DNA from: Cardiobacteriaceae bacterium
GTDB taxonomy: Bacteria; Pseudomonadota; Gammaproteobacteria; Cardiobacteriales; Cardiobacteriaceae
Length of the DNA: 34,370 bases
Reading direction: 5' to 3'
Assembly (NCBI GenBank): GCA_017934275.1
Contig: JAGBJT010000036.1
Location: 1-34,370, forward strand
The notes beneath the pieces are model-generated. The model did not search any database. It was not told the DNA's origin and saw only the letters and a program-made list of their open reading frames with translations. Each line of letters opens with the position of its first letter. Within the stretch, counting starts at the first letter, position 1. The position numbers and the translations under genes were made by a program. Positions 1 to 34,370 of this stretch are shown piece after piece.

Positions 1-270
1 AGTTTTGGAACAATTAAATTCTTTGGCAAGCTCACGCAAATATTTATCTGGATGTTTATCAACATACTCTTTTAGCTTTTCTGGGTTTATTTTTTCCACT
101 CTTTTACCGCCACTCTTATGTATTAAACTTTCACCTCTTGCGGCAGTTTCTTTCCATCGAACAACGGTTCGGTAGTTTAAATTTAATAATTTGCTGGTTT
201 TAAGCACATTACCGTTATTTTGCGCCAAAATTTCTAACACTTTTTCCTTAAATTTCACATCGTATGCCAT
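1..270 (-). CDS. IS630-family transposase, N-terminal part (runs off the left edge)
   Basis: Ninety codons are visible from an ATG at 270 and the frame stays open to base 1. The product begins MAYDVKFKEKVLEILAQNNG. It continues through a helix-turn-helix (roughly residues 20-45, with LLNLNYRTVVRWKE) and a second basic/helical stretch with KLKEYVDKHPDKYLRELAKE. This layout, an N-terminal HTH pair of the Tc1/mariner-IS630 type, normally precedes a DDE catalytic domain that would lie left of the window. The upstream 70 bp leads to the element end inside a Fic gene. Whether the full transposase is intact cannot be judged. Confidence 0.8.
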   Translation of the reverse strand, partial: MAYDVKFKEKVLEILAQNNGNVLKTSKLLNLNYRTVVRWKETAARGESLIHKSGGKRVEKINPEKLKEYVDKHPDKYLRELAKEFNCSKT

Positions 271-341
271 AAATATATACTCCAAATTAACTGAAAAAAT
301 TATTGTAACATATTTTGTTGCTTTGATGTGGAATGACTATA
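1..341 (-). mobile_element. IS630-family insertion sequence, partial (one end in window)
   Basis: This is one end of an insertion sequence whose transposase runs off the left edge. The outer boundary is placed at about 339-341. There the truncated Fic gene stops matching its family and an end reading TATAGTCATTCCACATCAAA (minus strand, inward from the boundary) begins. IS630/Tc1-mariner elements insert at TA, and a TA-TA junction is visible at 338-341. The second end is outside the window, so the terminal inverted repeat cannot be confirmed here. The family call rests on the transposase N-terminus and the TA junction. Confidence 0.75.
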
Positions 342-808
342 TCATTCACACGCCAACGGCTGTTTTTAACGGTTTTGTTCTTATCTGCTGTAACTACTTT
401 TTTGCTATCTAATGCATCAATATAATTGCCATTGAGATTGTTTGGCACAGAAAGTTCTTCGCCTGTTAGCCACTCATACAAAAACGCTGCACGGCGTGCA
501 TATTGCCCTGTTGGCTCTTGATTTATCCAGTTTTGAACAAAACCACCGCCAATAGTTGTAAATAATTGATACAAAAAGAATAAATCAGGAATTTCATTGC
601 GTAAATAAAATGCTAAATGTGCTTGCGGTGTATCATCAGGACGATTGGTGGCTTGATAAAATTCATATCTTTGCTTTCGTTTTTCATCGAACACAGTCTT
701 ACGCCGAGAACCTATACCACTTTCCACAGACAAAATCACGCTTTCTTCCAAACCAGCAAAGCGTTTCAACCATAATCCACCAATTGGATTTTGAATATTG
801 TTGTTCAT
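342..808 (-). pseudogene. Fic-family protein, N-terminal fragment interrupted by the IS630 element
   Basis: The start is taken at the ATG at 808 (MNNNIQNPIGGLWLKRF); the frame extends 11 codons further upstream only from a TTG. The fragment has the N-terminal region typical of larger Fic proteins, with EPTGQYARRAAFLYEWLTGE and later KNSRWRVND. In the family as I recall it, this is followed by an NLPG-type stretch and then the Fic domain. Here, after RWRVND, the reading frame enters the IS end, adds about 17 unrelated residues (IVIPHQ...) and stops at 287. The catalytic HPFxDGNGR domain is absent from this side. A downstream remnant may lie beyond the left edge. The family call is from pattern memory. 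Confidence 0.7.
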
Positions 809-988
809 TTTTATCTGTAAAAAATCATTTAAAACAAGCAAATTGTAACAAAAAACAATTTTATGCGCATAAAAATGATTATATTTCGATTGTTTTGCAT
901 TGAAGTAATTATTCCGATATGTTCAGATGTCTGACAGGTTTTTATTCGCCGTTCTAATTCTTTCTGTATTAAAAATTTGCATTAAAAA

Positions 989-1015
989 AGCAACCTGAAA
1001 AGGTTGCCTAAAAAA
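989..1015 (-). terminator. Rho-independent terminator after the 161-aa unknown gene
   Basis: On the minus strand GCAACC-TTTTCA-GGTTGC forms a 6-bp stem followed by TTTTTT. It begins directly after the TAG stop at 1016-1018, so it ends the minus-strand transcript. Confidence 0.75.
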
Positions 1016-1501
1016 CTATCGTTCTGTACCAATTGGAGAACTGAATTCATAAGTATTTTTAGCTGTTTTTTCTGCTAGCAATCTAGCTTTTTTTAATGGT
1101 TCTAGGTTATCTATTTTTTGATGAAAGAAAAACAAATCTGCTAATTTTGCTTTTACTTCGTGATAGATTTCATCCAATAGTTCTGAATTTGAGATTTTTT
1201 TACCTCTGTCATCTGTAAGATGATCTTCGTAACTTCTACTAAACACACCTGATACACAATCAATAAATGCTCGTGTATTGCAATAAACTGATGTCGTAGC
1301 CTCTTCATCCATATAGTTCTTGCAATAGTGAAGTAATCCTTTTAGAATTGCTTGATAATCAGAGCAACCGAGGAATGCTTCTGAATGCTGAATAATTTCT
1401 TTATCTTTGAAAAACACATAACCATAGCATCCGTGCATATTAGTTATTGATTTAGCTTGATAACCTACTAAAAACAGTTTATCTAGTTTTTGTTCGCTCA
1501 T
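1016..1501 (-). CDS. Hypothetical protein, 161 aa, possibly RNase H-like fold
   Basis: I do not recognise this gene. It encodes a soluble 161-residue protein with no signal peptide or membrane segment. Its first 90 residues alternate strand-like stretches (LFLVGYQAK, GCYGYVFFKDKEI, TTSVYCNTRAFIDCV) around a helix-like AILKGLLHYCKNYM, loosely recalling the RNase HI strand-helix order. The catalytic acidic residues of RNase HI are not evident, so this is only a fold guess. The C-terminal third is charged and helical. It lies 78 bp downstream of the second Fic gene on the same strand and has its own terminator, so co-transcription is possible. The start ATG has no strong Shine-Dalgarno sequence. 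Confidence 0.6.
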   Translation of the reverse strand: MSEQKLDKLFLVGYQAKSITNMHGCYGYVFFKDKEIIQHSEAFLGCSDYQAILKGLLHYCKNYMDEEATTSVYCNTRAFIDCVSGVFSRSYEDHLTDDRGKKISNSELLDEIYHEVKAKLADLFFFHQKIDNLEPLKKARLLAEKTAKNTYEFSSPIGTER

Positions 1502-1579
1502 TATTCAGTGACCTCTATACACATAGTTTTATTATTAGCAAAGTAATATCTTGTCATACTTCCGAACCAATATCAGGTT

Positions 1580-2362
1580 TTATTCAAAATCACTCGACAA
1601 ATCCAAACCCGTTAAGCGTTCGATTGATAAACGGTAATTCTGTTTGAAAAAATCCGTATACAACGAATAATCGCCTGTTTCATAATAATGAATTAAGGCG
1701 TTTTTATATTCGGTAATCAGCGTATCGCTAAAAAATAGCGGTAAAACATCATTTTTAACTAATGCGGCTGTTTGCAAAAGGCGTGCGGTGCGTTTATTGC
1801 CGTCCCTAAAATATTGCAAATACGCTGTATTGCAATGCAGATAAATCGCCTGTTCAAATGTATTTTCATATTGCTCAGCAGTTTGCAAAATGAATTTCTG
1901 TTCAGTTTTTAATCGTTCAGGCTCAGCAATTGGTGAATATTGCGTACCGCCAATCAATACGCCACTTGTCCGCACAATGCCTTGTTCAAAAGATGGCAAT
2001 AAGTCTTTCATCAGCGTTTTGTGTAAATCAGCAACAAAATCAGAGTCAAACACGGTGTTTTTATCGACTGCTATTACCGAAAAAAACGCATTACGCAAAT
2101 TCATCAGCATAATAGCGTCTGAATACAATTTACCGCCTGCGGTATATCCTAACCGCAACAGATTATCCGTATCTAATCGGCTATAAGTATTGCCCTCGAT
2201 TTTGGCAGATGTATAAACAAAATCCACAACCGCCTCCTCGAAATTACGGCGGTCGGATTTGAATGTATCTAACGAATAATATTGAGATAATTCAAATAAT
2301 TGCGTTTTATCTTCTTCGCTTAAAATCGGTCGATAGGCGGTAAATTGTGGGGTGTATTTCAT
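1580..2362 (-). CDS. Fic-family protein with N-terminal inhibitory motif and Gln in place of the motif His
   Basis: Fic proteins typically transfer AMP, or another phosphate-containing group, to a target hydroxyl, using the His of HxFx(D/E)GN(G/K)R. Here the motif region reads LQYFRDGNKRTAR at about residues 182-194. The loop residues D, G, N, R are present but the catalytic position is Gln183 (codon CAA) and the usual Pro is Tyr. The class II inhibitory signature (S/T)xxxE(G/N) is present upstream as SAKIEG (52-57). The protein is 260 aa, cytosolic, and starts at the ATG at 2362 with AGGGA upstream. It could be catalytically altered, a pseudoenzyme, or a natural subfamily with this substitution. 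It lies next to a second, IS-disrupted Fic gene. Confidence 0.8.
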   Translation of the reverse strand: MKYTPQFTAYRPILSEEDKTQLFELSQYYSLDTFKSDRRNFEEAVVDFVYTSAKIEGNTYSRLDTDNLLRLGYTAGGKLYSDAIMLMNLRNAFFSVIAVDKNTVFDSDFVADLHKTLMKDLLPSFEQGIVRTSGVLIGGTQYSPIAEPERLKTEQKFILQTAEQYENTFEQAIYLHCNTAYLQYFRDGNKRTARLLQTAALVKNDVLPLFFSDTLITEYKNALIHYYETGDYSLYTDFFKQNYRLSIERLTGLDLSSDFE

Positions 2363-2413
2363 TGTGTTTCCCTGTTATTTCATGCTGAGTAGATTAAAGT
2401 TTCAAGTGCAACA

Positions 2414-2520
2414 TATAGTCGTTTCAGTTCAAAATTAAGACAAGGCAGCGAGCTTAAAGACTGTATCTAGAATACGGCGAGGTGAAGAGAACGCTATTAT
2501 TTTGAAATGGAACGACTATA
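2414..2520 (+). repeat. Correia-like MITE, copy 1 (107 bp)
   Basis: The copy starts TATAGTCGTTTCAGTTCAAA and ends with the imperfect inverted complement, finishing ...GGAACGACTATA. Internal GACAAGGCAGCGAGC and ATACGGCGAGG blocks are shared with the other four copies. It lies downstream of the GT25 gene and upstream of the Fic gene, in a gap with no coding capacity. Ends in TATA fit TA target-site use. Confidence 0.85.
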
Positions 2521-2558
2521 ACTACATCATTACAATTTTTATCAATAATAAGCTCTGC

Positions 2559-3290
2559 TTATTTATCTACAATAAACTCTGAAAAATGTCTATCAATTAT
2601 TCTTATTAGGTTGTATTTTAAGCCGCGGATTTTTCTTGGATTTAAGTGATTTTTGGTTTTTATTTCCCGTTCAATTTCTATATTACTAGGATTTTCACCG
2701 TAATTCTGACGGATTAAATCACTGAAATATAAGGAAATCTCCTTTTGCGGTAGAAGAAGACACCAAATATCTGTGAGTGTTGGAGTATCTTTTTGAATAG
2801 AAAGCAAGTTTTCCGCCGCTTGACGATCAAGAATATAGGCGTGTGCGTTATATATTCTCTCCAAGCTATAACGGGAAATTTGATAAAAATTATCAGCAAT
2901 TTTTTTACCCCAAGCCTTGGGATCCCCCCCCCCTAGAAGAATCATTGCATTTTTTGGAATTTTATCCGTCAGGGAAAAAGCTTTTTCGATAATTTCATCG
3001 CCGCCGATAATATCGTCTTCCAAAATTAAGCAATACTGTGCATCTGTTTGCAAAAATTCTTCATAAGCTTTTATATGCGATAAAGTGCAACCTAATTCAT
3101 TCGGGCTAATTAACACATTATATTTCGCAAGAGAACCTGAAAGATACTTAAAATATTCCTGAATATTTATTTTATTACCTTCAACTGCATCAATAATTTT
3201 GAATTCATTGTAAGAATTAAATTGCTCTTTCAGCTGTTTTCTACGCTCTTCATCTTTGGTAAGAGATATAACAAAAACGGGGTATTTCAT
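2559..3290 (-). CDS. GT25-family (LOS/LPS) glycosyltransferase with internal G10 tract
   Basis: This belongs to family GT25, the LgtB/LgtE/LpsA type that adds a sugar to lipooligosaccharide at the inner membrane. Features are an N-terminal MKYPVFVISLTKDEERRKQL strand-turn, ELGCTLSHIKAYEEFL, and the acidic LILEDDI metal/nucleotide-sugar motif at about residues 88-94. At 243 aa it is near full length. Codons 120-122 (Gly-Gly-Gly) lie in a run of ten G (coding strand, 2924-2933). The frame is open (ON) at ten; gain or loss of one G would truncate the protein. The start ATG has AGGAG formed by the last codons of the preceding kinase gene, a 1-bp gap that implies translational coupling. Acceptor and donor sugars are unknown. 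Confidence 0.85.
   Translation of the reverse strand: MKYPVFVISLTKDEERRKQLKEQFNSYNEFKIIDAVEGNKINIQEYFKYLSGSLAKYNVLISPNELGCTLSHIKAYEEFLQTDAQYCLILEDDIIGGDEIIEKAFSLTDKIPKNAMILLGGGDPKAWGKKIADNFYQISRYSLERIYNAHAYILDRQAAENLLSIQKDTPTLTDIWCLLLPQKEISLYFSDLIRQNYGENPSNIEIEREIKTKNHLNPRKIRGLKYNLIRIIDRHFSEFIVDK
2924..2933 (-). repeat. G10 homopolymer tract inside the GT25 gene (candidate phase-variation switch)
   Basis: Ten consecutive C on the plus strand (ten G in the coding sense) lie about 360 nt into the 732-nt gene. Slippage here would move translation out of frame, as known for neisserial lgtA, lgtC, lgtD and lgtG. The current length reads in frame. Confidence 0.85.
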
Positions 3291-3291
3291 T

Positions 3292-3930
3292 TTATTTACT
3301 CCTAATAGCTATTTTTGATACAAAATTCATCTCTTTTGCTTTATTTATTACTCTGTCGAACCACTCGATGTTCTTTTGAATATAAATATTATTTTCCCGC
3401 TTTTCGGCAATTTTTTCTAAATTAGCAAATTTCTGCTGCTGTTCATTTGCGATAACTTGACTATTGTCATAAAAATAGAGCACATCAGCGATTGGAATGA
3501 TTTTTACCAAATTATCAAAGCTTTGTACGAATCTTCTTTCAATAGTTTTTTCCTCTATATCGTGTCCTTTTTTTGCCACTCGAATTGCCACTCTTTGCTT
3601 TGCTAATTCTACACTGTTTAACCCTACATAGAACACTGTTATATGGTAATTATACATTTTTGCTTTTTCGATAAATTTAACAATCGAATGACCGCTTAAT
3701 GTGGTTTCGATGTTAAAATCTATTCCTTTCTGTAAATAAGAATTGCGCAGTTTAATTGCCAATCTTCCTGCGCGATTTTGGTCTATTGGATTATTCCAAT
3801 CGCCAAATTCGCGCACAATTTCATCTGAATTTATTCTTGCACCGTAAAAATCATCATCTTCTAATTGATTGATATAAAAAGTTGATTTTCCAGCACCATT
3901 TACGCCTGCAAAAATGTATAAATTCTTCAT
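3292..3930 (-). CDS. Zeta-toxin-like P-loop kinase
   Basis: The 212-aa protein begins MKNLYIFAGVNGAGKSTF, a Walker A motif at residues 9-16. It has INSDE shortly after, ETTLSG (substrate-side motif), and RVAIRVAKKGHDIEEKTIERRF, the conserved region of zeta-toxin/YmdB-like kinases. Known zeta toxins phosphorylate UDP-N-acetylglucosamine and block envelope synthesis. No epsilon-like antitoxin gene is visible on either side. It sits between two glycosyltransferase genes, 8 bp after the first and 1 bp before the second, so it is almost certainly in their operon. It could be a solitary toxin relic, a housekeeping nucleotide-sugar kinase, or a stress factor. The RBS AAGG precedes the ATG. The family call is firm; the role is not. 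Confidence 0.8.
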   Translation of the reverse strand: MKNLYIFAGVNGAGKSTFYINQLEDDDFYGARINSDEIVREFGDWNNPIDQNRAGRLAIKLRNSYLQKGIDFNIETTLSGHSIVKFIEKAKMYNYHITVFYVGLNSVELAKQRVAIRVAKKGHDIEEKTIERRFVQSFDNLVKIIPIADVLYFYDNSQVIANEQQQKFANLEKIAEKRENNIYIQKNIEWFDRVINKAKEMNFVSKIAIRSK

Positions 3931-3938
3931 TTTTAGCC

Positions 3939-4979
3939 TTAAATTATTTCTAGTAATTTATCAATATGCTCATCTAAACTCGGATTATAAGAAATGCACT
4001 CTTTGTGATTTTTTATTGCGGTTTTATTTTCTGCTTTCATTTTATCGGCTAATAATAATTTTTCTTGCAAATCTTTAAGATTATTGGGCTTAAAAAATAA
4101 ATTGTCGGTATTTTTAATCACTTCTACACAACCGCAATTATCAGCAAAAATAATTTTTCGACCGCACAAAATACTTTCAACTCCAACTAATCCGAACGGT
4201 TCATATTTTGAGGCAAGAATTGTAAAATCAGTTGCATTATAAAGTTCGGTCATATTATTAACTAAACCTAAATTGATAATTAAATCGTCTTCATATTTAT
4301 GTTTGCCGCAGAGAGCAATTTTTATCGGAAATTTAAGCTCGTTTTGAATATTTCTAATTGCTTGAATAATTAAGAATAATCCTTTTCTTTCGTGATCTCC
4401 TGATGGAAAAAGCAAGATATTTTCATTTTCCTTAAATCCGAATTTTTGCCGTAAATTTAACCGTTCATTTTTTGATAAAGGGTAGAATTTTTCCATATCA
4501 ACAGGTGGATAAATTGTAATAATTTTTTCGGCATCGATTTGATAAAACTTCTGTAATTCTTTTTTCATCAATTCTGAATGTGTAACAATTTTTTTCGCGG
4601 TTTTATAAGCAGAAAATCCGCGTTTTACCGTAAATTTATCTTTTAAGCTAGCTTTTTTCTGCATTGCTGATAAAAAACCAAGATGATTTCCACCGCAAAT
4701 TAAAATATCGGCATTGTCAATTAAACTTGTGGCAATAATTTTATAACCGTTCGGTATATTTTTTTGCACTCTTCGGTTAAAAATGGCATATCTAAATTGT
4801 GCAATTGGAAATTGTCTGAATACTTGAACAGGGCATATTTCGGAATATTCCTGTGAAGTTTTCATCGTAAGCACTTGTGTTGTAATTCTGCGCGATAAAA
4901 ATCCCTGCACCAAATCGAAAACATATCGTTCCATTCCGCCAGAGAGCTGAAATTTATCCGTTGCAATGCAAATATTCAT
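3939..4979 (-). CDS. GT4-family glycosyltransferase (LPS core type, WaaG-like)
   Basis: The 346-aa protein has the GT-B fold signatures of family GT4. The N-terminal half includes SGGMERYVFDLVQGFLSR (glycine-rich acceptor loop), and the interdomain region has TIYPPVDMEKFYP. The donor-binding half has LFPSGDHERKGL and the EX7E motif EPFGLVGVE. This is the layout of WaaG/RfaG-type enzymes that add a hexose to the LPS/LOS core from a UDP-sugar at the cytoplasmic face. It follows recG by 29 bp and precedes the zeta-like kinase by 8 bp. The start ATG has GGGAA upstream. Sugar specificity cannot be told from sequence. Confidence 0.85.
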   Translation of the reverse strand: MNICIATDKFQLSGGMERYVFDLVQGFLSRRITTQVLTMKTSQEYSEICPVQVFRQFPIAQFRYAIFNRRVQKNIPNGYKIIATSLIDNADILICGGNHLGFLSAMQKKASLKDKFTVKRGFSAYKTAKKIVTHSELMKKELQKFYQIDAEKIITIYPPVDMEKFYPLSKNERLNLRQKFGFKENENILLFPSGDHERKGLFLIIQAIRNIQNELKFPIKIALCGKHKYEDDLIINLGLVNNMTELYNATDFTILASKYEPFGLVGVESILCGRKIIFADNCGCVEVIKNTDNLFFKPNNLKDLQEKLLLADKMKAENKTAIKNHKECISYNPSLDEHIDKLLEII

Positions 4980-5008
4980 TATTTATTCCCAATCAGAAAT
5001 ATTTACAG

Positions 5009-7078
5009 CTATACCTGCAAATATTTTTCCTTTCCTTCTGCCCAGCGGTTAAGCAAAATTTGGCAGAAATTTTCCTCATTTTTCTTCCAATCGCAAACAA
5101 GATTTTCGGCTTTTTCGACTAATTCGCGGTCTTCGACTAAATCCGCGACCAGAAATCCTGCTTCGCCCGTTTGTTGAGTTCCGAGCAGTTCGCCAGCACC
5201 GCGGATATTCAAATCTTCTTCTGCAATCAAAAAACCGTCATTTGTCTTACGCATAATTTCTAAGCGGCGGCGCGCGGTTTTGCCGAGCACCTGATACATT
5301 AAAACGCAATCCGATTGCCGAGTTCCGCGACCGACCCGACCGCGTAGTTGATGCAGTTGCGACAGCCCAAAGCGTTCAGAATTTTCGATAATCATTAAAG
5401 AAGCATTCGGCACATCAACACCGACTTCGATAACCGTTGTCGCGACTAGTAAATCGATATTGCCCGTGGCGAATTCTTCCATAATTTCCCGCCGCCGCGC
5501 GCTTTCAATCCGCCCGTGAATAAGCGCGATACGAATTCCTGCAAGTTGCTCTTGTAGATATACATAAATTGTTTCCGCGTTTTCGCATTCCAGCACTTCG
5601 CTTTCTTCGATTAACGGGCAGACCCAATAAACCTGCGCGCCGGTGGCAACTTGTGCCTTAATTCTTTCGAGCAAAATTTCCCGTTTATCGCTAGAAATAA
5701 CCGTTGTTCGCACGGGAGTTCTGCCAGCGGGAAGTTCATCGATGATGGAAGTATCAAGTTCGCCGTAATTACTCATCGCCAAAGTGCGCGGTATCGGTGT
5801 GGCGGTTAAAACTAGCTGATGCACCGCCGTTCCCTGATTAGATTTTTCTTGTAATTTCAACCTTTGCCCGACCCCGAAACGGTGTTGCTCGTCGATAACA
5901 ATCAAGGCGAGATTGTGATATTCCACCGCAGTTTGAAATACCGCGTGCGTGCCGATGATTATTTGTGCCGTTCCATCTTTGATTTTGCCGAGGATTTCCC
6001 GTTTTTCTTTGGCGGTTTTTTTACTAATTAGTAAGACAATTTCTATACCAAGTCCAGCGGTATAACGACGCAAGTTTGCATCGTGCTGTTCGGCAAGAAG
6101 TTCCGTGGGAGCCATAAAAACCGCTTGCAAGCCAGCATCAACCGCGGCAAGACAAGCAAAAAGCGCAATCATCGTTTTACCTGAACCAACATCACCTTGC
6201 ACCAAACGCAACATCGGAATATTTTTTGCCAAATCCGCGGCAATTTCACGGCGCACTCTCTCTTGCGCATTAGTGAGTGAAAACGGTAAAGTCGCCAAAA
6301 ATTCACGAGTTTTTTCACCGTCGGAGGGCAGGGCAGGTGCGGGAAAACTTTGTAAATATGAACGAGCGTCCAACATTGCAAGACGATGTGCGGCAAGTTC
6401 TTCCAAAGCAAGACGATTGCGGGCGAGTGTAATTTCCCTTTTACCGTCATTCAAAGTTGGACGATGCAAAACATTTAAGGCTTGTTCCAGCGAAAAATAA
6501 CCGAGATTTGTCAAGGCATCTTGTGTATTTTTTTCGAAATAATTCGCCATATTTTTCAAAATCGCGGAAATCGCCGCTCGCCATTCTTGTTGCGGCAGAG
6601 TTTTTACCGTCGGATAAATTGCGCTTAAATTTGTTGATATTTCAGGAATTTCACCGTCTGCAAGCCAAGTCGTTTCAGGATGAGAAATAACAAAATTACC
6701 GTAAGGAGAAAGTTGCGCTTTACCGTAAAAAATACCGCGCCGTCCGATTTTGTATTGCTCTGTCTGATTTTTATAAAAATTAAAAAAAGCCAATTTGCAA
6801 ACATCGCCCGCATCATCGGCAATTTCGACATTCAAAACACGGCGTTTGCCCTGCACAATCGAACTTTTTAATACTTTTGCACAAACTTGTGCGACTTCTC
6901 CGTGTTGCAAAGCGGCAATTGGAGTTAAACGACAACGGTTTTCATAGCGGCTCGGTAAATGAGTAAGTAAATCACGCACGGTCAAAATACGGATTTTTGC
7001 CAAAGCATTTACCGCACGAGTGGAAATAATTTGCGGTAAATCTTTGAGTAATGTCGAAAAATCTATATCTTTTTGCAT
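5009..7078 (-). CDS. recG: ATP-dependent DNA helicase RecG
   Basis: RecG remodels stalled replication forks and branch-migrates Holliday junctions. The 689-aa length and domain order fit the family: an N-terminal wedge/OB region (with LTHLPSRYENR), Walker A GDVGSGKT near residue 296, the helicase motif II box DEQHRFGVGQR near 395, motif III LTATPIPRTLA, and the C-terminal ELLGTQQTGEAGF element. It lies 98 bp downstream of ridA and directly upstream of the glycosyltransferase cluster, all on the minus strand. The Shine-Dalgarno (GCGGAT) is weak. No defect is visible. Confidence 0.97.
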   Translation of the reverse strand: MQKDIDFSTLLKDLPQIISTRAVNALAKIRILTVRDLLTHLPSRYENRCRLTPIAALQHGEVAQVCAKVLKSSIVQGKRRVLNVEIADDAGDVCKLAFFNFYKNQTEQYKIGRRGIFYGKAQLSPYGNFVISHPETTWLADGEIPEISTNLSAIYPTVKTLPQQEWRAAISAILKNMANYFEKNTQDALTNLGYFSLEQALNVLHRPTLNDGKREITLARNRLALEELAAHRLAMLDARSYLQSFPAPALPSDGEKTREFLATLPFSLTNAQERVRREIAADLAKNIPMLRLVQGDVGSGKTMIALFACLAAVDAGLQAVFMAPTELLAEQHDANLRRYTAGLGIEIVLLISKKTAKEKREILGKIKDGTAQIIIGTHAVFQTAVEYHNLALIVIDEQHRFGVGQRLKLQEKSNQGTAVHQLVLTATPIPRTLAMSNYGELDTSIIDELPAGRTPVRTTVISSDKREILLERIKAQVATGAQVYWVCPLIEESEVLECENAETIYVYLQEQLAGIRIALIHGRIESARRREIMEEFATGNIDLLVATTVIEVGVDVPNASLMIIENSERFGLSQLHQLRGRVGRGTRQSDCVLMYQVLGKTARRRLEIMRKTNDGFLIAEEDLNIRGAGELLGTQQTGEAGFLVADLVEDRELVEKAENLVCDWKKNEENFCQILLNRWAEGKEKYLQV

Positions 7079-7121
7079 TTTTATCCGCTATCTTGACTTG
7101 AAAAATTTCTTTTAGTTAAGA

Positions 7122-7150
7122 ATAAAACTGCCGAAAATCAGCAGTTTTAT
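7122..7150 (-). terminator. Hairpin between ridA and recG, candidate terminator of ridA
   Basis: AAAACTGC and GCAGTTTT pair around a 9-nt loop. On the minus strand the arm is followed by ATTC rather than a clean U-run, so termination may be partial and recG may still be read through. Confidence 0.5.
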
Positions 7151-7176
7151 TGTCTTTTATTATTACTAATAATTTA

Positions 7177-7560
7177 TTACAAAGCGATAATTGCTTCCGC
7201 TTCCACTGTCGCACCTTTCGGTAAAGCGCAAACCTGAACCGCACTACGAGCTGGATACGGTTCGGCAAAAAACTGCGCCATCACCGCATTAAATTCCGCA
7301 AAATTGTTCAAATCGGTAAGAAAAACATTAAGCTTGACGATATTGCTTAAATCACCGCCAGCCGCTTTGCAAACTGCGGTTAAATTTTTGAAAACTTGTT
7401 CGGCAGAGGCTTGAAAACTATCTTGCACCAATTCTCCCGTTTCAGGATTGAGAGGAATTTGACCTGATGCAAAAATCAAATTACCGACTTTAATTGCTTG
7501 TGAATAAGTTCCCACCGCTTTGGGGGCATTTTCGGTATGAATAACTTCTTTTTGAAACAT
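7177..7560 (-). CDS. ridA: RidA-family enamine/imine deaminase
   Basis: RidA hydrolyses reactive 2-aminoacrylate and related imines released by PLP enzymes, protecting cytosolic PLP enzymes. The 127-aa length is standard. The family blocks are present: GTYSQAIKVGNLIFASGQIPL, the SAVQVCALPKGATVEAEAIIAL C-terminus, and the conserved Arg in PARSAVQV. The start ATG is preceded by AAGGAAA. It is on the same strand as recG. Two PLP enzymes (an aminotransferase and a Cys/Met enzyme) lie about 9 kb away, which fits its general role but is not specific. Confidence 0.95.
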   Translation of the reverse strand: MFQKEVIHTENAPKAVGTYSQAIKVGNLIFASGQIPLNPETGELVQDSFQASAEQVFKNLTAVCKAAGGDLSNIVKLNVFLTDLNNFAEFNAVMAQFFAEPYPARSAVQVCALPKGATVEAEAIIAL

Positions 7561-7647
7561 TTTAATTTCCTTGAAAAATAAATAACAATAAATATTTAAC
7601 TAAACGGTTTAATTGCTAAAAAGCTCCGCTATTCTAGCTAATTTTTT

Positions 7648-8991
7648 CTACTCTTTTAATGCTTCTTTTAACTCCTTCGAATTTCTAATCAATATCTTTG
7701 CCGCTGTTTTTAGAGCATAAATATCATCTTGCGGTAAATAAAAAGAAGTGCTGATATTTAACACTCTTTCCCGTAATTTTTCATCATTCAAATCCGCCAA
7801 ACTAATGCTGACAAAATGCAGCGGAATGTCATTATTTTGATTCCAACTGTGAGTCAATTCACGAAAACGCCGCACCGTATTTTGACTGTTACGGTCAATC
7901 GGCACATTTATCACACTATTTGCCACCGCCGTCCAGCTCGGAATATTCGCCGATTGGTCAAAATCCGAATTCATCTTATTTTGTGCATTAACACTAATCA
8001 CAATAATCCGTTTATATCGATGCACAAGATTGTTATTTACTAATTCCTTTCCGAGCAAATCATAAAGTTCAATTATTCCCAAAAGCCCTAAATTATCGGC
8101 AATTCCACCGTCGATTAAATGTAAATACGGATGTTTTTGGCTATTGCTTAAAGCTTCTAATGCCTGCTTGGCTTCCTGTTGAGTTATAACTTGTTCATTA
8201 TTATTAACTAAACTATTTTGCCGTGTATTACTAAAAATATCCGAATTTGCTAAATGCTGTTGCTTTGCATATAAAAATCCGCAATTGCCACCGTTATTGT
8301 TCAAAGTAAGCGGTGCAAAAACCAAGGGCACCGCACTTGATGCCGCAACCGCACGGGAAATTTCCATCTGATCTAAATCAAGACAAAGCGCGTCAAAAAA
8401 ATCCTGAATGAAATTTACTTTCTCACCGCTCGCCATATCTGTCGCACTAATGACAGCAAATGGCTTACGGGGGAATTTCGATAAATCACGGAACTTCGCA
8501 CCGTTAAACAATGCGCGGTTAAATTGCTCCTGCAATAAATCGCCGCGACCAAATTGCGGTGAAGAAAGCCGCGGTAAATTCGCCCAGGAAAAAACTTCGT
8601 CAATCAGGAGTTTTTGAAAATTTTTCGACAAAAAATTCTCTTCAAAAGATGGAATAACCCGCGTGCCATTCAAAGCAAAATAAGCCGCCAAAACCGAACC
8701 GCCAGAAATTCCATAAACCAAATCAATCTGCTCTAAAACATTGCGACCGCGGTATTGCATTGAAGCTAATTCTTCCAAAACACCGTAACCAAACGCCGCC
8801 GCACGAGTTCCACCGCCTGAAAATAAAACAATAATCAAATCACCGTCTAAATCACGGTTTAATGCTTGTTCTAATCGGTATCCTTGACTGAAATCAACCG
8901 TATCAAGCGTCGGATTTTCCTGATACAAAATTCCACTGCTACAGGCCGATAAAAATATAACGAAAAGTAATAAGAAGAAATTTTTGAGCAT
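7648..8991 (-). CDS. Patatin-like phospholipase lipoprotein
   Basis: The 447-aa protein has a lipoprotein signal peptide with lipobox LSAC (Cys17), so it is probably tethered to the outer membrane or exposed in the periplasm. The patatin fold is marked by the oxyanion loop SGGGTRAAAFGYG (58-70), the nucleophile elbow GISGGS (Ser96) and the dyad aspartate in IDGGIADNLG near residue 294. Members hydrolyse acyl ester bonds of phospholipids or neutral lipids. It is a single gene, with its own start at 8991 and no strong Shine-Dalgarno. The neighbouring ridA and Roadblock genes give no functional hint. The C-terminal 140 residues lack a recognisable domain. Confidence 0.88.
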   Translation of the reverse strand: MLKNFFLLLFVIFLSACSSGILYQENPTLDTVDFSQGYRLEQALNRDLDGDLIIVLFSGGGTRAAAFGYGVLEELASMQYRGRNVLEQIDLVYGISGGSVLAAYFALNGTRVIPSFEENFLSKNFQKLLIDEVFSWANLPRLSSPQFGRGDLLQEQFNRALFNGAKFRDLSKFPRKPFAVISATDMASGEKVNFIQDFFDALCLDLDQMEISRAVAASSAVPLVFAPLTLNNNGGNCGFLYAKQQHLANSDIFSNTRQNSLVNNNEQVITQQEAKQALEALSNSQKHPYLHLIDGGIADNLGLLGIIELYDLLGKELVNNNLVHRYKRIIVISVNAQNKMNSDFDQSANIPSWTAVANSVINVPIDRNSQNTVRRFRELTHSWNQNNDIPLHFVSISLADLNDEKLRERVLNISTSFYLPQDDIYALKTAAKILIRNSKELKEALKE

Positions 8992-9042
8992 TTTTGTTTA
9001 CAAGGAATTTAAGCGGCGGCGATTTTACCGAAGCACAGACAA

Positions 9043-9071
9043 TAAAAAAGCCCCCGATAACGGGAGCTTTA
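9043..9071 (-). terminator. Rho-independent terminator after the Roadblock gene
   Basis: On the minus strand AGCTCCCG-TTAT-CGGGGGCT is followed by TTTTTTATT. It lies 25 bp after the stop codon of the Roadblock/LC7 gene. Confidence 0.85.
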
Positions 9072-9095
9072 CTAGCTAATTTGGAACTTTGAAAA

Positions 9096-9458
9096 TTAAG
9101 AAATTGAAAGTTCATTAGCCAAGTCGTGAATGCGACGACGAGCAAGAGCAAGAGTTGATCTTTCTTTGCTGAAAATCGCGTAGATGAATACACCTTCAAC
9201 ATGATGAACTGGAACTAAGAAGTGATATTGAGTATCCAAAGTAATCAGGAAGTCATCAATATTTTCTTTAATTCCCAAAACTTTCATAATTTTCAATTTA
9301 GCGTGATACAACTCGGTGTTACCAGCAGAAGCGTATTCCAAATCGATACCTTTACCTTGTGAGCCGAGCATTAAACCGTTGTTTGAATCAACAATAGAAA
9401 CAGCCATTGCGCCATCAATTTGCATAACGGTTGAAAGGGTGTCATTGATATTTGCCAT
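9096..9458 (-). CDS. Roadblock/LC7-domain protein (MglB-like fold)
   Basis: The 120-aa protein fills one Roadblock/LC7 domain: MANINDTLSTVMQIDGAMAVSIVDSNNGLM, an inner helix, DDFLITLDTQYHFLVPV and a final amphipathic helix LALARRRIHDLANELS. In bacteria such proteins bind or regulate small Ras-like GTPases (MglB-MglA in polarity and type IV pilus switching). No GTPase gene is in the window. The frame extends 36 codons upstream, but the start is taken at the ATG at 9458 because GAGG lies 8 nt before it (GAGGTAAAAAAAATG). It is downstream of the first pilC gene on the same strand, separated by a terminator and a MITE, so it is probably transcribed separately. Confidence 0.85.
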   Translation of the reverse strand: MANINDTLSTVMQIDGAMAVSIVDSNNGLMLGSQGKGIDLEYASAGNTELYHAKLKIMKVLGIKENIDDFLITLDTQYHFLVPVHHVEGVFIYAIFSKERSTLALARRRIHDLANELSIS

Positions 9459-9706
9459 TTTTTTTACCTCAAACTTAAACATTAACAAAGAAAAAACTGC
9501 TACAAGCAGTTTGGTTTGCTTGTTATTTTTTATTGCCAAAAAATAACGGGGAGAAATATAGCACAACTTATGCCAAAAAGTTATAAGAAAGAAGAAAACC
9601 TAGTCCTGATGCGGTTTTTTCTTTGGTAAGCACGCTAAAAACAGAGAAAAAATTAAGCTGAAACGATTTGTGTCGGAACAAAAAAACTCGCGACGACATT
9701 TTTTGC

Positions 9707-9737
9707 CAAAAAAAGCCGCGATAAAAACCGCGGCTAA
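9707..9737 (-). terminator. Rho-independent terminator of pilC copy 1, displaced by a MITE
   Basis: On the minus strand AGCCGCGG-TTTTTAT-CGCGGCT is followed by seven T. It lies 133 bp after the pilC stop, with MITE copy 2 in between, so the MITE is part of the pilC 3' untranslated region. Confidence 0.8.
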
Positions 9738-9762
9738 CCACCCATCAAAGGAATTTAGGTTT

Positions 9763-9869
9763 TATAGTCGTTCCACTTCAAAATAATACTGCGTTAGCTT
9801 CGCCTCGCCGTATTAGGCATACTGTCTTCGGCTCGCTGCCTTGTCTTATTTTGAATTGAAACGACTATA
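9763..9869 (-). repeat. Correia-like MITE, copy 2 (107 bp, reverse orientation)
   Basis: The ends are TATAGTCG...CGACTATA and the internal blocks match the other copies, reversed. Its right end abuts the TAA stop (9870-9872) of the first pilC gene. It is expected to be transcribed as a stem-loop in the pilC mRNA. Confidence 0.88.
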
Positions 9870-12800
9870 TTAACGGGAATTGAGCAAATCAATCTTCACT
9901 TCACGAAGCGATGTTCTCATAAACACACCGCGGCAAAGTTTAACCTTCAAATTTTCGTGGTCAAGTTCGCCCGTAGAAAGTGCAACATAAACCGCGTAAT
10001 CATCGTGAGTTAAGCATTTATTTTGCTTTTCCCGTTCGATTATTCGGGCAACGCTCGGATTTTGCGCATCAAATCCGATATTCAAATCCAAAATACCGTC
10101 GCCCAAACCGCCATTTGCATCGGTGCTTTCAATCACATTTTCGGAAGTCGATTTAATGGTAGAAGCGACTAGTTGTTGCGAAGCAATTGTTGTTTCGCTG
10201 GTAACTTGGCTATTTCCTTGATCGGGGAAGAATGAACGGTCTTCGTAAGTTGGCTCAAGCACCGCTTTATCTTCTTCGGCGACGGTAAATGAAAGTAGTT
10301 GCCGACCGATATAGTTTTCGTCGCAATTGTCTCCATCGCAGCGGAAAGTTACTTCATCTTGCGGTCCGCCAGTGAGGATATTTACTCCCATCAACCAAGA
10401 TGAACCAAGCGATTTTTCAACTTCAACTTTGGTATCGGTGAGAGCACAGCTTTCAACTTCTTCTTCGCCGTTAGAAATAGAAGGAACTCCATAATCATCC
10501 GCAGGCTGTTTAATCAAATATTGCCGCGTGGTAAACATCACGGTATTTAAGAGCATCGACGGCGAAGTAACGACTTGTTCCGGTGCCCAATGAACGAATT
10601 TACCGTCCATAATGTCCATTGTGAGCGGGTTAAGTTCCATATACCAACCGCGGAAATAACCTTCTTCGCAAACTTGGTTTTTATAAAGCGGAAGCAATGG
10701 TTTATCGCATTCTGGAATTTCCACGATATTTCTTTGCGAATCCCAAATATCGACAGTCTTGCCAGTCTCTAATTTATATGTATGACTTGAACCGTCAAAA
10801 TACCGCCAGAGTAGCTCATATTCTGTAATCGGTTCGGGATTGGTATCGGCTAAATTGTCATAAACACCGTAAAAGGCTTGTTGAGCATAAAGACGGCTCA
10901 TATCTTCACGGTCGTGGTCGAAAACATCAGAGCCCGTTCCGAATGCAATTACATAACGCAAACCGTCTTCATTATTTATCCGATAAACGGCAGGTGCGGT
11001 GGTAATCGGGCGGTATTCGCTGCCGTCATAAATCTTGTGTGCTTTCCATTGTCCGACATCGTAACGCAAATCAAAACGCCATAAATCGCCCGAATAATCT
11101 CCCGCATAAACAACATCGACGATACCGTCAAAATTCGTATCAACCGCGGTTGCTGGCGCAAGAGCATTTAAGCCGAAACGGTTTTCATCATTTCCTTTAA
11201 CTTCAATTGCCTTAATCAACTTGCCTGCTTGACCGTTAATTTTGCGCGGTGGATTTATGAAATTGTCGCCTGCAAGCGTGGAAATTCTTGCACCGTAATC
11301 GATACCGAGCGCATCAAAAATATACAAAGTCGGAGCTTTACCGTGTTCTTTATCAGGATTAGACAAATAACCGTTCGAAACAAAAGCCGCAACTGAAACT
11401 TCGTCCATTGCATTTGGCGTGGCGTTGCGGGTTTCATCAACATCGGTAGTTAGCGGGTTGTCGTTATTTTGGTTAGCGGTTTCTGCGGTAGTTAGCCAAG
11501 ATTTAGCGATATGTCCCATAACAGGTTTGCCGACGGTATAGCCAATATTTATAAACTCACCGTTATTGTTATCACCATAATTTGCGTGCCAAAGCGGTAG
11601 TTCCCGTTCTAATTTTTTCGCAACCGTCTCGTGATTTTGATAAGTGCTATCACCAACTGCATCTAAACCAACCGCTGTCGGATTAGGTTTAGATGAATCA
11701 AAACCACCGATATTGAGCGCAAAAATTCCCATTCCGCCTTGCCCGAGACCAGCGAGCAAGACAGCTTGCTGATTGCGGTCGAAAGTCGAAGAAGTAACGA
11801 TGTAAGAAATACCGCCATTTACACCATAAATATGTTCAATGTCGTTTCCATAACGGCTATCGGCTTGCAGCGGAAGAACATTGGATAACTGACCTAAACC
11901 GTCAATATTTGCAGCAGCGTTTTTGAGCGGCAAAAATTTCGCGACTTTGGAAGCTTCAACTGGCGCATCGGCTGGTAAATAATTCACCGCAAGAGAGTAG
12001 GGCGCAGGTGCGTCTTTTTTATTGCGTTTGTAGATGTAAAGCATTCCGTCATTTGAACCGACCGCCAAATATCCCGCTGGATCGTCCGTAGAACCATTCG
12101 CCGAACCGTTAATCGCCGCAACATCAGGAATAGAAACTGAGCTGGAATCAAGCACATCGCCCATCATTCTTTCGGTAAATTGATTTATCCGTTCCTTTGA
12201 GTTTGTAGTGCCGACCGAAACCGAATTTGAGCTTGCGCTGCTATTTTTGACAATTCCCAAACGGTCGCGATATTTAGGAATAAAACGATTTTCACTTGGA
12301 ATTTCGGCGGCTTGTTTTTCAATTTCTACATCGGCATCGGCGGAAACTCCACCTTTTCTACCGAGCCACGGTAAATATGCTGTTTGAAATTCCGTTTCAT
12401 ATCCCGTAAAACCGAAAATCGGCGCGTGTTCAGCGGAAATACTTTTAACACCAGTGCTGTTATTTGCAATACTTTTGTCTTGCACGAGTATGTGATACGG
12501 GTTTGGATAAGAGGCGACTTTAGATTGTTCTTCGTTTAATTCATCAGAAGCGGAAACTTCAAAATCGCTGTCGAATGTCCAGAAATTAAAGCGCGATGCC
12601 CAATTTCCCGTATGCACGGACAAAACGGATAAAACACCTTTCAATTCACCGTCGAAATATGATTTAGAAACTTCGGCGGTGGTGGATAAATTCGCAGGAG
12701 CGGCAATGGAAGTCGATTGCAAATCTTGAATTTCCGAGACTTTGGTTTCTTCATCAATTGCAGTGAATATTTTGGAAAAAGCTTCTTTTAATTCATCCTT

Positions 12801-13940
12801 ATAAATTGCATTGAGATAGCCAGGAATTCCTAATTGAACCGCATTATTAGCAAGACCTGGCAGAGATGCGGCTTCGAGATATTTTTGCGTATTCACCAGC
12901 GATTGAATTTCTCCGCCAAAACCGATGGTGTAAGTTTGAATATTTTGCTTGCCTTCAAACGGATTTCCTTCGACATCTAATTCATCGTCTGGTTTGAGAT
13001 CAGCTTCACCAGCACCGAATAATTGCCGTGAAAAATAAGCGATACCGTGCCCCGTGCCTTCATAACGCTTACCGTTATACATTTCAAATTTGCCAGTTTC
13101 AGGATCGTAAGTGGTATCCCAACGATAGTGATAAGAGCCGTCGTTCGGAGCAACCCAGTTATCGCCTAGCACTTGTCTGATAGGTGAATTCCAAGAACGC
13201 CAAGTAGATTGATCTACTGTATTTTCACCGCTCTTATCCTGTCCATAACTTGAACCATCAGTATTTGTCTCACCATCAGAAAGCACGACAATGTAATTCT
13301 TTTGACAGGCATATTTGATATTGTTATACATTTCATCGGCAGCGGAAACATAAGCAGCAGTCGTTGGAGTTGCACCGCCAACATATAAATTTGAAAACCA
13401 AGTCATAAATTTGCTGCCACTAGCAAACTCTCCCATTGGCATTTTTCTAGTAATGTTGTCGAATGTAGAACCGAAGGGATCACCGCCACCTTGCGGCCAA
13501 ATCGGTAAATATCCGAACTTGATTTTGTTTTCATATTCCGAACCTTGACCGATTAGCTCATTGAGCACGGAATACAAAATTCCAATCCGCGCTGGACTAC
13601 AACTAGGATTTCCTGCTCTCGCTATATATTCTCCAATAACCATGCAATCATCGGGAACGCCACCGTTGTGATAATCACCGTTACCAGTTGGATAAAACAT
13701 CATCGAACCAGAATTATCGATAACAAACAAAAGCCGTGGTTTTACGGTTGATTTTGTCGTGGTTGTTTTCTTTTCGGCTTCGAGATAAGCGGGGATTACG
13801 GAGAAGGAGATGTCGGATTTTTGTTGGTAATTTTGTTTAGAAGAATTTTCTTGTGCATTAGATGTAATACAAATGCCACAGCTTAACAAGGCAAGACTGA
13901 TTGCAGATGTAAGACGATGTTGTCGGTTTCGGTATGTCAT
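9870..13940 (-). CDS. PilC/PilY1-family type IV pilus biogenesis and adhesion protein, copy 1
   Basis: PilC/PilY1 proteins act at the outer membrane and pilus tip, supporting pilus extension and host attachment. The 1356-aa product has a Sec signal peptide (to about Ala29). A von Willebrand A-like domain follows with MIDAS DNSGSM (75-80) and VVLSDGETN. The C-terminal beta-propeller has the calcium site DTNFDGIVD near residue 935, followed by VVYAGDYSGDLWRFDLR. The tail RTSLREVK is shared with the second copy. The start ATG has AAGGAG 6 nt upstream. Exactly 122 nt upstream of the ATG lies an A18 tract (coding sense), a candidate transcriptional phase-variation site. Its mRNA appears to carry a MITE before the terminator. 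Confidence 0.9.
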   Translation of the reverse strand: MTYRNRQHRLTSAISLALLSCGICITSNAQENSSKQNYQQKSDISFSVIPAYLEAEKKTTTTKSTVKPRLLFVIDNSGSMMFYPTGNGDYHNGGVPDDCMVIGEYIARAGNPSCSPARIGILYSVLNELIGQGSEYENKIKFGYLPIWPQGGGDPFGSTFDNITRKMPMGEFASGSKFMTWFSNLYVGGATPTTAAYVSAADEMYNNIKYACQKNYIVVLSDGETNTDGSSYGQDKSGENTVDQSTWRSWNSPIRQVLGDNWVAPNDGSYHYRWDTTYDPETGKFEMYNGKRYEGTGHGIAYFSRQLFGAGEADLKPDDELDVEGNPFEGKQNIQTYTIGFGGEIQSLVNTQKYLEAASLPGLANNAVQLGIPGYLNAIYKDELKEAFSKIFTAIDEETKVSEIQDLQSTSIAAPANLSTTAEVSKSYFDGELKGVLSVLSVHTGNWASRFNFWTFDSDFEVSASDELNEEQSKVASYPNPYHILVQDKSIANNSTGVKSISAEHAPIFGFTGYETEFQTAYLPWLGRKGGVSADADVEIEKQAAEIPSENRFIPKYRDRLGIVKNSSASSNSVSVGTTNSKERINQFTERMMGDVLDSSSVSIPDVAAINGSANGSTDDPAGYLAVGSNDGMLYIYKRNKKDAPAPYSLAVNYLPADAPVEASKVAKFLPLKNAAANIDGLGQLSNVLPLQADSRYGNDIEHIYGVNGGISYIVTSSTFDRNQQAVLLAGLGQGGMGIFALNIGGFDSSKPNPTAVGLDAVGDSTYQNHETVAKKLERELPLWHANYGDNNNGEFINIGYTVGKPVMGHIAKSWLTTAETANQNNDNPLTTDVDETRNATPNAMDEVSVAAFVSNGYLSNPDKEHGKAPTLYIFDALGIDYGARISTLAGDNFINPPRKINGQAGKLIKAIEVKGNDENRFGLNALAPATAVDTNFDGIVDVVYAGDYSGDLWRFDLRYDVGQWKAHKIYDGSEYRPITTAPAVYRINNEDGLRYVIAFGTGSDVFDHDREDMSRLYAQQAFYGVYDNLADTNPEPITEYELLWRYFDGSSHTYKLETGKTVDIWDSQRNIVEIPECDKPLLPLYKNQVCEEGYFRGWYMELNPLTMDIMDGKFVHWAPEQVVTSPSMLLNTVMFTTRQYLIKQPADDYGVPSISNGEEEVESCALTDTKVEVEKSLGSSWLMGVNILTGGPQDEVTFRCDGDNCDENYIGRQLLSFTVAEEDKAVLEPTYEDRSFFPDQGNSQVTSETTIASQQLVASTIKSTSENVIESTDANGGLGDGILDLNIGFDAQNPSVARIIEREKQNKCLTHDDYAVYVALSTGELDHENLKVKLCRGVFMRTSLREVKIDLLNSR

Positions 13941-14062
13941 TTTGAACTCCTTGTTGTATGCAAAAATGAATACCGAGCTAATTCATGATAATTGTGCCAA
14001 GTTATAAATAAATTTATAGTTATCAATATTGTAAGTTGCGAGATAATAAACATAGCTTATTG

Positions 14063-14080
14063 TTTTTTTTTTTTTTTTTT
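14063..14080. repeat. T18 tract (A18 on the pilC strand), candidate phase-variation site
   Basis: Eighteen uninterrupted T on the plus strand begin 122 nt beyond the pilC copy 1 start codon. It is one of the two longest homopolymers in the window; the other lies at the same distance from pilC copy 2. Length change would alter promoter spacing or curvature. Confidence 0.8.
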
Positions 14081-14082
14081 GC

Positions 14083-14136
14083 GACAATTTTTGTCAGTAT
14101 TTTTTACCATTTTTGCTAATTCCGACAAAAATTGTC
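14083..14136. repeat. Pair of GACAAWWWTTGTC motifs upstream of pilC copy 1
   Basis: GACAATTTTTGTC at 14083-14095 and its inverted form GACAAAAATTGTC at 14124-14136 are 28 bp apart. The first lies 2 bp from the homopolymer. Each is a 5-bp inverted repeat around three W bases, and together they could also pair with each other. Confidence 0.8.
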
Positions 14137-14153
14137 AGTTAGACTAAAAATAA

Positions 14154-14170
14154 ACTTTGTCTGACAAAGT
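14154..14170. promoter_or_regulatory. 17-bp inverted repeat ACTTTGT-CTG-ACAAAGT
   Basis: A perfect 7-bp inverted repeat around CTG lies 90 bp upstream of the AAA-ATPase start. It has the form of an operator or short stem. It is related to, but distinct from, the GACAA motif because the half-sites point the opposite way. Confidence 0.45.
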
Positions 14171-14259
14171 GCGGACAGTTGTTTTCGATGCAGAAATGTT
14201 TTTCTATTTCAAGCAAAACTATAATTTACAAATATTCGTATTCAATTTAAGGAATAAAA

Positions 14260-15816
14260 ATGCAAGCTCGCAAAATTCTCACCGCCGTTTCTCATTTTCC
14301 GACTTTACGAGAAGAAAACTCCGTCTATATCGACAAAACCGCCCTGATTTACAAAATGACACATACCGATACCGCATTCTTTTTATCTCGTCCGCGGCGG
14401 TTTGGAAAATCTCTTCTTGTTACAACTTTGGAAGCATATTTTCAAGGCAAAAAAGAGCTTTTCGAAGGGTTGGAAATCGAAAAAATGGAGCAAGAGTGGA
14501 AAAAATTTCCTGTTTTGCGGTTTGATATGAGTGGTGATCGCTACACCAGCACGGAAAAGTTGGCAGAACGGATAAATTTCCTTTTGATGCGTTACGAGAA
14601 AATCTACGGTCGCACACCGAATGCAGGAGAGGAATTCACTTCTCGCCTCAAAGATTTAATTGTCCGCGCCCGCACGCAAACTGGTGAAAAAGTTGTAGTT
14701 TTAGTCGATGAATATGACGCACCGCTTTTGGACACCGTCGTCGATGATGAAAATTTCCAAACTATGCGGACGATGCTGCGGTCGTTTTATAGTCCATTGA
14801 AAGAATCAGGCGAACATCTGCGTTTTGTATTCCTTACAGGGATTACTAAATTTAGTCAATTGAGTATTTTCAGCGAGCTTAATAACTTAAAAATAATCTC
14901 GATGAACGACGACTACGCAACAATTTGCGGCATCACGGAAGCGGAAATAATCAAATATTTACAACCAGAAGTTCAAGATCTTGCCGAAAAAAATGGAATA
15001 TCTTTCGAAAATGCACTCTTGATGCTAAAAAATAAATATGACGGCTACCATTTCAGCCGTAATTGCCCCGATATTTATAACCCCTACAGCTTATTAAACT
15101 GCCTTGCGGATTTGGAATTTAATAACTACTGGTTTTCATCAGGCACACCAACGCATTTAACCGAACTTTTGAGTCGATATTCTCTGCGCCCCGAAGAATT
15201 GGAAGGTTTCTACGCTGGCATCAGAAGTTTTGACACTCCGACCGAGCGTGCTGAAACTCCGATTCCAATTCTCTATCAAAGCGGATATTTGACGATTAAG
15301 GACTACGAAGACGGTGAATACATTCTCGGATTTCCTAACGAGGAGGTGCGAGTTGGTTTTCTCGAAGGTCTGATGCCGTATTACACCCATCTTGGCTCTT
15401 GGAAAAATGAGGTATTTATCCGTGAGCTCACCCGTGCGATGAAGCGCGGTGATATCGAAACTGCGATGCAAAAAATGCGCAGTTTTTTCTCTTCAATTCC
15501 GTATGACAGTGAGCGACAAAACGAAGCGCATTACAAAACTATCTTCTATTTAATATTTAGAACCGCCACCGCATTTAATGTCCGCACCGAAGAGCGAACA
15601 GCCGCTGGCAGAAGCGATTTCGTGCTGGAAACCGAGGACGCGGTTTATGTTTTTGAATTCAAATTACACGGCACAGCGGAAGAAGCTTTACGGCAAATAG
15701 ACGAAAAAGGATATGCAATTCAATATGAACAGGGAACGAAAAAACTCTACAAAATCGGTGCTTGCTTTGATGAGGAGTTACGGACGCTGAAAGACTGGAT
15801 TGTGAAGGAAAACTAA
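14260..15816 (+). CDS. AAA-ATPase-like protein with C-terminal PD-(D/E)XK nuclease domain
   Basis: The 518-aa protein has the layout of the AAA-ATPase-like plus DUF1703 (PD-(D/E)XK) family, common in accessory regions of Bacteroidetes and proteobacteria. The N-terminal ATPase has a short P-loop variant SRPRRFGKSLL and Walker B VVVLVDEYDAPL, with a sensor-like VFLTGITKFSQ. The C-terminal nuclease core is GRSDFVLETEDAVYVFEFKL (D and ExK present) near residues 448-468. Function is unproven; roles in defence or mobile DNA are often suggested. It is the only long plus-strand gene between 1 and 28 kb. Good Shine-Dalgarno (AAGGAATAAAAATG). It ends at a bidirectional terminator. Confidence 0.88.
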   Translation: MQARKILTAVSHFPTLREENSVYIDKTALIYKMTHTDTAFFLSRPRRFGKSLLVTTLEAYFQGKKELFEGLEIEKMEQEWKKFPVLRFDMSGDRYTSTEKLAERINFLLMRYEKIYGRTPNAGEEFTSRLKDLIVRARTQTGEKVVVLVDEYDAPLLDTVVDDENFQTMRTMLRSFYSPLKESGEHLRFVFLTGITKFSQLSIFSELNNLKIISMNDDYATICGITEAEIIKYLQPEVQDLAEKNGISFENALLMLKNKYDGYHFSRNCPDIYNPYSLLNCLADLEFNNYWFSSGTPTHLTELLSRYSLRPEELEGFYAGIRSFDTPTERAETPIPILYQSGYLTIKDYEDGEYILGFPNEEVRVGFLEGLMPYYTHLGSWKNEVFIRELTRAMKRGDIETAMQKMRSFFSSIPYDSERQNEAHYKTIFYLIFRTATAFNVRTEERTAAGRSDFVLETEDAVYVFEFKLHGTAEEALRQIDEKGYAIQYEQGTKKLYKIGACFDEELRTLKDWIVKEN

Positions 15817-15830
15817 ATCACGCTAGAAAC

Positions 15831-15864
15831 AAAAAATCCCGCCGAAAACGACGGGATTTTTTTA
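15831..15864. terminator. Bidirectional terminator between convergent genes
   Basis: AAATCCCGCCG-AAAA-CGACGGGATTT forms a stem with one mismatch and has T-runs on both strands. It serves the AAA-ATPase gene (plus) and the aminotransferase gene (minus). Confidence 0.85.
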
Positions 15865-15885
15865 TTTTTTAAGCTATGTATTTAT

Positions 15886-17067
15886 TTACATCACTTTTGC
15901 AACGCTATCGGCAAAGTAAGCGATTTTTTCGTCGGAGCGCAGACCAGCGAGGTTAATCCGTCCCGTGCCGACCATATAAATCGCGAAATCTTCCCGTAAT
16001 TTTTTCACTCTTTCAACACCGAGTGGCAGAAGTGAAAACATTCCGTGATGGCGAGTTACAAAGCTCCAATCAAAGCTACTTTTTGCCTGCAATGCCGCTT
16101 GTAATTTTTCACGGCGAGTGCGGATAAAGGCGCACATTTCATTGAGTTCGGTTTCCCAATCTTTGCGTAGAGCCGCGTCGTTCAAAATTTCTGCGACAAC
16201 GGAAGCTGGATGATCAGGTGCCATTGATACAACTTTACGGGTTTCGGCATTGATATGCGATTGCATTGCGCCAGCTTCCGCGCTATTTGCACCGAGGGTC
16301 AAAATTGCGCCAGCGCGGTCGCGGTAAAGTCCGAAATTCTTCGAACACGAAACCGCAACCAGTGCTTGTGCGACATTTTTAACGACATAACGCACTCCCC
16401 AAGCATCATCTTCGATACTTTCACCCAAACCGAGATAAGCAAAATCGATAACTGGCGTAAATCCGTTTTTATTGGCAAGCTCGGTGATTTTTACCCAATC
16501 ATCGCGAGAAAAATCCGCACCAGACGGATTATGACAACAGCCGTGCAAAAGAACACAATCCTCCTCACCGAGTTTTTCCAATGCCGCAAAAACTGAATTT
16601 TTATCTACTTCGGAGGTTTTCTCATCGAGATATTTGTATCGTTCAATTTTTAGTCCTGCTGCCGCAAAAATTGCCAAATGATTTCCCCAAGTCGGATCGG
16701 GAATCCAAAATTTACCGTTCGGCTGCATTGAATTTATTGCTTCACCGATAACCCGCAACGCTCCTGTGCCGCCAGTTGATTGATTAACCCGAATGCGGTT
16801 TGAATCAAAACTATCGGCTAAAACCAACTTCGCAATTGCTTCGTTATATTCAGGATTGCCTGAAAGCGGTTGATATTTTTTCGTCGTTTGCGTGGCGAGT
16901 AGGCGTTTTTCCGCTTCTTTTACCGCCCGTAAAACGGGAGTTTCACCGTCAGCATTGATAAAAATTCCGACACCGACATCGATTTTTTCTTCGCGTTTGT
17001 CATCACGGCAAAGTTGAGTGAGCTGCAAAATCGGATCGGCTGGAAGTTGTTGAACATTTTTGAACAT
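15886..17067 (-). CDS. Aspartate/aromatic amino acid aminotransferase, class I
   Basis: A 393-aa PLP enzyme of the AspC/TyrB type that moves amino groups between aspartate or aromatic amino acids and 2-oxo acids in the cytosol. Signatures are DVGVGIFINADGETPVL, STGGTGALRVIGE, HGCCHNPSGAD, PVIDFAYLGLGE and the PLP lysine in SCSKNFGLYRDRAG near residue 245. The C-terminal region has the expected GMFSLLPL and GRINLAGL. The start ATG has GAGGAAC upstream. A GACAAAAATTGTC motif lies 33 bp upstream of the start codon and MITE copy 3 lies a little further. Aspartate versus tyrosine preference cannot be resolved by eye, so no symbol is given. Confidence 0.92.
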   Translation of the reverse strand: MFKNVQQLPADPILQLTQLCRDDKREEKIDVGVGIFINADGETPVLRAVKEAEKRLLATQTTKKYQPLSGNPEYNEAIAKLVLADSFDSNRIRVNQSTGGTGALRVIGEAINSMQPNGKFWIPDPTWGNHLAIFAAAGLKIERYKYLDEKTSEVDKNSVFAALEKLGEEDCVLLHGCCHNPSGADFSRDDWVKITELANKNGFTPVIDFAYLGLGESIEDDAWGVRYVVKNVAQALVAVSCSKNFGLYRDRAGAILTLGANSAEAGAMQSHINAETRKVVSMAPDHPASVVAEILNDAALRKDWETELNEMCAFIRTRREKLQAALQAKSSFDWSFVTRHHGMFSLLPLGVERVKKLREDFAIYMVGTGRINLAGLRSDEKIAYFADSVAKVM

Positions 17068-17099
17068 TTGAAGTTCCTCGTTAAATGAGAAAAATATCT

Positions 17100-17112
17100 G
17101 ACAAAAATTGTC
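17100..17112. repeat. GACAAAAATTGTC motif upstream of the aminotransferase
   Basis: An exact 13-bp copy 33 bp upstream of the start codon, placed where an operator or leader element would sit. Confidence 0.7.
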
Positions 17113-17175
17113 GCTATGTTTAACGATGTCTTTCTGTCATTACCGATGAATTAAAATTCGCCAAATTTTACCTCT

Positions 17176-17281
17176 TGTAGTCGTTTCAATTCAAAATAAG
17201 ACAAGGAAACGAGCCGCAGACAGTATGAGAATACGGCAAGGCGAAGTTGACGCGGTATTATTTTGAATTGGGACGACTATT
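17176..17281 (+). repeat. Correia-like MITE, copy 3 (about 106 bp), overlapping a gene end
   Basis: Its left end is degenerate (TGTAGTCG instead of TATAGTCG) and its right end is ...GGGACGACTAT. Its right 24 bp, read on the minus strand, form the last codons and TAA stop of the neighbouring Cys/Met-metabolism gene. Central blocks (GACAAGG, GAGCCGCAGACAGTAT, ATACGGCAAGGCGAAG) match the other copies. Confidence 0.85.
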
Positions 17282-18421
17282 TAAGGCCTGATTTATATCC
17301 GCCCAAATATCTTCTACATTTTCAATACCGATAGAAAAGCGCAACAGACCTTCGCGAATTCCTAATTTATCCTTACTTTCCTGCGGAAGTCCGCTGTGCG
17401 ACTGGCTTGAAGAATGATTTACTAAACTTTCCACTCCGCCCAAACTAGACGACATTTGTATTAGTTTGAGAGACTTTATTACGGTATTTGCAGCACTTCT
17501 GCTGTCATCTTGCAAATAAACCGAAACCACACCGCCGAAGCCGCGCATTTGCTTTTTCGCTAAATCGTGAAATTCGTTATTTTTAAGTCCTGGATAAAAA
17601 ACTCGCGCAATTGCTGGGTGATTTTCCAAGCGTTCGGCGATGATTTGCGCGTTTTCCTGATGTCTATCCATTCTGATGGCAAGCGTTTTTATTCCCCGTA
17701 ACACAAATGCACAATCAATTGGAGCAGCCACCGCACCGCTGTGAATTTGCATATTTTTAATTGCCGCGGCGTGTTCCTTATTTTTTGTAACTGTAATACC
17801 CATTAACACATCTGAATGACCGCATAAGTATTTTGTCGCAGAATGCACGACGATATCGCAGCCTAAATCCAGCGGATTTTGCAAATATGCTGTGGCAAAT
17901 GTGTTATCAATACCGACAATTGTCCCGTATTTGTGTGCAATTTTGGATAATTTTTGAATATCAACTAGGCGTAATAAAGGATTACTCGGAGTTTCCAGCC
18001 AAAGCATCTTAACCCGTTGATTTTTAAGGATATTTTCTAGATTTTCCGCCTCGGTTAAATCCGCAAAAATAACATTTATTCCCCATTTGGCATAAATGTC
18101 ATTCAATAAATCAAAAGAACCGCCGTAAATATCGGCTACCGCCACAATCGTATCTTCGGGCTCTAAAAGTGCGCGCCAGACCGCATCAATCGCTGCAACT
18201 CCGCTACTAAACGCAAAACCAGCATTGCCGTTTTCAAGTTCCGCCAAAGTATCTTCCAAAATCTGCCGCGTTGGATTGGACAGGCGCGAATAACGGAAAG
18301 GAATTTGCTCGCCGATTTCCTTCATCGCGAACATACTGTTTTGATAAATCGGCGGCATAATCGCGCGGTTATGCTCGTCAGGGTTATAAGCTGCGTGAAT
18401 TGCTTTGCTTTCAAATTTCAT
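17258..18421 (-). CDS. Cys/Met-metabolism PLP enzyme (cystathionine gamma-synthase/lyase type)
   Basis: The 387-aa protein belongs to the MetB/MetC/MccB fold-type I family of transsulfuration. Visible signatures are SRLSNPTRQILEDTLAELE, FSSGVAAIDA, YGGSFDL, WLETPSNPLLR, VGIDNTFATAYLQNPL and the PLP lysine in HSATKYLCGHSD near residue 197. SSSLGGVESLV near the C-terminus is typical. Whether it makes cystathionine, splits it, or releases sulfide is not decidable by eye. The start ATG has AAGGATT upstream. The last residues SRPNSK and the TAA stop are encoded by the terminal inverted repeat of MITE copy 3, so the native C-terminus has been replaced or trimmed. Confidence 0.9.
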   Translation of the reverse strand: MKFESKAIHAAYNPDEHNRAIMPPIYQNSMFAMKEIGEQIPFRYSRLSNPTRQILEDTLAELENGNAGFAFSSGVAAIDAVWRALLEPEDTIVAVADIYGGSFDLLNDIYAKWGINVIFADLTEAENLENILKNQRVKMLWLETPSNPLLRLVDIQKLSKIAHKYGTIVGIDNTFATAYLQNPLDLGCDIVVHSATKYLCGHSDVLMGITVTKNKEHAAAIKNMQIHSGAVAAPIDCAFVLRGIKTLAIRMDRHQENAQIIAERLENHPAIARVFYPGLKNNEFHDLAKKQMRGFGGVVSVYLQDDSRSAANTVIKSLKLIQMSSSLGGVESLVNHSSSQSHSGLPQESKDKLGIREGLLRFSIGIENVEDIWADINQALNSRPNSK

Positions 18422-18501
18422 TTTTTAATCCTTAAATAATTCCGTGAAAAGAATTTTATTTATTCTTTTTATGCCGTAAATATGAAATATTTTTCCGTTC
18501 T

Positions 18502-18608
18502 TATAGTCGTTTCAGTTCAAAATAAGACAAGGCAGCGAGCCGAAGACAGTATGGCTAATACGGCGAGGCGAAGCTAACGCAGTATTATTTTGAAATGGAA
18601 CGACTATA
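18502..18608 (+). repeat. Correia-like MITE, copy 4 (107 bp, best-preserved ends)
   Basis: The ends TATAGTCGTTTCAGTTCAA and TTGAAATGGAACGACTATA form a terminal inverted repeat of about 24 bp with two mismatches. The element is flanked by AT-rich sequence and lies upstream of the transsulfuration enzyme gene. Confidence 0.9.
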
Positions 18609-18665
18609 TAATTATCGGTAATAAGTTTTAGCACTCTTCAATATTATTTTTTTACACCGTTAAAT

Positions 18666-18706
18666 AAAAAACAAGCGAAAATCAAGTTAAATTTCCGCTT
18701 GTTTTT
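18666..18706 (-). terminator. Rho-independent terminator after the cupin gene
   Basis: On the minus strand AAACAAGCGGAAAT and its near-complement form a 14-bp stem with one mismatch and an 8-nt loop, followed by TTTTTT. It lies just after the cupin stop codon. Confidence 0.85.
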
Positions 18707-18733
18707 ATCCGTAAAAAAAGACCTTGATATGGT

Positions 18734-19306
18734 TTATTTTTTACCATCTTTTAGTTCTTTTACCGCTTCTTCAAGCTTCGGATTATTCTGATGTTTTACC
18801 GCTGTTTTAACTGCTTTTTCATACTCTTCATCGCTAACTTTTTCCAGCCATACGGTTTTATTTTCGGGATTAGCAGGCATTACGGAAATATGCGCCATCA
18901 TTGTTTCCGCACCGCCGCCGTGCCAATGTTTTGCATCAGGGGCGATTTTGACTACATCGCCCGCGGTAATTTTTTCCGCGGTTTTACCGTCTTCTTGAAA
19001 TAAACCTTCACCTGCGGTAACTAATAATATTTGCCCGCCAGTGTGATAATGCCAATCGGTGCGCGCACATTTTTCAAAAGTTACATTAGCGATTGAGATA
19101 TGCAAAGCGTCTGCTCCGTCAGACATGTTGTGTAAATGCGTGGTGCCCGTGAAATGTTCGCTATACGGATTTATTTCACCCTTCGCGAAAGGTTGAGATA
19201 ACTCTTCTATATTTTTTTCTGCACCGTTACTAACAGAATTTTTATCATCTTCTGCATTTACATTCATAATTAAAACTCCTAGAACTAATAAACATAGCTT
19301 TTTCAT
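18734..19306 (-). CDS. Secreted cupin-domain protein
   Basis: The 190-aa protein starts with a signal peptide (MKKLCLLVLGVLIMNVNA), so it is periplasmic. One conserved beta-barrel cupin follows, with motif 1 WHYHTGGQILLVTAGEGLF (His86, His88, Gln92) and motif 2 ITAGDVVKIAPDAKHWHGG (His127, His129). These would hold a divalent metal. Related proteins are annotated as carboxymuconolactone-decarboxylase-linked or quercetinase-like cupins, but no substrate can be inferred here. The C-terminal tail is lysine-rich and charged. The start ATG has AGGAGACC upstream. It follows the AlbA-type gene by 32 bp on the same strand and may be co-transcribed with it. Confidence 0.85.
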   Translation of the reverse strand: MKKLCLLVLGVLIMNVNAEDDKNSVSNGAEKNIEELSQPFAKGEINPYSEHFTGTTHLHNMSDGADALHISIANVTFEKCARTDWHYHTGGQILLVTAGEGLFQEDGKTAEKITAGDVVKIAPDAKHWHGGGAETMMAHISVMPANPENKTVWLEKVSDEEYEKAVKTAVKHQNNPKLEEAVKELKDGKK

Positions 19307-19338
19307 TTTTTGGTCTCCTGTTGTTGATAAATAGAAAA

Positions 19339-20523
19339 TTATTTATGCCGCAAGGTTAAATATACGGTGGAATTTTGCTCGCGGTATTCTGGTTCGGAAA
19401 GCTTAAATTTTTCCATTGAAGCATAAATTCGTGTTACACCTTCATTTAGTTGTCTAACATATCCCATATCCTCTAACACTCTGGCAATACGCGGATTACG
19501 GGCATAGCGTTCGGTTTTGATATTTTCGACCGTAACTTGCGCGGGAAGCGGGCCGCTATTGCTGATTTCTAAATAATCATCGAAATGCTTGATATAAATT
19601 GCACTTCCCTGCAAGTTATAAGAACGATGGCAAAGTGCATTTACTAAACCCTCTAACCAAGCCTCTTCGGGATATTCAGGAACTTGTAGGAATTTACCCG
19701 TTTCAAGATCTAAATAAGAACTATCTTTTAGCGAAATTCGCAAAAATTCCTTCAATTCGCGAATTAAATTCGGAATGTTATTTTCAAATCTTCGGTCTTT
19801 AATCACATTGTGTTCAGAACCAGTTTTTTGCTGATTACCTTGATAACGGATATAACGAACCGAAGCCGAAGGAATATATTTTTCAGGGTCTTTGGCAAAT
19901 AACAAAACCGCTGATTTTTTGAAGTAATAGTTACCGTCTTTTTTATTTGCTAAATAACGCTTTACTAATAAATCCAAAGGATTACCAGTGTAATTTACTG
20001 TATTTTTATATTGCTCGATTAAATCATTATCTAAATCTTCTAAATCAAAATCTTCAACTATTTCGTCTTCAAAATGGCGGATATTTTTGTCATATTCCAA
20101 TTTTCTAATCTGTTCGCGGTTTAATTCGCGATTGCTATCAGCTACTCTTAAAAATACTTTCTCGTTATCTTTACGGCTAAAAATTCTTTCATAATCTTGT
20201 TCAATATGAAAAATAAATATCAATTTTCCATCAATTATCAATTCCTCTAATTGAATATTGCAAGGCGGAATAATGTAATCAAAAACTATCTTTCGATAAT
20301 CATCCAATTTATTCCCCAACAAATTCAAATCAACAACTTCACCGTTATCTTCAACTCCGAAAACCAAAATTCCACCGTCAGCATTGAGCATTCCGATTAG
20401 TTCATCTGCAATTTTGCTCGGTTTAGTATCTTTTCCTTTCCGTTCAAAATATTGGTTTTCAGGCTGCTGTTCTAAATATTCTTTTGTAATAATTGTGTTA
20501 ATTTGTGAGATTGCTGTCTTCAT
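19339..20523 (-). CDS. AlbA_2/Schlafen-type DNA-binding protein with HATPase-like C-terminus
   Basis: The 394-aa protein starts with an AlbA_2 (Schlafen-related) domain: ENQYFERKGKDTKPSKIADELIGMLNADGG followed by ILVFGVEDNGEV. The C-terminal half resembles the RecG-like/HATPase_c_4 module, with WLEGLVNALCHRSYNLQGSAI, IKHFDDYLEISNSGPLP and GYVRQLNEGVTRIYASM. Such proteins are often predicted transcriptional regulators or defence-linked ATPases; the role is unproven. The start has no clear Shine-Dalgarno and lies 22 bp after the broken YafQ-like gene, so it may belong to the same transcript as the RelB antitoxin. Confidence 0.85.
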   Translation of the reverse strand: MKTAISQINTIITKEYLEQQPENQYFERKGKDTKPSKIADELIGMLNADGGILVFGVEDNGEVVDLNLLGNKLDDYRKIVFDYIIPPCNIQLEELIIDGKLIFIFHIEQDYERIFSRKDNEKVFLRVADSNRELNREQIRKLEYDKNIRHFEDEIVEDFDLEDLDNDLIEQYKNTVNYTGNPLDLLVKRYLANKKDGNYYFKKSAVLLFAKDPEKYIPSASVRYIRYQGNQQKTGSEHNVIKDRRFENNIPNLIRELKEFLRISLKDSSYLDLETGKFLQVPEYPEEAWLEGLVNALCHRSYNLQGSAIYIKHFDDYLEISNSGPLPAQVTVENIKTERYARNPRIARVLEDMGYVRQLNEGVTRIYASMEKFKLSEPEYREQNSTVYLTLRHK

Positions 20524-20545
20524 AATTATGTCGTTTGTTTTGTTG

Positions 20546-20800
20546 TTACGAAAATATTTCCGAATGAGAATTTAATCGGACTAATTCTAAAACCTCGTCG
20601 TTATATTTATACAACAATAATAAATCAGGCTTTATATGACATTCTCAGTAATTTGAGTAATTTCCTTTTAGTTGATGATCTAAATATTTTTCTGGCAACG
20701 GTTGATTTTTCGATAAAAAATACAAAACTTCTAACAAGTTTTCTGATAAACCGAAGTGCTTCAATTCTTTGGAAAATCTAGTGCTTTCTTTTATTTTCAT
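20546..20800 (-). pseudogene. YafQ/RelE-family toxin gene with in-frame stop
   Basis: The 84-codon frame begins at the ATG at 20800, which overlaps the antitoxin stop as ATGA. It reads KYLDHQLKGNYSNY, then TGA (20645-20647), then ECHIKPDLLLLYKYND and LVRLNSHSEIF to a TAA at 20546. YafQ toxins have an uninterrupted HxLKGxxxxYRxCHIxPDWLLIYK stretch, so the TGA most simply replaces CGA (Arg) by one C-to-T change. The truncated 51-aa product lacks the conserved catalytic histidine region, so the mRNA interferase should be inactive. It is too short for simple ORF callers. The toxin is dead unless the stop is read through or is a sequencing error. Confidence 0.82.
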
Positions 20801-21072
20801 TGCCGTGGTTCTTGCTTTTTGGCTTGCAAAAATTCTTCTAAATTCTCATAAGTTTTACCGCCATCATTTTTTAGCTCGGCAATCGCTTCAAGAGTGCTTG
20901 CTGAAAATTTTCTCTCATAATTCAAAGAAAGCGGAATTTGATTCGTCTCGGCAGTTTGAGTTAAAAACATCCGCAAAGCTTGGCTTGGTGTCATTCCTTG
21001 ACTACGAATAACCGCAAAAGCTCTATCTCTAATCGTTTTTTCTAGGCGAAAGTTGTAAGTAACATCGGTCAT
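20797..21072 (-). CDS. RelB/DinJ-family antitoxin
   Basis: The 91-aa protein has the RelB/DinJ ribbon-helix-helix N-terminus (MTDVTYNFRLEKTIRDRAFAVIRSQGMTPSQALRMFLTQT), which binds DNA and autoregulates the operon. The charged C-terminal tail normally wraps around and neutralises the toxin. The frame extends 19 codons upstream into MITE copy 5, but AAGGAAG lies 8 nt before the ATG at 21072, so that start is used. The stop overlaps the toxin start as ATGA, the classic antitoxin-toxin order. The partner is broken, so this is now an orphan antitoxin that may still repress its promoter or neutralise toxins encoded elsewhere. Confidence 0.87.
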   Translation of the reverse strand: MTDVTYNFRLEKTIRDRAFAVIRSQGMTPSQALRMFLTQTAETNQIPLSLNYERKFSASTLEAIAELKNDGGKTYENLEEFLQAKKQEPRQ

Positions 21073-21115
21073 TGTTTGCTTCCTTAATTTAAGTATGAAT
21101 GTCGAACACAATTCA

Positions 21116-21220
21116 TATAGTCGTTCCATTTCAAAATAATACTGCGGGAGCTTTCTCGCCGTATTCTGATACAGTCTTTAAGCTCGCTGCCTTGTCTTAT
21201 TTTGAACTGAAACGACTATA
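21116..21220 (-). repeat. Correia-like MITE, copy 5 (105 bp, reverse orientation)
   Basis: The ends TATAGTCGTTCCATTTCAA and ...GAACTGAAACGACTATA match copies 1-4. The interior has small changes (ACTGCGGGAGCTTTCTCGCC). It occupies the immediate upstream region of the antitoxin gene, 43 bp before its start codon. Confidence 0.88.
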
Positions 21221-21253
21221 CAATTTGTGTATCTATTGTGTATCAATTTAGCA

Positions 21254-21277
21254 TAAAAAAACCGCCCGAAGGCGGTA
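21254..21277 (-). terminator. Rho-independent terminator of pilC copy 2
   Basis: On the minus strand ACCGCC-TTCG-GGCGGT, a stable UUCG tetraloop hairpin, is followed by seven T. It lies 37 bp after the stop codon. Confidence 0.92.
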
Positions 21278-21313
21278 ACAATAATTTAAGGTGAATAAAG
21301 CTTTGAGTTTATT

Positions 21314-24300
21314 TTAGCGTTCAAGCATTTTCACTTCCCGTAGTGAAGTTCTGATGAATGAACCGCCGCAAGGTTTAACTACCAATCCTTTTTGGATCAT
21401 TCCCGAACTCGAACCAGAAGCATAGATGCCGAAATCTTGAATGCCGTTGTTGCCTTTGGCACATTGGTTATTTTGTGCTTTGCCTGTTAGAGCAGATTTG
21501 CCAACAACACCAGGATTGGTTAGCTCACCGCCTTGCACACCACCGTTTTGGTTCAAAGCATCGCGGAGTTTGTTTGATTCAGATGCGCGTTGTATGACAG
21601 TTGCCGACAAAATTTCGTCATATTTATCACCAACAAACTCACCTTCTTTTGCAATCGCTTTTTTGCGTTCTTCTTCCGTCATTGCATTGAGTTCATCTTC
21701 GCTACGGCGGTCTTTGGCGAAGGTAATCGAATCTGAATTCAACTTACCGCCAGTGAGAACATTCAATCCCATAAACCAAGAGTAGCCTTTGGTGCTTTCT
21801 TTTTCGGTAAATTTAGAACCTGAATGTGATTCGCCAGTTGTCGTGGAAGTTGATTTCTTTTTCCGTTCATACACGGTTACGATTTTGCGTTGCTCGGTAG
21901 TGTCGTGCGTTCCGCAAGTTTCGCCAGCATCCGCTGTTCCGTGATTTAGAACTGGAGATGACGAAATTACAACCCAGTCACCTTCGTTTTTTGATACTTC
22001 TTCAAAATCGTCATTGCCTTCAAGAGTATCACTTTGACTGGTCATATTCGGAGTTAGGAAAGATATACCGATAGCTGAACTTTCAATTGAATAAGCCCGA
22101 GTTGTAAAGAACACACCTTCAAAAAGCACATCAGGTTGCACAACTACGCGTTCGCTGGTTACGCCAGTTCCGTCGCCGTTATCGTGTCCTTCATCAAGCA
22201 GAACTTTCCAACCTTTGTATTTACCGACTAAATTTGGATATTCATCAAGTCCGTCAGCGCGCTTACGGATATAACGGCTTTCGCCTTCAACCTCCAATTT
22301 TTGCTCGATAAGTTGATTTACTCCCGCAGCTTCTGGCTTCTCGTCGGTCAAATCATCGTAAATGCCGTACATTGCCTGACGCTCGCCAGCTGATTCTCTA
22401 TCTTTGTGATAAATATCCGAGCCCGTTCCGAAAACTACGACATATTTATCACCTGCAATTTTTCCTTCTTCCAATAACTTCTGTGGAATACGATAAACCG
22501 CAGGAGCTGCCGTAATCGGTTGAGTTGCTTCACCGTTGAAGATTTTTACTGCGCTCCATTTAGATGGAGCACCGCGCAAATCAAAGCGATACAAATCACC
22601 GTTGTAATCACCTGCATAAGCAACATCAGCAATACCGTCAAAATCGACATCAACTACCACAGGAGCGGCAAGGGCATTGATGCCATTTGCGTGTTCTTCT
22701 GCTGGTGCTTCGATTTTTTTAATCAAAGTTCCGCCATGACCGTTTTTGAACGCCTGCGGTTTTTTGAGAGAAAAATTCACACCCAATGCGTCATATATAT
22801 ATAAGGTAGGTTTGCCATCGTGATTGTGCCGTTCGCTTGCAGATGCATCTTTTGCACCAGTCGGAAAACCGTTTGCGATAAACGCTGCAACTCTGATATC
22901 ACCCAAAGGATCTACAACTTGCCGTTCGCCTTTTTCATCGAGTTTCCAGTCTTTGGCAATCGGATAAGCCGAAGGTTTAGAAATGGTGTAACCCATTTTG
23001 CTGTCGCCTTTACCGTTATAAACTTCCCAAAGTCCGCCGTCTTTAATTGATTTTTCGAAACCAACAGGAGCATTTTCAGCCGCACTAGTTGGATCATTAC
23101 CGTTAGCAAGCAAGGCATAAGCACCGCGACCGCCTTGTCCCATATTGCCGATGACTAGCGTTTCACGATTGCGAACTGCCTCATTTTTATCGTTCAATGC
23201 AGAAGCGGTAGTCAAAAGCGCAAATCCGCCATTTACTCCATACATATGTTGTATTGCAGTTCCGTAACTAACATCAGCAATTTGACTTAGAGCTTCACCG
23301 AGAGTTTCACCTTCTTCTCGCGGCATACGGTATGGCAGATAATTGAATTTCAAGTCATACGGAGATACGGTAGTTGTATTACGCTCGAATGCATAAAGCA
23401 TACCGTCGTTTGCACCCATCAAAAGATATTTCGCGTTATCGGTTTTATCTTCTTCAAGTTCTCTACCGTCGGTATTTGGAATTGCAAGAGCACCAGCATC
23501 TAAAACATCGCCCATTTGCCGTTCGTATTCAGGCTCACCGTTCGCAAGACGGTCGCGATATTGAGAAACAATTTGCTCGTCTAAATTCAACTTTTCAATA
23601 TTTTCAGCAATTTGCTTATCTGTTTGACTAGCGTCGCGTAAGAGCCACGGCCAGAAACCATTAGCAAATTCATCTTTATATTTCAACTTGGAAAAACCAA
23701 ATTTTTTCGGCAACAGAACGTATTTTTTCGCGCTATTTAGGTCAAAAACTTCATAGTTATTTGCTGCAACAGGATGTTTAGCTAAAACTTGGCGATTTTT
23801 TGGGAAATTAGCTAAATTTGCAGGAGTTTCACCTTTTTCATAATCCGCTTCATTACATAAATAACCGCCGTCATTCATCTTGTCGCAGAAATCGCCTTGT
23901 TTGACGCTTGTTCTATAAATCCGATAGAATTTTAGAGCTGAACTCCAATTGCTAGTGTTGATGTTCAAAATGCTCATCAAACCGTAGTTGTTGCCAACAT
24001 CCGACGGATATTTAGATACATCAAGCGAACTTGTTGCAATCGATACAGGAGAGGCAAGGGCGGTGGTAACTAATCCGCCAGTTTCCGTTGTAGAGCTTTC
24101 AGAAGTGCTAGTTTCGGTTTTATCCGTGTCAGTTTTCTTATCGTCGGAATATTCAACTTCTTTGGTAGTGCTAGAAGTTCCGATTACGGTAATAGCAGAA
24201 AATAAATTGTCGAAAGCAGCAGTTAAGTCATCGCTATCGGAAACATCTACATAACCTGGACCGAATTTCGCACCTTTTAATTTGTCTTGCAAGTCAGGAT

Positions 24301-25726
24301 CAATCCGCACTGCACGACGCAAATATGCACGACCGTTGTCAGACAAATCATCACCAAGCGCAATTGCAATTGTCTGAATATGCTGACGACTTGCACCTGT
24401 TCCATAAGGACGACCTTCAATATCGTTGCCAGTTTTGAGCGTATTTTTATAAACCTTATCGGAGAAATATTCCGCACCGTTCATAACGGAACCAGCTGGA
24501 CGCGTGTCTTTTGATGCATTTGAATTTATAGCACCTTCGATTTTTAATGGTTCGCCAGTTCCTCTTTTTGAACCAATTGATAAACACCAACCGCGCCCCA
24601 TAGTTTCAGGGTTTGAGGGATTTTCGGCGAATAATTCAGCCAATCTAGAACTGAAACAAGTTTGGACTCTACTGTTTGTTGAGAAGTACCACCAATCTTT
24701 GTTTTTCCAACCGTCATCACCGCCTTCTGAACTTGGAACACCATCTACATATGTTGCAGCGTAATACAAATAGTAGTCTGATAACCAGCCAGCTCTATTC
24801 TTGCGGAATTCCGAATTAAGTTCATAAATATCAGCTAGTGGTGAATGTTTTGCTCTGTATGATGTTGCACTTACATTGTGGTGATTTTTGAGTATTCCTT
24901 TACCGCGCAATTCTGTTTTGTCTGGTTCTTGACCAACATCCTCGTTTGTATCACCGTCAGATAGAAAAATAATGTAGTTCTTTTGACAAGAGTATTGAAT
25001 AGCGTTATAAGCATGATCGACAGCAGAAACATAAACCGCCGTCGCTGGTGTCATTCCATATGGTGCGAAACTTTGGACATAACTATTGATTACTTTACCG
25101 TTTGTGTATTGTGGGTGAAGAACTTGATCATTTATGTTGTAATTACGGAAAGTCCCAGCGTTAAGCCACCAGTATGGAATAACATTGTAATAAGCACCAT
25201 ATGCATATTTATCACTACCGATAGTTGCATTCATAGCATCTTGCAGACGCTGCATTCTCGTTTTCCCTGAATCATTTTCTTTTGACATACTTCCCGAGTT
25301 ATCGAAAAGCAGAGTAATTCTTGGTAAAACTCTTCCGCTACCGCCGATGCGAGTTTCAATTACGGTTTCGGTGATTTTTTCGCCAACTTCTAGCTTATTC
25401 ACGATTGTTTCTGATTTACTCCAACCGCTAGTCTTCGTAACTTCACTATCTAAATAAGCAGGGACTGGTGCGAATGGAGATGCTGTATAACTGTCATAAG
25501 TGCTGTCTGAATCATCGCTTGAAGTAGATGAACCACCATCATCAGAATCACCTGAAGAACTGGAAGAGCTAGGGATATTAGTAGTGCTACCTGTTCCATC
25601 TGGATCATCGAGAGAATGATGTTGATATTGTGCAAATGCACTAAAAGTTATGCTGCTAATTCCTAAACAAATTGCCGTAGAAAGCAAAAGAGGGGATTTC
25701 AGCGCGTCTTGGATTTTCTTTTTCAT
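21314..25726 (-). CDS. PilC/PilY1-family type IV pilus biogenesis and adhesion protein, copy 2
   Basis: The 1470-aa paralogue of the first pilC gene. The start is the ATG at 25726 (MKKKIQDALKSPLLLSTAIC), with AAGGA upstream and a good signal peptide ending near Ala32; an upstream ATG at 25801 would put 25 residues before it. A Ser/Asp-rich linker (about 50-80) is absent from copy 1. MIDAS DNSGSM is at 142-147, with IIFLSDGDTNED after it. The C-terminal propeller has the calcium site DVDFDGIAD near 1025, followed by VAYAGDYNGDLYRFDLR. The tail is RTSLREVKMLER. A T15 tract (coding sense) lies 122 nt upstream of the ATG. The divergent vWA regions suggest different adhesive properties. Confidence 0.9.
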   Translation of the reverse strand: MKKKIQDALKSPLLLSTAICLGISSITFSAFAQYQHHSLDDPDGTGSTTNIPSSSSSSGDSDDGGSSTSSDDSDSTYDSYTASPFAPVPAYLDSEVTKTSGWSKSETIVNKLEVGEKITETVIETRIGGSGRVLPRITLLFDNSGSMSKENDSGKTRMQRLQDAMNATIGSDKYAYGAYYNVIPYWWLNAGTFRNYNINDQVLHPQYTNGKVINSYVQSFAPYGMTPATAVYVSAVDHAYNAIQYSCQKNYIIFLSDGDTNEDVGQEPDKTELRGKGILKNHHNVSATSYRAKHSPLADIYELNSEFRKNRAGWLSDYYLYYAATYVDGVPSSEGGDDGWKNKDWWYFSTNSRVQTCFSSRLAELFAENPSNPETMGRGWCLSIGSKRGTGEPLKIEGAINSNASKDTRPAGSVMNGAEYFSDKVYKNTLKTGNDIEGRPYGTGASRQHIQTIAIALGDDLSDNGRAYLRRAVRIDPDLQDKLKGAKFGPGYVDVSDSDDLTAAFDNLFSAITVIGTSSTTKEVEYSDDKKTDTDKTETSTSESSTTETGGLVTTALASPVSIATSSLDVSKYPSDVGNNYGLMSILNINTSNWSSALKFYRIYRTSVKQGDFCDKMNDGGYLCNEADYEKGETPANLANFPKNRQVLAKHPVAANNYEVFDLNSAKKYVLLPKKFGFSKLKYKDEFANGFWPWLLRDASQTDKQIAENIEKLNLDEQIVSQYRDRLANGEPEYERQMGDVLDAGALAIPNTDGRELEEDKTDNAKYLLMGANDGMLYAFERNTTTVSPYDLKFNYLPYRMPREEGETLGEALSQIADVSYGTAIQHMYGVNGGFALLTTASALNDKNEAVRNRETLVIGNMGQGGRGAYALLANGNDPTSAAENAPVGFEKSIKDGGLWEVYNGKGDSKMGYTISKPSAYPIAKDWKLDEKGERQVVDPLGDIRVAAFIANGFPTGAKDASASERHNHDGKPTLYIYDALGVNFSLKKPQAFKNGHGGTLIKKIEAPAEEHANGINALAAPVVVDVDFDGIADVAYAGDYNGDLYRFDLRGAPSKWSAVKIFNGEATQPITAAPAVYRIPQKLLEEGKIAGDKYVVVFGTGSDIYHKDRESAGERQAMYGIYDDLTDEKPEAAGVNQLIEQKLEVEGESRYIRKRADGLDEYPNLVGKYKGWKVLLDEGHDNGDGTGVTSERVVVQPDVLFEGVFFTTRAYSIESSAIGISFLTPNMTSQSDTLEGNDDFEEVSKNEGDWVVISSSPVLNHGTADAGETCGTHDTTEQRKIVTVYERKKKSTSTTTGESHSGSKFTEKESTKGYSWFMGLNVLTGGKLNSDSITFAKDRRSEDELNAMTEEERKKAIAKEGEFVGDKYDEILSATVIQRASESNKLRDALNQNGGVQGGELTNPGVVGKSALTGKAQNNQCAKGNNGIQDFGIYASGSSSGMIQKGLVVKPCGGSFIRTSLREVKMLER

Positions 25727-25848
25727 AATTTTGTTCCTTATAAATTTATGAGTTGAACTGACAAAAATTGCCAAGCGCGAAAACAGCACGGTAAAAACCA
25801 AAAATTGTCGATTTAATCTGTTTTTTTAATATTTACAATGAAAGTTGC

Positions 25849-25863
25849 AAAAAAAAAAAAAAA
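25849..25863. repeat. A15 tract (T15 on the pilC strand), candidate phase-variation site
   Basis: Fifteen uninterrupted A on the plus strand lie 122 nt from the start codon of pilC copy 2. That is the same distance as the tract at pilC copy 1, but with complementary base on the coding strand. Confidence 0.8.
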
Positions 25864-25916
25864 CAGCAACGCGATTATGAACGATTTTTTATAAATATTT
25901 TGCGGCAATAAAAAAC

Positions 25917-25963
25917 GACAATTTTTGTCAGATTTTTTATTTGGTTATCTGACAAAAATTGTC
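25917..25963. repeat. Pair of GACAAWWWTTGTC motifs upstream of pilC copy 2
   Basis: GACAATTTTTGTC at 25917-25929 and GACAAAAATTGTC at 25951-25963 are 21 bp apart in inverted orientation, between the homopolymer and the end of trhP. Confidence 0.8.
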
Positions 25964-26012
25964 GCAAATTTTTTCGTAAAAATTTATCTCTTTATGATGG
26001 AAAATAACACTG

Positions 26013-27452
26013 TTACTGTTTATTTTTATCAAAAACTTTACTAATTAAACAAAAGGGTTGATTTGAGCGCGCAATATTATTTATTTCATTTATTGTTTTT
26101 AACTGTGTATTTTTATCCGTATCTAATATTTCAAAATCAACTTCAACCACCCAACCGCTACCTTTTGCCGCATCTAAATTTTCCCCTGTTTTAATATCAT
26201 AAATTGCGGAAATTTTGGCTTTAATTGTATTTTTCGGAAGATAAATTTCCACTTGATTATTAACTTCAAATCTATTTTTAACTTCCACTAAAACACGGTT
26301 TTTATTAGGATTAAAACCGATAACTTCACCGACAAATTGCCGTGTTGCTAAAAGCGAGGAACCGAATTCATAATTTTGCGGTTCAAAGCTATGTTTTTTA
26401 ACGAAAAATCCATCGGTATAACCGCGGTTAGCTAATCCGTCTAATTCATAATATAAGTTTGGATTAAAGTCTTTTCCAGCTAGTGCATCATCAATTGCCT
26501 GACGGTAAATTTGTGCGGTTCTTGCCGCGTAATAATGTGATTTTGTCCGCCCTTCAATTTTTAAGCAATCAACTCCGATTTTGACTAATTCCGAAATATG
26601 CTCTATCGCCCTTAAATCACGGCTATTCATTATGTAAGTTCCGTTATCATCTTCGGATATTTCCATATACTCATTTGGGCGATTTTCTTCTTCTAAAAAA
26701 TAGGTTTTATCTGCTAAAAAATGCCTATCTTGCGCAAAATTTTCTTGACTGTTATTTGATATTTTTATGAATTCTTCGGCAGAAAAAATATTAGCGTCCG
26801 TCGGTATAAAACCACCCTCTCCATCAGAAATTGCATTATGCGTTTTATATTTCCAACGGCAGGCGTTAGTGCAAGTTCCCTGATTCGGATCGCGATTATT
26901 AAAGTAGCCAGAAAGAAGACATCTGCCAGAATATGCAATACAAAGTGCTCCGTGAATAAACACTTCGATTTCCGTATCAGGGCATTTTTCGCGGATTTCC
27001 GCGATTTCTTTCAGTGTTAATTCGCGCGACAAAATGCAACGGCTAATCCCAACCGACTTCCAAAACTGCACCGTCGCCCAATTTACCGTATTAGCTTGCA
27101 CGGACAAATGTATGACAATGTCAGGAAAAGCCTCGCGCACCAGCATTATCAAACCTGGATCGCTCATAATAAAAGCATCAGGTTTTGCGGCGGCGGAAAG
27201 TTCTAAATCACGGATTGCGGTTTGCAATTTGTAGTTGTGCGGCTGCGTATTCACCGTCAAATAAAATTTTTTCCCGAGAGAATGCGCCTCGTCGATTGCA
27301 TCTTTGAGATTTTCGTCGTTGAATTGATTGCCGCGCATTCGCAGAGAATAGCGCGAAGAGCCCGCATAAACCGCATCAGCACCGTAAGCAAAGGCATAAC
27401 GCATCGTCTTCGGCGAACCAGCGGGGGAAAGAAGTTCAATTTTTTTATTCAT
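26013..27452 (-). CDS. trhP: U32-family tRNA 5-hydroxyuridine synthesis protein TrhP (YegQ)
   Basis: A 479-aa protein of peptidase family U32, of the TrhP/YegQ type. These work with prephenate to hydroxylate U34 of tRNAs en route to cmo5U/mo5U, and are not true peptidases. Signatures are the start KKIELLSPAGSPKTMRYAFA, ADAVYAG, the cysteine-rich region GALCIAYSGRCLLSGYFNN with GTCTNACRWKYK (four cysteines in the iron-sulfur-binding pattern), and DCLKIEGRTKSHYYAA. The C-terminal domain carries GEVIGFNPNKNRVLVEVKN. Length fits YegQ rather than the shorter UbiU/UbiV. It is divergent from dapF across a 578-bp gap. Confidence 0.92.
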   Translation of the reverse strand: MNKKIELLSPAGSPKTMRYAFAYGADAVYAGSSRYSLRMRGNQFNDENLKDAIDEAHSLGKKFYLTVNTQPHNYKLQTAIRDLELSAAAKPDAFIMSDPGLIMLVREAFPDIVIHLSVQANTVNWATVQFWKSVGISRCILSRELTLKEIAEIREKCPDTEIEVFIHGALCIAYSGRCLLSGYFNNRDPNQGTCTNACRWKYKTHNAISDGEGGFIPTDANIFSAEEFIKISNNSQENFAQDRHFLADKTYFLEEENRPNEYMEISEDDNGTYIMNSRDLRAIEHISELVKIGVDCLKIEGRTKSHYYAARTAQIYRQAIDDALAGKDFNPNLYYELDGLANRGYTDGFFVKKHSFEPQNYEFGSSLLATRQFVGEVIGFNPNKNRVLVEVKNRFEVNNQVEIYLPKNTIKAKISAIYDIKTGENLDAAKGSGWVVEVDFEILDTDKNTQLKTINEINNIARSNQPFCLISKVFDKNKQ

Positions 27453-28030
27453 TGTCTTACTTTGTCTTGTTTATGTATTGATGGCAAGATTTTTTTTGAC
27501 AAAAATTGTCATTTTCTTGAAAAACAAGGATTTTCTGCTGCATATTTTTTATCCATTTCCGACAATTTTTGTCAATCGCGGTATTTTTTAGCGTATTTGC
27601 TAAATTTCACCGCTGGATTTTTTTTGATAAGCGACAAAAAATGTCGTTTTTTTATTTTTCCTTCTCAAAAACGGTAAAAATAAACTTTTTATATATTTTT
27701 CAATGTTAAATATATATTCCGTTTATCTTTTTTCTGAAAAATTAGCTTTCCGATAATATAAATTTATGGATTTTCATCTAAATATAAAAATCTTGCGACA
27801 ATTTTTGTCAGCTTGCGGTAAAAATTAGCAAAAACTGGAAAATTTCCGCTACAAATTTTGTCAATTCGTTGATTTTATTGAAAATTTTTACAAAAATATC
27901 AGAAAAGTCCTTCTATAAAATCCAGTAGACCATAATTTTCAGACAAATTCGCTATTCATATAACAAATAGTCAGCGAAAATTTCCGCAAAAATTTAGTGT
28001 CAAATTAAAAAATTCAAGGAGTTTTCCAAA
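27453..28030. other. AT-rich divergent intergenic region with a cluster of repeated motifs
   Basis: This 578-bp gap between trhP and dapF has no credible gene. It contains GACAAAAATTGTC at 27498, GACAATTTTTGTC at 27561, a GACAAAAAATGTC variant at 27633, an exact copy at 27797 and a weaker variant near 27853. Promoters for both flanking genes must lie here, and dapF has its AAGGAG at the right end. The density of the motif is the highest in the window. Confidence 0.75.
27498..27809. repeat. Cluster of GACAAWWWTTGTC motifs between trhP and dapF
   Basis: Three exact copies (27498-27510, 27561-27573, 27797-27809) and one variant with a longer A-run (27633-27645) lie in both orientations, outside any gene. 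Confidence 0.8.
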
Positions 28031-28900
28031 ATGCAGCTTGATTTTCAAAAAATGCACGGTCTCGGTAATGATTTTGCCGTTTTTGACTGCCGTAACCGTA
28101 GTTTTGAATTTACCTCCGATCAAATCAAATGCTTATCCGACCGCAATCTCGGTATCGGTTTCGATCAAATGTTGGTGATTGAAAATCCGCCGAATGACAA
28201 TGTCGATTTTCTCTACCGTATTTTTAATGCCGACGGCGGTGAAGTCGAACATTGTGGTAACGGTGCAAGATGTTTTGCGAAATATTTACGGGATAAAGGG
28301 ATTTTTAATTTCCAACGCCCCGTGCGAGTGGCAATTAAAAAAGGCTATATCGAAATCGATTATGTCGGAAAAGATGCTAACGGTGAGGATATTTTCCGCG
28401 TCGATATGGGGCAGGTGGATTTTTCACCATTTACGCATAAGCAAAGTTCAGCTTTGGAAGAACGCATCGATTGCGGCGTTTTTGGTATTTTTTCCTTTGG
28501 GATTTTGTCGATTGGTAATCCGCACGCGGTTTGTGTTGTCGAAGATATAAAAACCGCACCCGTTAAAGAAATCGGTAGTTTTTTACAAAATCACCCACTC
28601 TTTCCAGAAAAAGTCAATGTCGGATTTATGCAGCTTTGTGGTCGCGACCGCATAAAACTTAGAGTTTTCGAACGCGGTTGCGGTGAAACAAAAGCTTGCG
28701 GAACGGGAGCTTGTGCTGCAACGGCAGTCGGTATCGGGCGCGGAATTTTGGATAGATGCGTAACCGTCGAACTCGCGGGCGGAAATGTTATGGTTGAGTG
28801 GAACGGAACAGAATTTGCCAAAATTACGATGAACGGTCGGGCAAGCACGGTTTATTCAGGAAAAATCGACGAATCTTCTTTACAAACAACTTCCAAATAA
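28031..28900 (+). CDS. dapF: Diaminopimelate epimerase
   Basis: DapF interconverts LL- and meso-diaminopimelate for lysine and peptidoglycan synthesis, using two cysteines. The 289-aa protein shows FQKMHGLGNDFAVFD at the start, the first catalytic Cys75 in EHCGNGARCFAKYL, the substrate region GNPHAVCVVED, and the second catalytic Cys near 223 in GCGETKACGTGACAATAVG. It is slightly longer than the usual 274-280 aa. The start ATG has AAGGAG upstream. It is followed by its own terminator, so it is likely a single-gene transcript. Confidence 0.97.
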   Translation: MQLDFQKMHGLGNDFAVFDCRNRSFEFTSDQIKCLSDRNLGIGFDQMLVIENPPNDNVDFLYRIFNADGGEVEHCGNGARCFAKYLRDKGIFNFQRPVRVAIKKGYIEIDYVGKDANGEDIFRVDMGQVDFSPFTHKQSSALEERIDCGVFGIFSFGILSIGNPHAVCVVEDIKTAPVKEIGSFLQNHPLFPEKVNVGFMQLCGRDRIKLRVFERGCGETKACGTGACAATAVGIGRGILDRCVTVELAGGNVMVEWNGTEFAKITMNGRASTVYSGKIDESSLQTTSK

Positions 28901-28927
28901 ATATTTCCGTATTTGAAATAAATACAA

Positions 28928-28958
28928 AGAAGCGCGGAATTTCTGCGCTTTTATTTTT
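28928..28958 (+). terminator. Rho-independent terminator of dapF
   Basis: AAGCGC (28930-28935) pairs with GCGCTT (28945-28950) and is followed by TTATTTTT. Confidence 0.75.
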
Positions 28959-28973
28959 CCGTGTTTTTATTGC

Positions 28974-28986
28974 GACAAAAATTGTC
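28974..28986. repeat. GACAAAAATTGTC motif upstream of the TPR gene
   Basis: An exact copy about 50 bp before the TPR gene start, just after the dapF terminator. Confidence 0.7.
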
Positions 28987-29033
28987 AGTTTCCGTCAAAA
29001 TATTTATCTCAATCCAAATCGAACAAATCAGAA

Positions 29034-30746
29034 ATGCCGAATTACTCAATCTCAAATTTTTTGCTTGCAAGCGCAATTTGCAGTTTTTTTACCGTATATA
29101 GCCAAAATGCGGTAAGCGACGGAAATTTCAGTAAAAAACTCAAAGATACCGCAGCACCAGAATGGCAAAACTCCTCGCGCTGGATTTACAACTCACTGGT
29201 CGCGAAATTTGCCGACGCGCAGGAAAATTATTCCAATGCCATCATCGCTATCGACGGTATCGCGGAAGCTTCCAAGCAATACGGCGCATTCGCTTACAAC
29301 TTCGATTTGGAGATGTCCGTAGAGCATTTTCAGCGTGCGGTAGAAATCGCTAAACAATGGGTAAATAGCTATCCCGACGATGCTACCGCCCGCGAAAATT
29401 TAATCCACGCGCTACTTGCAAATAAAGATGAACACAGTGCTTTTGCGGAAATGCAAGAGTTGCTCAACCGCGATTCTTCCGTGCAAGTGGTTGCGCAAAT
29501 TGCCAATTTAATCCCGTTTTTGCCAGATGAAAACCGCCGTATTGTCTTGCTTAAACAGCTTTGCAATAACTTTCCCGATAATCCCTTTCTTTATTACTAC
29601 CTCGGAATAACCGCGCGGGAAATCGGACAAATCGAAGTCGCCGTCGAAGCTTTTGAAGATGCTCTGATGCTGGAAAAAAATTGGCGGCAAGTTGAAATTC
29701 TTTTGGTGCAAGCACTTGCGGGGATTGGAGAAATTAACCGTGCAAGGGAAATTTTGGCGAAACTGCGTAAAGATCATCCAGACGAAGCTTCTCTTTGGGC
29801 GATAGAAAGTGAAATTTTGCTGAAAAACAATCTTTGGACGGAAGCGGAAAAATTCCTAGAACTTTGGCAAAAAACTCGTCCGAATGATGCAAATATCAAG
29901 CGCGATGCGGCAAAAATTTATTCCAGCGCGGGCAATGTCGTAAAAGCCGAAGAAATTTACCGCCAAATGCGCGACCGCGGCGATATCAGCTCTGACACAT
30001 ATTTATTTCTCATCGCGCAGGGCTATTCCAACGGTAAAAATAAAAAAGAAGCGATTAAAACTCTCGAAAAAATCAGCTCCGAATCCCGTAACTTTCTGCC
30101 CGCACAGCAGCAAATCGCCAGTTTGAGCCTCGAAGTTTTCGGAATGAAAAAAGCTCAGGAAATATTTCAAAAAATCCGCCGCGATTTTCCTGATTACGCC
30201 TTGGAGATTTATCTCATCGAAATCGCGCAATTGGAGCGAATTAAGCCCGCTGCCGCTGACAAAATCATTCAAGAAGCAAAAAGAAATTTTCCCGATAACA
30301 CGGAAATTCTCTACGCAGAAGCCGAACATTTGAGCAGAATGGAAAAAATCACGGAAGCGGAAAAAATTTATCAGCAAATACTTCTGCAAGATGAGGCAAA
30401 TATCGATGCGCTCAACGCTTACGGCTATTTGCTTTTGCAACAAAAAAACCGTTATCAAGAAGCAAAAAAACTCATCGAACAAGCGGTAAAAAAATATCCA
30501 GAATCGCCCGCAATTCAGGATTCTTACGCCTTACTTTTGCTCAAAGAAGATAAAAAAGAACAAGCTCTAATCTGGGCACAGCGCGCTTATGCGGTTTATC
30601 GTAGCGACGAAATTTGCGCCCATTACCTCGAAATCCTCGCGGCAAACGATAAAAAAGAACGGGCAAAAGAAGTTTTTAACTCCATCAAACAAGCTCAAAA
30701 AGCAATGCCGAAATCGCTCGCAATCGGCAAAAAATTAGATTTATAA
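29034..30746 (+). CDS. TPR-repeat protein (periplasmic/outer-membrane type, lolB-linked)
   Basis: The 570-aa protein has a signal-peptide-like N-terminus (MPNYSISNFLLASAICSFFTVYS). Tandem tetratricopeptide-like helical pairs follow, seen as repeated A...Y/F...A...P spaced about 34 residues, e.g. NPFLYYYLGITAREIGQIEVAVEAFEDAL, NVVKAEEIYRQMRDRGD, ITEAEKIYQQILLQDEANIDALNAYGYLL and SPAIQDSYALLLLKEDKKEQALIWAQRAY. TPRs mediate protein-protein contact; a precise role is unknown. A TPR protein directly before lolB is a common beta/gammaproteobacterial arrangement. It precedes lolB by 11 bp, implying co-transcription. No strong Shine-Dalgarno precedes the ATG. Confidence 0.85.
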   Translation: MPNYSISNFLLASAICSFFTVYSQNAVSDGNFSKKLKDTAAPEWQNSSRWIYNSLVAKFADAQENYSNAIIAIDGIAEASKQYGAFAYNFDLEMSVEHFQRAVEIAKQWVNSYPDDATARENLIHALLANKDEHSAFAEMQELLNRDSSVQVVAQIANLIPFLPDENRRIVLLKQLCNNFPDNPFLYYYLGITAREIGQIEVAVEAFEDALMLEKNWRQVEILLVQALAGIGEINRAREILAKLRKDHPDEASLWAIESEILLKNNLWTEAEKFLELWQKTRPNDANIKRDAAKIYSSAGNVVKAEEIYRQMRDRGDISSDTYLFLIAQGYSNGKNKKEAIKTLEKISSESRNFLPAQQQIASLSLEVFGMKKAQEIFQKIRRDFPDYALEIYLIEIAQLERIKPAAADKIIQEAKRNFPDNTEILYAEAEHLSRMEKITEAEKIYQQILLQDEANIDALNAYGYLLLQQKNRYQEAKKLIEQAVKKYPESPAIQDSYALLLLKEDKKEQALIWAQRAYAVYRSDEICAHYLEILAANDKKERAKEVFNSIKQAQKAMPKSLAIGKKLDL

Positions 30747-30757
30747 GGCTTACAAAA

Positions 30758-31291
30758 ATGAAAAAAATCATCTTAATCGCGCTCTCTGTCGTAATTCTCA
30801 CCGCCTGCGCCCCGAAAATTGAAAACGCGGCAAATTCAACATTTACCGATAAAAATAATTTCAATGCCCAAGGAAAAATCGCGCTTGATTGCCCAAAATG
30901 CGATAAATACCGCTGCCACAACGAACCGTTCTCCGCCGCAATGAATTGGCAACATCAAAATCAAATTGATAGGCTGAAATTTTTCGACCCAATGGGCGCG
31001 GAAGTAATGCAGCTCGAATATCAAGCAAACGGAAAAATAACTCTGCGCGATAAAAAACAAACGCGCGAACTTACGGTAGAAGAACTCGCAGAAGAAGTGG
31101 GGCTCACTATTCCCGTGAAAAATACCGCTCATTGGCTATTTGAAAACCGCGGCGGGCAAGCGAAATTCAATGCCGAAAATTGGAGCGTTGAAACCAAAAA
31201 TTGGCAGGAAAACGGTTTTTATCAGCGGATAAATTTGCAACAAGCACAGTGCAAAGTGAAAATTTTTGTCGAAAAAGTGCAGGGAATTTGA
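30758..31291 (+). CDS. lolB: Outer-membrane lipoprotein LolB
   Basis: LolB receives lipoproteins from the periplasmic carrier LolA and inserts them in the outer membrane. The 177-aa product has a lipoprotein signal peptide with LTAC (Cys17), then FNAQGKIAL, AAMNWQHQNQIDRLKFFDPMGAEVMQLEY and, later, NTAHWLFEN in the position of the family's conserved PxxxLxxWL segment. It is divergent and rather short, and has two additional cysteine pairs (CPKC, YRCH) near residues 46-53. It follows the TPR gene by 11 bp with AAGG before the ATG. The ispE gene that often follows lolB is missing here. Confidence 0.85.
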   Translation: MKKIILIALSVVILTACAPKIENAANSTFTDKNNFNAQGKIALDCPKCDKYRCHNEPFSAAMNWQHQNQIDRLKFFDPMGAEVMQLEYQANGKITLRDKKQTRELTVEELAEEVGLTIPVKNTAHWLFENRGGQAKFNAENWSVETKNWQENGFYQRINLQQAQCKVKIFVEKVQGI

Positions 31292-31475
31292 AATATTTCG
31301 ACAAAAATTGAAGGGAAAATAAATAGACATTTTTTGTCAAGTTGTTGATTTTTTAAGAAAGAAAAATATAAGCGACAAAAAAATGTCGCAAAAATGCAGA
31401 AAAAATTTGCAAAAAGATGCGCGATGTATAGAATGCTCGCCTCTCAAAAAAACGAGCGTAAGCTTGTAACTCAAC
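31292..31475. other. Intergenic stretch between lolB and tRNA-Gln with motif variants
   Basis: This short AT-rich region has GACATTTTTTGTC at 31326-31338 and GACAAAAAAATGTC at 31374-31387, plus half-sites near 31262 and 31299. It carries the promoter for the tRNA/prs transcript; GTATAGAATGC near 31424-31434 resembles a -10 element. Confidence 0.55.
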
Positions 31476-31550
31476 TGGGGTATCGCCAAGTGGTAAGGCA
31501 CCGGGTTTTGATCCCGGCATTCGTAGGTTCGAATCCTGCTACCCCAGCCA
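31476..31550 (+). tRNA. tRNA-Gln (anticodon UUG), CCA encoded
   Basis: The 75-nt cloverleaf starts TGGGGTATC and ends CTACCCCAGCCA. The acceptor stem TGGGGTA pairs with TACCCCA. The anticodon stem CCGGG/CCCGG encloses TTTTGAT, giving TTG at 31508-31510. The T arm has GGTTCGAATCC. The discriminator G precedes CCA. Confidence 0.97.
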
Positions 31551-31591
31551 TTCTTTTACTTCTCAAAACAAATTCTTCAAAGGTGGTTTCC

Positions 31592-32545
31592 GTGTCCAGA
31601 GGCAGTATGACCGTTTTCACGGGTAATGCTAATCCACAATTGGCACGCCAAATTGTTCAACATCTTGGTCTTCCTCTTGGTAATGCCGCAGTCAGCAAGT
31701 TTTCCGACGGTGAAATTCAAGTAGAAATTCGGGAAAATGTGCGCGGTAAAGATACTTTCATCATTCAACCGACTTGCTATCCAACTAATGACAGCGTGAT
31801 GGAACTTCTGATTATGGCGGATGCTTTGCGTCGTGCTTCGGCAAATCGCATTACCGCGGTTGTTCCGTATTACGGATATTCACGGCAAGATCGCCGTCCT
31901 CGTTCGTCTCGGGTTCCTGTTTCGGCGAAAGTTATCGCCAATATGATTGCGACCGTCGGTATTGACCGTGTAATGACCCTAGATTTACACGCCGATCAAA
32001 TTCAAGGTTTTTTTGATGTTCCTGTCGATAACATCTACGCCACACCGATAATCTTGAACGACATTCTTTCTCGCGATATCAAATCTCCCGTTGTTGTTTC
32101 TCCTGATACTGGCGGAGTTGTGCGTGCGAGAGCGGTAGCGAAGAGAGTTGGGACAAAATTGGCGATTATTGATAAACGCCGTCCTCGTCCGAATGAATCG
32201 GAAATTATGAACATCATCGGCGACGATATTGCCAATTGCGATTGCATCATCATCGACGATATTGTTGATACCGCTGGAACGCTTTCCAATGCCGCAACAG
32301 CTCTTAAAGAACGCGGTGCGCATAGTGTTGTCGCTTATTGCACGCACGCGGTATTGTCTGGTAAAGCGGTAGAAAATATCACTCATTCTGGTTTGGACGA
32401 ATTGGTAGTAACCGATTCAATTCCTTTGCGTGAAGATGCGAAAAATTGCCGCAAAATCCGTGTACTTTCGATTGCGGGTTTGGTTGCGGAAAGTATTCGC
32501 CGTGTGCATGTTGAGGAGTCAATTTCTTCGCTATTTTCGGAATGA
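31592..32545 (+). CDS. prs: Ribose-phosphate pyrophosphokinase (PRPP synthetase)
   Basis: Prs makes PRPP from ribose-5-phosphate and ATP for nucleotide, histidine, tryptophan and NAD synthesis. The sequence has [76 protein letters not shown] and the PRPP loop [15 protein letters not shown] take GTG at 31592 (AAAGGTGG 4 nt upstream, 317 aa). The ATG at 31607 (312 aa, AGAGG upstream) is a close alternative, and both fit the family length of 310-320. The open frame continues upstream only through the tRNA. It is separated from rplY by a terminator-like hairpin. Confidence 0.96.
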
Positions 32546-32565
32546 AATAGCGGTTTTGTGTAATG

Positions 32566-32593
32566 AGGGCAGCGGTCGCAGCTGTCCTTTTTT
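32566..32593 (+). terminator. Terminator-like hairpin between prs and rplY
   Basis: GGGCAGC (32567-32573) pairs with GCTGTCC (32581-32587; one G-U) and is followed by six T. It may reduce readthrough into rplY or act as an attenuator. The rplY Shine-Dalgarno GGAG lies directly after it. Confidence 0.75.
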
Positions 32594-32608
32594 ATTGGAG
32601 TTAAAAAT

Positions 32609-33229
32609 ATGTCTCAAAAACATAGTTATGAAATTAACGCTACCGTGCGCAAAGAGCAGGGAAAAGGTGCGAGCCGCCGCCTGCGTCGCGCTGGTTTAGT
32701 TCCTGCAATTGTTTATGGCGGTAAAGAAGAACCGCTTGCGATTGCGATTAAGCAAGATGAACTTGCGAAAAATGCTAAACACGACAGCTTTTTCTCGCAA
32801 ATTATCAATTTGAAAATCGACGGTAAGGGCGAAGTTGAAGTTATCGTCCGTGATGTGCAACATCATGTCTATAAACCGTTGTTTTTGCATTTCGATTTCC
32901 AACGCATCGTGAAAGGTCAGGAAATTACTACTACTGTGCCGTTTAATTTTGTTAATGAAGACACCGCACACGGCGTGAAAATGCAAGGCGGTATCGTTAG
33001 CAAATTGCTCACTAGTGCGAACATCATCTGCGCACCAAAAGATTTGCCAGAAGCTATTGATGTTGATTTGGCTGCTTTGGAACTCGGTCAAACTCTGCAT
33101 TTGTCCGATATTCAATTACCGAAGGGATTGCGTTTTGCTGGCGATACTTCGCAGTTGGAACAAACCGCAGTTGTGCATATCGTGCATTCTGGCGGCGGTG
33201 CGGAAGAAACTACCGAAGCTAGCGAATGA
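32609..33229 (+). CDS. rplY: 50S ribosomal protein L25 (CTC form)
   Basis: L25 binds 5S rRNA. The 206-aa product is the long, general-stress (CTC) type rather than the 94-aa E. coli form. Its L25 domain has NATVRKEQGKGASRRLRRAGLVPAIVYGG and HDSFFSQIINLKID. The second TL5-type beta domain has HVYKPLFLHFDFQRI and VPFNFVNEDTAHGVKMQGGI. The C-terminal tail is acidic. The start ATG has GGAG upstream. The TGA stop overlaps the next ATG (ATGA), so rplY and pth are translationally coupled. Confidence 0.97.
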   Translation: MSQKHSYEINATVRKEQGKGASRRLRRAGLVPAIVYGGKEEPLAIAIKQDELAKNAKHDSFFSQIINLKIDGKGEVEVIVRDVQHHVYKPLFLHFDFQRIVKGQEITTTVPFNFVNEDTAHGVKMQGGIVSKLLTSANIICAPKDLPEAIDVDLAALELGQTLHLSDIQLPKGLRFAGDTSQLEQTAVVHIVHSGGGAEETTEASE

Positions 33230-33816
33230 CAATGCTGAAACTAATCGTCGGATTAGGAAATCCTGGTTCAGAATATGCCAAAACCCGCCACAATGCGGGT
33301 TTTTGGTTTTTAGAGAAGCTGGCAAGCGAATACGGTGGTAGTTGGCGGTTGGAAAAGAAGTTCTTTTCCGAATACGCAGAAGTCAATATCGCGGGAAATG
33401 TCGTGCGCTTAATCAAACCGCAAACATTTATGAATGCCAGTGGTAGAGCGGTTGCAGCAGCAGCGAATTTTTACCGTATCAAAGCAGAAGAAATTTTTGT
33501 CGCTCACGATGAACTCGATTTTGCGCCAGGAATTGTCAAGACAAAATTTGGCGGCGGACACGGCGGACATAACGGACTTCGCGACATTATTTCTGCTCTT
33601 GATAGCCGTGATTTTTACCGTCTGCGTTTCGGTATCGGCAGACCGCAAGATAAAAATCAAGTAATTAACTATGTTTTGAAAGCGGCGAGTAAAGATGAGC
33701 TGGAAAAAATCGATACGGCGATACATAAAGCATTAGCCGCGATGAAAATTATCTTTTCCGAACAAAATACCGCGACAGGAATTGAAAAAGCAACGCAGTT
33801 TCTGCATAGCAAGTGA
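33226..33816 (+). CDS. pth: Peptidyl-tRNA hydrolase
   Basis: Pth cleaves peptidyl-tRNAs dropped during translation. The 196-aa protein has the full set of family blocks: LIVGLGNPGSEYAKTRHNAGFWF (catalytic His near 22), LIKPQTFMNASGRAV, FVAHDELDFAPGIVKTKFGGGHGGHNGLRDI and the Asn/His/Asp catalytic set within them. Start at 33226 (MTMLKLIV); an in-frame ATG at 33232 (MLKLIV) is equally plausible. It overlaps rplY by 4 nt. Confidence 0.97.
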   Translation: MTMLKLIVGLGNPGSEYAKTRHNAGFWFLEKLASEYGGSWRLEKKFFSEYAEVNIAGNVVRLIKPQTFMNASGRAVAAAANFYRIKAEEIFVAHDELDFAPGIVKTKFGGGHGGHNGLRDIISALDSRDFYRLRFGIGRPQDKNQVINYVLKAASKDELEKIDTAIHKALAAMKIIFSEQNTATGIEKATQFLHSK

Positions 33817-34007
33817 TTTTTACGGTTATTTCGAATTATTTTTGCGTATTTTTATTGGAATGAAAGAAATATTTGGACGCTATTTTTGAATTGACCGTTG
33901 ATTTTTAAGGAAGAAAATTAACTTGGCACGGCATCTGCTTAACTTCTTCCGCCATCTAGGCTTTTTTCAACCGCGGAGATATCCGCATAAACAAAAGGAA
34001 ATTATTT
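33817..34007 (+). promoter_or_regulatory. Upstream region of the pilin gene with sigma-54 promoter at 33923-33939
   Basis: TTGGCACGGCATCTGCTT contains TGGCACG (33924-33930), N4, CTGCT (33935-33939), with GG and GC spaced by ten bases. This closely fits the sigma-54 consensus TGGCACG-N4-TTGCW. It lies 68 bp before the pilin ATG, as in RpoN/PilSR-dependent pilin genes. The pilin ATG has AAAGGAA upstream. No other gene is seen. Confidence 0.85.
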
Positions 34008-34370
34008 ATGAAAAGCTTACAAAAAGGTTTCACCCTTATCGAATTGATGATCGTTATCGTAATTATCGCTATCTTGGCTGCTACTGCTCTTCCGCTTTAC
34101 CAAGATTATATTTGTAAATCACAAATAAACCGTGTAAATGGTGAAGTTGCTGCTGCAAAAGATATGGTTGATGTTGCTCAATATGAAAGAAGACCAGTTT
34201 TGTTATATGTAGATTCTACGAACAAGAATTCACCATATGAACCATTAGGATTGACAGAAAAAGAAGGAGCTGATGGTGATGAAAGTGCTTCTAGTGCCCA
34301 AAATCCACCAAGATCTAATCTGATAGCTACGGATGGATTAAAAGTTACAGGTGAGATTGCGAAAAAAGAC
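34008..34370 (+). CDS. Type IV pilin, 5' part (runs off the right edge)
   Basis: The visible 121 codons begin [20 protein letters not shown]. This is a class III (type IVa prepilin) signal with cleavage after Gly7, Phe+1 and Glu+5, then the hydrophobic alpha-1 segment [14 protein letters not shown]. The middle region has an unusually acidic/Ser-Pro stretch ([20 protein letters not shown]). The C-terminal disulfide loop is not in the window. The major-subunit role is likely from the sigma-54 promoter but unproven. The C-terminal sequence beyond base 34370 is missing, so length is unknown. The first Cys (CKSQ, residue 36) is an unusual early cysteine. Confidence 0.92.

Follow-up and report, generated by a model that had tools for sequence, protein, structure and literature searches.

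A run of ten G within a GT25 glycosyltransferase gene (Table 1) is very probably a translational phase-variation (contingency) switch, to judge from the 34,370-nt stretch of DNA analysed as a whole, hereafter the window, and from its comparison with related genomes. The window belongs to a draft MAG of 1.40 Mb in 63 contigs, 73% complete. Its host is an uncultured rumen Cardiobacteriaceae of the class Gammaproteobacteria, not a Neisseria, and the neisserial setting evoked by an earlier note on this DNA has to be given up. The mechanism is that of a classical slipped-strand contingency locus; what is new is the lineage, since no earlier report of phase variation in Cardiobacteriaceae was found in the literature searched on Cardiobacterium or on simple sequence repeats and phase variation in the rumen. 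A rumen bacterium would thereby join the mucosal pathogens in which phase variation of surface sugars is chiefly known. Members of the family have been reported as associated with the rumen epithelium, a finding that a meta-analysis did not confirm (PMC7915655).

The product of the gene is predicted to be a GT25 enzyme with a GT-A fold, in agreement with the family assignment of the earlier note. Indeed, its match to PF01755 in a profile search reaches 91.1 bits for a gathering cut-off of 24, and the best fold matches, at E about 1e-8, are two GT25 enzymes, human COLGALT1 (9evk/9evj) and a bacterial beta-1,4-galactosyltransferase (8xlz). The structure model was built from a nine-sequence alignment and is of moderate confidence (pLDDT 67). 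A scan of viral contigs returned distant GT25 enzymes only, with 20–25% identity, and these were taken into the GT25 alignment. The EDD motif (DxD-type metal/sugar-nucleotide motif, E91-D92-D93) is invariant in this alignment. Furthermore, D174, encoded 3' of the tract, is invariant across the nine aligned sequences and is missing from every frameshifted product.

Table 1. Features of the window and homopolymeric tracts of the host and sister genomes
Feature	Stretch	Positions	Strand	Details
G10 homopolymeric tract, proposed slippage switch	window	2924..2933	-	ten C on + strand; ON length
GT25 glycosyltransferase gene	window	2559..3290	-	243 aa, open with G10; PF01755 E 1.1e-25
AGGAG, candidate Shine-Dalgarno-like sequence	window	3299..3303	-	8 nt before GT25 ATG, within end of upstream gene
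Zeta-toxin-like / AAA_33 P-loop kinase	window	3292..3930	-	PF06414 E 2.9e-8, PF13671 E 8e-8
GT4 glycosyltransferase, first gene of cassette	window	3939..4979	-	PF00534 E 3.9e-20
PilY1/PilC-like adhesin gene	window	9870..13940	-	downstream of A18; PF05567 E 9e-25; NF040838 1.5e-34, below its cut-off
A18 tract	window	14063..14080	-	122 bp upstream of PilY1-like gene; A16 in sister ortholog
Second PilY1/PilC-like adhesin gene	window	21314..25801	-	likely ATG near 25726; PF05567 E 3.5e-40; NF040838 1.1e-57, below its cut-off
A15 tract	window	25849..25863	+	precedes second PilY1-like gene by about 120 bp; reads T15 on the strand of the gene; A17 in sister
PilY1-A tract				C13 (ON); C10 in sister (ON)
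PilY1-B tract	L016	3032-3045		C14 (OFF); C12 in sister (ON)
PilY1-C tract	L022	3015-3023		C9 (OFF)
CAP-domain surface protein tract				C19; C9 in sister; both ON
YadA-like adhesin tract				C9 (ON)
PilY1 with tract at codon 135				G9 (ON)
LRR protein tract				G11 (ON)
GT2-type surface-sugar glycosyltransferase beside UDP-galactopyranose mutase	sister			G12 (ON)

The tract covers codons 120–122 and the first base of codon 123, in frame, and the run of ten G in the coding sense with its open frame, on which the earlier note was built, is real. Among the tract lengths from which phase variation is called, ten G ranks low, a point against the switch, but it exceeds the criterion of at least nine uninterrupted G in a coding region, with the length of the run setting the frame (PMC5953494). 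The predicted product has 127 residues with G8, 191 with G9, 243 with G10, 128 with G11, and 192 with G12. The assertion that nine or eleven G would truncate the protein at about half length is correct for G11, and G8 behaves likewise, but not for G9, whose product comprises about 121 native and about 70 aberrant residues. The switch would operate by replication strand slippage in living cells, with a single G gained or lost in the tract: G10 would yield the full enzyme, and G9 or G11 would lose the frame right after the Gly-Gly motif and with it the C-terminal half, including D174, so that the frameshifted product should be inactive. A counterpoint to this proposal is that the G9 product would keep 191 residues, its inactivity being presumed.

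No other G or C run of at least 8 bases is present in the window, and overlapping 8-base G/C matches number three in it, for 0.12 expected by shuffling. The glycines of the tract align with the Y-F-G-G-N motif of other GT25 enzymes, at the end of a central strand, and it may be argued that the run merely follows from the need for Gly-Gly(-Gly) in the GT25 fold, GGG having arisen by drift and no consequential switching taking place. In keeping with this explanation, Gly-Gly is kept in the GT25 relatives and both assemblies compared carry the gene in its ON length, an observation that also counts against a switch. However, the relatives encode the pair with mixed codons and their longest G run is 5, while GGG makes up 32 of the 626 glycine codons (5%) in the genes of the window, and the chance of three consecutive GGG by codon choice is about 1e-4. 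The closely related gene discussed below has, moreover, kept an uninterrupted run despite synonymous divergence, and the host genome holds 11 runs of this kind, mostly in surface genes, for 0.05 expected. We consider the by-product explanation improbable.

The sole close relative of the gene in species-level collections is found in the Cardiobacteriaceae MAG RGIG4814 (JAFUTP010000058.1), a sister species recovered from roe deer reticulum. The two proteins share 90% of their residues, while about a third of the fourfold sites (18 of 54) differ between the genes. The tract reads CTG-GGG-GGG-GGA-TAC (G9) in the sister and CTA-GGG-GGG-GGG-GAT (G10) here; both are in frame, with changes in the flanking bases. 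In this one close relative the tract is therefore uninterrupted, and the interruption in relatives that would have spoken against slippage control is not observed. A class-wide search of 369 genomes gave matches (E <= 1e-8) in 11, the best one outside the genus being 38% identical, and no poly-G run was found in the class homologs with an alignable site. The tract is absent from relatives at 38% identity or less, which therefore points to its acquisition at the level of the genus; it would have originated by codon changes to GGG across a Gly-Gly motif generally kept by GT25 enzymes. The sister genome also bears on the possibility of an assembly or sequencing error, homopolymers being error-prone and the host genome a draft, 73% complete MAG. 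Such an error is extremely improbable here, given that the gene reads through the tract in an open frame and that the sister MAG independently has nine G at the corresponding site, likewise in an open frame.

The GT25 tract is not an isolated case in the host genome. Pattern searches identified 11 G runs of at least 9 in the 1.40 Mb, for 0.05 expected under a 4th-order Markov model. Of the G runs of at least 6 here, 11 of 58 (19%) are 9 or longer; across ten further Cardiobacteriaceae genomes the proportion is 52 of 2259 (2.3%; Fisher odds ratio 9.9, p 2e-7). Most of the G/C tracts are located within, or right after the start of, genes encoding PilY1 adhesins, autotransporters or LRR proteins, and the PilY1-like genes begin with ATG-AAC-AGA-TTC-CCC..., the poly-C following straight after the start codon. 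The tracts of two further stretches (L018 and L015), intergenic or unclear, were left out of the switch count. Tract lengths clearly differ between the two species at the PilY1 and CAP-domain surface-protein genes. Two PilY1 genes, PilY1-B and PilY1-C, have their start codon out of frame with the downstream frame; because these frames, of more than 1000 aa, are intact behind the tracts, both genes are apparently caught in OFF phase, as expected of switches, rather than being pseudogenes.

This genome-wide excess, together with the evidence from the sister species, makes the slippage control proposed in the earlier note likely. The GT25 tract would then belong to a set of about a dozen, a phase-variable repertoire shared across the genus and made up mainly of surface adhesins, with poly-G/C tracts as numerous as in some Neisseria. 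Frame control could also be exerted on RNA rather than DNA, through slippage of RNA polymerase or the ribosome on the ten G, which would deliver a mixture of products from one genotype; long homopolymers can provoke transcriptional slippage. Yet the frame of two PilY1 genes in this genome is already lost in the DNA itself, and the lengths of orthologous tracts differ between species, as DNA slippage would produce, so that we deem RNA-level control very improbable. As for the origin of the tracts in a mismatch-repair deficiency, both the host and the sister genome encode a full-length MutS, which rules out a MutS defect as their source. On the other hand, intact MutS is a counterpoint to the DNA-level switch favored here, as slippage rates may be low.

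A few other tracts deserve mention. The G10 tract of stretch L017, in a paralog of the 327-aa type, is not regarded as a switch, since a long frame is not recovered at any tract length. Paralogs of this secreted 327-aa protein adjoin a PilY1 gene (L017 2976-3386, L013 5339-6322, and L087 4977-5960). The L017 paralog has the N-terminal part in common with the others, but from the G10 tract onward its C-terminus is short and unrelated, as would result from an exchange of C-terminal cassettes. In the sister genome, a C16 tract (L012 8500-8515) is located about 140 bp upstream of a gene for a 1358-aa surface-protein-like product, and a -10-like TATACT follows about 12 nt after it, an arrangement resembling promoter-spacer phase variation.

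The GT25 gene is the last of a cassette in which it is preceded by the GT4 gene and the zeta-like kinase gene, with gaps of 8 and 1 nt, the kinase gene stopping 1 nt ahead of the GT25 start. The same order is kept in the sister genome, where the GT4 and kinase counterparts are found at positions 4310-5350 and 5360-5995 of stretch L012, and the cassette described in the earlier note is thereby borne out. Synteny breaks at the GT25 stop, which is followed by a repeat element and a Fic gene here and by other genes there. Since GT25 is the last gene of the cassette, only the addition of a terminal sugar would switch. The acceptor may be LOS, an O-chain or a glycoprotein: the neighbors (recG, RidA, GT4, zeta-like kinase, and Fic) include no core or lipid A gene and do not tell the acceptor, which leaves the earlier assignment to LOS a guess. 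The G10 tract also offers a concrete marker: its length could be scored in the rumen metagenome reads that already exist, and switching thus measured in a natural population.

Phase-variable glycosyltransferases and pilus-tip adhesins have been described in other bacteria. In Neisseria, the LOS glycosyltransferases lgtA/C/D/G are switched by poly-G tracts of typically 9–20 G that set the frame (PMC5953494); the GT25 gene shares with them the poly-G frame switching of a glycosyltransferase and differs in the class of the host. The earlier note had seen in the GT25 family a departure from these classic types, but GT25 genes with homopolymeric tracts are already on record in Helicobacter. Indeed, the GT25 galactosyltransferase genes HBZC1_04760-04800 of H. 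bizzozeronii carry C19 tracts, one of them mid-gene (PMC3234257), and HP0619 of H. pylori, a lex2B homologue, has been called phase variable (PMC1599737). What they share with the present gene is a homopolymeric C/G tract that interrupts a GT25 gene with a putative role in surface glycans. The Helicobacter genes differ by their Campylobacterota host and their longer tract (C19), whereas the present tract is G10 or G9, coincides with a conserved Gly-Gly motif and belongs to a GT4-zeta kinase-GT25 cassette in a Cardiobacteriaceae MAG. Likewise, the PilC/PilY1 pilus-tip adhesin genes pilC1 and pilC2 of Neisseria are turned ON or OFF through the frame by a G/C tract in their 5' coding region (PMC5320596), and pilC poly-G phase variation is classical in this genus (PMC5320596, PMC5953494). 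Compared with pilC, the tract here directly follows the start codon and encodes poly-proline ahead of the signal peptide, and several tract-bearing PilY1 paralogs occur in one genome.

Both PilY1-like genes of the window are accompanied by a long poly-A tract. A runs of at least 13 number 39 in the host genome (0.26 expected) and 27 in the sister but 0–2 in each of the other ten family genomes, and are hence genus-specific. In the stretches examined, their lengths are 13–20, while 11–12 are absent and 9–10 almost absent. Among 64 distinct tracts, C precedes the run in 59 and follows it in 55, and the length is not the same in 11 of the 14 pairs of orthologous tracts. Most of the runs stand a short way ahead of genes for exported proteins. 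Signal peptides, called by a simple rule and with a few genes counted twice as stretches overlap, occur in 21 of the 31 genes located at most 200 bp downstream of a poly-A tract versus 19 of 113 others (Fisher p 1e-7). In six tracts TTGAC stands directly 5' of the run, most of them having a -10-like hexamer 15–18 nt past the -35 hexamer, and the run may there be the promoter spacer; other poly-A tracts end transcription hairpins. The nearest mechanistic precedent, with a long A/T tract near the promoter of a surface adhesin, is the T-tract of the H. pylori sabA promoter, whose length tunes transcription (PMC4081817). The present case differs from sabA by about 40 tracts in one genome, 13–20 nt long and mostly bounded by C.

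These tracts leave us evenly divided on a wider proposal drawn from the sequences, namely that expression in this ruminant-gut Cardiobacteriaceae genus is stochastic in two layers. About a dozen coding poly-G/C tracts (GT25, PilY1 paralogs, autotransporters, and LRR) would act as ON/OFF switches, and some 40 A13–A20 tracts, promoter-proximal, narrow in length range and upstream of a large share of the genes for exported proteins, would act as transcriptional rheostats. The poly-A tracts may merit a study of their own more than the GT25 tract.

Other elements were noticed alongside. A Cas9-like gene start (MSGKNYIIGLDLGIASVGWACVEV; stretch L097 2030) is located 79 bp downstream of an A18 tract. 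The near-palindrome GACAAAAATTGTC, possibly an operator or a repeat element, has nine exact copies in the window (14083, 14124, 17100, 25917, 25951, 27498, 27561, 27797, and 28974), several of them as facing pairs 30–65 bp apart that adjoin the poly-A tracts of both PilY1-like genes, and it is also found upstream of a PilY1 gene in stretch L019. Finally, a MITE-like repeat of about 105–120 bp with inverted ends (TATAGTCGTTTCAGTTCAAAATAAGACAAGG...CGACTATA) occurs at 9760-9879, 17173-17284, 18492-18611, and 2414-2520, the last copy lying directly downstream of the GT25 gene.
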